A stretch of 64,000 nt of DNA, from the NCBI GenBank assembly GCA_947463725.1, contig CANHRM010000001.1, forward strand, positions 48,906-112,905. The letters run 5' to 3'. This DNA comes from Actinomycetota bacterium (GTDB lineage: Bacteria > Actinomycetota > Actinomycetes > Nanopelagicales > Nanopelagicaceae). The notes below the pieces were generated by a model that was given only the letters and a program-made list of their open reading frames with translations, was not told the DNA's origin and did not search any database. Every line of letters starts with the position of its first letter. Positions within the stretch are counted from its first letter, which is position 1. The position numbers and the translations under genes are program-made. Shown here piece after piece: positions 1-64,000 of this stretch.

Positions 1-21
1 CTATAGATATTTGCAGTCTGC

Positions 22-1632
22 TTAGTTGACTCTCTTCAAATCTGCCCATCGTGGTGCATTGTCAGAGCGCCATACCCATCCCTGAATTTGCTTACTCATG
101 GCGAAATGAGCACCAGTGCGCCATAAATACGCCCATGGAGCTTCATCTACATGTGTTTGCTGGAGAGTAGCAAGCATTGGACAACGCTTATCAGATAATT
201 TTTGTCCAGAATCATCTGAAATGTTGTTCGCACCGTCAACACCCGCAGTGAAAGTAGGATTGTTATATCCACCTCTGTTTGCAGCTCCGGTAGGAATCGA
301 AGTTAGACCTAAGCTATAGCCAGCATCTGGAATTTGAGTTTGTTCAAATAGCACGAAGAATGGCATATCTCTTGTGGTGACTGCACTACGTGAGATGATA
401 GAAGCATTTGTAATCTTCTCAAGTTCAACAGTGATATTTGCTTTCTTAAGTTCTTGTTGTACCTGAAGAGCTACTTCCGGATCCCAAATGCTGTACTCAG
501 AATAAAGCAACTTAACTGAAACTCCATCAGGATAACCTGCGGCAGCTAGAAGTGACTTTGCTTTCGCATAATCAACTTTGTAGCTTGTTGTCTTTATCGA
601 ACATTCGAAACCGGAAGGAACTGGTCCTACCATTTCCTGTCCATAACCCTTGAAGACCGCCTTACCAATAACGGCTTTATCAATCGCATAGTTAATTGCC
701 TGACGAACTCTTACATCGTCAAAAGGCTTGAACTTAGGGTTCATAACTAAGCGAACCTGCAGATTTCCATCAGTTGATCTGACGACAGTCTTAGGGTTTG
801 AATTGACTCTAGAAATTTGATCGAAAGTCAGACCTTCAGCCCAATCAACATCTCCGCTACTTAACAGTTGTGCACGGTTTGATGCTTCAGGGACCGAGCG
901 ATAAATCACTTTGGTGAAGTAAGGCGCAGCACGGTAGTAATTTGGATTAGTTTTCAGGATTACCTGTGTGCCCGCCTGGTAAGTATCAATCATGTATGGA
1001 CCGAATCCAGCTGCGTTGGACTTCAACCAAATCAAGCCCCAAGGATCTGCGGCAGTAGCAACTTTCTTCATCTGCACTGAGTCATAAATCGCAGGAGTAT
1101 TAAGAGCTAAAACCTGGATAAAGAACGCATTTGGCTTATCCAGAGTGAACTCAATTTTATACTTGCTGATAACTTTCAACTCTTTTACGTTTGAAATATT
1201 TCGCAAGAAGTTTCCAGTACGACCCTGTGCGATGGACTTATCCCAGCTCCATTTAACATCTGCGGCAGAGAATACGTTTCCAAAGTTACTCTTGATACCA
1301 CTTCGTAAATTGAAAACATACTTTGTGCCAGTTGAATTCTTTGTCCAGCTTGTAGCTAGGCGAGCACCAATCTTTGTTACATCAATAGATCTAGCACCAG
1401 TGCTATTTGGGCGACCATAGCCAAATTCAACTAATGGCTCGAATAATTGAGGAATAATTTGCTGACCGCCTGGTGTCAAAATATCACTGTCGAAGGCCAG
1501 TGGAATATCTTGAGCTGCAATCGTGAGAACAGTGTCATTGTCGGCAGATTGACTTGGCACGCTTCCGACAGTTGAAAAAATAACTGCTAACGGAAGTATA
1601 AATAATAATTTATTAAGAAGTCTCTTGTTCAT
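22..1632 (-). CDS. ABC transporter substrate-binding protein, family 5 (peptide/nickel type)
   Basis: N-terminal signal peptide; SBP_bac_5-type text such as RVRQAINYAIDKAVIGKAVFKGYGQEMVGPVPSG; 536 aa ORF. Confidence 0.9.
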   Translation of the reverse strand: MNKRLLNKLLFILPLAVIFSTVGSVPSQSADNDTVLTIAAQDIPLAFDSDILTPGGQQIIPQLFEPLVEFGYGRPNSTGARSIDVTKIGARLATSWTKNSTGTKYVFNLRSGIKSNFGNVFSAADVKWSWDKSIAQGRTGNFLRNISNVKELKVISKYKIEFTLDKPNAFFIQVLALNTPAIYDSVQMKKVATAADPWGLIWLKSNAAGFGPYMIDTYQAGTQVILKTNPNYYRAAPYFTKVIYRSVPEASNRAQLLSSGDVDWAEGLTFDQISRVNSNPKTVVRSTDGNLQVRLVMNPKFKPFDDVRVRQAINYAIDKAVIGKAVFKGYGQEMVGPVPSGFECSIKTTSYKVDYAKAKSLLAAAGYPDGVSVKLLYSEYSIWDPEVALQVQQELKKANITVELEKITNASIISRSAVTTRDMPFFVLFEQTQIPDAGYSLGLTSIPTGAANRGGYNNPTFTAGVDGANNISDDSGQKLSDKRCPMLATLQQTHVDEAPWAYLWRTGAHFAMSKQIQGWVWRSDNAPRWADLKRVN

Positions 1633-1769
1633 TTATCAATCTCCTTTTTATTATCCGGTAAGACTTTAGGATAGTTTTAATTGACATTCAGTAGTTAAAG
1701 TATGCGCAATAAATACGCGTGTCGATAGTTATGTTCCTCAGAGTGGAAAGGAAGTTTTATAACAACTTG

Positions 1770-2594
1770 TTAACTTTCTAAGTCCTCCCGGACCCAATCC
1801 ATGAATATTCCAGGCTTGGTTTTAAACGGATCCGTTGGACCTTGTGACATAAATGTGTCGTGACTTGATCGCAAAAGATTAACTCGTTCCAAATCGACAT
1901 CTCTGAGGTGCACGCCTTCATCAACTGTACTTAGCAGTATTTCTTCAGGAGAACAGATCATCGAAAGGCCACCAGCACCTGTCGAATTGGTTGTCACAAC
2001 AGTTATACATAAATTTTCAATGGCTCTTGCCCATGTCATCGTTTTCCAGGTCGAGATCAAGGGAGATTCGTCTGAAGTTAGCCCAGTTGGATAAATGATA
2101 ATTGATGCACCTTTGCGAGCTAATGTTGTCGCAAGCAGTGGCGCATAGATTTCACTACAAATCAAAATACCTATGCTGCCAAACTTGGTTTCGAAAATAG
2201 GTAGCTTGTTATCTCTCTCCCATTGATATTCCCATTTGCCGCCATTCTTGTATAGCCAAGGATCAAGATTTGGTGTTGTTCGGCGGTATCTGCCAACTTC
2301 TTCACCTAAATCATTTATCAATACACTGGTGTTATAAAATTTCTCACTTTCAAAAACTGGTTCAAGAATGCTGGCAATTAAATGCACTTTATATTTTCTA
2401 GCTAAAAGTTGGAAGTTAGCCAATAAACTGAGATTAGCGGGCGGTTGCCAATTATCTGGGTATGACTCAGGGAAAACTACTAAGTCAGCTCCTAATTTAC
2501 TTGCCTCTTCTAGGTATCCAACAAAGTTTTCATAATTTATAGATTCGCTACCATCTCCAAAGTGAGTACGCGGGACGACTGTAGCAATTTTCAT
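1770..2594 (-). CDS. Carbon-nitrogen hydrolase (nitrilase superfamily)
   Basis: VVFPESYPDNW (Glu region) and GILICSEIYAP (Cys region) of nitrilase fold; the usual YRK lysine reads YRR. Confidence 0.8.
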   Translation of the reverse strand: MKIATVVPRTHFGDGSESINYENFVGYLEEASKLGADLVVFPESYPDNWQPPANLSLLANFQLLARKYKVHLIASILEPVFESEKFYNTSVLINDLGEEVGRYRRTTPNLDPWLYKNGGKWEYQWERDNKLPIFETKFGSIGILICSEIYAPLLATTLARKGASIIIYPTGLTSDESPLISTWKTMTWARAIENLCITVVTTNSTGAGGLSMICSPEEILLSTVDEGVHLRDVDLERVNLLRSSHDTFMSQGPTDPFKTKPGIFMDWVREDLES

Positions 2595-2596
2595 TA

Positions 2597-3763
2597 TTAG
2601 CTTCTTTTCTTCTTCAATTGCACACCTTTAAGATTGCTGAAATCTCCTTGAAAACATTCTTCAATTTGATCAAGGGTAGTCATGAGTGACTCACTGACAA
2701 CTTTGCCCAGTACATGCCCTTCGTCTTCGAATAAATTAATAGAATAATTAGAATCTAGGTGCTTTTGCAGATCTGAAATTTGATTTTTAGGGAACAAATC
2801 ATCGTATTCTCCGACTGTAAATATAAGTGGAACTCGTACTTTATCCTTTTGAGATTCAAGAGCTAGCTCCTTCAAGCTTTTTAGTACTTTATCTGTATCG
2901 CAATTGATCATTTTTGCTAATTTCTTAAGTCTCATACTGGACTGTTCAGCTAAAGTTTCTTCAACTCTAAACAAGAAACCTCCTTCGAATCCTGCCACTA
3001 CAGCTAGCGAGTCAATATTCAAGCCGGCTCTAAACGCATAATTCGCACTTGTCCCGATGCCAAGTATTCCAATTTTCCCAGTGGAGAAATCATGAGAACT
3101 ATCATCTCTAAGCCAACTGATGACTTGGTTCATCAATTCATCGATACTTTTTGCACTCAATTTTGACCCATTTAAAAATGAAAAACCATGTCCTGGTGGA
3201 TCGATTGAGAGTGTTGCAAAATTTCTAAAATCAGTGTGGCTACCTGACAAACTAGGAAAATACTCTTTAGTCATGTCCATCCCGGGCAGAATAATCAGGA
3301 CATTAAGTTTCTCTTTAGGCAATTGAGAAGGCACTCGCAAGATGCCAAAGCATTCGTTTCCTTCAACTTTGAAACTAACTCTTTTGAAAGTTACGTTCTT
3401 ATGTTGTTCTAAGTATGACGTTGCCTTATCAAATTCCGAGTTTATCTTCTCCCATATTTTCGCAGCATCTTCGCTACTTTGAGACAAGGTCCAGCTTCTT
3501 ATAAGTGAGTGGACTAGCCGTTGTCTAAGGATAAAAGTTGTATGAGGTCTATTCTCTTTCTCGGACTCAGAAATTAGAACTTGTAGATTCTCGGAAAGAC
3601 GTGCCCAGGTCGCAGGTATTGCCTTTACGTTAAAAGCATTTCTTTCAACATATTTAACATCAGCATGATTGAAATCAAATTCAAGCAAAGTATCTATGAC
3701 ATCAGGCAATAAAAAATTGGTGCCCAAGTTACGATATGCCGCATCAACCAACCAATTATCCAA
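2597..3763 (-). CDS. Alpha/beta hydrolase (DHPON-hydrolase/FrsA-like)
   Basis: LIILPGMDMTKEYF, SIDPPGHGFS, GILGIGTSANYA, C-terminal EDEGHVLG; alpha/beta hydrolase architecture. Confidence 0.7.
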   Translation of the reverse strand: MDNWLVDAAYRNLGTNFLLPDVIDTLLEFDFNHADVKYVERNAFNVKAIPATWARLSENLQVLISESEKENRPHTTFILRQRLVHSLIRSWTLSQSSEDAAKIWEKINSEFDKATSYLEQHKNVTFKRVSFKVEGNECFGILRVPSQLPKEKLNVLIILPGMDMTKEYFPSLSGSHTDFRNFATLSIDPPGHGFSFLNGSKLSAKSIDELMNQVISWLRDDSSHDFSTGKIGILGIGTSANYAFRAGLNIDSLAVVAGFEGGFLFRVEETLAEQSSMRLKKLAKMINCDTDKVLKSLKELALESQKDKVRVPLIFTVGEYDDLFPKNQISDLQKHLDSNYSINLFEDEGHVLGKVVSESLMTTLDQIEECFQGDFSNLKGVQLKKKRS

Positions 3764-3861
3764 AGCTAGACCCCTATCTTGAACGTTTAACTGAATATCA
3801 CTCTATTGCTTTTAAAGTCTGCAAGGAAGTACATATAGACATTCTCTTAGTTTTGGTACAA

Positions 3862-3878
3862 GTTTCACTAAGTGAAAC
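3862..3878. promoter_or_regulatory. Perfect palindrome GTTTCACTAAGTGAAAC (7+3+7) between divergent genes; candidate operator
   Basis: Read directly; lies between divergent starts at 3763(-) and 3961(+). Confidence 0.6.
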
Positions 3879-3960
3879 AGATTCTACAGATTTTGCTTAA
3901 ACTAAACTAGATTTACCCTCGGCCTACAAGGTCAACTTACTTATTGAGAGAACCCAAGAT

Positions 3961-5139
3961 ATGAAAATGATGCGTAACAGTCAGTTTTCTAACTTGGCAA
4001 TGATTAGCGGGATTGCATTTATTGCCATTTCTCCACTTTATTTTTATGGTGCCCTATCAGTTCAAATTACGGAAGGCTTAGGGTACCGGCCTTCTCTTCA
4101 TGGTCTTGGCGCCACATCCTTTTACCTAGTAGCAGCAATCTTTGCTATTAGCTTAGGAAGAACGACCGATCGATTAGACCCAGTTGTGACCTTAAAAATC
4201 GCAATCATTATGACCATTCTCAGTAGTCTCGGTATAACTTTTTCGAACTCACTGATCATGATTTGTATCTCGCTAGCAATTGGTGGTTTCGGAAATGCGA
4301 TAGCTACGCCAGGTATTGCACAACTGGTGCAAGAAAGAATCGAACTACGTAGACAAGGATTGGCATACGGTTTTAAGCAATCTGCAACTGGATTATCAAC
4401 TTTAATTGGTGGCGCTGCTATCCCATTCGTGGCTTTTGATAATCAATGGCGACATGTATTTGCACTAGGTGCTTTATTTTCGCTGGGGATTCTCTTCAGA
4501 TTAAACGGAATGTCATCGAATAAGATTATGGATATCAAGTTCGGTAGTTCCAAAGATGCAGGTGCTCCCCGAGTGAAAGTAAAGGTCCCTTACTCTCTAG
4601 AAGTAAAGTTGATATCGATGAGCTTTGCTATTGGGGCTGCAGTCGGTGCGGGTCTAATCACTTATTTGCCGCTATCAAATGCTGAAGCAGGATTAAGCCC
4701 AGCTCAATCTTCATTCACTTTGATTCTAGCTAGTTCAAGTTCGCTAATCACAAGATTCGTAGTTCTGCTCTACATGGATAGAACGAAAATAGATTCAATC
4801 CGGATTTGCATCGGCATGATGTTTATTGGTTCATTAGGCTTGTTTGGGCTCTCCACTATGGGAACGGGAATCATTACTTTCTCTTCCATAATTAGTTACG
4901 CATTCGGCTGGGGATGGATAGGACTCATAACATATAAAATGTTGCGAGTTTCTGATGGGAATCTGGGTTCAAATGTTGGCTTAGTACAAGCTGCTGCCGC
5001 TATCGGTTCAATATCAGGTCCGATATTGCTAGGCGCAGCCTATGAAATATCAGGTTTTCAACTGATGTGGCAATTGTCTGCATGCGGATTAATTTTATCT
5101 TTACTTTTTCTAGTTGTTTCGCAATTCAAATCGAAGTGA
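3961..5139 (+). CDS. MFS transporter
   Basis: About 12 hydrophobic segments; GRTTDRLDP loop; 392 aa. Confidence 0.85.
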   Translation: MKMMRNSQFSNLAMISGIAFIAISPLYFYGALSVQITEGLGYRPSLHGLGATSFYLVAAIFAISLGRTTDRLDPVVTLKIAIIMTILSSLGITFSNSLIMICISLAIGGFGNAIATPGIAQLVQERIELRRQGLAYGFKQSATGLSTLIGGAAIPFVAFDNQWRHVFALGALFSLGILFRLNGMSSNKIMDIKFGSSKDAGAPRVKVKVPYSLEVKLISMSFAIGAAVGAGLITYLPLSNAEAGLSPAQSSFTLILASSSSLITRFVVLLYMDRTKIDSIRICIGMMFIGSLGLFGLSTMGTGIITFSSIISYAFGWGWIGLITYKMLRVSDGNLGSNVGLVQAAAAIGSISGPILLGAAYEISGFQLMWQLSACGLILSLLFLVVSQFKSK

Positions 5140-5164
5140 TGCGGAAATTAGTACTTAAAAACTG

Positions 5165-6574
5165 CTAATTGGAATTAAAGAAAGTTGGTTGTAACACGCC
5201 TAAGCCAAGTGCGTTTTCGATCATTGCCATCGCGGCAACAAGTTTTATCTCATCATTGGCACGTGCTACTACTCCTAAGCCAACTGGTAAGCCTTCAGTT
5301 ATTCCCATAGGTATACAGCCGATCGGATACCCGGCGATAGCTGGCGCCATGGTGATCCAACTATTGTTTCCATAGTCATCGCCTTTGCCTAAGGTGCTTT
5401 CCCATGCTGGCGAATATGTAGCGCCGATTAATACATCTACATCTTGAAGTGCGCTATCTAAAGTCTGCGTTGCCCATTGCAAATTACGAGAACGCTTTCG
5501 GTTATACGCACGACCTCGACCACCTAATTCGAGAGCGGCATCAAATAGCTCTTGTCCAAAATATTTCATCTCAGTTTCGGGGTTAGCTAAGTTGAACTTA
5601 ACTACTTCAGCTAATGAAACTATTCCACCGTCGGTGCGGCCAGGTAGATAAGCCCCCAAATCATCAACTAATTCATGCAATAAACATTCATACTCATCAT
5701 TGCTTATTGATTCAGCTGGTGCTGAGACTTGAATTTCCACAAGCGTCGCATTCGATTTAGCCAGAGCGCTAATTGCTGCTTCAAATAATTGATCGGTACC
5801 TGAATCGCCAGATAGCCACGATTTAACTACGCCGATCCGAAGTGGTTGAGTTGAATTTGCTGCACTCACTAAATCTGGAATTCCGGAAATAACTTCGAGC
5901 AAAAGCGCTGCATCTGCAACGCTGCGCGCCATTGAGCCGGGCGAATCTTGAGCATCGCTAATGGGAATAACACCAACTCGCGACACGGCACCAACCGTTG
6001 GTTTGATACCAACGCACCCGTTAAGGGAGGCAGGACAAATAATCGAACCATCTGTTTCGGTGCCTACTGCAAGTGAAACTAATCCGCCTGCAATTGCTGA
6101 ACCAGAACCTGATGAAGATCCGCCAGCACTATGTTTATGTATCCAAGGGTTAGCTGTTAACCCGCCTACCGCAGACCAACCACTGGTTGATTTAGTAGAC
6201 CTGATATTTGCCCACTCTGACAAATTCGTGGCACCAATAATGTTGGCACCAGCGGCACGCAATCGAGTGACTAGTTCAGAATCTTGCTTAACTGGGTAAT
6301 TTTCTAGCGCTTTAGATCCAGCCGTACCTGGCAAACCAATCGCCTCGATATTGTCCTTAATAAATATTGGCAAACCTGCAAGTGGCAAACCTTTATCAAT
6401 TGTTAGCGCATCACTTAGGGCGCTCTTAGAAACTGCGAGCACGCTATTTAACTGATAACCAGACTGATCAACACTTTGGATGCGCTCGAGCGCTTCGGTA
6501 GCTAATTGCGCAGCCGTAGTCTTGCCACTTCTTACTGCGACAATGGTTTCGTGGGCCGAAAGGAATGAACTCAT
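5165..6574 (-). CDS. Amidase (amidase signature family)
   Basis: IFIKDNIE, HSAGGSSSGSGSAIAGG, GTETDGSIICPASLNGCVGIKPT: intact Ser-cisSer-Lys signature. Confidence 0.92.
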   Translation of the reverse strand: MSSFLSAHETIVAVRSGKTTAAQLATEALERIQSVDQSGYQLNSVLAVSKSALSDALTIDKGLPLAGLPIFIKDNIEAIGLPGTAGSKALENYPVKQDSELVTRLRAAGANIIGATNLSEWANIRSTKSTSGWSAVGGLTANPWIHKHSAGGSSSGSGSAIAGGLVSLAVGTETDGSIICPASLNGCVGIKPTVGAVSRVGVIPISDAQDSPGSMARSVADAALLLEVISGIPDLVSAANSTQPLRIGVVKSWLSGDSGTDQLFEAAISALAKSNATLVEIQVSAPAESISNDEYECLLHELVDDLGAYLPGRTDGGIVSLAEVVKFNLANPETEMKYFGQELFDAALELGGRGRAYNRKRSRNLQWATQTLDSALQDVDVLIGATYSPAWESTLGKGDDYGNNSWITMAPAIAGYPIGCIPMGITEGLPVGLGVVARANDEIKLVAAMAMIENALGLGVLQPTFFNSN

Positions 6575-6627
6575 CTGCGCAGATTACTCGTACTGCAGAA
6601 AATTATCAGTTCTAATACCCTTTCGGG

Positions 6628-6957
6628 ATGTTGGGTGGTATCAATAATGGACTTTTCCTATCCTCCTTTGGGGGCTTTTTTGCTTTGGCCATAATCGCTT
6701 TAATTTTGAAATGGGCTTTTGGCAATCGCATCAAGGACAAAAAATTTGTTGCTACACCTGACCAGGCGGGCAAGATGGATCAATACGGGTTATTGGTGGC
6801 GCTGCCTACCCCAAAAAATTACATCGAAGCAGAAATGCTAAAGCAGAAACTTCTTGCTGCCGATATTCGAGTCAATTTGACCCAAACTTTCGATGGTCCA
6901 GCGCTTATGGTCTTTGAAAATGATTTTAAGATTGCGCAGGCAGTACTAAAAAGTTAA
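6628..6957 (+). CDS. Small membrane-anchored protein with DUF2007-like C-terminus
   Basis: N-terminal TM helix; IEAEMLKQKLLAADIRVNL...ALMVFENDFKIAQAVL resembles putative signal-transducing DUF2007. Confidence 0.45.
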   Translation: MLGGINNGLFLSSFGGFFALAIIALILKWAFGNRIKDKKFVATPDQAGKMDQYGLLVALPTPKNYIEAEMLKQKLLAADIRVNLTQTFDGPALMVFENDFKIAQAVLKS

Positions 6958-8703
6958 TTTGCGTAGATAATCTCGAACTGCAAAAGTAGCTCGAACATCA
7001 TCTAAGTTATAAGAAAATAACCAATCGATTGATTCTTTTTGTTCAGCTGGTGACTTACTTGGGTCAACCGCTTCTTTGAACTTCAAGAGCGATAGCGCGC
7101 CACCTGGATCTTGTACCTGCCAATTGAAGCCAGCTTTTGGTGCCAACTTCTTAATTCCATAACCAGTTGTACCTAGCGCTACTTGTTTTGAATAATCCAA
7201 AAGATCTTCGAAATAGTCTTCGGTGAAGTCTTCAACTTCCTCGAGAGTTGGTACACCTGCTTTACCTTCATGATTACGAGCGAAATTACGCCACCAAGTC
7301 TTTTCATGACTGCTGTAATGAAAAATACCGATTGATTTTCCAGCTGCTTCAGCTTGCGCCACTTGATCCTTAAGGAAATTCCACATCTTTAGAAGTAATT
7401 GGTATTCACCATCTTCAGTATTCGAGTAATCTGAAAATGAATCGAATTTCGCGCTATGCCAATCTCGATCAACTGTGCGATCGTGGATTCCGAAACCATA
7501 TAAATAGACTCGATCTTTACCTTCAATCTCGGTTAAGCCATTGTCTTGAAAAGCTGAAAGGCTATTTTCTAGGTCAATATCGATTTCAATATCAAACTCA
7601 GGAATTAAGAAATCCTTATCTGGGTCAAGCAAAATTGCTTTTCCGGATACCCATGCTTGAGCTTGGACTTGTAGTTTTTCAGCTGGTTTCGGCAAACCTG
7701 CAACGGCAGCCAAGTCACGAATGCTCGTTATCTCTGGGAAATACTTCGCTTGAGCTTTCTTCGTGACACCTGCCAATAAAGTTACATGCCCTGCGCCACC
7801 ATCGTGGCTCTTAAGTTCACGTTCACAAATAATCTGAAATGTGCAGGCAGCGCAACCGAATTTGGCATTGCTTTCGAGAGCAGAGAATGCAGCTGGCGGT
7901 AGTGATGGATCTTTTTGACGAGCTTGGGCAGCTGCAACTACTTTTTTGGCCACATCGAAAGCTTCTAAATAATCTGTGTTGGCATCGCCATCTTTTCCAC
8001 CGAGACCTAGTGCGGTTTCAGAAAGTCTCGCCCAAACTATGGTCTCGATATCGCGACCGATTACTCCGACAAAGCCTTCATCATTTGCTATTCCTAAAAT
8101 GCGAAGATGTTCGTGATAGTGCGCGAGCTGAGCTGCATCTTCTAAATCAAGGCGCGCAACCGTTTCGATACCTTCGGTTGGTAGAAATGAATCCCACGGA
8201 GCTAAGTAAAGTTTGCTGGATTTATTATCGTTGATTGGATCATGACTCTTAATATCAACCGGTGCCCAGCGCGGTTTACCATCTAAACCTTCGCCTACTC
8301 GAATTAGTAAATCGGGGCGACTTACACGATCAGGATCATTGGCAGTTGCTCTGCCAGTTAGTTCGGCAATTTTCTCTTCGCAAACAGAACTTATCCAGGC
8401 GCCAATAATAATTTGCGCAGTTGATTTGATTAAAGCTTCAGCCGTAGTGAGCTCTTTTTCAATTTCGCCTTGATCTTTGTTAATTACCAAAATATCTAAG
8501 TTCTTGGTCAGCAAATTCTCAATAGTCCGCACTTCATGAATATCGCCTTGGCGCTTAAGCTCGCGCATCATCTCTGATTCAGGTGCGCGTTCGGTTAAAT
8601 CAAAACAGGCAGGCGCAAATGATTTATGTAAGTACTCATGGCACTGAAGTGCAGCGCGGGCATCTAATCTCATTGCCCCGATCTTACGGCCGACTACGGA
8701 CAA
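6946..8703 (-). CDS. RecB-like nuclease (TM0106-type, PD-(D/E)XK plus RNase H-like domain)
   Basis: RPDLLIRVGEG...APVDIKSH nuclease motif; CAACTFQIICERE cysteines; DVRATFAVRDYL C-terminus. Confidence 0.75.
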   Translation of the reverse strand: MSVVGRKIGAMRLDARAALQCHEYLHKSFAPACFDLTERAPESEMMRELKRQGDIHEVRTIENLLTKNLDILVINKDQGEIEKELTTAEALIKSTAQIIIGAWISSVCEEKIAELTGRATANDPDRVSRPDLLIRVGEGLDGKPRWAPVDIKSHDPINDNKSSKLYLAPWDSFLPTEGIETVARLDLEDAAQLAHYHEHLRILGIANDEGFVGVIGRDIETIVWARLSETALGLGGKDGDANTDYLEAFDVAKKVVAAAQARQKDPSLPPAAFSALESNAKFGCAACTFQIICERELKSHDGGAGHVTLLAGVTKKAQAKYFPEITSIRDLAAVAGLPKPAEKLQVQAQAWVSGKAILLDPDKDFLIPEFDIEIDIDLENSLSAFQDNGLTEIEGKDRVYLYGFGIHDRTVDRDWHSAKFDSFSDYSNTEDGEYQLLLKMWNFLKDQVAQAEAAGKSIGIFHYSSHEKTWWRNFARNHEGKAGVPTLEEVEDFTEDYFEDLLDYSKQVALGTTGYGIKKLAPKAGFNWQVQDPGGALSLLKFKEAVDPSKSPAEQKESIDWLFSYNLDDVRATFAVRDYLRKLTF

Positions 8704-8747
8704 ATATGGGAATAATCAGGGATCAGAGAGTCAAGCGGCAGAATGAA

Positions 8748-9365
8748 TTATCCGAGTTTCCCATATTTTCCAGCACCCAGCCTAAGCAAAGGATCTACCA
8801 GCTTGGCATCTATCGAAATTCTGTCCTTACTATCTTTACTAACAACTTCATCAGAAACCCAAATTTTAGAAATTTTAGCAAAGATTAGAATCTGACTGCT
8901 GTCATCAATCTTTACCTCCTTAGCAACAGTGCAAGCAAAATTTATTCTGCAGCCATCAATCAGTGGTGTTTTCCAATTCCATTCGGTTACAGACATTCCA
9001 TATTCATGAACTTCGCTAACCCCAAAAGGTAACTCGGTAGAAGTCTGCTGAACTTGATTCTCTTGTGACTGTGTAGCAATTCCAATTGTAAACACTGGAT
9101 TATTTCTTAAATTTACTAAAGTGTCCTTGGTTCTTCCAAGTACATCCCAACTTCCAATTGAAAACATCAACATGGGAGGGTTTGAAGCAATTCCATTGAA
9201 GAAAGAGAAAGGAGCCAAGTTCCATCGGGCGGAGCCTTCAAGTGAGTTATCTGTCAACACCCAAGCAATCGGGCGGGGAATAATCGTTTGAGTTAATAAA
9301 GCGTAAGTTTCTCTTTCGGAGAGTGGATCTAAATCTATTTCCATTACATAAGTTAAGCACAACAA
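8748..9365 (-). CDS. Flavin reductase family protein (FMN-binding split barrel)
   Basis: IIPRPIAWVLTDN...WNLAPFSFFNGIASNPPMLMFSIG. Confidence 0.85.
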   Translation of the reverse strand: MLCLTYVMEIDLDPLSERETYALLTQTIIPRPIAWVLTDNSLEGSARWNLAPFSFFNGIASNPPMLMFSIGSWDVLGRTKDTLVNLRNNPVFTIGIATQSQENQVQQTSTELPFGVSEVHEYGMSVTEWNWKTPLIDGCRINFACTVAKEVKIDDSSQILIFAKISKIWVSDEVVSKDSKDRISIDAKLVDPLLRLGAGKYGKLG

Positions 9366-9429
9366 AGTAAATGTTTAAATACTTATCAGATATATTCTCA
9401 CTTTTACTTTATAAGCTAACTGAAACTAC

Positions 9430-10794
9430 TTAAGATTTAATTCTATCGCCGATTTCTTTCGCAGCTATATAGGAAAACCCAAAAGCCGAAAGCAAACCAT
9501 TTCCTGCTAAATAACCATCAGAGCCGTGACCTGATATACCTACAGCGGCTCCACCAGCTGCAAACAGTCCACGTATTACGGCGCCACTCTCTTTTATCAC
9601 TTCAGCATTTTGTGTTACTTGAAGTCCACCTTGGGTATGAAAGAGTGCTGGGCGTACTTTAATCGCGCCAAAAGGAGCCTTCAGAGACTTTTCAAATACT
9701 TCACGGCCAAATCGGTCAGTTGCCTCACCATTAATTACGGCATTCGCATTATTAAATTCTGAAACTAGATTCGATTCAGGTACAGAAATCAATTTAGCTA
9801 ATTCTTCTACTGTGTCTGCCCAAATTACTGCGCCACTTGCAGCAGTTATTTCATATTCTTTGAACAGCATTGAACCGGCATCTATTTCCTTATCAATAAT
9901 GATCCAGCCCGCATTTCCCTTTTCTTCATTTAGAATTGCCGCATATTCAGAGTATCCAGCTGATTCGTCGCCGAATCTTGAGCCATCAAGATTTACGATA
10001 AAGCCACCTTGCATAATTGTTGTCCAGCCAACCAATGTTTGGGCATGTGAAGAAATAGCAGCATGACCTTGATAAGAATCTAGATAGCCAAATGCAGCGC
10101 CATGTTTAATACCTATTTGAAGCGCTTCACCTTTGGAATATTTAGAGCCATGGTAGTAAACATATGAAATCTCTGTGTTGTGCTCGAGGAGTAACTTCTG
10201 GTTTGCACCATATCCGTTAGTCGCCATCAATAAATTAGAAGTTTTAATTTCTTCCACAACTCCGGCAGAGTTCTGTACACAAGCCGCCACAACCTGGTCA
10301 TCCTCAATTACTACATCTACTAATCGAGTGTTAGATCGAAATTCAAATAGATTCTTAGACGTGGCTTCTTTCCAGATTGGCCCTAAAACTAGCTGTCCCA
10401 TGCGCCCTGGAACAGAGAGGCATCTATCTACAGAATGACCTGGGTAGTGAAAATCTGTCACTAGCTCCCAAGGCACGCCAAGCGAATCAGCCATCCATTC
10501 AACAAGTTCGACGCTGACATCTGTCAACGCCTTTGTTGCTACTGGATCGGCTTGGTTCTTTGTTTTCTTATTGATATCACTTACAAAGTTTTCAGGTGAG
10601 TCAATAACGCCTGACTCTTTTTGCCATCTAGTCCCGCTGGCAGGAAACATTCCTGAAGTCATCGAGGTATTACAAGTATTAATAAAGTCCGGCGATGCAT
10701 CAATTAATAAAACTTTTGCTCCGAGTTGGGCAGCTTTGATCGCACCTACTAGTCCACCGCCGGCACCTGCAACAACTAAATCATATTTTTCCAT
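9430..10794 (-). CDS. FAD-dependent oxidoreductase (fumarate reductase/ketosteroid dehydrogenase-like)
   Basis: VVAGAGGGLVGAIKAAQLGAKVLLID Rossmann motif; GLFAAGGAAVGISGHGSDGYLAGNGLLSAFGFSYIAA C-terminal FAD motif. Confidence 0.88.
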   Translation of the reverse strand: MEKYDLVVAGAGGGLVGAIKAAQLGAKVLLIDASPDFINTCNTSMTSGMFPASGTRWQKESGVIDSPENFVSDINKKTKNQADPVATKALTDVSVELVEWMADSLGVPWELVTDFHYPGHSVDRCLSVPGRMGQLVLGPIWKEATSKNLFEFRSNTRLVDVVIEDDQVVAACVQNSAGVVEEIKTSNLLMATNGYGANQKLLLEHNTEISYVYYHGSKYSKGEALQIGIKHGAAFGYLDSYQGHAAISSHAQTLVGWTTIMQGGFIVNLDGSRFGDESAGYSEYAAILNEEKGNAGWIIIDKEIDAGSMLFKEYEITAASGAVIWADTVEELAKLISVPESNLVSEFNNANAVINGEATDRFGREVFEKSLKAPFGAIKVRPALFHTQGGLQVTQNAEVIKESGAVIRGLFAAGGAAVGISGHGSDGYLAGNGLLSAFGFSYIAAKEIGDRIKS

Positions 10795-11435
10795 TAATTA
10801 GTCTCCAGAACCTTTTTGTGACTAAAAATAATGTCTAGCGCCATTTCTGCAGGATCAACAACTTCCAGAACTAATCGGGATTCGATTAGGTTAACGGCAG
10901 AGCAACCATTGATAACGATCGAGGCGCCTTTAGCTGCAAGCTTTTCAACAGCAGTTTCTAAAGAGCTATGCCATAACTCTTCATTGCTGATGGCGTCAAA
11001 ACCAAGATTAATTACTTCATTGCCTACGAAATTCGCAGAATATCCATATTCATCAATTCTTCTGACAAGCTCAGCACCTATTGCATCATTTCGCGTTACG
11101 GCGCCAATCTGGTGGCCAGAATTTACTAAGTCTGACATCACGCATTCCAACATACCTACAACAAATTCGTCCCCGCCTTTTCTAAATCCGGGGTCTAGAA
11201 CACAATCTGGCATCAGGAAATCATAATCTCGCCGATTTATCGAACCTATGTCGGCAATTAGCCCAAGATCACTCGCAACAACATCTTCTGGAGTCTCAAG
11301 CTCTTTTGGGTCAAGTTGAATAAAATTCACTAAAGTAACTTTCAAGCCTTCTGGTGAAATTCGATCATAACGTTCTTGTCGCCTATTAAATTCAGCTTCA
11401 GTTACATGGACTGGTGTTATCGAAATGACTCGCAT
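10794..11435 (-). CDS. Asp/Glu/hydantoin racemase superfamily protein
   Basis: Two Cys motifs (PDCVLDPGF and INGCSAV) at positions expected for Asp/Glu/hydantoin racemases. Confidence 0.7.
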   Translation of the reverse strand: MRVISITPVHVTEAEFNRRQERYDRISPEGLKVTLVNFIQLDPKELETPEDVVASDLGLIADIGSINRRDYDFLMPDCVLDPGFRKGGDEFVVGMLECVMSDLVNSGHQIGAVTRNDAIGAELVRRIDEYGYSANFVGNEVINLGFDAISNEELWHSSLETAVEKLAAKGASIVINGCSAVNLIESRLVLEVVDPAEMALDIIFSHKKVLETN

Positions 11436-11547
11436 ATTCCTACCTCCTGCTTCCTGACTTAACGCAATTCTAAAGAGTATTCATTGGATTATGTACTACC
11501 TAAAACCCTAACGCAATCACTTTCGAAACAATTCAAATAGGACCGAC

Positions 11548-11564
11548 GTTCCACCTGATGAAAT
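11548..11564. promoter_or_regulatory. GTTCCACCTGATGAAAT, candidate operator related to the 3862/35584 palindromes
   Basis: 14/17 identical to the reverse complement of the 35584 site; about 113 bp upstream of the 11435 start. Confidence 0.4.
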
Positions 11565-11644
11565 TTGAGAGAGATTATTGAGGATTAAGGATGACCAGAA
11601 CTCTAATTCAAAGAAAATTGGGGTCTTTGTGGTGATATCTCGCG

Positions 11645-12919
11645 TTATCTTTTTTCTCTGGACTTAAATAATCCAGAATCCAAGCTCGAATAAATTACTA
11701 AAAATGAGATAAGTACTATTAACGTGCCACCAAGTTTCAAAGTATTTTTAGGTCCAAGTAAATCTGCAACGAACCCAATTAGTGGCCCACCCAGCGCCAT
11801 TCCACCACTAAAGATGACTGTATAGATTCCAAGTATTTTCCCTCGAATTGCATAGGGCGAATGATTTTGAATCAAAGAATTTATGGCGATCGTAGTTAGA
11901 AGTGCAAACAATCCAGATAGCGCCAACATGGACGAATAAATAATTATATTCGGTGAGAACCCAGCACCTATCTGCCAAAGCCCAAATATGAGAGCAGTGC
12001 TAGCCAATTTTGTTATTGGCACTCGGGTGTTTCGATTAGCTGAGATTAAGCCGCCAAAAAGGGCACCCACAGCGATCGTAGAACTTAAAAGACCATAACC
12101 TGCGGCATCGAGTTTGAAGACATTTACTGCCATTAAAGCTGTAGTAATTGGAAAATTCAAACCAAATGATGCAACTGCCGCAATAATGACAAGTGCTTTT
12201 ACGATTGCTTTATCGGCCCAAATAAACTTCGAGACCGCAATAAAACTTGTCGTGTCAGTCACTTTGTCTTTTGATGCCAGGCCATTACCACTCGTACTTC
12301 GTATTAATGCCGCAAAAAATATGTAACAGCTAGTGCTTGCCAGTAAAGCAGCAGGCACGCCTAAAGTATGAACAGTAATTCCTGCCAAGGTTGGGCCAAT
12401 TATTCGAGCGAAGTTAAAATTAACCGAATTTAAGCTCACCGCATTAGGAACATTCGACTCTCCAACTAAATCTGACATGAGTGAGTGTCTGATTGGCATG
12501 TCAATGGAAGCAAATGTCCCCACTACTAATGCAAACGTGTAAACAATCAAAACATTATGCATATCTTTATAAACGAAAAATGCAAGAACTAATCCACTTA
12601 TCGCAATGAAAGAAGAACATATGGACATGATCTTCTTTTTATCGTGCCTATCTCCTAGGCCGCCGCCATAAAAGCTAAAGAAAATGGCTGGTGCAAATTG
12701 AAGGCCCGTTATGATTCCCAGCGAAAGACCACTTCCGGTCAGCTGAATTATTAGCCAGTCTTGTGCTATTCGATTCATCCAGGTGCCCAGGTTCATCACA
12801 AGTGCGCCGATAGCGAAGCGCCGGTAATGCTGAAAGCTCCACGAGAGAAAAGTTCGCTTTAAACTTACTTTAAATGTGCCAGACCAAGCTTTTGGTGTTA
12901 TTACTCCGTTAAATTTCAT
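11645..12919 (-). CDS. MFS transporter (EntS-like MFS_3)
   Basis: LGTWMNRIAQDWLIIQLTGSGLSLGI, GGGLGDRHDKKKIM. Confidence 0.88.
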   Translation of the reverse strand: MKFNGVITPKAWSGTFKVSLKRTFLSWSFQHYRRFAIGALVMNLGTWMNRIAQDWLIIQLTGSGLSLGIITGLQFAPAIFFSFYGGGLGDRHDKKKIMSICSSFIAISGLVLAFFVYKDMHNVLIVYTFALVVGTFASIDMPIRHSLMSDLVGESNVPNAVSLNSVNFNFARIIGPTLAGITVHTLGVPAALLASTSCYIFFAALIRSTSGNGLASKDKVTDTTSFIAVSKFIWADKAIVKALVIIAAVASFGLNFPITTALMAVNVFKLDAAGYGLLSSTIAVGALFGGLISANRNTRVPITKLASTALIFGLWQIGAGFSPNIIIYSSMLALSGLFALLTTIAINSLIQNHSPYAIRGKILGIYTVIFSGGMALGGPLIGFVADLLGPKNTLKLGGTLIVLISFLVIYSSLDSGLFKSREKR

Positions 12920-12938
12920 TGAGTAATATATTTAAAGA

Positions 12939-13742
12939 TTATTTTGAATAATCTTTAATGAGCTCTGCTGCGATATCAGTAGTCCATCCGCGTTGGAAGT
13001 AATATGCACTCACGATCTCGGTTGGCTGAAAAGCTTCAAGTTCTTCATTACTTCCATCTTGGAAATTAACAAAACCCTCACCTTTCCATACATTTATAGT
13101 CGTGGCATTTCCCAAATTTAGGCCGAATAGTTGCTTGTTATCAGGCACATCAGGTGATGGTGATGGCAAATTTCGGTAAGTATAAATCCGATGCCCATAT
13201 GAAGGAATTCCATCATCAGGTAATTTTTCAGTCAAAGTGATTCCCATATCCAAAATTCTGGTGCCGTAACGGTCCACTTGACCACGAAGTCTTGTACCAA
13301 CTCCTAGTTTTGGTAATCCTGGATTTGCAGGTTGCAATTTTGTTTTCCAAACCTGTGCTTGTTTTTTCGCAAAACCCATGTAGTGACCAAAAACAACTGA
13401 CCAGTCTTCGGTTACCCAGATGAATGCACTGAAGCGACCAGGAACGTCTGCATACTTAACATAAAAACCAACTAAGCCTTCGGTGTATTGCGTTCTTTGT
13501 GGTTCATCAAATTCCTGGCCAGGATGCGAAGCACTTACTTTCACCATCTCTGCAACGTATGCATAACCTAAACAATCATCAGTTAACGTAAGACCTTCAG
13601 GTAAATATGGGTTAACAACTTTTGGATCTACACGAAAGTTAACTTGAATTGCATCAGCACTAATGTGATGCGGAGGATTTTCAACCAATGAAGAAAGACC
13701 TTTGGGTGAAACTGGATTACCAAAACCAATAGGACCTGACAT
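12939..13742 (-). CDS. Acetoacetate decarboxylase family protein
   Basis: DPKVVNPYLPEGLTL...YAYVAEMVKV and GHYMGFAKKQAQVW (Lys-Lys region of the ADC fold). Confidence 0.78.
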   Translation of the reverse strand: MSGPIGFGNPVSPKGLSSLVENPPHHISADAIQVNFRVDPKVVNPYLPEGLTLTDDCLGYAYVAEMVKVSASHPGQEFDEPQRTQYTEGLVGFYVKYADVPGRFSAFIWVTEDWSVVFGHYMGFAKKQAQVWKTKLQPANPGLPKLGVGTRLRGQVDRYGTRILDMGITLTEKLPDDGIPSYGHRIYTYRNLPSPSPDVPDNKQLFGLNLGNATTINVWKGEGFVNFQDGSNEELEAFQPTEIVSAYYFQRGWTTDIAAELIKDYSK

Positions 13743-13869
13743 TTTGAAAACTCCTCATCTAAATAGATAGAAATTTAAATTTTAATATCTTGTGATACAT
13801 TTCACCTGAAACTTTTACTTAGACATTGTAGACTTGAAAAAAGCTGAAGGTCAAGGGTTTTACATCAAT

Positions 13870-13887
13870 GTTTCGCTATAACGAAAC
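13870..13887. promoter_or_regulatory. GTTTCGCTATAACGAAAC imperfect palindrome, candidate operator
   Basis: 8 of 9 position pairs complementary; immediately upstream of the 13913 operon. Confidence 0.4.
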
Positions 13888-13912
13888 AAACAACTAGGTT
13901 GAAAGGGACCCA

Positions 13913-14929
13913 ATGAATATTGATACACATTCACATTATTGGCCAAAAAGTTTCCTACAAGCGATGCATTCTGGGAATGATTTCTTTGGATGGAAGCCAC
14001 AAAAGAGCGGCGACAAGCTAGCAATTTCACTGGGTGAAACAACTCTAACTTTTCCGGTACCTAAAGTTGATTTAGAAGACCTAGATGCTCGGTTCAAGCA
14101 TCGCAATGCCTATCAGCCTATTTCAATGGAAGCACTTCAAATCGTTGGTTTTCTATGGTGTCAGCACCTAGACGAGGAAGATGCTGCCAAATACACATCA
14201 CTGATTAATGATGAATTGAGCGAAGTCCAGGCTCAAAGACCAGATAGATACCGTGGAATGGGCCTACTTCCGATTCAGAGCGTCGCATTAGCTGAGCGCG
14301 AAATCAAAAGACTTAAAAATGAACTCGGAATAACTTCTCTTGCAATGCCAACATCATTTAGAGGGCAAAATTCTGACGAAGGCAATTTACTTAAGATTAT
14401 TGAAATTGCTGCCAAAGAAGATATGTCAATGTCATTCCATGCAACTTATCTAAATCCGATAGGCATTGAACGTTATTCAAGATATTACTTTATGAATAGT
14501 TTTGGTGCGCCAGCCGAAACTTCGCTATCACTGATGTCGCTAATCTATTCTGGATTCTTCGACCGTTTCCCTGAATCACGAATCCAATTTATGCAAGGTG
14601 GTGGCTGTGTGCCATACAGCATTATGCGTTTCACCCAACGTTACTTAGAACGTGAAGACTGTCGCGTGATGGATAATCCACCTCATGAATATTTGAACAG
14701 AATTTATTTCGATTGCCTTACTCACGATGATCTATCTCTTCGTCTATTAATTGATAGAGCAGGCATTGACAAGATTATGTTGGGAACTGACTATCCATTT
14801 AAGAGCGATCATCCTGGTGGTGCCTCAAATTGGCTCAGATCAGGTGTCTTGAAAGAGCATGAAATCGAAATGGTTGCCTACAAGAACGCTGCTAAGTTCC
14901 TGAATTTACCAAAAGATCTAATCTCGTAA
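13913..14929 (+). CDS. ACMSD-like amidohydrolase (Amidohydro_2), subfamily A
   Basis: IDTHSHYWP (HxH), MSFHATYLNP, MLGTDYPF; usual HGGG reads MQGGG. Confidence 0.85.
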   Translation: MNIDTHSHYWPKSFLQAMHSGNDFFGWKPQKSGDKLAISLGETTLTFPVPKVDLEDLDARFKHRNAYQPISMEALQIVGFLWCQHLDEEDAAKYTSLINDELSEVQAQRPDRYRGMGLLPIQSVALAEREIKRLKNELGITSLAMPTSFRGQNSDEGNLLKIIEIAAKEDMSMSFHATYLNPIGIERYSRYYFMNSFGAPAETSLSLMSLIYSGFFDRFPESRIQFMQGGGCVPYSIMRFTQRYLEREDCRVMDNPPHEYLNRIYFDCLTHDDLSLRLLIDRAGIDKIMLGTDYPFKSDHPGGASNWLRSGVLKEHEIEMVAYKNAAKFLNLPKDLIS

Positions 14930-14931
14930 TT

Positions 14932-16161
14932 ATGGCGACAACACACATCGATTTCGTCGGTGATCGTGCTCCCACAAATACCGCTCTAATTGTCATCGAT
15001 GTGCAACGCACTTTCACTGAAAGTTCTTTATTCGGTATTGCTTCTGCCCAAAGCGTGCTAGATAACATAAATGCAGCTGTCGATAGAGCTAGAGGGCTTG
15101 GCATTCCGGTTATTTGGGTTCTTTATCGAGTAAGAACTCAAGTTGGCCAAGGATTAACCAGTAAACGTTATGGAGTTCCAGATTTACACACGGGCGAAGG
15201 TACTGACCTAGATCCAAGACTTCATTTCATGGAAGAAGATGAGGTAATTGTTAAGCCTAGACAAAGTGCCTTTTATGCAACAGATCTTGAGTATTTACTG
15301 CGTAGCAAGGGAATTAAGTACCTTTGCTTTGCTGGAGTAACCACCAATGTATGCGTCTTGGCAACGGTAAAAGATGCCAGTGAGCGTGACTTTGCTGTTA
15401 CGTTGCTAGAGGATTGCACTGCTTCGCTGCCAATTTTGCAAAATGATGAAGAGATCATGAGCGCAGATGAGGTTCAAAAAGCTGCTATCAACTTTTTACG
15501 CTGGGCTTACGGACCAGTTGGAAAATATAGTGAAGTATTTGATCAGATTGAGTCAAATAAGAGCAACGTAAAAGTTGAAAAAGATCAGAAATCTGCCCTA
15601 ATTATTATTGATCTGCAAAACACTTTCACGCAACCAACTTCGCAATTTGGGGTTCAAGGCGCTGATGAATTGATTATCAAGACAAATAATTTGGCAGAGA
15701 AGGCACGTAAAGCAGGTGTGCCAGTAATTTGGGTAAAGCGACAAGATCGAATTTCTGCTGGTCCAGGTGTCACTGCAGGCAGGTATGGACGTAGTGGAAT
15801 TCATAAAGCCGAAGGTGCGAAATTTGATACTCGGCTCGAGATCCACCCGCAAGATCTAATTTTAACTAAGCGTAGGCAGAGTTCCTTCTATTCAAGTGAT
15901 CTAGAAATAGTTCTAAGAGGTCTCGAAATTACAAAGTTATACCTAGCCGGCGTAACTACCAATGTTTGTGTCCTGGGCACTGCAAAAGATGCCTCTGAAA
16001 GAGATATGGATGTAAATGTAGTTGTTGATGTGACTGCCTCGCTTCCTATCCTGGTAGATTCGAAAACCACCTTAGATTCATCTCAAACTCAGTATTCAGC
16101 AATCAATTTCATCTCCTGGGCTTATGGCAAGCTGGTAAATTCAGAAGAAATATTTAACTAG
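14932..16161 (+). CDS. Tandem-fused isochorismatase-family cysteine hydrolase (two complete domains)
   Basis: ALIVIDVQ...IVKPRQSAF...TTNVCVLAT and ALIIIDLQ...LTKRRQSSF...TTNVCVLGT: two D-K-C triads in one ORF. Confidence 0.9.
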   Translation: MATTHIDFVGDRAPTNTALIVIDVQRTFTESSLFGIASAQSVLDNINAAVDRARGLGIPVIWVLYRVRTQVGQGLTSKRYGVPDLHTGEGTDLDPRLHFMEEDEVIVKPRQSAFYATDLEYLLRSKGIKYLCFAGVTTNVCVLATVKDASERDFAVTLLEDCTASLPILQNDEEIMSADEVQKAAINFLRWAYGPVGKYSEVFDQIESNKSNVKVEKDQKSALIIIDLQNTFTQPTSQFGVQGADELIIKTNNLAEKARKAGVPVIWVKRQDRISAGPGVTAGRYGRSGIHKAEGAKFDTRLEIHPQDLILTKRRQSSFYSSDLEIVLRGLEITKLYLAGVTTNVCVLGTAKDASERDMDVNVVVDVTASLPILVDSKTTLDSSQTQYSAINFISWAYGKLVNSEEIFN

Positions 16162-16165
16162 GAGC

Positions 16166-17524
16166 ATGACTTTGTATAACTCACCACTAGGCGATCTACG
16201 CAGATCAATTGACGAAATAACTAGCTACCAAGAATTAGCATTATCCAAAATGGTGAAGTTGATTGCTCAGAATCATCCACATTATTCAAAGAAATTTCGT
16301 GAGCTGGGAATAGAAATTTCAGATATCTCTACCCTCGCAGCTTTAGAATCACTTCCGATCACCGAAAAAAGCGAACTTGTTCTAAATCCAGACAATTTCA
16401 GGCTTAAACCTGCTGCCGGGGCTGAAGATGAATATGTAATTTGGGACATTGTTTACTCAGCCGGTACCAGTTCTTCGCCAACACCGATCTACCAAACTAG
16501 TTATGACTTCCGAGGTATTTTGTTGGCCCAAATCCGTATGGCTGAAATTCGCGGTATGGACAATAGATCAAGAATTATGAATTTATATCCGATCACTACA
16601 CATCCACACGGCGCCTGGTTGCGTGCCAACAATGCAGCCGCGGCATTAGGGGCATCTATTACAGCCGGTATGAGTGGAAGAGATTTTGGTTCATTCGAGT
16701 TAACTCGCAAATCAGCTGAAATAGTTAACTTAACTGTTGATACCAATCCAACTGTTTTGTGGGGCGTACCATCTTATATTCGTGAAGTTCTTAGCAAAGT
16801 TGCCAGTAGTGGCAAGAAATTACCAGAGCTAAATATGATTGCGGTAAGTGGTGAACCTTGTACTTCGGCTATGAGAAAATCTCTGACTGAGTTAGCCGAA
16901 TCCGTATCTAATACAGCAGTTAAAGTCTCAGATAGTTTGGGAGCATCAGAGCTCCAATGTGGTTTAGTTGAGTGTGAATTCGGTAGCGGATTCCACAATC
17001 CAGCACCAGAACTATTTTTCCTCGAAGCCTTAGATCAAAATGGCAGACGAGTGGCCGAAGGCGAAATTGGCAGTTTAGCCATCACACATTTAGACCGTCG
17101 TGGAACTGTGCTTTTGCGATATCTACTCGGCGACAAAGTGCAGATAACTTATAAAAATTGTGAAGATTGTGGTCGCGGCGGAGGTCGCATAGTTGCACAT
17201 AAAGGACGTGAAGGTCGCTTTACGAAAATTCGTGGAAATCTGGTTAACCTTGATGAACTTCTAAGGGTGCTGGCTGAAAATACTTCTATTTTAGAGTTCC
17301 AAATTGAAATTCATAAGCAATCAAAAACTGATTCGCTATCCCTAGATGAATTAACAATTCGAATCGTTCCTGGCCCATCTTGCAATACCTCTGATATTGC
17401 AGATCAAGTCTCAAAAGCGATCAAAATTAAGCCAGTGGTGGTGGTTGTAAGTAGAGAAGAAATTTGGGTAAATGAAAATAGCTTAAAAGCTACCCGAATA
17501 ATTGATTCTCGAGACTATAGCTAG
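16166..17524 (+). CDS. PaaK-like adenylate-forming enzyme (phenylacetate-CoA ligase family)
   Basis: YSAGTSSSPTPIYQT, SDSLGASELQ, YLLGDKVQ, CEDCGRGGGRI, C-terminal LKATRIIDSR. Confidence 0.82.
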   Translation: MTLYNSPLGDLRRSIDEITSYQELALSKMVKLIAQNHPHYSKKFRELGIEISDISTLAALESLPITEKSELVLNPDNFRLKPAAGAEDEYVIWDIVYSAGTSSSPTPIYQTSYDFRGILLAQIRMAEIRGMDNRSRIMNLYPITTHPHGAWLRANNAAAALGASITAGMSGRDFGSFELTRKSAEIVNLTVDTNPTVLWGVPSYIREVLSKVASSGKKLPELNMIAVSGEPCTSAMRKSLTELAESVSNTAVKVSDSLGASELQCGLVECEFGSGFHNPAPELFFLEALDQNGRRVAEGEIGSLAITHLDRRGTVLLRYLLGDKVQITYKNCEDCGRGGGRIVAHKGREGRFTKIRGNLVNLDELLRVLAENTSILEFQIEIHKQSKTDSLSLDELTIRIVPGPSCNTSDIADQVSKAIKIKPVVVVVSREEIWVNENSLKATRIIDSRDYS

Positions 17525-17536
17525 ATTGGAAATTTA

Positions 17537-18562
17537 ATGTCTGAAATCGTTAAATCTCAACAGATAATAGATACCCATTCCCACTATTGGCCTGAAGCTA
17601 TGGTTTCAGCGCTGAAGTCTGGTGGATCTTGGCATGGTTGGGAATTAACTAAAACGGCCAAAGGCAAGCTTGCCGTAGCTCGTGGTAATTGGATAGCGCC
17701 ATTTGAATTTGATGAATATGCAGGTGATATTGCTTTAAGACGCGAGAAAAGATTAGAACTCGAAAAGATTACAACTGAGCTATTGATGGTGCCTTCTTTT
17801 CTTTGGGGCTACGAGATGAGCCCAGTTGATGCAGCCGCCATGTGTCGAGATATAAATCGAGAAATGGCAGATGCAACTCGCAAAACAAACGGAACTGCAA
17901 TTGGTCTTGGCGTAGTTCCTCTTCAAGATCCGGAATTGACCCGGATTGAAGTGGAATTTGCAGTTAAAGAACTTGGAATCACAGCATTTGCAATAGGTAC
18001 AAGTGTGGCTAAAAAGTCCTTTGATGACCTTGAGGTTCGAAAGTCACTATCCCACTTATTCGATGCAGATCTGCCAGTTTTAATTCACGGTGTTTACTTT
18101 GACCGCATCGGCGCCGAACGTCTGCCAAATTACTATTTCGGAAATTCATTCTCAGTGCCGCTAGAAACAAGCGTTGCTCTGATGTCGCTAATTTTCTCAG
18201 GTCTGCCAGATGAGTATACAAATCTACGATTAGCCACTTCGCACGGAGGAGGCTGGATTCATTATGGCTTGGGCCGGTTTGAAATGAGACTTGCACATGG
18301 TCATGACCGTGGGCAGATGAAAAGTATGCCTTCTGAATATTTGAAGCGTTTTTACTATGACTGCCTAGTGCATGACCCAGATACTCTTGAATATTTAATT
18401 AAGAAGGTTGGCTCGTCTCAAATATTGATTGGTACTGACTTCCCGTTTGGCGGAGACATTATTGGCGGTTCAGCAAACTGGATCAATTCAATGGAATTTT
18501 TAACTGACTCTGAGAAGGTAGATATCTTCTATAAAAATGCCACACGGTTCCTAAAGTTATAA
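17537..18562 (+). CDS. ACMSD-like amidohydrolase, subfamily A
   Basis: IDTHSHYWPE, LIHGVYFDRIG, SHGGGWIHY, LIGTDFPF; canonical ligands present. Confidence 0.86.
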   Translation: MSEIVKSQQIIDTHSHYWPEAMVSALKSGGSWHGWELTKTAKGKLAVARGNWIAPFEFDEYAGDIALRREKRLELEKITTELLMVPSFLWGYEMSPVDAAAMCRDINREMADATRKTNGTAIGLGVVPLQDPELTRIEVEFAVKELGITAFAIGTSVAKKSFDDLEVRKSLSHLFDADLPVLIHGVYFDRIGAERLPNYYFGNSFSVPLETSVALMSLIFSGLPDEYTNLRLATSHGGGWIHYGLGRFEMRLAHGHDRGQMKSMPSEYLKRFYYDCLVHDPDTLEYLIKKVGSSQILIGTDFPFGGDIIGGSANWINSMEFLTDSEKVDIFYKNATRFLKL

Positions 18563-18590
18563 AGAACGTGCAACGGTTTTAAGATAGAAA

Positions 18591-19403
18591 TTAAATAAAT
18601 CTACCTAGATCTTTAGTCGGATCCAGAACGGCACTTAGTAATTTTTTCGTATACTCATGTTTCGGAGTAGTAAAAATAGCTTCTACAGTGCCGGTTTCAA
18701 CAATTTTTCCGGACTCCATTACGGCAATATCGTCAGAGATAAAAGCCACAGTGCCTAGATCATGTCCAATAAATAAGTAAGTCAATTGAAACTTCTGCTG
18801 CAAGTCCTTCAATAAGTTTAAGATTTGAGCTTGGATTGAAAGATCTAACGAGGAAATCGGCTCATCTAAAATTATGAATTCGGGCTGTAAAGCTAGTGCT
18901 CGAGCGATGCTGACACGTTGTGCCTGACCACCAGATAATTGATGTGGATATCTAGTGGCATAGCTTGGTTCTAGCCCGACCATTACTAATAGCTCTTCTA
19001 CTCTAGCTATTCTCTCTTTTTTGGTTCCAACTTTATGGACAACCAATGGTTCTGAAATCGACTTCAAGACCGTCATTTTAGGATTTAGCGACGAGAACGG
19101 ATCTTGAAAGACAGTTTGAATTCGACGTCTAAATTTCTTTAATGATGCCCCTGAAAGAGATGCGATATCTGTGCCGTCAAATTTTATTGAACCAGCAGTA
19201 GGCGCCAATAGTTTTGCCAAAATAGATGCCACCGTAGATTTTCCAGATCCGGATTCACCTACTACTCCTAGAGTTTTGCCACGATAAATTGAGAAATTCA
19301 CATGATCTGCAGCACGCAAGTTTGTGCGCGAGCCACGTGGACCAATTTTATAGTCCTTAATTAGATCTATAGCTTCGACTAAAGGAGCACCGACGTTACT
19401 CAT
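18591..19403 (-). CDS. Oligopeptide/dipeptide ABC transporter ATPase (DppF/OppF type)
   Basis: GESGSGKST Walker A, LSGGQAQRVSIARAL signature, ILDEPISSLD Walker B. Confidence 0.94.
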   Translation of the reverse strand: MSNVGAPLVEAIDLIKDYKIGPRGSRTNLRAADHVNFSIYRGKTLGVVGESGSGKSTVASILAKLLAPTAGSIKFDGTDIASLSGASLKKFRRRIQTVFQDPFSSLNPKMTVLKSISEPLVVHKVGTKKERIARVEELLVMVGLEPSYATRYPHQLSGGQAQRVSIARALALQPEFIILDEPISSLDLSIQAQILNLLKDLQQKFQLTYLFIGHDLGTVAFISDDIAVMESGKIVETGTVEAIFTTPKHEYTKKLLSAVLDPTKDLGRFI

Positions 19404-20401
19404 TAATTTGCCTCCTCAGGATTATGACAGGCAAACGAATGCAGTGATCCGTTCTTATTCAATTCTATTTCTGGAACTACATCGCTACATTTTGCAATTG
19501 CTCTGGTGCAACGAGGATGGAATGCGCATCCCCCAGGAATTGTTGCTAGCGATGGCGGCGTTCCTGTAATCGTAACTAGTCGCTTAGAAGCGCCAGCACC
19601 AATTTTAGGCATCGAAGCAAGAAGAGCCTGAGTGTAAGGATGACGAGGAGATTGCAATACTTCTTTAGTATCGCCAATTTCGACTATACGGCCGCCATAC
19701 ATAATCGCAATCCGGTCTGCGATTGAGGCTGCAACGCCAATATTGTGCGTAATAAGAACTACTGCCATTTTTCGCTCATTGCGAAGTTTCTTAATGAGTT
19801 CAAGCACTGCAACTTGCACAGATGCATCAAGAGCTGTTGTTGGCTCATCTGCAATTAGCAAGGTAGGGCTAAGAGCGATTGCCATTGCAATTACTACGCG
19901 CTGACGTTGGCCGCCAGAGAGTTGGTGTGAAAATTGATTTGCTCTACGTTCAGGATCTGGAATCTGAACTGAATCCAGTAGTTTGACTGCTTCGGCCCAG
20001 GCTTCTGACTTTGACATACCTCTATGAACCGTAAATATTTCTGCAATCTGTGCTCCAACTTTGAAGCAAGGATCTAGAGAGGCAAGTGGATCTTGAAAAA
20101 TTACGCCGATTTTCTCAGCTCTTAATTGACGTAGAGTCTCTTCGCTTCCGCCAAGAATCTCTTCACCTTCAAATTTAATGGATCCAGTTATTTCGGCTGT
20201 GCCTGGTAGCAAACCAGTTGCTGCGTGAACCGAAACAGATTTACCAGCACCAGATTCGCCAAGTATTACAAGTGTTTCTCCTTGGGATACTGACCAATTG
20301 GCTGAACGAATTGCATGGAGTTTTCCTTGAGTGGTATTAAAAAATACATCTAAATTGCTAACTTCAACAATTGGTTTTCCGTTGCTTTGAGACATACCCA
20401 C
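19403..20401 (-). CDS. Oligopeptide/dipeptide ABC transporter ATPase (DppD/OppD type)
   Basis: GESGAGKSV, LSGGQRQRVVIAMAI, IADEPTTALD, C-terminal CAFHPRCTRAIAKC. Confidence 0.94.
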   Translation of the reverse strand: MGMSQSNGKPIVEVSNLDVFFNTTQGKLHAIRSANWSVSQGETLVILGESGAGKSVSVHAATGLLPGTAEITGSIKFEGEEILGGSEETLRQLRAEKIGVIFQDPLASLDPCFKVGAQIAEIFTVHRGMSKSEAWAEAVKLLDSVQIPDPERRANQFSHQLSGGQRQRVVIAMAIALSPTLLIADEPTTALDASVQVAVLELIKKLRNERKMAVVLITHNIGVAASIADRIAIMYGGRIVEIGDTKEVLQSPRHPYTQALLASMPKIGAGASKRLVTITGTPPSLATIPGGCAFHPRCTRAIAKCSDVVPEIELNKNGSLHSFACHNPEEAN

Positions 20402-21307
20402 CTAAATTTTCTTTGTCTGTGGATCGATTCGGTCGCTTAACCAATCACCGAAAACGTTCACGCAAAAAACGGTCAACATGATTGCAAACGCTGGGAATAA
20501 TGCAATCCACCATGCATTTTCAAGGTAATTTCTGCCTTCACTTAGCATCGATCCCCACGTTGGAGTCGACAGAGGAACACCTAACCCTAAGTAGCTCATG
20601 GAACTCTCGGCAATAATGGTCTGAGCAACAATGAAAGTCCACACCACCATCATTGATCCAACTACATTTGGAACTATATGTTGAAAAACTAAACCAAAAC
20701 CTGAGCGACCCGAAGATATTGCGGCTTTGTAAAACTCACTCTCTTTAACAATCAGCGCTTTGGCGTGAGCTAGGCGCGCAAATGGTGTCCAAAGCCAAAT
20801 TACTAAAGTTGTAATAATTGTAGTTAAGCCAGAACCAACAATAGAAACAATTGCGATCGCAACAATTAAAAATGGAAACGCTGTTTGAATGTCAACAACT
20901 CGCAGAATAATTGCCTCTTGCCAACCTCTGAAGTAGGCCGCAATCAGCCCTAAAGCACCACCGATAATCATTGCAAGTGTGGCTGTAATGAGTCCAACTG
21001 CAAACGAAATCTTGCCACCGTGAATTAGGCGACTAAATACATCACGGCCTAGTTGATCGGTGCCAAAATAATAATTTAAATCACCAACTTTTGAAAATGG
21101 AGGCTTAAGTCGAGAAATCAAATCTTGATAACCGGGATCTTGAGCGACCCACAAATTTGCGGTAAAGCTCAAAATTGATGCTATCGCCAAAAGAAAAAGA
21201 CAGATTGGGCCAGCTTGTAAGAAATAGCTTTTTTTGCCGTTAGGAGCGATTTTTGACGCAATCTTAGAACCTAAAAATAGGTTGCCTATTGCCATTTTAG
21301 GTTGCAT
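20402..21307 (-). CDS. ABC transporter permease (DppC type)
   Basis: YYFGTDQLGRDVFSRLIHGGKISFAVG; ESSMSYLGLGVPLSTPTWGSMLSEGR. Confidence 0.94.
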   Translation of the reverse strand: MQPKMAIGNLFLGSKIASKIAPNGKKSYFLQAGPICLFLLAIASILSFTANLWVAQDPGYQDLISRLKPPFSKVGDLNYYFGTDQLGRDVFSRLIHGGKISFAVGLITATLAMIIGGALGLIAAYFRGWQEAIILRVVDIQTAFPFLIVAIAIVSIVGSGLTTIITTLVIWLWTPFARLAHAKALIVKESEFYKAAISSGRSGFGLVFQHIVPNVVGSMMVVWTFIVAQTIIAESSMSYLGLGVPLSTPTWGSMLSEGRNYLENAWWIALFPAFAIMLTVFCVNVFGDWLSDRIDPQTKKI

Positions 21308-21308
21308 T

Positions 21309-22232
21309 TTAATTTACCTTAGCCCTAATTCTTGGATCAATGTAAAGGTAAAGTAAATCGACTATTAGATTCAATAAAACTACCATTACAGCAATTGCAA
21401 AAACGCCTGCTTCAAGTAGCGGGTAATCTCTGGCTTTCACGGCATTAATCATTAGCGAACCGATACCTGGCCACGCAAATACCGCTTCAACAATTACTGC
21501 GCCACCCACAAATTTTCCTAAGTCAATTCCAATTAACGAAAGCATCGGTACTGAGATGTTTCTTAGAATATGTTTGAACCAAATTCGGGCATTTGTAAAA
21601 CCTAATGATTTGCCAGTCCGAACGTAACCTCGATTTAATTCTTCGAGAAAATATGCACGGATTAGTCTGGTGTATCTGGCCATCAAAACAGCTGACAGTG
21701 CAACCGAAGGCATAATGATGCTTAAGCCCGCTTCGTTGCCAAAACTGGGTAACCATCTGAGCCAAACAGAGAAAACTAATATTAGGAAAATTCCGATAAC
21801 AAAGGGTGGAATAGATTGCCCAAGCATGGAAATCGACATAACTGCCTTGCCTGAAAATGAATTGCGTTTAACGGCCGCATAGATTCCAGCTGGTACCGCA
21901 ATGACAATGGCAAGTAAAAATGCTACAAAGCTCAAGTAAAGAGTATTTGGTAGTGCAGCCAAAATTAGCGGCATCGCAGGGAGCAAATAGGTATAGGACT
22001 CACCAAAATTTAGGGTGCACAAATTTTGTAAGAAAGATAAGTACTGCTCAAGGATCGATCTATCTAACCCCAGTGATTGCCTGATAGATGCAATGTTTTC
22101 AGCTGTTGCATCAGAGCCAGCTATCGCTAATGCAGGATCGCCACTCACTCTCACCAAAAAGAAAAGAAGAGTACCGATCCCGATTACTACAAGTATTAGT
22201 TGTAGTAATCGGGATCCTAGTATTCGGATCAT
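21309..22232 (-). CDS. ABC transporter permease (DppB type)
   Basis: LGLDRSILEQYLSFLQ...FGESYTY; VIVEAVFAWPGIGSLMINAVKARDYPLL. Confidence 0.94.
   Translation of the reverse strand: MIRILGSRLLQLILVVIGIGTLLFFLVRVSGDPALAIAGSDATAENIASIRQSLGLDRSILEQYLSFLQNLCTLNFGESYTYLLPAMPLILAALPNTLYLSFVAFLLAIVIAVPAGIYAAVKRNSFSGKAVMSISMLGQSIPPFVIGIFLILVFSVWLRWLPSFGNEAGLSIIMPSVALSAVLMARYTRLIRAYFLEELNRGYVRTGKSLGFTNARIWFKHILRNISVPMLSLIGIDLGKFVGGAVIVEAVFAWPGIGSLMINAVKARDYPLLEAGVFAIAVMVVLLNLIVDLLYLYIDPRIRAKVN
22176..22216 (-). promoter_or_regulatory. Perfect 17-bp inverted repeat with 7-nt loop inside the 5' end of dppB
   Basis: GATCCCGATTACTACAA-GTATTAG-TTGTAGTAATCGGGATC read directly; arms are exact reverse complements. 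Confidence 0.9.
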
Positions 22233-22239
22233 GCTTTAC

Positions 22240-23949
22240 TTACTTATTTCCGATGCTCACCAGGTCAATATTTCCACCTGCGTCGACTGTTAGACGCTCA
22301 AGCGCCTTATTGCCAGCCCAGATGTCAGGAGTATGAATACCCCAGAGAATTGGTGCATCTTCTTTAAGAATAGCTGCAGCCTTGCACAGACGAGAAGTTC
22401 TTGCTGTGCTCTTAACGTCTAGAGCTGCTGCTGCATTTATAGCAACGTCGTAGTTTCGGTTTGAGTAACCGATGTTGCTAGTTGGGTAACCTGTTGTGTA
22501 TCGCTCCATCTGGACAAGTGCATCTAGATCTGGAGAAGAAGACATACGCCACGCAAATAGATCTTTTCGTGGAATAGCTCCGCGTAAGTAATACACATCA
22601 AGATACTTTGAGAACTCGAGAACTTCTACCTTAACTGAGTTCACTGCATCTAATTTTTCAAGCATTTGTGAAATCGCCTGAGCCATAAGAACATCGTTTG
22701 TGATGTAAGCAGTTGAACTTTGGAAAGTTAAGTTCAAAGACTTCTTAGGAATTCCAGCTGCCTTCATCAAATCGTTTGCTTTAGCCAAGTCATATGGGAA
22801 AGCAGTTACAGAGTTACAGAAGCCGGTTAGTCCCTTTGGAATCAATTGCGCTTCAGCCACTTGACCAAGACCGCCATTAATTCCATCAATTAGAGCCTGC
22901 TTATCAACAGCATAGTTAAATGCCTGACGAACTCGCTTATCGGAAAGAGCTCCGGATTTAGCCATCAAGCTCATGATGTAAGTCGCAGGTTCAACGATTG
23001 ACTTGATGTCAAAGTTAGCTGATTTCAAGATAGAAATTGAATCTGTAGGCACCTTAGTAACTACATCAACGCCACCTGAACGCAGGGCTGCCATTCTTGA
23101 GGAATCCTCAGGAATAACTTTGAAAATAATCTTGGTAGCCGAAGGCTTAACGCGAAGCGAATAAGGGTTTGCTTCAAGTGTTAATTGAACGCCAGGTGTG
23201 AAGCTGGTTGCCTTGAATGGGCCGGTTCCAATTGGAGTCTTCCAGAATGTTACTGCGCCCTGTTCCGCAAATAGCTTAGGAGGCAAAATTGGAATAGTTG
23301 AAAGAGTTCTTGGAAGCAAATATCGAGGTGCTGAAGTTGTGATTTTTACTTGGTACTCAGATGCAACTTCAATTTTAGTTATATCTAAAACTTTTGCACG
23401 TAAGCCAGCGTTGTTCTTTGGGTTCATCACATAGTCAAGCGATGCTTTAACTGCATCTGCATTCATAGGTTCACCATTTGGGAACTCTTTACCCTTGATG
23501 ATGTTGAACACCCAAACATCTGGGCGACCCTTTTCTTGGGCCCATGAGTCGGCAGCATTTGGCATCAAGATTGGAGTACCAGTTGATAAATCAACTCGAG
23601 TTAATCCTGAGTAAATTGCTGCGACTACATATGAACGTGGTGGAGCACTTGCTGCATACGCTTCAAGCGTTGCTGGAAGAGCACCAATTCCGATGGTGAT
23701 TGTGCCGCCTGCACCACCGGTGAAATATTTAGTCCAAACTTTGGTTCCGTTGGAGTTAGTCGCGCACACTAGGGCATTTCCATTTACATAATCTTGCACA
23801 AGGAGTGTCGTACACTTTCCGCCAACAGTTGCTACAGTCGTTGCAGCTGAAGAAGGTGCAGCGTTAAACGCACCTACAACTGAAACTGCTAAACAAGAAG
23901 ATAGAAAAACTCCAAGAAACTTATTTTTCATTTTCATATGTCGAGTCAT
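22240..23949 (-). CDS. ABC transporter substrate-binding protein, family 5
   Basis: Signal peptide; DKRVRQAFNYAVDKQALIDGINGGLGQVAEAQLIPKG; operonic with dppBCDF-type genes. Confidence 0.92.
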   Translation of the reverse strand: MTRHMKMKNKFLGVFLSSCLAVSVVGAFNAAPSSAATTVATVGGKCTTLLVQDYVNGNALVCATNSNGTKVWTKYFTGGAGGTITIGIGALPATLEAYAASAPPRSYVVAAIYSGLTRVDLSTGTPILMPNAADSWAQEKGRPDVWVFNIIKGKEFPNGEPMNADAVKASLDYVMNPKNNAGLRAKVLDITKIEVASEYQVKITTSAPRYLLPRTLSTIPILPPKLFAEQGAVTFWKTPIGTGPFKATSFTPGVQLTLEANPYSLRVKPSATKIIFKVIPEDSSRMAALRSGGVDVVTKVPTDSISILKSANFDIKSIVEPATYIMSLMAKSGALSDKRVRQAFNYAVDKQALIDGINGGLGQVAEAQLIPKGLTGFCNSVTAFPYDLAKANDLMKAAGIPKKSLNLTFQSSTAYITNDVLMAQAISQMLEKLDAVNSVKVEVLEFSKYLDVYYLRGAIPRKDLFAWRMSSSPDLDALVQMERYTTGYPTSNIGYSNRNYDVAINAAAALDVKSTARTSRLCKAAAILKEDAPILWGIHTPDIWAGNKALERLTVDAGGNIDLVSIGNK

Positions 23950-23965
23950 TTACCCTAATCCCTTC

Positions 23966-23982
23966 GGAGCAACTATTGCTCC
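23966..23982. promoter_or_regulatory. Perfect palindrome GGAGCAACTATTGCTCC (7+3+7) in the 5' leader of the SBP gene
   Basis: Read directly; 17 nt upstream of the annotated start at 23949. Confidence 0.55.
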
Positions 23983-24053
23983 TAAATTGAATGACCTACC
24001 CCGGAGTTCCGAGATTCGAATGTTAAGAGGCCTGAGCGTGTGCGTCAAGGATT

Positions 24054-24070
24054 ATTCCGACTAGTGGAAT
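24054..24070. promoter_or_regulatory. ATTCCGACTAGTGGAAT, candidate operator related to the 3862/35584 palindromes
   Basis: ATTCC/GGAAT arms and a TAGTG core; about 104 bp upstream of the SBP start. Confidence 0.35.
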
Positions 24071-24073
24071 GGC

Positions 24074-25030
24074 TCAAAAACCTCTTTCGCGCTCAAAAAG
24101 TCCTTGCAATTGACCACCAGATCGCCAGTTCTCCAGATTGTTACAAAACTGATCAATCACTCTTTTTGAGCGCAAAGGTGATCCTCCAGCGATGTGAGGT
24201 GTAATTACCAAATCTTCACGATCATAAATTGTGGAATCGCCACTAATTGGCTCTACCTCGAGTACATCTAATCCCGCTGCCCGTATTTTGCCCTCATCAA
24301 GCAGCCGAAGTAGGTCGTAATGAACCACCAATCCCCCTCTGGAGACATTGATTAAAATCCCAGAATCCTTCATCTTTGACATCAGCTCGTAGTTAAACCA
24401 ACCAACATTCGATGGAGTTAATGGCAGCATCAGGCAGATAACGTCACAACTGGAAATAACACTTTCAATTTGATCTGGGGAAATCAGCTGATCCAAAAAC
24501 TCAGTTGAAATATCCAGGCTAATGTCGATGCCAATTATTTTCTTAAACTCAAAGCCACGTGCTCGCTTGGCAAATGCCTGGCCGGCAGATCCCATGCCAA
24601 TAATTGCGACAACCTTGTCGGTGAATTCCCATTGCTTGCTACGAATTTCTTCGCGGTTTTCCCAACCTGGATTTCGAATTGAATCTGCCACTCCCCTGGT
24701 TATTGATAGCAGAAGAGCAAATGCATGTTCGGCCAGATGTGAACCAACCAAACCTCGGGCAGAAACTAATGAAATGGGACGTTCCCCAATAAAATCAACA
24801 ATCTTATTAACGCCAGCACCAACAGACTGAACCCATTGCAATTCTTTTGGATCATCAAAGAATTCTTTACAAATATCTCCAAATATCACTTGTGCACGTT
24901 TACTTAGTTTGATCGCTTCAGCTTTGTCGCGGGTAAGAATTACTTCTAGTTCACCAGCACTCTTTTGAATCTGAATCAATTCATCATCTGTTACCGGAGA
25001 AATCAAATCTAGCGGATAAATCAAAATCAA
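24074..25030 (-). CDS. D-2-hydroxyacid dehydrogenase (NAD-binding)
   Basis: VAIIGMGSAGQAFAKRARGF, LINVSRGGLVV, GLDVLEVEPI, ITPHIAGGSP. Confidence 0.9.
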   Translation of the reverse strand: MILIYPLDLISPVTDDELIQIQKSAGELEVILTRDKAEAIKLSKRAQVIFGDICKEFFDDPKELQWVQSVGAGVNKIVDFIGERPISLVSARGLVGSHLAEHAFALLLSITRGVADSIRNPGWENREEIRSKQWEFTDKVVAIIGMGSAGQAFAKRARGFEFKKIIGIDISLDISTEFLDQLISPDQIESVISSCDVICLMLPLTPSNVGWFNYELMSKMKDSGILINVSRGGLVVHYDLLRLLDEGKIRAAGLDVLEVEPISGDSTIYDREDLVITPHIAGGSPLRSKRVIDQFCNNLENWRSGGQLQGLFERERGF

Positions 25031-25045
25031 TTTTTACTCCCTAGA

Positions 25046-25648
25046 TCAGCTTTGCAAAATCTTATTTGCTGCTTCGTTATTTAGCATCTCGCCAACTGCG
25101 TAGTCAGCGATAATCCGAGTGTATTCATGGATAGAAGTTGCACTAATCGTCTTATCCTCATGCTTGGCAGGCAGAGTTCCGCATAGATCGGTCAGGAATT
25201 TTACTTTTAAATCTCTGGCTACGGCATCAAAAGCTGTTGCCAATATACATACGTTAAAAGTAAACCCGCTAAGCCATACTTCTTTAACACCACTTTCACT
25301 TAGAACTATATCTAGATCTGTTGCATGAAAAGAGCTGTGTCTTGGTTTATAAATTAAATAGTCCTCTGGCATTATTTCAAGACGTTCATCTATCTCAGCC
25401 CATTCACCAAAAAATGCGGAGTTCATGCCTGCATATTTGGCCGAAGTGCGAACTCCTAGAGATAACTGTGGTCGAATCAATCTACTAACCCAGACAACAG
25501 GTAATTTCTTTATTCGAAATTGTGCAGCCATCGCATTAATACCTTCGATAATTTCAGTGGCACGCTCAACTTCGAAAGGAGCATTCTCTGCAGAGAATCG
25601 TCGAAGTGGATCAACCACCACAAGAGCTATTCCTTGCGAATTATCCAT
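25046..25648 (-). CDS. Isochorismatase-family cysteine hydrolase
   Basis: ALVVVDP, IYKPRHSSFHATDLD, GFTFNVCILATAFDA; D-K-C triad. Confidence 0.88.
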   Translation of the reverse strand: MDNSQGIALVVVDPLRRFSAENAPFEVERATEIIEGINAMAAQFRIKKLPVVWVSRLIRPQLSLGVRTSAKYAGMNSAFFGEWAEIDERLEIMPEDYLIYKPRHSSFHATDLDIVLSESGVKEVWLSGFTFNVCILATAFDAVARDLKVKFLTDLCGTLPAKHEDKTISATSIHEYTRIIADYAVGEMLNNEAANKILQS

Positions 25649-25764
25649 ACGCCAATCATTGCTTTATAAGAAGTAGTTGTCTAGTCTTTATAAAAATATT
25701 TTCCCACAATATTGGAAGAGCGTTAGTGAGCATAAAATTAATATAGTCCTAGGAAATAAGATCT

Positions 25765-27150
25765 ATGAACATTGATTCGCATTCAACTGATCTAATATTC
25801 GCGGAAGAAGCATTGGTTTGGGGTGACCCGAAAAATGTAAGGATGTTCCAAGAAAATTTGCTCAGGCAAAATTTGAAGAGGGTCGCGATTCAGCATCCGG
25901 TTTATTCCAAAGTCATTCGCGAGGACAAAATTGATATTAGTTCAATCTCAACTTTTGCTGACTTAAATAGGCTATTCCCAATCACCACAAAAGAAAGCTT
26001 TCTCTCTAATCCGCTTGATTATGTTTTAACTCCAGATTTAGAGAATCCCAAAGATTATCTAATTTGGGACATGACTTATACGGCTGGAACTAGTGGTGAA
26101 CCTGCGCCCGTGTATCAAACAACATTTGATTTCAAAGCTCTCTTGTTCGCGCAAACAAGAATGGCTGGCCTTCGAGGCATGACTTCGAAAGATAAGATTT
26201 TTAATTTATATCCCCTTGCGCCATACCCACATGGCGGCTGGATTCGGCCGTCTCAAGCGGCAGCGGTTATTGGAGCTTCGGCCGTAGTTGGCATGTCCGG
26301 AAGTACCTCTTCAGTCTTTCCAATAATTAGAAGATTTGAAGAAGTTGTTGATTTAGTCGCAAGCTCAAATCCATCAGTACTTTGGGGTGTACCTAGTTAC
26401 GTTTTAAAGATTCTTCGAGAACTTGAACGGAGAAATCTAAAAGTTCCAGATCTTCGATTGTTAAATGTGAGTGGCGAACCATGTGGCCCGCAATTGCGTA
26501 AGCACCTTAAAGAATCTGCTTCTAGTATTACCGAGAATGAAGTCTTTATCTCCGACAGTTTAGGTGCCACAGAATTACAGTTTTCCTTAGTCGAATGTCC
26601 AAGTGGAAATACTTTCCACAATCCGGTCCCCGAAATTGCCCATGTAAGTGCGGTTGATGAAAACGGTCAAGAAGTAGAAGATGGCCAAACAGGAAAACTA
26701 CAAGTAACTCACTTAAACCGTCGAGGAACCGTATTAATAAAATACTTACTAGGCGACTTAGCTGATATGGACTTCAATCCCTGCCAAAGTTGCGGTTGGA
26801 CAGGCGGAAGTATTGCCAAACATTTAGGACGTGAAGGTAAATTTCTAAAGGTTCGCGGGCAAATGGTTAATTCAAAACTGATTACAGAATGGCTTGAGAC
26901 TTCTGAATTGATTCTTGACTACAAGGTAACAATTTCAAATGAAGCCACAACAGGTTTAGATAAAATCAGTATCGAGGTCGCGACTAAAGAAGGAAGCCTC
27001 TCTAGCGAGGATCAAGAAAGCTTAGTGAAACAGCTAAGTGATATCGCCGGTTTACGAGTAGAAGTATCAGAAACTCCATTTAAGTCAATCTGGATTCCAG
27101 AGGATGGAATGAAACCGAAACGGTTGCGAGATTTACGGGTAGACAACTAG
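25765..27150 (+). CDS. PaaK-like adenylate-forming enzyme, paralog of 16166..17524
   Basis: YTAGTSGEPAPVYQT, SDSLGATELQFSLVEC, CQSCGWTGGSI, MKPKRLRDLR. Confidence 0.82.
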   Translation: MNIDSHSTDLIFAEEALVWGDPKNVRMFQENLLRQNLKRVAIQHPVYSKVIREDKIDISSISTFADLNRLFPITTKESFLSNPLDYVLTPDLENPKDYLIWDMTYTAGTSGEPAPVYQTTFDFKALLFAQTRMAGLRGMTSKDKIFNLYPLAPYPHGGWIRPSQAAAVIGASAVVGMSGSTSSVFPIIRRFEEVVDLVASSNPSVLWGVPSYVLKILRELERRNLKVPDLRLLNVSGEPCGPQLRKHLKESASSITENEVFISDSLGATELQFSLVECPSGNTFHNPVPEIAHVSAVDENGQEVEDGQTGKLQVTHLNRRGTVLIKYLLGDLADMDFNPCQSCGWTGGSIAKHLGREGKFLKVRGQMVNSKLITEWLETSELILDYKVTISNEATTGLDKISIEVATKEGSLSSEDQESLVKQLSDIAGLRVEVSETPFKSIWIPEDGMKPKRLRDLRVDN

Positions 27151-27193
27151 TGTTAGCTGTAGAGTCGTTAGATAAAACAGAAAGCGGTGCAAA

Positions 27194-28042
27194 GTGATTA
27201 TTGATGCAGTTTGCAACATGTTTACTCCTGAAATTTATCAATCACGGCCGGAATGGACCAGAAAATTTCACACCCAAAAAATGAAAGTAGCGGGTGCAGT
27301 TTTAGATGGCGTAACAATTAGCGATCATGTGGAAATGTTGAATCAGGCTGGTATCAGTCAGGCACTACTTATCGCGGCCAAATTGGGTCGACGAGGTTTA
27401 GAAGACTCATGGGAGTTAGATGCTGCGACCGTTGCCGAAGCTTGTTCGGCTGAGCCAGATGTGTTCAAGGGTCTCATTGGAATTAATCCTTTTGATAGCG
27501 TAAAAGGAACAAAAGAATTAGAAATATTTGTTAAGAATTACGGTTTTGTTGGCGCCCATCTTTATCCTCACTGGTTTGAAGAAGCACCAGACTCCCGAAT
27601 CTATTACCCTTTTTACGCAAAATGCATTGAGCTGAACATCCCCATTCAAATGCAGGTTGGCCGCTGTCAACGTTATGCACTTGAGCGCCCTATGCGAAAC
27701 GTGGGATTTCCGGCCGCGATAGATCGAGTAGCTTGTCATTTCCCAGAATTGAAACTCGTTGGAATTCACGTTGGATGGCCATGGACCGAAGAGATGATTT
27801 CAGTTGCCGATAAGCATGAAAATGTCTTTATAGGTATCGACGCTTATGCACCTAAATATTTAGGTGACTCATTAGTTAATTACATTAACTCTTGGGGAAT
27901 GAAGAAAGTTATCTTCGGAACTGACTGGCCGGTAATTCCTTTTGACCGAGCAGTGAAAGAAACTAAGGAATTGAGCTTAAGTCAAGAAGCTATGGATCAT
28001 CTCTTTTATTTGAACACACAGCGAATTTACGGATTGGTGTAG
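27194..28042 (+). CDS. Amidohydrolase-like protein, subfamily B (GTG start)
   Basis: GIHVGWPWTEEM and FGTDWPV motifs; N-terminal HxH absent (IDAVCNMFTPE). Confidence 0.78.
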   Translation: MIIDAVCNMFTPEIYQSRPEWTRKFHTQKMKVAGAVLDGVTISDHVEMLNQAGISQALLIAAKLGRRGLEDSWELDAATVAEACSAEPDVFKGLIGINPFDSVKGTKELEIFVKNYGFVGAHLYPHWFEEAPDSRIYYPFYAKCIELNIPIQMQVGRCQRYALERPMRNVGFPAAIDRVACHFPELKLVGIHVGWPWTEEMISVADKHENVFIGIDAYAPKYLGDSLVNYINSWGMKKVIFGTDWPVIPFDRAVKETKELSLSQEAMDHLFYLNTQRIYGLV

Positions 28043-28045
28043 TCA

Positions 28046-28906
28046 ATGAGCAATTTAATTATTGATGTAAGTGTCCACTTAAGTGACCAATCAGCAAAGG
28101 CTGCCCAAGCAGATTGGGATCGCCCGCTTCTAAACCGGGTCCACACAAAACACACTTTTGGATCAGATCCGATATCAGTTGATGAACAAATTAAGCATAT
28201 GGATGCAGCTGGAATTACAGCTGCGCTATTAGTTGCCACAAAAGTTGGTCGCGCAGGCTTGAAAGGAAGTTGGCGTGTTGACCCAGAGGTTGTGCTCGCG
28301 GCAACGAAAAAATATCCCAAGCGCTTTTTCGGACTTGTAGGTATCGATCCTTTCACCGGAATGACTGGTGTTAAGGAACTTGAGAAGTATGTGGTCGATC
28401 ATGGTTTTGTTGGCGCTCATGTAATTCCGCATTGGTTTGGCATGAGTCCTGATGACGAACGTCTTTTCCCGTTCTACGCCAAATGCCTCGAGCTTGATAT
28501 ACCAATTCAAATCCATATTGGCTCAGCTCTAATTCACACACCTTCACAACAACTGGTCAGCCTTGGAAGTCCTAATAGTCTTGATGAAATTGCATACACG
28601 ATGCCATTTTTGAAGATGGTGGCCACAAATTCAGGTTGGCCATGGGTCGAGGAATTGGTATCAGCTTCTAACAAACATGAAAATATTTATGTTGTTGTCG
28701 ATAAGCATCCAGTAGCTAACCTCGGATGGCCGTTGCTGAATTACATTCAGTCCTGGGGAACAAACCGAGTGCTTTTCGGAGCCGATTTTCCTTCTAGAAA
28801 ATATGAAGAAGTACTGGCCGAGATCGATTCACTCAATCTTCCAGATAAAGCCAAGCCGAGATTATTCGCACAAAATGCGATAGATCTCTACAAATTACCT
28901 TTTTGA
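28046..28906 (+). CDS. Amidohydrolase-like protein, subfamily B
   Basis: Co-linear with 27194 ORF; IDVSVHLSD, IQIHIGSA, ATNSGWPW, FGADFPS. Confidence 0.76.
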   Translation: MSNLIIDVSVHLSDQSAKAAQADWDRPLLNRVHTKHTFGSDPISVDEQIKHMDAAGITAALLVATKVGRAGLKGSWRVDPEVVLAATKKYPKRFFGLVGIDPFTGMTGVKELEKYVVDHGFVGAHVIPHWFGMSPDDERLFPFYAKCLELDIPIQIHIGSALIHTPSQQLVSLGSPNSLDEIAYTMPFLKMVATNSGWPWVEELVSASNKHENIYVVVDKHPVANLGWPLLNYIQSWGTNRVLFGADFPSRKYEEVLAEIDSLNLPDKAKPRLFAQNAIDLYKLPF

Positions 28907-29764
28907 GTTTAACTTGTAGAGTTTTATTGCGTTCTCTGCCTCTAATTTCTTGGCAATAGCAGGGTCTAGGCCTAGAGCAGTCATTTCATTTCTAGCAACA
29001 TCATAAGGAACAACTGGGAAATCAGTTCCGAATAAAACCTTGTCTTGCCCCCAAGTACTTAAGTAATCAACTAGTACTTGGCCCCACTTGCTAGGGGCGT
29101 GCCTATCAGTACCGATGTAAACATTCTTATGCTTGTCAGCCACAGAAATCATTTCTTCTGTCCATGGCCAGCCAACATGAATTCCAACAATTTTTAAGTC
29201 GGGAATATCGCACGCCAATTTGTCTATTGCAGATGGGCGATCGACACTTGGCATCCGCTGCTTTGGTTCGTATATTCGAGAATAGCCAATCTGAATCTGC
29301 ACAGGAATATCGAGCTCGGCACATTTAGTGTAAAAAGGATAATAAATAGGATCATCAGGAGCTTTCTCAAACCAATGAGGATAAAGATGAGCACCAATAA
29401 AGCCGTGGTCTTTAACCATTCGTTCTAACTCACGGACTCCTTCCATAGAGTCATATGGGTTGATGCCATAAATAGCAGAGAAATTTTCTGGGTGATCTTG
29501 AACGACCTCAAGAATTTTATTAGGTGAGAGTGACCAAGATCCGGGCAAACCTTTGCGACCAAGTTGCGCAGAAATCAAAAATGCATGGCTGAAGTTATTT
29601 TCCAGAAGCATCTCAATCATAAGATCAACGGGAGTACCTTCAATTAAATGTCTAGGAAGTTTGTTTTTATTTGCATGGAAACTTTTTGTCCACTCAGGCC
29701 TTGAAGCAACGACTTCAGGCGTAAATAGGTTTGCAACAATGTCAATTCCACCTGATAGATTCAA
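28895..29764 (-). CDS. Amidohydrolase-like protein, subfamily B
   Basis: IDIVANLFTPEVVASRPEWTKSFH, GIHVGWPWTEEMISVADKHKN, FGTDFPV; convergent 12-bp overlap with 28046 ORF. Confidence 0.78.
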   Translation of the reverse strand: MNLSGGIDIVANLFTPEVVASRPEWTKSFHANKNKLPRHLIEGTPVDLMIEMLLENNFSHAFLISAQLGRKGLPGSWSLSPNKILEVVQDHPENFSAIYGINPYDSMEGVRELERMVKDHGFIGAHLYPHWFEKAPDDPIYYPFYTKCAELDIPVQIQIGYSRIYEPKQRMPSVDRPSAIDKLACDIPDLKIVGIHVGWPWTEEMISVADKHKNVYIGTDRHAPSKWGQVLVDYLSTWGQDKVLFGTDFPVVPYDVARNEMTALGLDPAIAKKLEAENAIKLYKLNSKR

Positions 29765-29813
29765 AGTTGACTCCTATTCTTTTTTGATAAACCATAAAAT
29801 ACTTTACTCAAAT

Positions 29814-30758
29814 TTACCCGTGTTGTTCTAGCCAGGAATTTGCAATATCTATTCTGCGTGCGTACCAAACCTGGCCTTTTTTCTCGGTATATTCAATAAA
29901 TTCGCGTAGCGCACTAAGTCGCGCTGGTTGGCCAATTAATCGCGCATGTAGACCAATTGACATCATTCTTGGATTAGTTTCACCTTCACGCCAAAGTTCA
30001 TCAAATGCCCGCTTTAAGTGATCTAGGAACCCGGCTGGATCAGCGTATCCAGGTGATGTTGCAAATCTGCCATCATTAAGCGTTAATGAATAGGGAACAA
30101 TTAAATGTTTCTTTCCACTTACATTTGTGAAATACGGAAGATCATCGTTATACGCATCAGAATCGTAAACAAAGCCACCTTCTTCTACCAATAACTCTCG
30201 CGTATTTACTGATGCGCTATAACGGCTATACCAACCTTGTGGTCGCTGACCACAAGCTTTTTCAATAGTGGCAATTGCCAACTTAATCTGTTCACGTTCC
30301 TCTTCGCGCGAAAACTCCCACATTCGATCCCATCGGTAACCATGCCCCGCTGGTTCATGCTTTTTCTCGCGCACGTAATCGGCAAACTCGCTATGACGTT
30401 CTAGCGCTTGTGCCGTAGTGAACAAAGTGATTGGTATTTTATGTTCATCAATTAAGCGGGCTAAGCGCCAGATACCAACTCTTGAACCGTATTCAAAAAC
30501 AGATTCAGCAGCGAGATCTCTAACCTCAGGTCCAGTTGAAGCTGGAGTTTCTAATAAACCTTGTGGGTTCTTAAAGTCGCCATTGAAGAACGAAAGTTCC
30601 GAACCTTCTTCCCAATTCAAAACAATGCTTATGGCCACGCGCGCGCCATTAGGCCAAGTGACAGCAGGTACATTTTTACCGTAACCGACCATGTCTCGGT
30701 CTGGACCGCCTACTAATCCTTGAGTATTGGCATTGCCCTGGTTCGGGGTATTTTTCAT
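29814..30758 (-). CDS. Polysaccharide deacetylase family protein (PuuE/allantoinase-like)
   Basis: WPNGARVAISIVLNWEEGSELS, GHGYRWDRMWEFSREEEREQI, GLHARLIGQPARLSAL. Confidence 0.85.
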   Translation of the reverse strand: MKNTPNQGNANTQGLVGGPDRDMVGYGKNVPAVTWPNGARVAISIVLNWEEGSELSFFNGDFKNPQGLLETPASTGPEVRDLAAESVFEYGSRVGIWRLARLIDEHKIPITLFTTAQALERHSEFADYVREKKHEPAGHGYRWDRMWEFSREEEREQIKLAIATIEKACGQRPQGWYSRYSASVNTRELLVEEGGFVYDSDAYNDDLPYFTNVSGKKHLIVPYSLTLNDGRFATSPGYADPAGFLDHLKRAFDELWREGETNPRMMSIGLHARLIGQPARLSALREFIEYTEKKGQVWYARRIDIANSWLEQHG

Positions 30759-31732
30759 GGGCCGGTATAAACCACTTTGCCTTTGTCTACTAGCAAGATG
30801 CCATCGACATGAATTGTTGGTTTCATCATCAAGAGATCAAGGTGGATATCAGCTTGCACAGGGCCACCTACAACGGAGTTTCCTAGCGCAAAGTGTGATG
30901 TTCCAAGTGCTTTCTTATCTTCAGTGACATTTCCACTAAAGCCTGAATTTGGATTAGTTCCGATAGATAGTTCACCTAAATTATCGCCATTTTTAATTGG
31001 AGCGATGATTCTCTTTAGCTCTTCAGCTTGTGCGCCACCAGTAATTTCAACTGCGCGGCCTTTTTCGAATCGAACTGAAATAGGTTCAAGCAAACGTCCC
31101 AACATATGCGCTGAGCCATCGGCGACCAGGATTCCTTCTCCTGTACCCGGTACTGGACACTGCCAAGACTCACCACTTGGGAAACCAGACACTTGCCCAG
31201 GTTCTCTAGCAAATGAAGCGCCACAACCTGCTACAACACCTTCAATTGACGCAGTGAAGTCTGAACCAGCATCGCTAGTAACTCTAATTGTTTTTCCAGA
31301 AGTCATAATGTCTGAAAGTGGTTTTGTAATTTTATAAACTTCATCATAATCAGCCAAACTTGAACCAGTCATCAATAATTCTGATGTCATTCCAGTCATA
31401 ACGATTCCACGTGCGCCATTTTCTTTTAGCGCGCGACCGAATTCTTCAGTGAAACCCAAACCAGTTGAAGTTGGTGAAATTATTACGTCAGCACCTAATA
31501 ACGCTTGAGCCATAATTCGAGTTGCTGGTGCGCCGGCCATAACACGGCGAGGCATAACAACGACAGTTGCTTCAGCACCAACTGCTCGAGCGGCAGCGGT
31601 AAGTGCTTGCACAATTGCAAAATCTGAATCGTCATCTGCTGCAATCAAAACTTGCTCGTTAGGTCTTACTGCTAAAGATTGTTCTACAACTGCTTTTGCT
31701 GCCTTAGCTAATTTAATTGATGTCCAGTCCAT
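30755..31732 (-). CDS. NicX/aminopeptidase T (M29)-like protein
   Basis: IRVTSDAGSDFTASI, FPSGESWQCPVPGTGEGILVADGSA, GTNPNSGFSGNVTEDKKALGTSHFALGN; start trimmed to ATG at 31732 (MDWTSIKLAK). Confidence 0.65.
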   Translation of the reverse strand: MDWTSIKLAKAAKAVVEQSLAVRPNEQVLIAADDDSDFAIVQALTAAARAVGAEATVVVMPRRVMAGAPATRIMAQALLGADVIISPTSTGLGFTEEFGRALKENGARGIVMTGMTSELLMTGSSLADYDEVYKITKPLSDIMTSGKTIRVTSDAGSDFTASIEGVVAGCGASFAREPGQVSGFPSGESWQCPVPGTGEGILVADGSAHMLGRLLEPISVRFEKGRAVEITGGAQAEELKRIIAPIKNGDNLGELSIGTNPNSGFSGNVTEDKKALGTSHFALGNSVVGGPVQADIHLDLLMMKPTIHVDGILLVDKGKVVYTGP

Positions 31733-31816
31733 TGCGTTCCGTCCATTCCATTTTGAATTGAGAAAAGTATGGCACAATCGCAACTGACTAGGTAGGCTCG
31801 TGACAGTAATTTTCTG

Positions 31817-32875
31817 ATGAAAGGAAACACTTTGATTCCTGCAATTGATATGCATGCCCATTTTTGGCCAAAGCGTTTCTTAGAAAGCATGCAAAATGGA
31901 ACAGAGTGGTTTGGCTGGAAAAAAATCGGTAACGTTGAGGCTAAAACAATTTTCCAGGTGGGCAATGATGTACTCACTTTCAAATTGCCCAAATCGGATT
32001 TAATTGATCCGGCCGCTAGAACTAATACCAGAATCACAACTCAAGGTGTCACCTTAGAAGCGCCAATGGTTGTTGGTTTTTTATGGAATTACCATCTAGA
32101 TTACGATGATTCCATCGCGTTTTGCCGCGAAGTCAATGAAGAATTAGCTGAAGTTCAGCATGCTTATCCAAATAATTATCATGGTCTGGCTTTATTGCCG
32201 GCGCAAAATAAGAAGGCTGCTTTACAGGAATTGCGCTACGCAGTCGACACATTGGGTTTAACTTCATTTGCCATGGCCTCGCATGTAAATGGCCAAAATC
32301 TAGATGAAAAAGAGTTAATTGAAATTATTGAAGAGATCGCCAAGGAAAAATTGAGTCTCTCTATCCACCCTGAGTTTTTCAATAAAATTGGCGATAAAGA
32401 CAGATTAATGCGACATTACTTTAAGAGTTCAATTGGTGCGCCAGCCGAAACTTCAATTGCCATGCTTTCCCTTATCTATTCTGGGATTTTTGACCGCTAT
32501 CCAGATTTCAAGGTTTCCTTTACTCAAGGAGGAGGATTTGCTCCTTACTCCATTGGAAGAAATGGCGTTAGGTGGGGGCTGGACGCAGTTGAAAGCAGGG
32601 CCACAAAACTAAGTCCCGAAAAGTACTTAAAGAATTGCTATGTGGATTGCTTAGTTCATGATGACTTATCGTTTGCATTTTTACTTGAAAGAATGGGTCA
32701 TAAGAATATTTTGATTGGCACCGACTATCCATTCGACTGGGATCACCCAGGTGGTTCTGCTAACTGGATTCGCGGGATGGAACATTTAAGTCTTGATGTC
32801 AGAAAAGACTTGCTCTGGAATACAGCTGCTAAGTTTCTAGGAACCAAAGTACCCTACCAAGAGATATCAGTGTGA
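31817..32875 (+). CDS. ACMSD-like amidohydrolase, subfamily A
   Basis: IDMHAHFWPKRFLESM, LSIHPEFFNKIG, FTQGGGFAPY, LIGTDYPFDWDHPGG. Confidence 0.85.
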   Translation: MKGNTLIPAIDMHAHFWPKRFLESMQNGTEWFGWKKIGNVEAKTIFQVGNDVLTFKLPKSDLIDPAARTNTRITTQGVTLEAPMVVGFLWNYHLDYDDSIAFCREVNEELAEVQHAYPNNYHGLALLPAQNKKAALQELRYAVDTLGLTSFAMASHVNGQNLDEKELIEIIEEIAKEKLSLSIHPEFFNKIGDKDRLMRHYFKSSIGAPAETSIAMLSLIYSGIFDRYPDFKVSFTQGGGFAPYSIGRNGVRWGLDAVESRATKLSPEKYLKNCYVDCLVHDDLSFAFLLERMGHKNILIGTDYPFDWDHPGGSANWIRGMEHLSLDVRKDLLWNTAAKFLGTKVPYQEISV

Positions 32876-34488
32876 AGATGACCAGTTATCCAGCAAATAC
32901 TGCTCCCCGGACATTTTCACCTAATTCCGCTGAAGTTATTGAGATTTCTAAAATAATTGAAAAACTATCAAACAAAGTTCATGATCTTTCTTTGGTGGTA
33001 AACGGCAAGAAAGTAACTGGCGCAGGGAATAAAATTCCGGTATTTCTTCCTCATCGTAAAGCAGATCAATATGCCTTAGTTTCCCTGCCTAGCGAGAAAC
33101 AGATTCGCGAAGCCCTCGAAAATTCTTTAAAAGTTAGTACCGAGTGGGCAAAAACCAGCACGACAGAGCGCGCTGCAATCTTTAATAAAGTAGCAGACCT
33201 GATCGAATTCAAATATAAGGATTTACTTGTTGCCGCGACAATGGTTGGACAGTCAAAAACAGTATTTCAGGGAGAGATTGATGCTGCTTCTGGGCTAATT
33301 GATGCAATTAGATTTAATTCAAAATTCGCACTTGATATAGAGCAGATGCAGCCGCCAGATAGCGAAGTTACCAACATTGTTTTGGACTACCGCCCTCTAG
33401 AAGGTTTTGTCTATGCAATAACTCCATTTAATTTCACAACTACTTCGGCAATTTTATCTTCAGCTCCGGCATTAATGGGAAATGTAGTTATCTGGAAACC
33501 GTCTATAACCGCAATGCTTCCTGCCCAAATACTTATGGACATCTACCAAGAGGCTGGTTTGCCAGATGGAGTCATTAATTTAATTCCAGGCTACGGTCCT
33601 GAAGTTAGTGAAATACTTTTGGCAGATGAAAATCTGGCCGGGATTTACTTCACCGGATCTACCAAAGTATTTAGACAGCTTTGGCGAGAAGTTGGAAACA
33701 AACTAGACAGCTATCGAAACTTTCCAAGAATAGTTGGCGAAACGGGTGGAAAAGGTTTCATCGTGGCACATTCAAGTGCTGATCGAGATCGCCTAATCTC
33801 TGGATTAATCCGAAGTGCTTATGAATATCAGGGACAAAAGTGCTCTGCTTGTTCAAGAGCTTATATCTCAAGATCAGTTTGGGATGACATTAAAGATAAA
33901 CTGGCCGCTGAGATAAATAGCCTTAAATACGGGCAGATTGATAATTTTAAGAACTTCATGGGCGCTGTTATAGATCAGACTTCATACACCCGTCTTTCCG
34001 AAGTCTTACGTAGCATTGCTGCTGATCCTGAAATTGAAATCTTGGCCGGCGGTAAAGCTAATGATGAAATTGGATACTTTATTGAGCCGACATTAATAGT
34101 TTCTAATAACCCTAATAATAAGGTGTTCTCAAATGAATACTTCGGTCCAATCTTGGCTATTCACGTGTTCCCTGATGATAAATACGAAGATATCTTAGGG
34201 ATTATTGAGCAAACCTCGCCTTACGCTCTGACTGGTTCGATATTTTCTGAGAACGAAGTTGTAATCGAAAGTTCACTCGATAAATTACGTAATGCCGCAG
34301 GTAGCATGAATGTAAATGACAAACCAACAGGTGCCGTTATGGGCAAACATCCATTTGGTGGATCGCGCGCATCAGGAACCAACGATAAAGCTGGTTCGCT
34401 GCAGGGGCTACTTAGATGGACTAGTCCTAGAGTTATTAGAACCGTTTCGAATTCAACTACGGATATTCTTCACTTACATCAACTGTAG
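32872..34488 (+). CDS. Aldehyde dehydrogenase, delta-1-pyrroline-5-carboxylate dehydrogenase-like
   Basis: YAITPFNFTTTSAILSSAPALMGN, GETGGKGFIVAH, YQGQKCSACSRAYI, GAVMGKHPFGGSRASGTNDKAG. Confidence 0.9.
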   Translation: MKMTSYPANTAPRTFSPNSAEVIEISKIIEKLSNKVHDLSLVVNGKKVTGAGNKIPVFLPHRKADQYALVSLPSEKQIREALENSLKVSTEWAKTSTTERAAIFNKVADLIEFKYKDLLVAATMVGQSKTVFQGEIDAASGLIDAIRFNSKFALDIEQMQPPDSEVTNIVLDYRPLEGFVYAITPFNFTTTSAILSSAPALMGNVVIWKPSITAMLPAQILMDIYQEAGLPDGVINLIPGYGPEVSEILLADENLAGIYFTGSTKVFRQLWREVGNKLDSYRNFPRIVGETGGKGFIVAHSSADRDRLISGLIRSAYEYQGQKCSACSRAYISRSVWDDIKDKLAAEINSLKYGQIDNFKNFMGAVIDQTSYTRLSEVLRSIAADPEIEILAGGKANDEIGYFIEPTLIVSNNPNNKVFSNEYFGPILAIHVFPDDKYEDILGIIEQTSPYALTGSIFSENEVVIESSLDKLRNAAGSMNVNDKPTGAVMGKHPFGGSRASGTNDKAGSLQGLLRWTSPRVIRTVSNSTTDILHLHQL

Positions 34489-34527
34489 AAAATCTGTAAT
34501 ACCCGCAGTTAGTTACTGATTACAACT

Positions 34528-35346
34528 TTATTTGAGGTTTAGTCTGCCTGCTGAGCTTAGTTTTTGGCCTTTATTCGGAATGTAACCCATACGCTTTGAT
34601 AGTCGTGCTGCAGAGTTAAGCAGCAATGGGACACATTGCGAAAGCTCAGATTTAAAGCGATCTGCTGGCCCACAAACACTAATTACTGCTATCGGTGTAC
34701 CGGATCGATCAAAAATTGGTGCAGCAACTGAGGCAGAACCTTCTTGACGCTCGCCAACTGATTGCGAGTACCCACGAGTTCGAATCTGCCGTAATTCGTA
34801 AATGATTTTTGCTGGATCAGTTGGTGTATTGGGAGTTACTGCTTTTAATTTTCGTTTTAGATATTGCAAAATTTCAGTCTCTGGCGTCCAAGCTAAGAAA
34901 GCTTTTGAAGAGCTACCGGCATGCAGTGGATGAGTAATTCCCATCGCAACTGACATAACAATCTCTCGATTTGGAATAACCTGATCGACATAAAGCCGCT
35001 CGAACCCAGAACGTATCGAAAGAGTAGCTGTCTCGTTTGTCGCGCGTGATAAGGAAGCCAGCTCAGGAGCAGCAAGTGATCTGATATCTAATTGCGCTAA
35101 ACAAGTTAAGCCAAGAGCAAGTGATGAAGTGCCGAGTGTGTAGCGGCGAGATTCTTCAATTAAATCAATGAAGCCACGACTACGTAGGGATGCCAGTATT
35201 CGGTGCACGGCGGCTTTCGACAAACCTAAATTGCGAGCGATCTCAGTAATACCTAAATTCGGTTCACCACATTGTGAAAATAGAAGCAAAACATCGGCAG
35301 CACGTTCGACCGTGGCAATTCGTTGTGATTTACTCTCAACAGTCAT
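34528..35346 (-). CDS. IclR-family transcriptional regulator
   Basis: ERAADVLLLFSQCGEPNLGITEIARNLGLSKAAVHRILASLRSRGFI; GSSSKAFLAW effector-domain motif. Confidence 0.93.
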   Translation of the reverse strand: MTVESKSQRIATVERAADVLLLFSQCGEPNLGITEIARNLGLSKAAVHRILASLRSRGFIDLIEESRRYTLGTSSLALGLTCLAQLDIRSLAAPELASLSRATNETATLSIRSGFERLYVDQVIPNREIVMSVAMGITHPLHAGSSSKAFLAWTPETEILQYLKRKLKAVTPNTPTDPAKIIYELRQIRTRGYSQSVGERQEGSASVAAPIFDRSGTPIAVISVCGPADRFKSELSQCVPLLLNSAARLSKRMGYIPNKGQKLSSAGRLNLK

Positions 35347-35583
35347 TAGTTAGACCTTTCCAAATCCAGTATTAACAGGTGTGCATGTGGCTAGTCGACT
35401 AGTACTAAGGCCGCGCCAAACATTCTGATTTGTTAAGTAAAAATCATTCGTAAAACAAATCAACTTGGACACCTCCTGTCGTAAATGGAATTGCGTTCCG
35501 CAGAACGTAACACCATAGAATGGAATTTGGAAGGGGAAACTCTTGTTTAACGCCCCACATTTCGGGTATTGTGAAGTAACAAT

Positions 35584-35600
35584 GTTTCACTAGGTGGAAC
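35584..35600. promoter_or_regulatory. GTTTCACTAGGTGGAAC, candidate IclR operator upstream of hydantoinase operon
   Basis: 15/17 identical to the perfect palindrome at 3862; 27 nt upstream of the likely ATG at 35627. Confidence 0.5.
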
Positions 35601-35626
35601 GTAAGCTATTGGTGAAAGGTGCAGAA

Positions 35627-37084
35627 ATGGCTACATACGATCTGCTTATAAAGAATGTAAAAGTAGTCAATCACGATGGTGAATCTGCATCGCCTCAGGA
35701 CATCGCTGTAACCAATGGCGTCGTAACATTAATCGGCACTGGATTAGATGAAAGCAATGCAAAGAAAGTCGTCGATGGCACTGGCCGGGTTGCATATCCA
35801 GGAGCAGTTGATGCGCACCAGCATTGGGGTATCTATAACCCACTTGATCAAGACACAGTTTCGGAAAGTAAAGCATCGGCCCAAGGTGGCGTGACAACTG
35901 CGATTACTTATATGCGCACTGGTCAGTATTACTTAAACAAAGGTGGAAGTTATTTAGATTTCTTTCCCGAAGTGTTAGCGCTTAGCGAAAATCGAGCTCA
36001 CGTTGATTATGGCTTCCATTTAGCACCAATGACTAATCAACACATTGCCGAGATACCAGAAATCATTTCGCAGTTTGGTGTCAGCTCATTCAAGATTTTT
36101 ATGTTCTACGGCAACCATGGCTTACATGGTCGATCAAATGAACAATCTTCATTCCTAATGACTCCGCCAGATGAGCGCTACGACATTGCTCACTTTGAGT
36201 TTGTAATGCGCGGGATACAAGCTGCACGTGAGAAATTTGGCAGCAAAGCTGATGCAATCTCACTTAGTTTGCACTGTGAGACTGGCGAAATTATGAGTGC
36301 GTACACCAAACTAGTTGAAGATGAAGGCAAATACAGCGGCCTCGAGGCCTACCACTATTCGCGTCCACCGCACTCTGAAGGTTTAGCAATCACAATTGCT
36401 TCCTACCTGGCATATGAGACTGAACTACCAAATATAAATCTGCTGCATTTAACTTCACGGAAAGCTGTCGAAGCGGCAATGCTTATGCAAAAAACATTCC
36501 CGCACATCAATTTCCGTCGCGAAGTCACTGTTGGACACTTGCTTGCTGATATTGAAAACACGAAAGGTGTTGGCGGTAAAGTTAACCCACCACTACGCCC
36601 TCGCGCTGATGTAGAGACTCTTTGGACGCATCTAAAGGCTGGAAATATCGACTGGGTGGTCAGTGATCATGCTTGTTGCAAAGAAGAACTCAAATTTGGA
36701 AACCCTAAGGATGATGTCTTTTTAGCAAAATCAGGTTTCGGTGGCGCCGAGTATCTATTGCCAGGAATGGTCACTGAAGGTTTGCAACGTGGTTTAACTC
36801 GGCCGGAGATTGCCAAGCTGACTTCACATACACCGGCTCAGCGTTATGGTCTAAAAAATAAGGGATCCCTTGCTGTCGGCTTTGATGCTGATATCGCTTT
36901 GATTGATGAAAATGTAAATTACGTGGTGCGCGCGGCAGACTCTGAATCAACCCAAGGTCACACACCATTTGAAGGTTTCACTTTGACCGCCAAAGTTACC
37001 GACACCTTTGTTCGTGGTAACCATGTTCTAGAAAATGGAAAGATTGTTGGCTCTGCCATCGGGAAATATCAGTTCCGAGCATGA
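35627..37084 (+). CDS. Dihydropyrimidinase/allantoinase/hydantoinase-type cyclic amidohydrolase
   Basis: YPGAVDAHQHWGIY, SSFKIFMFYG, LHCETGEI, LLHLTSRKAVEA, VSDHA; ATG at 35627 preferred over GTG at 35594. Confidence 0.87.
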   Translation: MATYDLLIKNVKVVNHDGESASPQDIAVTNGVVTLIGTGLDESNAKKVVDGTGRVAYPGAVDAHQHWGIYNPLDQDTVSESKASAQGGVTTAITYMRTGQYYLNKGGSYLDFFPEVLALSENRAHVDYGFHLAPMTNQHIAEIPEIISQFGVSSFKIFMFYGNHGLHGRSNEQSSFLMTPPDERYDIAHFEFVMRGIQAAREKFGSKADAISLSLHCETGEIMSAYTKLVEDEGKYSGLEAYHYSRPPHSEGLAITIASYLAYETELPNINLLHLTSRKAVEAAMLMQKTFPHINFRREVTVGHLLADIENTKGVGGKVNPPLRPRADVETLWTHLKAGNIDWVVSDHACCKEELKFGNPKDDVFLAKSGFGGAEYLLPGMVTEGLQRGLTRPEIAKLTSHTPAQRYGLKNKGSLAVGFDADIALIDENVNYVVRAADSESTQGHTPFEGFTLTAKVTDTFVRGNHVLENGKIVGSAIGKYQFRA

Positions 37085-38307
37085 GTGCATTAAAAGGAAT
37101 TCGCGTTCTAGATGCCGCAACATTATTTGCTGGGCCAATGGCGGCAACGATGTTGGCAGATTTTGGCGCTGAAGTAATTAAGATTGAGCATCCGACTAAA
37201 GGTGACCCGGTTCGTTTACACGGTCATTCCAAAGACGGTATCCCCCTTTGGTGGACGATGTTGGCCCGCAATAAAAAAACACTTGCACTCGACTTAGGCA
37301 AACCTGCAGGTAGTGAAGTTCTTAAAGAACTAATCAAACAATCAGATGTATTCATTGAAAATTTTCGTCCCGGAACTTTAGAACGCTGGGGTATCGGTCC
37401 CGATGTTTTATTGGCGATTAATCCAAAGCTAGTTATTGCTCGCGTAACTGGCTTCGGACAATTTGGACCTTATGCAGGTCGAGCTGGCTTTGGCACCTTG
37501 GCTGAATCAATGAGTGGTTTTGCAGCTATGACCGGTGAAGTTAATGGCCCACCTACATTGCCACCTTTTGGATTAGCAGATGGAATTGCAGCACTTGCTA
37601 CCTCGCAAGCTGTTTTAACTGCTTTAACAGCACGTGATAATCCGCAAAGTGAAGCTTTTGGCAAGGGACAAGTAATTGATTTAGCGATTATCGAACCAAT
37701 CTTGGCAATCTTGGGGCCTCAACCAACTGTTTACGATCAACTCGGAATCGTGCAACCAAGATCAGGAAATCGTTCCGTTAACAACGCACCGCGCAATACC
37801 TATAAGACTAAAGACGGTAAGTGGGTAGCAATTTCAACTTCAGCACAATCTATTGCTGAACGTTTAATGCATTTAGTAGGTCATCCAGAAGTAATCGCTG
37901 AACCATGGTTTGCCTCCGGTGGCGAGCGCGCAAAGCATGCCGATTTACTAGACGGCTTTGTATCAACTTGGATTGCTGAGCGAGATACGGCCGAAGTCGT
38001 GCGAGCTTTTGAAGAAGCTGAAGCTGCTGTTGCCCAGATCTACGATATCCGCGACATCATGGCTGATAAACAGTTCCAGGCTCTAGACACCATTACTACA
38101 GTCGAAGATCCAAATTTGGGTCCAGTGCGGATGCAGAATGTTCTTTATAGATTAAGCGAAACACCAGGTGAAATTCACTGGACTGGACGTGCCAAAGGGC
38201 AAGATACACATGAGATTTTGGCGCAAACACTTGGTTTATCAGAAAGTAAAATTTCTGAACTTGAGGCTGCGGGAATAATCTCCCAAAGCGCCACTGAGGG
38301 AAAGTGA
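37081..38307 (+). CDS. CaiB/BaiF family III CoA-transferase
   Basis: GIRVLDAATLFAGPMAATMLADFGAEVIKIEHPTKGDPVR...FIENFRPGTLERWGIG. Confidence 0.94.
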   Translation: MSALKGIRVLDAATLFAGPMAATMLADFGAEVIKIEHPTKGDPVRLHGHSKDGIPLWWTMLARNKKTLALDLGKPAGSEVLKELIKQSDVFIENFRPGTLERWGIGPDVLLAINPKLVIARVTGFGQFGPYAGRAGFGTLAESMSGFAAMTGEVNGPPTLPPFGLADGIAALATSQAVLTALTARDNPQSEAFGKGQVIDLAIIEPILAILGPQPTVYDQLGIVQPRSGNRSVNNAPRNTYKTKDGKWVAISTSAQSIAERLMHLVGHPEVIAEPWFASGGERAKHADLLDGFVSTWIAERDTAEVVRAFEEAEAAVAQIYDIRDIMADKQFQALDTITTVEDPNLGPVRMQNVLYRLSETPGEIHWTGRAKGQDTHEILAQTLGLSESKISELEAAGIISQSATEGK

Positions 38308-38311
38308 AGAT

Positions 38312-39115
38312 ATGACCAAGATCTGGGATCAACTCGCTAACGCAAAAGTAATCGATCTTTCACAACCAATGTTTCGAGGCATGCCGCAATCACCAAATCA
38401 CACTCCTTATCGCATGGTGCTTGACCGCAGACATGGCGATGTAGTTTCAGCAGCTGGTGGCTCTGCATCAAATGACATCATTGTTACTGGCACTCACGCC
38501 GGTACTCATATTGATGCTCTTGCACATGTATCTTTCCAAGGAAAACTATTTGGTGGTATTGATGCCCAATCCGTAATGAGTCACATGGGCTTTAGCAAAT
38601 ATGGAATTGAAACTGTGAAGCCATTCCTCTGTCGTGGCGTGTTTTTGAATGTGGCCAAAGCCCTTAATAAAGAGGTTTTAGGACCTGATTACGAGATTAC
38701 AGTTGCAGATCTCGAAGCCGCTCAGAAACTAGCTGGTCTTGAAATTAACGAAGGCGATGTTGTTCTTATCGGTACTGGTTGGTCAAAGAATTGGCAAGAT
38801 AAAGAGCTATACCAAGGTCAATCCTTAGGCACACCGGGCATCGGCGAATCAGCTGCTAAATGGCTAGCTGCAAAGAAACCGCGAGCCTGCGGTGGCGAAA
38901 CAATTGCATTCGAACATATTCCAGCTGGTGCTGGTCACCGCGAACTTCCAGTACATCGAACTTTCTTGGTTGAATATGGAATTCACATTATTGAAACCAT
39001 GAAGCTAGATGAGCTTGCCGATACCGGTGTAAGTGAATTCTTATTTGTACTCACTCCACTAAATCTACAAGGTGCAACTGGCTCACCAACTCGCCCACTG
39101 GCTGTATTGGTTTAA
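38312..39115 (+). CDS. Cyclase family protein (kynurenine formamidase-like)
   Basis: VIDLSQPMFRGMPQSPNH, GTHAGTHIDALAHV, HRTFLVEYGIHIIETMKLDELA. Confidence 0.88.
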   Translation: MTKIWDQLANAKVIDLSQPMFRGMPQSPNHTPYRMVLDRRHGDVVSAAGGSASNDIIVTGTHAGTHIDALAHVSFQGKLFGGIDAQSVMSHMGFSKYGIETVKPFLCRGVFLNVAKALNKEVLGPDYEITVADLEAAQKLAGLEINEGDVVLIGTGWSKNWQDKELYQGQSLGTPGIGESAAKWLAAKKPRACGGETIAFEHIPAGAGHRELPVHRTFLVEYGIHIIETMKLDELADTGVSEFLFVLTPLNLQGATGSPTRPLAVLV

Positions 39116-39123
39116 TAACTCAC

Positions 39124-40548
39124 ATGAGCAGCGAGAAAACTCACGTTCAGCTTTTGGCTGAGTTTGCTGCTAATACCAAAGTTTTATCTTCAACTATTGC
39201 CGCAGATGCTAGAGAAAGAATTCTAGATGTACTCGGAAATAGTTTGGCCGGTCGTGCTGAATCACTAAATGAATCAGAACCTGACCGCGCTGTCGAAAGA
39301 GTTGTCGCAGCATGGGGCGGCACCCCAACTTCTAGCGTAATTGGCTCAGAACTTAAATTACCTTCAGCAAGTGCTGCGCTAATTAATGGCACTTTGGCTC
39401 ATATCCTCGATTTTGACGATACACATTTGCCGTCGGTGCTTCATCCTTCAGCATCCATTGTTCCCACAGCGCTTGCAGTTGCAGAAGAAGTTAACGCATC
39501 ACCTGATCAAATTCTTCGCTCAGTTGCTATTGGTATCGAAATAACTAATCGACTTGGTATGGCTTCATATATCCCAAGTGCGGGTAATTCTATCTTTTTT
39601 GAAAAAGGCTTTCACGCCACTTCGATCTGCGGAACTATCGGAGCATCAGTTACAGCTGCAATTTTGTATGGCTTAGATGCTGAAAAAATAGCTCATGCCA
39701 TGGGTATTGCAGCGAGTATGGGTGCCGGAATTATTGAGGCTAATCGCACCGGTGGCACAGTTAAAAGAATTCATTGTGGTTGGGCAGCACATGGCGGTGT
39801 CGTTGCTGCGAGCATGGCTCGTGAAGGAATCACTGGTCCCCCAACTGTTCTCGAAGGTCGCTTTGGTTTCTTTAATGCATATCTTGATGGGCAATACGAT
39901 CCCCAATCACTTCTTGATGGCTTAGGTGAGCGCTGGGAACTATTAAAAACTGCATATAAGCCATATCCGACAAATCATTTCACCCACCCCGGTATTGATT
40001 GCGCACTTGCGCTACGCGCTAAAGGAATCAAGGCAGCAGATGTTGAAAGTATTGAGCTCGGTGTTGCAGCACCAGTCATTAGAACTATTGGCGAACCCCG
40101 CGAGGAAAAGATTCATCCAAAATCTGGCTACCACGGAAAATTCTCAGCACCATATACGTTAGCAACTGCATTTCTGGGTGGCGGCGGATTAGGTGTCTAC
40201 CTTGATGATTTCTCCGAAAGCAATTGGGATCAACCTGAACGCTTAGCACTTGCGGCCAAGGTGACCGTGGTTGCCGATGACCAAGCAACAGAAATATTCC
40301 CGAATGCTTTTGCTGCGGTTTTAAATGTTAAAACCAAGGATGGCAAGACTCATACTCACAGAGTTGCTGCAAGTTTAGGAAGCAAGGAAGCACCGCTAAC
40401 AAAAGCGCAAATCATGGAGAAATTTACTTTAAATGCTTCCCGCTATCTGGAATCAGATGCCGTTGGAAAGGTTTCCAAATTTGTTAATTTTGAAAATCAA
40501 GGTGATTTATCTGCCTTAATGCTGCTCCTTGCTAGCAAGAGCGCATAA
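39124..40548 (+). CDS. MmgE/PrpD family protein
   Basis: ALINGTLAHILDFDDTHLPSVLHPSASIVPTALAVAEE; GFHATSICGTIGASVTAA. Confidence 0.92.
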   Translation: MSSEKTHVQLLAEFAANTKVLSSTIAADARERILDVLGNSLAGRAESLNESEPDRAVERVVAAWGGTPTSSVIGSELKLPSASAALINGTLAHILDFDDTHLPSVLHPSASIVPTALAVAEEVNASPDQILRSVAIGIEITNRLGMASYIPSAGNSIFFEKGFHATSICGTIGASVTAAILYGLDAEKIAHAMGIAASMGAGIIEANRTGGTVKRIHCGWAAHGGVVAASMAREGITGPPTVLEGRFGFFNAYLDGQYDPQSLLDGLGERWELLKTAYKPYPTNHFTHPGIDCALALRAKGIKAADVESIELGVAAPVIRTIGEPREEKIHPKSGYHGKFSAPYTLATAFLGGGGLGVYLDDFSESNWDQPERLALAAKVTVVADDQATEIFPNAFAAVLNVKTKDGKTHTHRVAASLGSKEAPLTKAQIMEKFTLNASRYLESDAVGKVSKFVNFENQGDLSALMLLLASKSA

Positions 40549-40591
40549 CCTTTTCTAAATCTAAACTAAATTCAAATAGACCCAGAGATAA

Positions 40592-41455
40592 TTAGTTTCT
40601 AATTCCTAAAGTTCGGCGGGCGATTTTCGCAACCGCTTCATCGATCATGCGCCCCTGTGCATCAAGTGCTACGCCGCCGCCAGCTGCAACCAAGCGATCG
40701 AGAATATCTTGCGCAGCATTAACTTCTTCATCGCTGAGTGTGAAAATTTCGTTTGCAATCGTGATTTGATCAGGGTGGATGCACGCACGCCCAAAATAAC
40801 CCCACTCTTTGAATTCTTGTGAGCTCTTTCGAAAAGCATCTAAATCCTTGAAATTTGTTAATACGGCTGCAACTGGTGGATTAATTCCGGCTGCTGCGCT
40901 GGCAAATACCATCGCGCTACGAGCATATTGAATAGTCGTCACACCTGCTTCACCAGAAGTTCCTAGATCTGCGCGTAAATCTGCTTCTCCTAGTTGCAAG
41001 CGGCTAACTCGAGGACCATTAGCAATATCTTGAGCATTTAACACCCCGGCAGCCGATTCAATCAGAGCCGATACTTCAAGTGGTGTCGTTATGTTTCGTG
41101 ATTTTTCTAGTCGAGTCAGAAGCAAGTCAAGATTTGTAACGTCAGCTAATTTATTAGCTTTCGCTAAAACGATTCCTCGACAATTTTTATGCACAGATGC
41201 TTCTAAATCAGATTCGAGTAGTTCTTTCTCTGGATTTACTCGCACCCAAATTTCAGTGGTTACATCTACTTCATTTAGGAAGGAAACTAAGTTTTTTCGA
41301 GCAGCATCTTTATCGGCCGGTGATACGCCATCTTCTAGATCAACAATTAGCGCATCTGCTCCGCGGCTAAGAGATTTTAGTAATCGACTTGAATCATTGG
41401 CTGGGACATAGAGATGGCTGCGTGCTCTCATAATAGGTGTGGTGATTTTCTGCAA
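40592..41455 (-). CDS. HpcH/HpaI/CitE family CoA ester lyase
   Basis: RSHLYVPANDSSRLLKSLSRGADALIVDLEDGVSPADKDAAR; LGEADLRADLG; GRACIHPDQI. Confidence 0.93.
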   Translation of the reverse strand: MQKITTPIMRARSHLYVPANDSSRLLKSLSRGADALIVDLEDGVSPADKDAARKNLVSFLNEVDVTTEIWVRVNPEKELLESDLEASVHKNCRGIVLAKANKLADVTNLDLLLTRLEKSRNITTPLEVSALIESAAGVLNAQDIANGPRVSRLQLGEADLRADLGTSGEAGVTTIQYARSAMVFASAAAGINPPVAAVLTNFKDLDAFRKSSQEFKEWGYFGRACIHPDQITIANEIFTLSDEEVNAAQDILDRLVAAGGGVALDAQGRMIDEAVAKIARRTLGIRN

Positions 41456-41540
41456 ATAGATGCGGCCTTATCTAAGGATTTTGAATTAGAAGTAGCCTGC
41501 TTGCTCATAGAAAAACAATAACACAATCGACTTTTTATTA

Positions 41541-42254
41541 TCAGCTAGTACAGGCTTTTCCGTCGCCATCGCCATCTAATTTATGCGGGTCCTTACCAAT
41601 TACTGTAACTGGTGCCAAACCAAGTGCTTTTATATCGCTGCAATTCAAATCTGGTGGATAGAGCGGAATGCATCCGGCATAGTTCGGATCACAGCCCGTT
41701 TCAGCACTTGGCGCAGTTACAGGCGAATTTACCGGAGTAGCAACCGGAGTTCCGACCGCCTTGTATGTAGTAACAGCTTTAGTTGGCACGAGTTGCGTAC
41801 CTGGACAATCTTTCCATAACCCTACTTTGTACAACTTGGCATCTTGTGCCGCTTTCAACATAACTGCGGAATAAATCCCTTTTTCACCTTGATAGAAATA
41901 TGGAGCGGCTGCACCGATTTTTACCATTTCGAGATTCACATTTATTTTTCCAACAAAGATATATCGAAGAGCGCGACCATAGCGATCATAGGAAGCTGAA
42001 GCAGGATCTGCTTTTAACGTAACAGTTCCCTTTTTCGCCAATAAATTCACAAGTGCGGCTTTAGATTCCTTGGCATAGCATTCATCTTCAGCAAGTTCTG
42101 GGGCATCAATTTGTAATAACCGAATCTTCAACCCATCGGCCATAGTTACGGTATCGCCATCATATATTTTTGCAATTTTTAGAGCGCCGTGGGCTGGAAA
42201 TACGGAAATTACGAGTAACGCGGAAATAGCTAATGCATATCTAGATTTTTGCAT
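41541..42254 (-). CDS. Secreted thermonuclease (SNase family) with C-terminal excalibur-type domain
   Basis: KIYDGDTVTMADGLKIRLLQIDAPEL, SYDRYGRALRYIFV; C-terminal DLNCSDI...DPHKLDGDGDGKAC. Confidence 0.9.
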   Translation of the reverse strand: MQKSRYALAISALLVISVFPAHGALKIAKIYDGDTVTMADGLKIRLLQIDAPELAEDECYAKESKAALVNLLAKKGTVTLKADPASASYDRYGRALRYIFVGKINVNLEMVKIGAAAPYFYQGEKGIYSAVMLKAAQDAKLYKVGLWKDCPGTQLVPTKAVTTYKAVGTPVATPVNSPVTAPSAETGCDPNYAGCIPLYPPDLNCSDIKALGLAPVTVIGKDPHKLDGDGDGKACTS

Positions 42255-42262
42255 CTGATTAA

Positions 42263-42643
42263 TTATTTACGAGCTAAGCGCCAGTGATACAGATAAAGTG
42301 GACCAGCAATAATTAATGTAGTAACTGCATCAATCATGCTTTTAATTGCTTGACGTTGATTCTGATCTTCAAGTTGAGCTGCAATTGCAGCGGAATTAAC
42401 TTTTGGAGCTGGATTATAAGGATCCACATATGCTGGATCTGGGTAGGCAACATTGACGCCACTTCTGATGAATGAAACTAAAGAAAATAGGCAGACCATT
42501 AGAGTGATCAAGCAAACTGCGTATAGATATAGTGAACGCCAATCAATTCTTGATTGTTGATATATCGGTTGAATCAATTGGGCTTTAGCAGGGGCCTTGG
42601 CTACTGCTTTTTTGACTGCCGGAGATTTCTTTGTGGTTGCCAT
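42263..42643 (-). CDS. Hypothetical membrane protein
   Basis: 126 aa; Lys/Ala-rich N-terminus, two hydrophobic segments; adjacent to nuclease gene. Confidence 0.55.
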   Translation of the reverse strand: MATTKKSPAVKKAVAKAPAKAQLIQPIYQQSRIDWRSLYLYAVCLITLMVCLFSLVSFIRSGVNVAYPDPAYVDPYNPAPKVNSAAIAAQLEDQNQRQAIKSMIDAVTTLIIAGPLYLYHWRLARK

Positions 42644-42712
42644 TCTCGAATTATGCTCTTGAAATCAGAGAATCAGCCATATAACTAAGCAATTCGCCTC
42701 TATTCTTTTCAC

Positions 42713-43075
42713 ATGAGCGCAATCAAGCAGGTATTTCTCGCAATTCATATCCTCGCAGTTCTCGGTGGCCTGGTGCTGCTTCTAATTCAACTACCAAAGC
42801 CAAAGAAAGTAATTCATGTTGGTTTCCTGCATTCGATGCTCACAGCTTTGGTTGCTGGATTAGCATTAGTGGGAATTGATACTTCGCTACATGCTTCTGA
42901 TCCAGTTAAATATGAGGCACTAGATCATGGAAAGATAGGGATTAAGTTTCTGGTCCTTCTGGTCATCTTGGCTCTTACGATTAAGAACAAAAATAAGTCT
43001 GAAGTCTCAACTAGCGTGTGGGCTGGGCTACTGGCACTTACGTTGGCTAATGTTTTTATAGCCACATCGCTTTAA
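42713..43075 (+). CDS. Hypothetical small integral membrane protein
   Basis: 120 aa with about four hydrophobic segments. Confidence 0.6.
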   Translation: MSAIKQVFLAIHILAVLGGLVLLLIQLPKPKKVIHVGFLHSMLTALVAGLALVGIDTSLHASDPVKYEALDHGKIGIKFLVLLVILALTIKNKNKSEVSTSVWAGLLALTLANVFIATSL

Positions 43076-43093
43076 ATCACCTAGAATTGCCCA

Positions 43094-44128
43094 ATGGCTG
43101 CAAAGAGTACCTCCCGAAACGTTGAAGTAACTATTGATTTAGTTGCCGATACTGCCGGAGTTAGCCGTGCAACTGTTTCACGCGTGATCAATGGCAGCGC
43201 AAAGGTTTCACCTGAAACCGAAAAGGCTGTACGTAAAGCCATTAAAAAGTATAACTTTGTTCCAAATACCACAGCTCGCAGACTTGCTGGTGGAAGAAGC
43301 GGACTAGTAGCACTCGTGCTCGAAGAGTCCAGTGAAGAATTTTTCTTAAATCCATTCTGGGGCTTAGTCGTTCAAGGATTTACAACAGCTATTTCAGATG
43401 CCGGTATGCAACCACTTCTTCTTATTCGCCCCAAAACTGGTAGCGAAGACTCGCTCTTTGAATCTTTACGAAAAGCTCAAGTTGATGGAATTGCTATGTT
43501 CAGCTGGCACCGTTCGGTAAAGAGTTTCGAACGCTTGCTTCCAAAAGGTGTGCCGGTAGTTTTTGGTGGCGACTTGGGTGGTTCAGACAAATTCCCTTAC
43601 GTCGACGTCGATAACGTCCAAGGTGGCTACCTGGCCACTAAACACTTGATTTCCCAAGGTTGCAAGAAGATTGTGGTTATAACTGGTGACTTAAAGCTGC
43701 AATCTGGTCGCGATAGGTATGAAGGTTTTGAAAAAGCCATGTCAGAGGCGGGGCGTGAAATTTCACCTGTTTCTGTTTTGACAGGTGACTATTCAACTTC
43801 AAAGTCAGAAGAAGTGGTTCGGGAATTTCTAAAGAAAAAAATACCTTTCGATGGAATTTTTGCAGGAAATGACTTAAGCGCGCTCGGTGCGATAAATGTT
43901 TTGCTGCAAAATAAAATCGCAGTCCCAAAGCAAGTAAAGGTAATTGGTTTTGACAATTCACCAGTTGCTACCCGCTCGGTGCCAGCGCTTTCGAGTATTC
44001 ATCAGCCAACTCGTGAATTAGGTGCTGAGGTAGCAAACATGTTGGTCGCAGCGTTAAGTGGTTCTGACGTTACTAAGAAAATGTTGCCGGTAAAGCTAGT
44101 AGCCAGAGAGTCAACTGCTAAAAGCTAG
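43094..44128 (+). CDS. LacI-family transcriptional regulator
   Basis: DLVADTAGVSRATVSRVINGSAKVSPETEKAVRKAIKKYNFVPNTTARRLAGG. Confidence 0.95.
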   Translation: MAAKSTSRNVEVTIDLVADTAGVSRATVSRVINGSAKVSPETEKAVRKAIKKYNFVPNTTARRLAGGRSGLVALVLEESSEEFFLNPFWGLVVQGFTTAISDAGMQPLLLIRPKTGSEDSLFESLRKAQVDGIAMFSWHRSVKSFERLLPKGVPVVFGGDLGGSDKFPYVDVDNVQGGYLATKHLISQGCKKIVVITGDLKLQSGRDRYEGFEKAMSEAGREISPVSVLTGDYSTSKSEEVVREFLKKKIPFDGIFAGNDLSALGAINVLLQNKIAVPKQVKVIGFDNSPVATRSVPALSSIHQPTRELGAEVANMLVAALSGSDVTKKMLPVKLVARESTAKS

Positions 44129-45510
44129 TCAGCGCTATTGGCCGTAATAATTTGTTTGTATTTTTTGGCACTTAGCTTCGGAGTTCTTACTAAGGTTTTG
44201 TAGTCAACGCGCACTAAACCAAAACGCTTGGCATAGCCTTCGGCCCATTCAAAATTATCCAGTAGCGACCAAGCGAAGTAACCTTTTACTGGTACGCCTG
44301 CAGCAACAGCTTTTTGAAGTGACTGAAGGTGGCGGACTAGGTAAGAAGTTCGCTCCACATCGTTAATGCTTCCGTCGGACTCGACCACATCTTCATACGA
44401 TGAGCCATTCTCGGTAATCATCAGATAAGGAATCTCTGGATAATCGCGATGAACTCGTGAAACCAAGTTTCCTAGGCCTTCGGGAGTTACTACCCAACCC
44501 ATTGCAGTAAGGGATCCAGCCAAGTGTGCTGGCGGTGAATTATCACCTTTTTGCGGGAAGGGGAATATTCCGGGACCGTTATCTATCAAATCTTCGGGGC
44601 GGGGATTACGTAAGAATGAATCAGAATAGTAATTAATACCAAGGTAATCAGGCTTAGACTTTAGTAGTTCTTGATCACCTGGGAGAAGTACATCGCTTAA
44701 CGCTTGTCCGTAATATTCAATAATATTTGTTGGGTACTTGCCATACAACATTGCTTCAATCCACCAACGATTTATATTCGAATCAAGTAGTGCATTTAAT
44801 GTTACTAGCTCTGAGTTATCTGGGTTTTCTAAATTGTGATTTGTCATATTAACCGTGAGGCCGACATGAGAATTTGGGCGAATACTCTTTATTGCCCGAG
44901 AAGCCATTGAGTGAGCTAGCGCTGTGTGATGCGATGCTGCAATTGCTAACGAATGATCTTTTTTACCAGGCGCATGTACACCAATTGAATAACCTAACCA
45001 AGCTACACACCAAGGTTCATTCAGGGTAATCCAGTTACTCACTCGATCACCAAATTCTTCGGCACAAGCAAGTGCGTAATCTGCAAATGCTTCTGCAGTA
45101 GCTCTGTTTGCCCAACCACCTGCATCTTCAAGTTTTTGAGGCAAGTCCCAGTGGTAGAGCGTGACCATTGGTTCGATACCAGCTTCAATAAGTGAATCAA
45201 TCAGACTGTTATAAAAATTAAAGCCGCGTTCTTCACGAACTGCATCACCATTAGGAAAGAGTCTTGGCCAAGCAATTGAAAAACGATATGCCTTAACACC
45301 TAAATCTTTCATTATTTCAATATCTTCTGGAAAGCGATGGTAGTGATCACAAGCAACATCACCGTTGTCGCTACCTACAACTTTGCCCGGAGTTTTACTA
45401 AAGGTATCCCAAATGCTTATGCCGCGACCATCGAGTTGAGTTGCACCCTCGATCTGGTAACTGGCAGTTGCTGTTCCCCAAAGGAAATCATCTGGAAAAA
45501 CATTTGACAT
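44125..45510 (-). CDS. Glycoside hydrolase family 1 beta-glucosidase
   Basis: FLWGTATASYQIEGA, TLNEPWC (acid/base), MITENGSSY (nucleophile); start trimmed to MSNVFPDDF. Confidence 0.94.
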   Translation of the reverse strand: MSNVFPDDFLWGTATASYQIEGATQLDGRGISIWDTFSKTPGKVVGSDNGDVACDHYHRFPEDIEIMKDLGVKAYRFSIAWPRLFPNGDAVREERGFNFYNSLIDSLIEAGIEPMVTLYHWDLPQKLEDAGGWANRATAEAFADYALACAEEFGDRVSNWITLNEPWCVAWLGYSIGVHAPGKKDHSLAIAASHHTALAHSMASRAIKSIRPNSHVGLTVNMTNHNLENPDNSELVTLNALLDSNINRWWIEAMLYGKYPTNIIEYYGQALSDVLLPGDQELLKSKPDYLGINYYSDSFLRNPRPEDLIDNGPGIFPFPQKGDNSPPAHLAGSLTAMGWVVTPEGLGNLVSRVHRDYPEIPYLMITENGSSYEDVVESDGSINDVERTSYLVRHLQSLQKAVAAGVPVKGYFAWSLLDNFEWAEGYAKRFGLVRVDYKTLVRTPKLSAKKYKQIITANSAD

Positions 45511-45578
45511 AAAAATTGAACTCCGTTTCGGCAATTTCTACCCCTATACTTTCGGATAGGAGCCTTATAAACCGCCTC

Positions 45579-45592
45579 TGAAAGCGGTTTCA
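45579..45592. promoter_or_regulatory. LacI-type operator TGAAAGCGGTTTCA
   Basis: TGAAA-N4-TTTCA, between divergent GH1 and GH16 genes; identical 14-mer at 52677. Confidence 0.75.
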
Positions 45593-45613
45593 TATCCTCA
45601 GACCCTATCGTAT

Positions 45614-46429
45614 TTGGAGGCAAAAATGGTAAGTCCAATTGAGAAAATTTTGCTCTGGTCTGAGGAATTCACCCCCACCGCAGATGGGCAGCCTAATTCT
45701 GAATTTTGGACTCCCGACCTTGGCGATGGCTCTCAACACGGACTGGTCGGCTGGGGAAATCACGAACGAGAGTTTTACACCACTGACTCTTTAGTCGCCA
45801 ATAACGGATTAACGATTACCGCAGCTCGTGAAAAAGGTCTATCTACTATTGAAACTTATTATGGACCAGCTGAGTGGACAAGTGGAAAAATTCACACGAA
45901 TAATAAGGTTTATTTCAAATATGGATACTTAGAAATCTCGGCAAAAATGCCTAAGGGCATAGGCACTTGGCCTGCTCTTTGGCTGTTAGGCAAAACTATT
46001 TCCGAGGGCATTGCTTGGCCAGCTTGTGGCGAGATTGATCTCTTTGAAGGAAATGGCGCAAAGCCAAGAACCATTCAAGGAACGCTTCATGCGGCAGGGT
46101 ATTCCGGTGAATTTGGAATTACTGGTTTCCATGAGAGCGTCGAGGATTTATCGCAAAGCTTTAATCGATTCGCAATTAACTGGCAAGAGGATTCAATTGA
46201 ATGGCTCTTTAATGATCAGTCATTCCAGAAATTCACTCGCAACCAGGGAGATTTTGCTGATAAGGCTTGGCCATTTAATGACTATTTCTACCTAATTATT
46301 AATCAGGCAATAGGTGGTTGGTTCGTGGGCGAGGTAGATCCATTATTACAGAGTAGTAAATTGGAAATTGAACATATTAAGCATTTCATGATTGATGGTG
46401 TTGGTGAAGTACTAATGGCTAATGCTTAA
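45614..46429 (+). CDS. Glycoside hydrolase family 16 (beta-1,3-glucanase-like), no evident signal peptide; likely start ATG at 45626
   Basis: WPACGEIDLFEGNG catalytic ExDxxE; WPALWLLG; N-terminus starts directly at the fold. Confidence 0.88.
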   Translation: MEAKMVSPIEKILLWSEEFTPTADGQPNSEFWTPDLGDGSQHGLVGWGNHEREFYTTDSLVANNGLTITAAREKGLSTIETYYGPAEWTSGKIHTNNKVYFKYGYLEISAKMPKGIGTWPALWLLGKTISEGIAWPACGEIDLFEGNGAKPRTIQGTLHAAGYSGEFGITGFHESVEDLSQSFNRFAINWQEDSIEWLFNDQSFQKFTRNQGDFADKAWPFNDYFYLIINQAIGGWFVGEVDPLLQSSKLEIEHIKHFMIDGVGEVLMANA

Positions 46430-47804
46430 TAACTTCGCCAACACCGTTAATTGAATAAACTTTTATGTAATCAAAGGCCATGGATGCCTGCTTTAGATTA
46501 GGCGTAACCTCGCCGCCTAGAATTCCGCCCATAGCCAAATTAATAATGATGTAGAACTCATGGTCATAAACCCAGTCATTATCAGTCTTATCCACCGTTA
46601 CAAATGGCACACCATCTAAGTAATAACGTATTTGATCTGGCAGCCAATCGACTGCATAAGTATGAAATTCTGAATTGTGCGCACTAGTCATTTCGACTTT
46701 ATCGCCACGTCCCCCGCCACCTGATAAAGGTCCATGGGTGTAGCCAAGATTTGTATTTGGTAGTCGGCCTAATAGTTCGGTGATATCGATTTCACCACAG
46801 CCTGGCCATGGTCGATCATCGATATTTGCACCTAACATCCAGAATGCACCCCAGGTGCCATTTCCGACTGGTCCTTTAATTCTTGCCTCGATGCGACCGT
46901 ATTTGAAACCAACTTTATCCTTTGTAACCAATTTTGTACTTAACCATTCGCATGGTGTGCCGTAATAGCATTTGTTTACACCAGCACCAGTAGTTGTTGC
47001 ATTAATTACGAAGGAACCTTTTCCATCTGTACTCGAAATTTTGTCGTCATACCATTGCCGTTCGCTATTACCCCAGCCACGATTTCCGAATGCTACGCCA
47101 TCGCCATTTTGAGCTACCCAAACTGAAGGGTCGGCCGGTGCACCTGTAGCGCCATTGAATTCCTCTGACCAAATCTGTTCGTACTTGCGACTTAGGTTTG
47201 CCACCGCAACAGTATTTGAAGTCTGCTTTGCTGATACGAAGCCTTTTGCAGCAAAACTAATTTGTAGCGATATATCGCTACCTAAATCTGAAGTTTTTAA
47301 ATTGTAAACACTCTTTGTTGCACCTTTGATCTCAAAATATCCGGCAAACCATTGATACGTTGGTTTAGCCGTTGTTGGAATGCTTTGCGGGAGTACTGCA
47401 ATTTCGATAACTTTGTCGTCACTAGGGCGTATTCGAATAGTTAATGATTCAGATAAAAGAACGTTTCCAATGATGATTATGTTTGATTTCGCTACTGCCG
47501 AAGTTCCGTCGTCAAATGTATGTGTCTCAATGAATTGCAATTTCTTTTTATTATCGCTGCTTTTCAACTTTGCAGTTAGACCTGAAGCTGACAAAGCTTT
47601 CCCGCTAAGCAGCCATTGAAAGGAGCTTGGGCCGTTATCAGACCACTCGGCTGGCGTTGCTTTGAAGGAATATCCAGTTGATCCAGCAGTAATTCTTGGC
47701 AAAGTAAGCGGCTTCTTCAAATCTTCACCGTGAGCGGCAATCATAGAAAATGATGAAATGCTCAAGGTGAGTGTGGTCAAAACTGCTAGGACTTTGCGAA
47801 ACAT
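46419..47804 (-). CDS. Secreted GH16 glucanase with N-terminal Ig-like region
   Basis: Signal peptide; WPGCGEIDITELLG; about 200 aa beta-rich N-terminal region. Confidence 0.9.
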   Translation of the reverse strand: MFRKVLAVLTTLTLSISSFSMIAAHGEDLKKPLTLPRITAGSTGYSFKATPAEWSDNGPSSFQWLLSGKALSASGLTAKLKSSDNKKKLQFIETHTFDDGTSAVAKSNIIIIGNVLLSESLTIRIRPSDDKVIEIAVLPQSIPTTAKPTYQWFAGYFEIKGATKSVYNLKTSDLGSDISLQISFAAKGFVSAKQTSNTVAVANLSRKYEQIWSEEFNGATGAPADPSVWVAQNGDGVAFGNRGWGNSERQWYDDKISSTDGKGSFVINATTTGAGVNKCYYGTPCEWLSTKLVTKDKVGFKYGRIEARIKGPVGNGTWGAFWMLGANIDDRPWPGCGEIDITELLGRLPNTNLGYTHGPLSGGGGRGDKVEMTSAHNSEFHTYAVDWLPDQIRYYLDGVPFVTVDKTDNDWVYDHEFYIIINLAMGGILGGEVTPNLKQASMAFDYIKVYSINGVGEVIKH

Positions 47805-47826
47805 ATGCCTGAATTCCTTAATGTTG

Positions 47827-47861
47827 AAAAAGCCGGCGAGGCCTTTGGAAGCCTCGCCGGC
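47827..47861 (-). terminator. Rho-independent terminator
   Basis: Perfect 11-bp stem GCCGGCGAGGC/GCCTCGCCGGC, 8-nt loop, T-run on the minus strand. Confidence 0.9.
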
Positions 47862-47869
47862 GATTATTT

Positions 47870-49324
47870 CTACTTAACTGTAACTGTTGAGGTGTATGTC
47901 TTGCCCGCAACTACAACCGAAACAGTTTTCTTTCCTGCTGTCACGGTGTACTTGAAAGCTTGATTTGCAACCGAGATTTTCTCAGTTACTTTCTTCAGGC
48001 CAGTGATGCTGATTACAGCAGACTTGCCAGAGGCATTTGCGATTGCAACTGTCATTGAAAATACAGTCTTGCCCTTCACTGTTGCCTTAGAAGCAGTTGC
48101 TTTTACTGAAACCGCTGTTGAGGCTGGCGCTGCAGCAACAGCTGCATCACCAATGAAGTGGAATTCCACCATATCTGCGATATCAGTTGCTGCACCTGTG
48201 ACCTCAGGAAAAATCTGACTAAACAAACCGTTTGTCGTTGGTGTTGGTGTAGTCAGAGTTGCTGGAGCCGGTTCACCCTTTTTGTCAGTGTTCTTCAAAG
48301 CGAAAAGAACATAGCCAAAACCATCAGTGGTGCCAGTTAATACTGCCTGATCGTTTCCTTGCGAACTATCCTTTGCTGGATCAGTGGCAGTAGTTCCATC
48401 TGTAATACCTGCTTTTGAAGCACTGTACGCCTTGTTGACATGAAGCTTTACGGTTGCGTTTGCAAGCGCTTTACCATTGTCATCTGTCACCTTATATACA
48501 AGATTAAGAGCAGATCCTGTTTGAACATAAGCTTGGCGGAACCCGATTCCCTTTGCATACCAATTGTTATCAACGCTAAATACCTTTTCAAGGTCTGTGC
48601 GGTGAATTGAATTAACATCATCTAGAACTGGTGAAACCAAGCGAATTGTTGGCTTTGTCGCAGGCTGCACAACTGGTGTCTTTGGATCGTAGTAATGGAA
48701 CTCAGTAATTACTGAATGATCAGGCTTCTCGCCCGCAATTTCAGGTAATACCTGAGAGTGAAGATCATTTAGTCCATCGGCACTGATATTTGGCTTCGCA
48801 GTCATTGATTCTGGCTCTGGTTCGCCGGTGCCTGGCTTATCTAGGTTCTTCATTACGAAAGATACGTTGCCGTAAGCATCGGTCTTATGTGTCACCTGTT
48901 GTTGATCAGCTGATTCTGGCTTATGAATTCCAGTTGTAATCTTGTCATCAACTTGCAAAATTGAAGAAGAATTTGAATAACCCTTATTGATGCGAAGTTT
49001 CACATCTTGACCAACTAGAACTTTTCCATCTTTATCTGTTACGTGATAAGTCAATGTAATAGTCGAGCCAGTAGGTACGAATGCACGTTGGTAGACCAAA
49101 CCGGTTCCGAACCAACCATTAGCTACCCAACCGTCAGCCATTTTCTGGTTCGCAGCTGCTTCACTGGTGTTGTCAGCAGTTAATACTGGGCTGATTAATT
49201 TAATGACAGCGTCTTGTGGTGGATTGCCTGCGGCCATCGCGGGAGCTGACACAGCGCTTGATATAGCAAGCACAGTCACAGCGGCAGCAAAACCGGCTAG
49301 TACTTTCTTTGCTTTAGTACTCAT
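47870..49324 (-). CDS. Secreted protein with two copies of an unassigned domain plus C-terminal Ig-like domain
   Basis: Signal peptide; repeats IKLISPVLTADN... and IRLVSPVLDDVN... each ending EFHY/EFHF. Confidence 0.75.
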   Translation of the reverse strand: MSTKAKKVLAGFAAAVTVLAISSAVSAPAMAAGNPPQDAVIKLISPVLTADNTSEAAANQKMADGWVANGWFGTGLVYQRAFVPTGSTITLTYHVTDKDGKVLVGQDVKLRINKGYSNSSSILQVDDKITTGIHKPESADQQQVTHKTDAYGNVSFVMKNLDKPGTGEPEPESMTAKPNISADGLNDLHSQVLPEIAGEKPDHSVITEFHYYDPKTPVVQPATKPTIRLVSPVLDDVNSIHRTDLEKVFSVDNNWYAKGIGFRQAYVQTGSALNLVYKVTDDNGKALANATVKLHVNKAYSASKAGITDGTTATDPAKDSSQGNDQAVLTGTTDGFGYVLFALKNTDKKGEPAPATLTTPTPTTNGLFSQIFPEVTGAATDIADMVEFHFIGDAAVAAAPASTAVSVKATASKATVKGKTVFSMTVAIANASGKSAVISITGLKKVTEKISVANQAFKYTVTAGKKTVSVVVAGKTYTSTVTVK

Positions 49325-49383
49325 TTATCTTCCTCTTTCTTTTGTTTAGTGTGCTTACTTTTCTCTTGTCCCGAGAAAAATTC

Positions 49384-50229
49384 TTAACCCTTTACTGCTC
49401 CATCCATTACACCGCTTACAAGTTTGCGGCCCACAAAGATAAAGAGAATAAGTAATGGCGCAGTTGCTAAGAAGGCCCCGCCCATTTGTAAGGCATAGTC
49501 CAGTCCGTACATTGGCTTGAGCTGTGTAAGGGCTACTTGCAACGTGAAGTGATGTGGATTTTGCAAAACGATGGTTGGCCATAGGTAGTCGTTCCAAGCG
49601 GCTAAAAAGGCAAATAACCCAAGTACAAATGAGCTTTGTCGGATGATTGGAAGAACTACACCGAAGAAGATACGTGGAACACTTGCGCCATCGATACTTG
49701 CTGCTTCAAGAAGTTCATTAGGAACTTGAGCATCAATAATTTGGCGCATCCAGAAAACACCAAAGGCTGTTACCAGGGCCGGCACAATAAGTGCATACAA
49801 CGTATCGATCATGTGTAAGTTCTTGACCAACATAAAGAGCGGAATGATGCCCAACTGACTAGGTAGCATCATTGTTCCGACTATGAATAGGATAAAGAAT
49901 TTTCGGCCCTTGAAATTGAGCTTTGCAAATGCAAACCCAGCAAAAGCCGAAAATACAACTTGAGCCACCGCAATTGATATTCCCACAATAAACGTATTAA
50001 TCAATGCGCTATTGAAGTAAACACCTTCGGCACTTAGTACTTTCTGCGCGACGATTAGGAATCTGCCACCTGGAATTAGCGAAGGCGGACTCTTTGAAAT
50101 TTCAGCATTCGTATTAGAAGAAACTACAAACATCCAGTAAAAAGGGAATATCGAGAGGAAAGTAATGACCGCTAGCGCAAAATAACTAGCAGGTGAAGTG
50201 CGCTGCCATCTAGGGATCTTGGCCATCAT
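49384..50229 (-). CDS. Carbohydrate ABC transporter permease (MalG type)
   Basis: LLEAASIDGASVPRIFFGVVLPIIRQSSFVLGLFAFLAAWNDYLWP. Confidence 0.94.
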   Translation of the reverse strand: MMAKIPRWQRTSPASYFALAVITFLSIFPFYWMFVVSSNTNAEISKSPPSLIPGGRFLIVAQKVLSAEGVYFNSALINTFIVGISIAVAQVVFSAFAGFAFAKLNFKGRKFFILFIVGTMMLPSQLGIIPLFMLVKNLHMIDTLYALIVPALVTAFGVFWMRQIIDAQVPNELLEAASIDGASVPRIFFGVVLPIIRQSSFVLGLFAFLAAWNDYLWPTIVLQNPHHFTLQVALTQLKPMYGLDYALQMGGAFLATAPLLILFIFVGRKLVSGVMDGAVKG

Positions 50230-51215
50230 CGCCTACTTCCATCATTGGAAATTCGGCGGGTAATTAGGAAATTAATTGTCGAAATGATCAGCACGATTAC
50301 CGTAATCGCAATACCAATCGCTGCGGCATACCCGTACTTGTTGTTTACGAATGCTTGGTTATATAAAAATAGCGTCAAGGTTAAGAACTGTTTACTTGAC
50401 CCACCAGATGGATCCAATTGTTGTGGCTCAGCAAATACTTGCAAACCACCAATTGTTCCCACTACCAATACGAAAGTAATCGTGTTTTTAAGCTGCGGAA
50501 GTGTCACATAAATGAATTGCTGCCATTTAGTCGCGCCATCAACTGAAGCTGATTCGTATAGCTCATCTGGAATGGCAAGCATGGAAGCCAAGAAGATTAA
50601 GGTGTTGTAGCCAATCCAGCGCCATGTAATCATCGACGCAATTTGGATATGGCTCGGTACTACACCTTCGATGAAGTCAATGTGGTCAGCGCCAAAGAGA
50701 CCGAGAATTCCGTTAATGATTCCGAAGTCTCGACCAAATAATTGCTGGAAAACAATAGTGATCGCAATTACTGAAGTGATGTTTGGAACTAAGAAAATCG
50801 TGCGCCAAAAAGATGCCGCGCGCAGCCGCTTACTTCGCAGAATGGCAGCTAAGCCGATAGCCATTGCCATCTGTGGGAATGTAGAAAGTGCCCAGATGCT
50901 GAAAGTATTACGAATAGCTAGCCAGAAATCTGAGTCACTCCAAAGTGTTACGAAATTCTGAACCCCGTTGAAAGTTGAACCACCAAGTGGATCCCATTTG
51001 TAGAAAGAAATGTAGATTGAATATAGAACTGGGGCCAAGCCGAAAATTAGGAAAATTACAAAGAACGGTGCAATAAACGGAATACCGAAACGATGATCTA
51101 AAGACGCAACACCTTCAATAGGTTTTGCAGCTTTCGCCGACTTCTTTGGATTTGCTGATTTCCAAGGAGAGAGAGGCGCCTTGCGGCGCCCCTCTTTTAC
51201 CTTTAGTTGGCTCAT
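50226..51215 (-). CDS. Carbohydrate ABC transporter permease (MalF type)
   Basis: LYESASVDGATKWQQFIYVTLPQLKNTITFVLV EAA loop. Confidence 0.94.
   Translation of the reverse strand: MSQLKVKEGRRKAPLSPWKSANPKKSAKAAKPIEGVASLDHRFGIPFIAPFFVIFLIFGLAPVLYSIYISFYKWDPLGGSTFNGVQNFVTLWSDSDFWLAIRNTFSIWALSTFPQMAMAIGLAAILRSKRLRAASFWRTIFLVPNITSVIAITIVFQQLFGRDFGIINGILGLFGADHIDFIEGVVPSHIQIASMITWRWIGYNTLIFLASMLAIPDELYESASVDGATKWQQFIYVTLPQLKNTITFVLVVGTIGGLQVFAEPQQLDPSGGSSKQFLTLTLFLYNQAFVNNKYGYAAAIGIAITVIVLIISTINFLITRRISNDGSRR
51171..51194 (-). promoter_or_regulatory. Strong hairpin with GCAA tetraloop in the first codons of the MalF-type permease
   Basis: mRNA GAGGGGCGCC-GCAA-GGCGCCUCUC; pairing includes one G-U. 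Confidence 0.8.
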
Positions 51216-51243
51216 AGTTTTAGATATACCTGGTTATAGATAT

Positions 51244-52587
51244 CTAATTATTGATAACTTTTTTGATGTCCACAATTACTTGAGCCCAAGATTTAGCCGC
51301 AGTCATTTTCTTTGCAGCTACACGTCCTAGACCGGCACCAATTGCTTGATCAATTGCGCGCTGTAGTTTGCCTTCAAAGATTGGCTTAACTTTTGAAACG
51401 CCCTCAGAGTAAATCTTTCCAACTGGAGCGTTGTTAAAGAATGGATCTTTGTAGTCAAGCAAAGCTGCATCTTTGTACAAAACAGAAGCCGCTGGGAAAA
51501 GACCATAAATCTTAAATACCTTTAGCTGTTGTTCTGGGGCCAGATACCAGGTGATGAAGTCGTAAGCTTCTTGTGAATGCTGCGCGTATGAAGGAACAGT
51601 TAGTTGAGTTCCGCCTTGGTTTCCACCGCCGCCAGGAAGGTCAGCAATATCCCACTTACCGGTAGTATCTGGAGCTTGTTGCTTGATGTAATCCATCATC
51701 CAGGCTGGCGCCAAAATAGTTGCGAAGGTTCCCTTGTTCATGCCGATATTCCAGTCAGATGTGTACTGACCAATACGAGTTCCGATACCAGCTTCGGTTG
51801 CCTTAATCGTTGTATCCCAAGCTAACTTCACTTGTGGATTTGTGTCATAAACCAATTTTCCAGAATCAGTACCATCATTCTTGTAATACTTTTCTGTACC
51901 TTGATTCATGATTGCGGCATAAAGTGTTCCGGCGTTATCAATAAATCCTTTGCCAGCTTTTTTATCGGCAGCACTTAGCTTCGAATTATATTTAACACCA
52001 GTTGAAATGAACTTCTCCCAAGTCGGCCACAATTTTCCAACGGCGCCACGTTCGGTAGGAAGTCCAGCTTTCTTAAACAAATCAACTCGGTAGGCAACTT
52101 CAAGTCCGCCAACATCAGTTGGGAATCCAATTACGCTGTCGTCATAACCAACGCCTTGTTCCCATCGCCATGGCAAATAATTCTTCTTAAAGTCCAGCGC
52201 TGTTTTGCCAGCTGGAACGCCTGCTACGACGTTGGCTTCAGAAGTTTTCATCTTGCGTAAATCAGTGAAGCACTTTGGATAAGAGCGCCAGTATCCGGAG
52301 TACTGAACTTCTACAGCCACGATATCTGGGCCGGTTTTTGAAGTACATGCGGTAACCATGTTTGTACCATTTAGCGGATCTAAATCTGACTTCTTAATTT
52401 GCAAAGTAATTTCTGGGTGCAAGTTCTTGTATTCCTGCACTAGCTGGCGCTGGATAACGTCGCCGAAGGTCCAGATCGTGATTGTTACTGGATCTGCTGC
52501 GCGAGCTGGGGTACCCAGTACGCCAGCTGCCAAAATAGCTGCGGTCGAAACAGCAATTGAGCCTTTAAATAAGGTCTTCTTACGCAT
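51244..52587 (-). CDS. Carbohydrate ABC transporter substrate-binding protein
   Basis: MRKKTLFKGSIAVSTAAILAAGVLGTPARA signal peptide; SBP family 1 content; start trimmed to ATG at 52587. Confidence 0.92.
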   Translation of the reverse strand: MRKKTLFKGSIAVSTAAILAAGVLGTPARAADPVTITIWTFGDVIQRQLVQEYKNLHPEITLQIKKSDLDPLNGTNMVTACTSKTGPDIVAVEVQYSGYWRSYPKCFTDLRKMKTSEANVVAGVPAGKTALDFKKNYLPWRWEQGVGYDDSVIGFPTDVGGLEVAYRVDLFKKAGLPTERGAVGKLWPTWEKFISTGVKYNSKLSAADKKAGKGFIDNAGTLYAAIMNQGTEKYYKNDGTDSGKLVYDTNPQVKLAWDTTIKATEAGIGTRIGQYTSDWNIGMNKGTFATILAPAWMMDYIKQQAPDTTGKWDIADLPGGGGNQGGTQLTVPSYAQHSQEAYDFITWYLAPEQQLKVFKIYGLFPAASVLYKDAALLDYKDPFFNNAPVGKIYSEGVSKVKPIFEGKLQRAIDQAIGAGLGRVAAKKMTAAKSWAQVIVDIKKVINN

Positions 52588-52676
52588 AACTAACTCCTTG
52601 AGATTTAACAGCGCCAATAAAGTTATCGTTTCGTAGTACCAATTTGCCTGACCTCGAGGTAGGCTCTTGCGCACTA

Positions 52677-52690
52677 TGAAAGCGGTTTCA
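52677..52690. promoter_or_regulatory. LacI-type operator TGAAAGCGGTTTCA
   Basis: Same 14-mer as 45579; between divergent sugar SBP and GH16 genes. Confidence 0.75.
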
Positions 52691-52798
52691 CACTACTGTA
52701 TCTAAGTGTGTAATCGCCAGGAGCGCAACACCTTTTACGTGCCGTTGTAGTTTGTTATCAAAGCGTGACCGAGTAGGAATGAAAGAGGAAAGAGCAGC

Positions 52799-53722
52799 AT
52801 GCACCAGACCGGGAAATCCCGATTGCGGGTATCAGCCCTAGTGGCAGCCTCAGTTTTGGCTACCTCAATTATTGCTATTGCACCCGCGACTATCTCTCAG
52901 GCAGCTCCCCCAAAAGTTTTGAAACTACTTTGGGCCGATGAATTCAATGGCAAGAAAGGTGCATTGCCTTCTTCAAAGAATTGGGAATACGACATCGGAA
53001 ATGGTTACGGGTGGGGCAATGCCGAGCTTGAGTACTACACCAACAAGGCTGCCAACATATCAACCGATGGAAAAGGCAAATTGGTAATTGCTGCAAATCG
53101 AATTTCTGATGCTCAAGGAAATGCCATCATAAGTACTGCTGCTGTAACTCAAATTCTAAGTTCCTGCTGGGAATGTCAATTTACAAGCGCCAAGATTAAG
53201 ACGACAAACAAACTTGGTTTTCAATATGGCCGCCTAGAGGCTCGCATGAAAGTTGCCCCAGGTGAAGGTACTTGGCCAGCATTTTGGCTCTTAGGTGCTG
53301 ATTTACTAGACGGAAATCCATGGCCAGAATGCGGCGAAATAGATATTGTCGAAACTCGTGGCGTTGAACCTGGTCTGACATCAGCTGCATTGCATGGCCC
53401 TGGTTACGGAAAAGGGCCAGGTGTTGGCGGTACTTATCAGAGCCCGACTCCGCTGAGTGATGCATACCATGTCTATGCAATTGACTGGAAGAAAAATCAA
53501 ATTGATTTCTATATCGATGATCACTTGATAACTAGTGAAACATCAACGTCAGTTAAACCTGGCAGATGGGTGTTTAATCAAGAATTTTTCTTAATTCTAA
53601 ATTTGGCTATGGGCGGCGAATTTGCCGGTCCAATTGATCCAGCTTTAAATAAGACTGAACTGCTGGTGGATTACATTCGTTATTACTCAGTCAATGGCGT
53701 CGGAAAACTAACTAAGCACTAA
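52799..53722 (+). CDS. Secreted GH16 glucanase
   Basis: Signal peptide; WPECGEIDIVETRG; WPAFWLLGADL. Confidence 0.92.
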   Translation: MHQTGKSRLRVSALVAASVLATSIIAIAPATISQAAPPKVLKLLWADEFNGKKGALPSSKNWEYDIGNGYGWGNAELEYYTNKAANISTDGKGKLVIAANRISDAQGNAIISTAAVTQILSSCWECQFTSAKIKTTNKLGFQYGRLEARMKVAPGEGTWPAFWLLGADLLDGNPWPECGEIDIVETRGVEPGLTSAALHGPGYGKGPGVGGTYQSPTPLSDAYHVYAIDWKKNQIDFYIDDHLITSETSTSVKPGRWVFNQEFFLILNLAMGGEFAGPIDPALNKTELLVDYIRYYSVNGVGKLTKH

Positions 53723-53773
53723 AGCCTCGAAAACACTCGTTTTCAAGGTAATCGTCTCGCAAAAGGAGAAGAA

Positions 53774-54733
53774 ATGAATAACCGCACACTTAAGACAGGG
53801 CGAGCTTTGGTTTCACTTGCCCTAGTTATTGCTGCCTCAGTAGCGGCGATACCTGCAAGTTCTGCTGCTGGGCTACCTTCGGCTCGCTTAGTAGCCCCAT
53901 TATTCGATTCGAAAAATAGCGTTGATGCTACTGGCGATATTGCACAGTATTACTCAGCTGGTACAAAGGCTTTTTACGCGTACATCGGACATGGAACAAA
54001 AATTTCACTTACCTACTTAGTGACTACTGATGGCACTAAGCCAGCAGCAAATCAAGAATTGCGACTACAGGTTAATGCCCCATACAGTGGTTCAAAAGCA
54101 AACTGGTTAACTGAAGATGGAAAACCAGTTACAGCACAAGTAGATGCTAATTTCGGTCTCGAATTAGTTGGAAAAACAGATGCAATGGGCAAAGTTACCT
54201 TCGTCTTAACTAATACAGATACAACTGGATTAGAAGAAGTGCCTACATCGCCAACCCAAGATCGCGGCGCAATTAAACCTGCTCGCCTTTATGGAACCAT
54301 GAAGCCAGTTATTCCTGGTAAGGGCGACAAGGAAGCAGATACTGATCTAATAACACTAGATATTACAAAATCTGCAGCTAGCGTTTTGCCAGCCGTTGCA
54401 ACACCTACACCAAGTGCAACAGCAACTCCGACACCTAGTGCTACAGCGACACCAAGTGCAACAGCAACTCCTGAAGTTACTTCTGTTGCTCCAGTAGCTC
54501 AGACAATTTCAGCTGTTGCGACATCACTTAAGGTAGGCAAGTCGTTAACACTTCCCGCTAAGAGTGCAAGAGGATTAGCAATCAAGTGGGTATCAACAAC
54601 CAAGACAGTTTGTACTGTATCTGGAAATAAGTTAACTGCTAAGAAAGCTGGCTCATGCTCAGTGACTGGCACAAATGCTGGAGATGCAATGAACGCAGCT
54701 CTATCAGTAACAAAGAAAATCGCAGTCAAGTAA
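53774..54733 (+). CDS. Secreted protein: one copy of the 47870-type domain, Ser/Thr/Pro linker, C-terminal Ig-like domain
   Basis: ARLVAPLFDSKNSVDATGD...RLQVNAPYSGSKANW similar to 47870 repeats; TPTPSATATP linker. Confidence 0.75.
   Translation: MNNRTLKTGRALVSLALVIAASVAAIPASSAAGLPSARLVAPLFDSKNSVDATGDIAQYYSAGTKAFYAYIGHGTKISLTYLVTTDGTKPAANQELRLQVNAPYSGSKANWLTEDGKPVTAQVDANFGLELVGKTDAMGKVTFVLTNTDTTGLEEVPTSPTQDRGAIKPARLYGTMKPVIPGKGDKEADTDLITLDITKSAASVLPAVATPTPSATATPTPSATATPSATATPEVTSVAPVAQTISAVATSLKVGKSLTLPAKSARGLAIKWVSTTKTVCTVSGNKLTAKKAGSCSVTGTNAGDAMNAALSVTKKIAVK
54401..54472 (+). repeat. Imperfect short tandem repeat encoding TPTPSATATPTPSATATPSATATP
   Basis: Repeated acaccaagtgcaacagcaact-type units. 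Confidence 0.85.
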
Positions 54734-54742
54734 TTAAATAAA

Positions 54743-54790
54743 AACTGCCCGCCTTGACTCAATTAAGAGTTAAGGCGGGCAGTTCTTTTT
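54743..54790. terminator. Bidirectional rho-independent terminator between 53774 gene and tRNA-Glu
   Basis: Long hairpin AACTGCCCGCCTT...AAGGCGGGCAGTT followed by CTTTTT on plus; TTTTTATTT on minus. Confidence 0.9.
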
Positions 54791-54791
54791 G

Positions 54792-54863
54792 TAGCCCCGA
54801 AGGGATTCGAACCCTCGTAGCTGGCTTGAGAAGCCAGAGTCCTAGGCCGCTAGACGACGGGGC
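54792..54863 (-). tRNA. tRNA-Glu (anticodon CTC)
   Basis: Reverse complement GCCCCGTCGTCTAGCGGCCTAGGACTCTGGCTTCTCAAGCCAGCTACGAGGGTTCGAATCCCTTCGGGGCTA; 72 nt cloverleaf. Confidence 0.96.
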
Positions 54864-54965
54864 CCTAGTGCTAACTTTTTCAAAGTTGATCGCCTTCGGC
54901 TTTCAACTTCTAATCTTCAAAAACGATCACCTGGGGTTTTCGTCTTCTTCGTGCTTAGTCTTGCG

Positions 54966-55037
54966 CTGGGGTACCAGGACTCGAACCTAGACTTACTGAA
55001 CCAGAATCAGCAGGGCTGCCAATTACCCCATACCCCA
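54966..55037 (-). tRNA. tRNA-Gln (anticodon CTG)
   Basis: Reverse complement TGGGGTATGGGGTAATTGGCAGCCCTGCTGATTCTGGTTCAGTAAGTCTAGGTTCGAGTCCTGGTACCCCAG; 72 nt cloverleaf. Confidence 0.95.
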
Positions 55038-55134
55038 TTAAGGCTTTCGCCCAAATGCGCTGACCGGCATGGTCAACGAGGGCTAAGAATACCTTAGGAA
55101 TTACCGCGTATCTAACGCGAGATTTCCCCTATTT

Positions 55135-56589
55135 TTAAGGCTTTGCGAGCAGATCAGTGAAATCAGTGACCGACATTTGCTCGAGCTTTGCGCGATCTAA
55201 TGTGGCATCGAGAATCTGCTTCTGTTGATCTGCTGAATAAATGCGCGCCAAGTTAGTGCGGAATTTTTCAATCAGAAGCGGAATACCTTCGGTGCGACGA
55301 AGTGCGTGACCAATTGGATATTCAACTGCAATTTCTGCGAGCTTGCTACCATCATTAAATTCGATGGTTAGCGCATTAGCAATCGAACGCTTTGCTGGAT
55401 CATGATAATCAGCAGTGTAAGAAGTATCTTCGACGCACACAATCTTCTCGCGCAAAGCATCAATACGTGGATCTGCAGCAATATCTTCCTCGTAATCGCG
55501 CGCAGTTAGACGACCAAAGATCAGCGGAACTGCAACCATGTATTGAATACAGTGATCGCGATCTGCTGGATTATTCAGCGGACCTTTCTTATCAATAATT
55601 CGAATACAAGCTTCGTGTGTGCGAATTGTTACTGACTTAATATCATCTGAAGTTTTTCCAGATGCAACCATTTGTCCTTGCAGAGTCATAGCTGCTTCAA
55701 CTGCAGTCTGGCTATGGAATTCCGCTGGAAAAGAAATCTTAAAGAGCACGTTCTCCATCACATAAGTTCCGTAAGGACGCTGGAACTTGAAGTGGTTGCC
55801 TTTAAATAGTGAGTCGTAGAAACCCCAAACTTTTGCGGTCAGCACTGTTGGATAACCCATCTCGCCAGTTTTGGCGATTAACGCTAACCGAACTGCGCGT
55901 GATGTGGCATCTCCGGCAGCCCATGATTTACGTGAACCAGCATTTGGGAAATGGCGGTATGTGCGAAGTGCTTGACCATCAACCCAGGCAAGTGAAACTG
56001 CATTTAGAGTTTGTTCACGCGTTAAACCAAGCATCTGCGAAACCACTGCCGTTGATGCAACTTTTACAAGAACTACGTGATCTAGGCCCACCTTATTAAA
56101 TGAGTTTTCAAGCGCAATACAACCTTGAATTTCATGAGCTTTGATCATTGCAGTCAAAATGTCTTTCACAACTAGTTTTTTACCAGTTGAATATTCTGGG
56201 TTACGGGAAATCCAGTCGGCAGTAGCCAAAATCGCACCTAAGTTATCTGATGGATGACCCCATTCAGCAGCTAGCCACGTGTCATTGAAATCTAGCCAGC
56301 GAATCATGGCGCCAATATTGAAGGCACCTTGTACTGGATCTAACTTGTAGGCAGTACCCGGCACGCGCACACCAGTTTCAATTTCGCCTTGCGCCACAAG
56401 CGGGCCAAGTAATTTGCGGCAAGCTTCATATTCGAGCGCTTCAAGGCCGCAACCGATGGTGTCGAGCAAGCAGTTGTAAGCAGTTTCGTAAGCAACATCT
56501 GAGGTAACTTGAAAATTAAGAGCGTAATCAACGATATCGACGATCTCTTTGTCGAATTCTTGGACTGGTCGCGCGATATGTGATGACAC
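55135..56589 (-). CDS. prpD: 2-methylcitrate dehydratase
   Basis: IGAMIRWLDFNDTWLAAEWGHPSDNLGAILATAD; adjacent to prpC and prpB. Confidence 0.93.
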   Translation of the reverse strand: MSSHIARPVQEFDKEIVDIVDYALNFQVTSDVAYETAYNCLLDTIGCGLEALEYEACRKLLGPLVAQGEIETGVRVPGTAYKLDPVQGAFNIGAMIRWLDFNDTWLAAEWGHPSDNLGAILATADWISRNPEYSTGKKLVVKDILTAMIKAHEIQGCIALENSFNKVGLDHVVLVKVASTAVVSQMLGLTREQTLNAVSLAWVDGQALRTYRHFPNAGSRKSWAAGDATSRAVRLALIAKTGEMGYPTVLTAKVWGFYDSLFKGNHFKFQRPYGTYVMENVLFKISFPAEFHSQTAVEAAMTLQGQMVASGKTSDDIKSVTIRTHEACIRIIDKKGPLNNPADRDHCIQYMVAVPLIFGRLTARDYEEDIAADPRIDALREKIVCVEDTSYTADYHDPAKRSIANALTIEFNDGSKLAEIAVEYPIGHALRRTEGIPLLIEKFRTNLARIYSADQQKQILDATLDRAKLEQMSVTDFTDLLAKP

Positions 56590-56627
56590 GTTATTTCCTT
56601 TTCAGTTAGTTTCTAATCGACGAAAAA

Positions 56628-57767
56628 TTAAGCACGATCATTTAGAGGTACAAAAGCTAGATCTTCGGGGCCAGTGTAATTAGCACTCGGACGAATGATC
56701 TTATTATCAATGCGTTGTTCAATAACGTGAGCTGCCCAGCCGGTAGTACGCGAGATGATAAAAATCGGAGTGAAGAATGAAGTAGGGATATTCATCTTGT
56801 TGTATGAAACTGCTGAGAACCAATCAAGATTAGGGAACATATTCTTGGCATCCCACATCACAGATTCGATGCGTTCAGCGATGTTATAAAGTGTCATATC
56901 ACCTTGAGTCTGCGATAGATCATGAGCCACAGTCTTAATTACTACGTTGCGTGGGTCTGAAATTGTGTAGACCGGGTGTCCGAAACCAATAACAACTTCT
57001 TTATTGGCGACACGGGCACGAATATCAGCTTCGGCTTCCTCAACGGTTGAATAACGGCTTTGAATCTCAAGAGCAACTTCATTCGCGCCACCATGTTTAG
57101 GGCCACGTAGCGCACCAATTGCACCGGTTATAGCCGAGTACATGTCAGAACCAGTTCCTGCAATAACGCGAGCGGCAAATGTTGACGCATTGAATTCATG
57201 TTCTGCATAAAGAATCAATGAGATCCGCATTGACTTTTCCCACTGCGCATTCGGAGCTTGACCATGCAGCAGATGCAAGAAGTGAGCCGCTACTGAATCA
57301 TCGGCTGTTTCAACTTCAATCTTCTTGCCGTTATGACTGAAGTGGTACCAATAGACCAAAATTGATGGCAGGCATGCAATCAAACGATCAGCTAAATCAC
57401 GCGCAGCACCAATTTCATGGGATTGAAGCTCTGGCTCCATCGTGCCAAGAGCCGATATGCCAGTACGCACTACATCCATTGGATGCGCCGATGCTGGAAT
57501 TTGCTCAAGAACACGCTTAAGAGCATCAGGCAATCCGCGAAGTTTCTTTAGCTTTGCTTTGTATGCACTGAGTTCAGAAGTATTAGGTAACTTCTCATGG
57601 ATCAATAAATATGAAACTTCTTCGAATTCACAATTCTTCGCTAAATCTAAGATGTCATAGCCACGGTAGTGCAGATCATTTCCGCTCTTACCTACTGAAC
57701 ATAGTGCGGTGTTGCCTGCGGTAACGCCAGATAGTGCAACTGACTTCTTTGGCTTGAATTCAACCAC
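56628..57767 (-). CDS. prpC: 2-methylcitrate synthase/citrate synthase
   Basis: [61 protein letters not shown]. Confidence 0.93.
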
Positions 57768-58652
57768 TTATTCTTGCTCCTTTAGAAACTTATCAAGGGC
57801 TTGTTCATAACGGTGATAATCAATGCGGTCGTAGAGTTCTTCGCGAGTCTGCATTGTGTCGATTACATTGGCTTGAGTGCCTTCGGTGCGAATCGCGTTA
57901 TAAACATTCTCAGCGGCTTTATTCATGGCACGGAATGCTGAGAGTGGATAAAGAATCATCGATACATCTGCGCTAGCTAATTCGTCACGAGTAAATAGTG
58001 GCGTCATACCAAACTCAGTGATGTTCGCCAAGATAGGAACATTTACCGCAGCTCTGAACTTCTTGAAATCTTCAAGGGTTCGAATTGCTTCCGGGAAAAT
58101 GTAATCCGCACCCGCCGCAATGTAGGCAAGCGAACGATCAATTGCTGATTCAATACCTTCAACCGCAATTGCATCGGTGCGAGCCATAATTACAAAACTG
58201 TCATCACCACGTGCATCAACAGCTGCTTTGATGCGATCAACCATTTCGCCTTTTGTAACAACTTCCTTATTTGGTCGATGTCCACATCGTTTGACAGCAA
58301 CTTGATCTTCCATATGCATTGCAGCTGCGCCAGCTTTAATTAGAGACTTAACAGTGCGACCGATATTAAAAGCAGATGCTCCAAACCCAGTATCAGCATC
58401 AACTAGTAGTGGTAGATCGCAAACATCTGTAATACGACGGACATCGACAAGTACATCGTCAAGATTGCTAATTCCTAAATCAGGTACACCTAATGAACCA
58501 GCTGCTACCCCACCACCAGATAGGTAAATAGCGTTATATCCAGCACGTTTGGCAAGCAGAGCGTGATTAGCGTTGATCGTGCCCACAATTTGAAGCGGCT
58601 TTTCTTGGGCCAATGCTTTTCTGAACTTTTCACCTGCAGAAATCTGCGTCAT
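57768..58652 (-). CDS. prpB: Methylisocitrate lyase
   Basis: [48 protein letters not shown] (KRCGH). Confidence 0.95.
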
Positions 58653-58718
58653 GTTGTAACTATAACACTCGGGTTTTTTCAGCCCAAACGGGTTCCAGTT
58701 AGTGAAACTGCTTAAAGG

Positions 58719-60176
58719 CTATAGAGCCAGCGCCAATTTAATGCGTTGCAAACTTACTTCTTGGCCAAGTAGCTCCATAGATTCAAAGAGTGGTGGCGAA
58801 ATATTGCTTCCGGTCGTTGCAATTCGAACCGCGCCAAAAGCGATACGTGGCTTTAAGCCCATATCTTCAATAAGTGAAGAACGTAGCGCTGCTTCAATTG
58901 AATCATGAGTCCAAGTTGTTAGCTTTTTTAATTCACTAATGCTGCGGGTTAAAACAGATTTAGCAGCAGCATCATTTACTTTGCTTACGCAATCTTCGGC
59001 TACCGCAAAATTCTTAACAAATAAGAAGTTAAGCATCGCTGGCACTTCGGCCAAAGTCACAATGCGCTCTTGAATAATTGGTAACGCCGCTTTAACTACA
59101 GCGATCTCGGCATCTGTTCCGGAAATTACTGCGGCTTTAGTCAGAAATGGCAGCGACCAGTTAAGGAATTCATCGGGAGTCAAGGCGCGGATCTTGTCGC
59201 CGTTGATAGCTTCTAACTTCTTCATATCAAATCGAGCTGGCGATGAATGAACCTTGTCGACTGTGAACAGTTCGGTTAACTCTTTCATTGTTACATTTTC
59301 GCGATCATCTCCAGGTGACCAACCAAGCAGCGCTAAGTAATTACAGATTGCCTCAGGCAAGAAACCGCGCTCGCGATACCAAGCAATTGAGACTTCGCCA
59401 TTTCGCTTAGAAAGTTTTGCGTTGTCCTGACCCATCACAAATGGCAAATGCGCAAATGTTGGATAATCTTCAGGCTTTACACCCATTGCTTGATAAACCC
59501 GAATTTGACGAGGGGTCGATGAAAGTAAATCTTCACCACGTAGAACATGGCTTACCTTCATCATGATGTCATCAACTGCAACTGCCAAGGTATAAAGCGG
59601 TGATCCATCACCACGAACCAGCACAAAATCAGGGACAAATTTATGATCGAAAGTTACTTCGCCACGAATCTCATCTGTGAACGTGGTGCCGCCATCAGGC
59701 ATACGCATACGAACAACAGCTTCGCGTCCTTGTGCTTTGTAATCAGCAATTTGCGCATCAGTTAAGTCGCGGCATTGGCCGTCATAACCAGGTGCCACAT
59801 TTGCAGCACGTTGTGCTTCGCGACGAGCTTCTAACTCAACAGGTGTGCAATAGCAGTAATACGCATCTTTTTGATCAAGAAACTTCTGTGCCCACTGCGC
59901 GTAAATATCTAACCGTTGCGATTGCAGGTAAGGGCCATTTGGGCCACCAACTTCTGGACCCTCATCCCAATCTAACCCGAGCCACTTGAGCGTATCGATT
60001 GCAGCTTGAATGTATTCGTCGGTAACACGAGTGGTATCGGTATCTTCAATGCGGAAAATAAATGTGCCACCAGTGTGACGGGCATAAGCCCAGTCGAATA
60101 GCGCGGTGCGAATATTTCCAACATGGAGATCACCAGTTGGTGATGGCGCAAAACGTACGCGAACTTCTTTACCCAC
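58719..60176 (-). CDS. gltX: Glutamyl-tRNA synthetase
   Basis: RFAPSPTGDLHVGNIRTALFDW (HVGN), KLSKRNGEVS (KLSKR). Confidence 0.97.
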   Translation of the reverse strand: MGKEVRVRFAPSPTGDLHVGNIRTALFDWAYARHTGGTFIFRIEDTDTTRVTDEYIQAAIDTLKWLGLDWDEGPEVGGPNGPYLQSQRLDIYAQWAQKFLDQKDAYYCYCTPVELEARREAQRAANVAPGYDGQCRDLTDAQIADYKAQGREAVVRMRMPDGGTTFTDEIRGEVTFDHKFVPDFVLVRGDGSPLYTLAVAVDDIMMKVSHVLRGEDLLSSTPRQIRVYQAMGVKPEDYPTFAHLPFVMGQDNAKLSKRNGEVSIAWYRERGFLPEAICNYLALLGWSPGDDRENVTMKELTELFTVDKVHSSPARFDMKKLEAINGDKIRALTPDEFLNWSLPFLTKAAVISGTDAEIAVVKAALPIIQERIVTLAEVPAMLNFLFVKNFAVAEDCVSKVNDAAAKSVLTRSISELKKLTTWTHDSIEAALRSSLIEDMGLKPRIAFGAVRIATTGSNISPPLFESMELLGQEVSLQRIKLALAL

Positions 60177-60957
60177 GAGTGCTCACCTTATTTGTTAATT
60201 CGCCTAAACCATCGATTGCGATAGTAATAGTTGATTTTTCTGGCATTGGACCAATGCCAGCTGGGGTTCCGGTAATAATTACATCACCCGGAAGCAAAGT
60301 CATAACTTTAGAAACAAATTCTACGATTGCCGGCACATCAAACATCATCTGGCTTAACTTGCCATCTTGTTTTACTTCATCATTTAGCGTGGCCGTGATT
60401 CGCTGAGTGCCCGGAATGAAGTCGGTATCAATCCAAGGGCCAAGTGGGCAGAAAGTATCGAAACCTTTAGCGCGAGACCACTGACCATCTTTCTTCTGTA
60501 AATCACGAGCAGTTACATCGTTAGCAATTGTGTAACCAAAGATGACATCAGAAACTCGCTCTTTAGGAACATCTTTACAAATGCGGCCAATCACAATTGC
60601 CAGTTCAGCTTCATGATCAACTTGGCCAGCCATGCTGGGCCAAACAATGGTGTCATTAGGGCCAATTACTGAAGTATTAGGTTTGATAAAAATGATTGGT
60701 TCATCAGGTACAACGCCACCCATTTCAGCTGCATGATCAGCATAGTTCTTGCCGATACAGACAACTTTGCTACGCGGAATAACGGGTGCTAGTAAGCGCA
60801 CTTTGCTGAGTTCAGTAGTTGCAGCGGTCTTGGTGACACCGTGATAGATCGGGTCTCCTGAAATCACGCTAATTGTGTTGTCATCTTCGAGCAACCCAAA
60901 CAGTGGGTCGGTGCCGAGTCCAGTATCTGGGCCTGGGCTAAATCGAATGATGCGCAT
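60169..60957 (-). CDS. Fumarylacetoacetate hydrolase family protein
   Basis: VVCIGKNYADHAAEMG, DHEAELAIVIGR, GYTIANDVTARDLQ, GDVIITGTPAGIG. Confidence 0.93.
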   Translation of the reverse strand: MRIIRFSPGPDTGLGTDPLFGLLEDDNTISVISGDPIYHGVTKTAATTELSKVRLLAPVIPRSKVVCIGKNYADHAAEMGGVVPDEPIIFIKPNTSVIGPNDTIVWPSMAGQVDHEAELAIVIGRICKDVPKERVSDVIFGYTIANDVTARDLQKKDGQWSRAKGFDTFCPLGPWIDTDFIPGTQRITATLNDEVKQDGKLSQMMFDVPAIVEFVSKVMTLLPGDVIITGTPAGIGPMPEKSTITIAIDGLGELTNKVSTRG

Positions 60958-61280
60958 TACGCAATCTTATCGGGCTCTGCCCCATCATTAGCAAAGAAGA
61001 TCGCAGCCGATGGCGCAAACTCAGTAATTACTGTGGTTTTCGCACTTCGCTCACCAGTAAAGACCACGGCCTCGATACCGCTGATTTGTGATGCCATCGC
61101 AACCGTAAATACTGCTTCAACTGCATCTAATGAAAGAGATGCGGAATCAACTGGTACCGCCACATAAGTGCGACCAGTGTTGTCGCGAAGTGCAGCAGCT
61201 TGTTGTGCGCCACTGCGCTTCAAAGTTGCCTGTGCCAACGTGACTAACTTTAAATCTTCTGGATTATTCAGCATCTGCAA
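60957..61280 (-). CDS. Cytidine deaminase-like protein (short)
   Basis: TYVAVPVDSASLSLDAVEAVFTVAMAS; position next to CorC; canonical C/HAE and PCxxC motifs not visible. Confidence 0.55.
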   Translation of the reverse strand: MQMLNNPEDLKLVTLAQATLKRSGAQQAAALRDNTGRTYVAVPVDSASLSLDAVEAVFTVAMASQISGIEAVVFTGERSAKTTVITEFAPSAAIFFANDGAEPDKIA

Positions 61281-62547
61281 CTGGCTCCACTAACTTTTCA
61301 ATCAGAACACTACTAATTCTACGACGACGGCCAAGTGGACGCTCTGAAGTAATTGACCAACCACCCAAATCTACGGTGCTACCAGTAATTGGTACCCGAC
61401 CAAGTTTCTGCGCCATTAGGCCGCCGATGGTGTCAACATCTTCGAAGTCTTGAGCTTCGATTTCGATTTCAAGTTCTTCGGCTAAATCTTCAATATGCAA
61501 AACAGCCTTTGCGCGAGCTTTGGTTTTCTCATCGTTTAACCAACTAAATGATTCAACTCCATCATCAAATTCATCAGCAATTTCGCCCACAATTTCTTCA
61601 ATAATGTCTTCAATCGTAATTAGGCCAGCTGTGCCACCATATTCATCAACCACGATTGCCAAGTGAATCTGATCGCGCTGCATTTCCTTCAACAATTCGG
61701 CTGCGATCTTAATCTCAGGAACAAAGGTAGCTGGGCGCAGATGCTGCTCTACTCGCTCCGTTGTTTCTGCTTCATGATGATCTAGGGCACGACGAGCTAA
61801 GTCTTTTACATAAGTAATGCCAATGATGTTATCGATGTTCTCGCCAACAACTGGAATACGTGAGAAACCAGAACGAAGTGCGAGAGACAGGCCTTGGCGA
61901 AGCGTCTTATCTTTTTCCACCCAAACCATGTCGGTGCGGGGCACCATAAGTTCGCGCACCAAAGTGTCACCTAACTCAAATACTGAGTGAATCATTTCAT
62001 GCTCATCAGACTCAACTAGACCACGTTCATGTGCCTGATCTACTAAGTCGCGAAGTTCTGCTTCATTAGCAAAGGGCCCACTTCTAAAGCCTTTTCCAGG
62101 TGTAATCGCATTTCCAATTGCGATAAGTAATTTAGTTAGCGGAGCCAGAATAAATGCTAAGAAGTAAGCAACAGTTGCACCAGCTAGCGCCCAATTATTA
62201 GGTCTTTGTTTACCTAGGGTGCGGGGTCCAACGCCAACCATTACATATGAAACAACCACCATGATTGCAACAGTTAGCGCCATTGCTTGAGCCGATGAAT
62301 ATTCGCGCAACAAGATAACTGCTAACAGAACTGTTGCAGTTAATTCACAAGTTTTACGAACAAGTAATACCACGTTTAAATATCTGGCTTGATCGAAGAA
62401 AACTTCTTTTAGTATCGCTCCGCCGCGCTTGCGTTCAAGTTCTTCAATCACAACCCGAGATATTGAAGCAAGTGCTGATTCGGTGCCTGCTAAAAAGCCA
62501 GCGAAAGCTAAAAGTGAAATGATGGAAATTATGGGCAGGGGGTTCAT
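61264..62547 (-). CDS. Hemolysin/CorC family CBS-domain membrane protein
   Basis: DUF21 TM region; [40 protein letters not shown]. Confidence 0.95.
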
Positions 62548-62984
62548 TTACTTTCAGCACTCCATTGTTTTACTAGGGATTCTTGCAGCTCAAACATAAC
62601 TTTCTCGTCATTAGGTTCAGCATGGTCATAGCCCAAAATATGTAACAAGCCATGTGTGGCCAAAATAAACATTTCATGTTCTGGTGAGTGGCCTGCCAAA
62701 TTTGCTTGCGCAGTTGCAAAGTCAGGCGAAATAACAATGTCGCCTAAAGTTACGACTTCACCTTCGGTTTCAGGCAGATCCATAGGAAATGAGAGCACAT
62801 CAGTTGAACCAGGCTCATCCATCCACTTAATATGAAGTTCAGTCATTTCGGCATCATCAACAAAAGTGACATTCAAATCACAATCTGGATGTAAATCTAA
62901 TTTTGACATCGCAAAAGCCAACAGTGATTGAATTTGATCGCCGGGTGCTAACGCCCCTGATTTATTAGTTATTTCAATGGTCAT
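62544..62984 (-). CDS. ybeY: rRNA maturation RNase
   Basis: STDVLSFPMD, LGDIVIS, HGLLHILGYDH. Confidence 0.96.
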   Translation of the reverse strand: MTIEITNKSGALAPGDQIQSLLAFAMSKLDLHPDCDLNVTFVDDAEMTELHIKWMDEPGSTDVLSFPMDLPETEGEVVTLGDIVISPDFATAQANLAGHSPEHEMFILATHGLLHILGYDHAEPNDEKVMFELQESLVKQWSAESK

Positions 62985-63973
62985 GGATTGCGAATCGAAC
63001 GCGGGGTTTGGCGCGCTTCATTGAACTTGTCGTAAGCCTTAACAATGTCACCAATCAGGCGGTGTCGAACTACATCTTCGGCAGTTAGCTCTTGGAAAGA
63101 GATGTCATCGATATCTTGCAAAATATCGCGAATAATTGCTAGCCCTGATTTAGCGCCATTAGGTAAATCAATCTGAGTTACGTCGCCGGTAACCACCATC
63201 TTGGAACCAAAACCTAAGCGAGTTAAGAACATCTTCATCTGCTCAGGTGTTGTGTTCTGAGCTTCATCCAGAATTATGAAAGCATCATTAAGCGTGCGAC
63301 CACGCATATAAGCAAGAGGTGCCACTTCGATAACCCCAGATTGCATTAAACGCGGAATCGAATCGATATCAATCATGTCGTGTAGTGCATCGAAAAGTGG
63401 ACGTAAATATGGATCAATTTTCTCGGAAAGTGAACCGGGCAAGAAACCTAAATGCTCGCCTGCTTCAACTGCGGGGCGAGTTAAAACAATTCGGTTAACT
63501 TTCTTGGCTTGTAGCGCTGCCACAGCTTTAGCCATAGCTAAATAAGTTTTACCGGTACCGGCCGGGCCGATTCCGAAAGTAATTGTGTTTTCATCAATTG
63601 CATCAACATATCGTTTTTGATTGGCAGTCTTTGGTCTAATGGTGCGACCACGGTTAGAAACAATATTTAGTGAAAGAACTTCGCCGGGATTGTCTTGCGG
63701 AGTCTGAGCCAGCATGCCAATTGAGCGAATCACAGCATCGACATTTACGGTCTGGCCAGAACGAATTACCACCATCAGTTCGGTAAATAACTTTTCAAGT
63801 TGCTGGCAATCAATATGTGGGCCGCGCAAAGTTATTTCATTGCCGCGCACCGTGATATTTACTGAAGGAAATGCCGCTTCAACAGCGAGCATGTTTGCAT
63901 CATTTGCTCCGACCAACGCAACCATTGGAATTGCGGGCGGAATCGTAATTAAGGTTCTCTCCATGTGTGGCAT
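62981..63973 (-). CDS. phoH: PhoH family ATPase
   Basis: ITFGIGPAGTGKTYLAMAKAV, VLTRPAVEAGEHLGFLPGSLSEKIDPYLRPLFDAL. Confidence 0.96.
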   Translation of the reverse strand: MPHMERTLITIPPAIPMVALVGANDANMLAVEAAFPSVNITVRGNEITLRGPHIDCQQLEKLFTELMVVIRSGQTVNVDAVIRSIGMLAQTPQDNPGEVLSLNIVSNRGRTIRPKTANQKRYVDAIDENTITFGIGPAGTGKTYLAMAKAVAALQAKKVNRIVLTRPAVEAGEHLGFLPGSLSEKIDPYLRPLFDALHDMIDIDSIPRLMQSGVIEVAPLAYMRGRTLNDAFIILDEAQNTTPEQMKMFLTRLGFGSKMVVTGDVTQIDLPNGAKSGLAIIRDILQDIDDISFQELTAEDVVRHRLIGDIVKAYDKFNEARQTPRSIRNP

Positions 63974-64000
63974 AAGGCTATCTTTAACCTGGCGGCCAAG

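Follow-up and report, generated by a model that had tools for sequence, protein, structure and literature searches.

Why should the reading frame of a transporter permease carry, within its first codons, a long and perfect inverted repeat? The question is raised by the dppB gene of the window, by which we mean the whole 64,000-nucleotide stretch of DNA analysed here. The gene lies in a transporter operon with the following parts.

22240..23949, minus strand: SBP_bac_5 substrate-binding protein (SBP) gene (Pfam PF00496, E=2e-63), stop codon at 22240-22242
22233..22239, minus strand: 7-nt spacer from the SBP stop to the permease start, from the gene coordinates
21309..22232, minus strand: dppB/oppB-type permease ORF (Pfam PF00528 and PF19300) with the hairpin in codons 6-19
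22200..22216, minus strand: 5' arm of the 17-bp stem in transcript sense (exact inverted repeat, fold)
22193..22199, minus strand: 7-nt loop, CUAAUAC in transcript sense (fold; identical in the ortholog)
22176..22192, minus strand: 3' arm of the 17-bp stem in transcript sense (exact inverted repeat, fold)
20402..21307, minus strand: dppC-type permease, starting 1 nt after dppB
19403..20401, minus strand: ABC ATPase (oppD-like)
18591..19403, minus strand: ABC ATPase (oppF-like)

The repeat is exact: GATCCCGATTACTACAA at 22176-22192 and its reverse complement at 22200-22216 enclose the 7-nt loop GTATTAG, giving a stem-loop (22176-22216) of 17 perfect base pairs that spans +17 to +57 of dppB on the coding strand. 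The SBP and dppB genes, both on the minus strand, are separated by 7 nt, and the stem starts 23 nt past the SBP stop codon. The first-pass annotation had the arms, the loop, the codons and the spacer right but placed the hairpin about 33 nt after the stop. It had also judged a perfect stem in an ORF unlikely to arise by drift, and the numbers agree: if the protein is kept constant and codons are sampled at window usage, a perfect 17-bp stem is expected at this site with a probability of 9.6e-9, and when codons 1-40 of dppB were synonymously re-coded 40,000 times the longest stem had 13 bp. Two matches to a hairpin arm occurred in none of the shuffles of the window. Folding of the 141-nt SBP-dppB junction, which had been proposed as a check, gives -44 kcal/mol (z = -4.0). 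Like the protective SBP-permease hairpins known elsewhere, this is a stable hairpin at the boundary between an SBP gene and a permease gene.

The element is not a familiar repeat. The only near-perfect repeats of this size in the window are the dppB hairpin and a terminator-like one, and the dppB motif is present as a single copy in the genome; this copy number, together with the lack of a plasmid or phage match, led us to discard a REP or mobile repeat. Two additional matches to a half-site elsewhere in the genome, which have no second arm, and core-motif matches in seven other genomes of the same genus, which have no comparable hairpin, are put down to chance. The Rfam 15 covariance models, at gathering score, gave no match for the hairpin and found two tRNAs only in the window. 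Elsewhere in the window, a strong hairpin (46392-46450) covers the region where two convergent genes (45614-46429, plus strand; 46419-47804, minus strand) overlap at their 3' ends, a strong G+C-rich hairpin (47818-47877) directly follows a BIg21-domain protein gene (47870-49324, minus strand) with no permease identified downstream, and a bidirectional terminator-like repeat (54737-54792) lies between a gene at 53774-54733 (plus strand) and tRNA-Glu (54791-54864, minus strand).

The evaluation of selection on the stem was made with one close dppB ortholog, L005 in genome G355 (labelled Candidatus Nanopelagicales), which is 79% identical. Searches gave no further ortholog in 296 genomes from the order of the window, in 195 G355 relatives or in the r220 genome contigs, and because there is one close ortholog in these collections, conservation of the window stem rests on two sequences. 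L005 lies in the same catabolic cluster, with 12 kb collinear at 70.6% nucleotide identity. The cluster itself (11727-34463 in the window) is large, holds amidohydrolases, isochorismatases, AMP-dependent ligases and the opp operon, and is collinear with contig C88 of G355; G355 is absent from the 296 genomes of the order, and horizontal spread of the cluster is possible.

The ortholog stem, GATCCCGAGCACTACAA-CTAATAC-TTGTAGTGCTCGGGATC, again has 17 perfect pairs and a loop identical to that of the window. The two stems differ at four positions, all of which fall within two complementary pairs; by our own arithmetic, four random changes in 34 positions would all pair up with a probability of about 3e-4. 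The first-pass annotation had looked to orthologs for compensatory synonymous changes. Compensation is indeed found, in two pairs that leave the stem perfect, but the changes are not synonymous: both arms alter the protein, Leu9 being replaced by Ala (5' arm) and Ile17 by Leu (3' arm). Third codon positions tell the same story, as 13 of 14 agree between the window and the G355 cluster in the hairpin codons against about 43% elsewhere (near saturation), and among 6,971 fourteen-codon windows drawn from 21 gene pairs the one covering the hairpin ranks first in third-position identity. Both the structure and the wobble positions within the ORF are therefore conserved. The compensatory pairs and the frozen third positions show a stem structure that is evidently held by selection, and the comparison thus points to a base-paired element maintained partly at the expense of the protein.

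An ortholog with a conserved protein and no stem had been named as the observation that would count against the idea. Such a combination was seen in paralogs only: operons sharing the N-terminal motif GSRLLQLI... have no in-ORF stem and carry a strong hairpin in the SBP-dppB spacer instead. We therefore gathered about 120 junctions upstream of PF19300 permeases within the order, counting a hairpin as strong at -25 kcal/mol or stronger, assigning start codons by rule, and taking the background from the window, two contigs and the survey loci. A single strong hairpin right after the upstream (SBP) stop is present at 116 of 121 opp-type junctions (median -32 kcal/mol), in genomes that are related by ancestry and so not independent; at the same threshold the controls gave 2/121 within the permease gene and 8/120 within the upstream gene. 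A search restricted to Watson-Crick stems reached a score of at least 9 in 112 of 118 junctions and in none of the shuffles. The hairpin starts at a median of 18 nt past the upstream stop. Spacers are usually 65-190 nt, compared with 7 nt in the window operon, and most hairpins lie wholly within them, typically 7-95 nt before the permease start; the distance to the SBP stop is somewhat tighter than that to the permease start (SD 28 vs 34 nt). Where the tails of the upstream genes were classified (n=72), 50 were SBP_bac_5, two were permeases and the remainder, as fragments, had no Pfam match. L036 and L167, which have almost no spacer, show weak, interrupted structures, and their upstream genes are presumably the two permeases. 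Permease-permease junctions have no equivalent strong hairpin, and the dppB-dppC junction of the window has no strong hairpin either. A distant homolog from a large actinobacterial genome (L028) has an 11-bp hairpin about 90 nt into its ORF. The survey thus shows a set of predicted hairpins positioned, across the order, immediately behind SBP genes and ahead of permease genes.

The stem sequences vary freely from operon to operon, and what is kept is pairing. An alignment of 19 spacer hairpins from one ortholog set has 18 consensus pairs, 11 of them changed on both sides. Interior mismatches are 25 G-U against 2 A-C in the opp-type set, and 33 against 2 over three sets; this asymmetry argues that the pairing takes place in the transcript and not as a dyad in DNA, and the comparative evidence shows the class behaving as transcript-strand RNA.

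Other transporter families give a similar picture, including a second case within an ORF in the window.

51244..52674, minus strand: SBP_bac_1 sugar-type substrate-binding protein (Pfam)
50226..51215, minus strand: MalF-type permease ORF, 28 nt past the SBP stop
51164..51203, minus strand: second in-ORF hairpin, core GGGGCGCC-GCAA-GGCGCCUC, in codons 5-17 of the permease (covarying orthologs)

The close orthologs of this system have spacers of 12-32 nt and keep the hairpin, mostly as a clear stem. When 15 were aligned by sequence only, paired cells made up 88%, compared with 41-60% in slid versions; covariation scored 0.246, and 0.104 after shuffling (0/500). In two distant homologs, L190 and L192, whose spacers are 78 and 142 nt long, it is the spacer that holds the hairpin. 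A separate sample of 29 SBP_bac_1 junctions showed a strong hairpin in 25, beginning 0-25 nt past the SBP stop, and none in four; the permease probably starts downstream of the hairpin, in its loop (e.g. L205, L211, L214) or where the 5' arm begins (L202, L216). The pattern in the survey is that short spacers go with a predicted hairpin inside the permease ORF. Peripla_BP_6 genes followed by a permease (n=5) have hairpins of -29 to -40 kcal/mol, whereas none of the 22 assigned cases followed by a secreted protein reaches -25; the secreted protein that was checked, at L230, is exported and hydrolase-like. These last junctions are a natural negative control. L229, at a contig end with the next gene unassigned, has a hairpin of -25.5. 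Many Peripla_BP_6 SBP genes have no strong hairpin and overlap stop to start with the gene of a signal-peptide protein (L230, L232-L239, L241-L247, L249-L254).

We suggest that the inverted repeat probably acts as an RNA stem-loop in the SBP-dppBCDF mRNA and shields the 3' end of the SBP message. Endonucleolytic cleavage would fall in the less needed dppBCDF part of the polycistronic mRNA; 3'-to-5' exonucleases (a PNPase gene is encoded in the genome) would digest back to the hairpin and stop there; and the SBP message would then end in the hairpin and accumulate while the permease message decays, leaving SBP in excess over permease. The most likely outcome of the dppB hairpin would be more binding protein than membrane channel. 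Since the SBP-dppB spacer is only 7 nt, the hairpin is placed at the beginning of the dppB reading frame, where the amino-acid sequence makes room for it. Ribosomes translating dppB would melt the stem, and protection would therefore need low dppB translation or prior cleavage. Control of the SBP/permease ratio from within the permease ORF, as proposed in the first-pass annotation, is strongly supported by the comparative evidence: ortholog compensation, order-wide post-SBP hairpins, and their lack at permease-permease junctions and where a secreted protein follows the SBP. Whether the whole can be read together, so that almost all SBP-permease operons in the tested families of this order of streamlined Actinobacteria would have a dedicated post-SBP hairpin which, where the spacer is lost, is rebuilt in the permease ORF or around its start codon, with RNA selection overriding the protein and in-loop starts perhaps adding a translational layer, we regard as evenly balanced. 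We take the acI Actinobacteria to be related to the window organism. In freshwater acI Actinobacteria, SBP genes of several transporters are expressed at 1.7 to 411 times the median (PMC5574706). This range fits the protection model but is no test of it.

The stem could instead slow translation of dppB, or couple it to that of the SBP, and so limit the permease. It starts at +17, just past the footprint of an initiating ribosome, no clear Shine-Dalgarno is seen in the 7-nt spacer, and some relatives have the start codon in the hairpin loop. However, in most operons the hairpin is wholly in the spacer, upstream of the permease start, and its placement relative to that start (upstream, around it in the loop, or inside the ORF) varies too much for a common gating geometry. 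We consider a translational role in place of protection rather improbable, and gating of a particular start codon unlikely as the common function; a gate on dppB translation, the further suggestion of the first-pass annotation, may be additional to mRNA protection. Processing by RNase III or another double-strand-specific enzyme, cutting the polycistron between SBP and permease, would suit stems that are long and nearly perfect (many are 15-26 bp), but many are short for the enzyme, the 17 bp in dppB among them, and we think this quite improbable. A partial terminator or pause site lowering permease transcription might be suspected from the pyrimidine-rich run about 7 nt past the stem in both the window dppB and its ortholog. 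That run, however, encodes LLFFLV, no terminator-like site was called at the hairpin, and T content past the opp-type hairpins equals background (at least five T in eight at 9/121 vs 7.5%); the hairpins are therefore not intrinsic terminators, and partial termination is very improbable. An intrinsic terminator proper, with a G+C-rich stem and a direct U run, was rejected on T content and terminator calling.

Explanations that do without an RNA function fare worse still. Template-switch (quasi-palindrome) correction would keep the arms identical for purely mutational reasons and would account for paired amino-acid-changing substitutions in both arms, but it leaves unexplained the 13 of 14 conserved third positions, the preference of the class for G-U over A-C mismatches and the recurrence at nearly every opp-type junction; we hold it to be extremely unlikely. 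The perfect dyad symmetry could also suit a DNA-level element (an operator dyad, a cruciform or a recombination site). Such an element is hardly credible for a motif that is single copy and has no match in plasmid or phage records or in viral contigs, in a class whose stem sequences differ freely between operons and whose G-U bias follows the transcript strand.

Protection of the SBP message by a hairpin has good precedents, with which the preferred reading can be compared. The malE-malF REP hairpins of E. coli are likewise stable, stand directly after an SBP gene and before a permease gene, lack a U tract, and have been shown to spare SBP mRNA (PMC5927463); they are dispersed intergenic repeats, whereas the dppB hairpin occurs once, is perfect and lies within the permease ORF. 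Closer are the structures of Dar and Sorek 2018 (PMC5927463), which share with it a location in the downstream coding sequence, the absence of a U tract and wobble conservation. Of 26 protective hairpins in E. coli operons that decay differentially, 17 fall within the coding sequence of the downstream gene, where wobble positions are more strongly conserved, and in ABC operons the stabilised subunit is the SBP (PMC5927463). Those structures lie 107 +/- 56 nt into the ORF and are backed by term-seq and half-lives (PMC5927463), whereas the dppB hairpin is a sequence prediction at +17 to +57; it differs further in its perfect 17-bp stem, its amino-acid-changing compensation and its phylum. The hairpins of the paralogous opp operons (L011, L061-L170) share its junction and are similar to it in distance from the SBP stop and in stability, but are in the spacer rather than the ORF. 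The kind of hairpin is thus already known from E. coli. The open-access literature yielded no report of such hairpins in this order, and what is new is how widely they occur in an actinobacterial order that is known largely through genome assemblies, the pairing of short spacers with an in-ORF hairpin, and a two-species example of stem pairing kept by amino-acid-changing double substitutions, which is a clean case of RNA structure forcing paired changes in a protein. A post-SBP hairpin looks like the default operon layout here, and malE-type protection of SBP mRNA, with hairpins hidden in coding sequence, would thereby extend to this order; as the stem positions can be read from the sequence, control of SBP:permease stoichiometry should be predictable and testable in metatranscriptomes.
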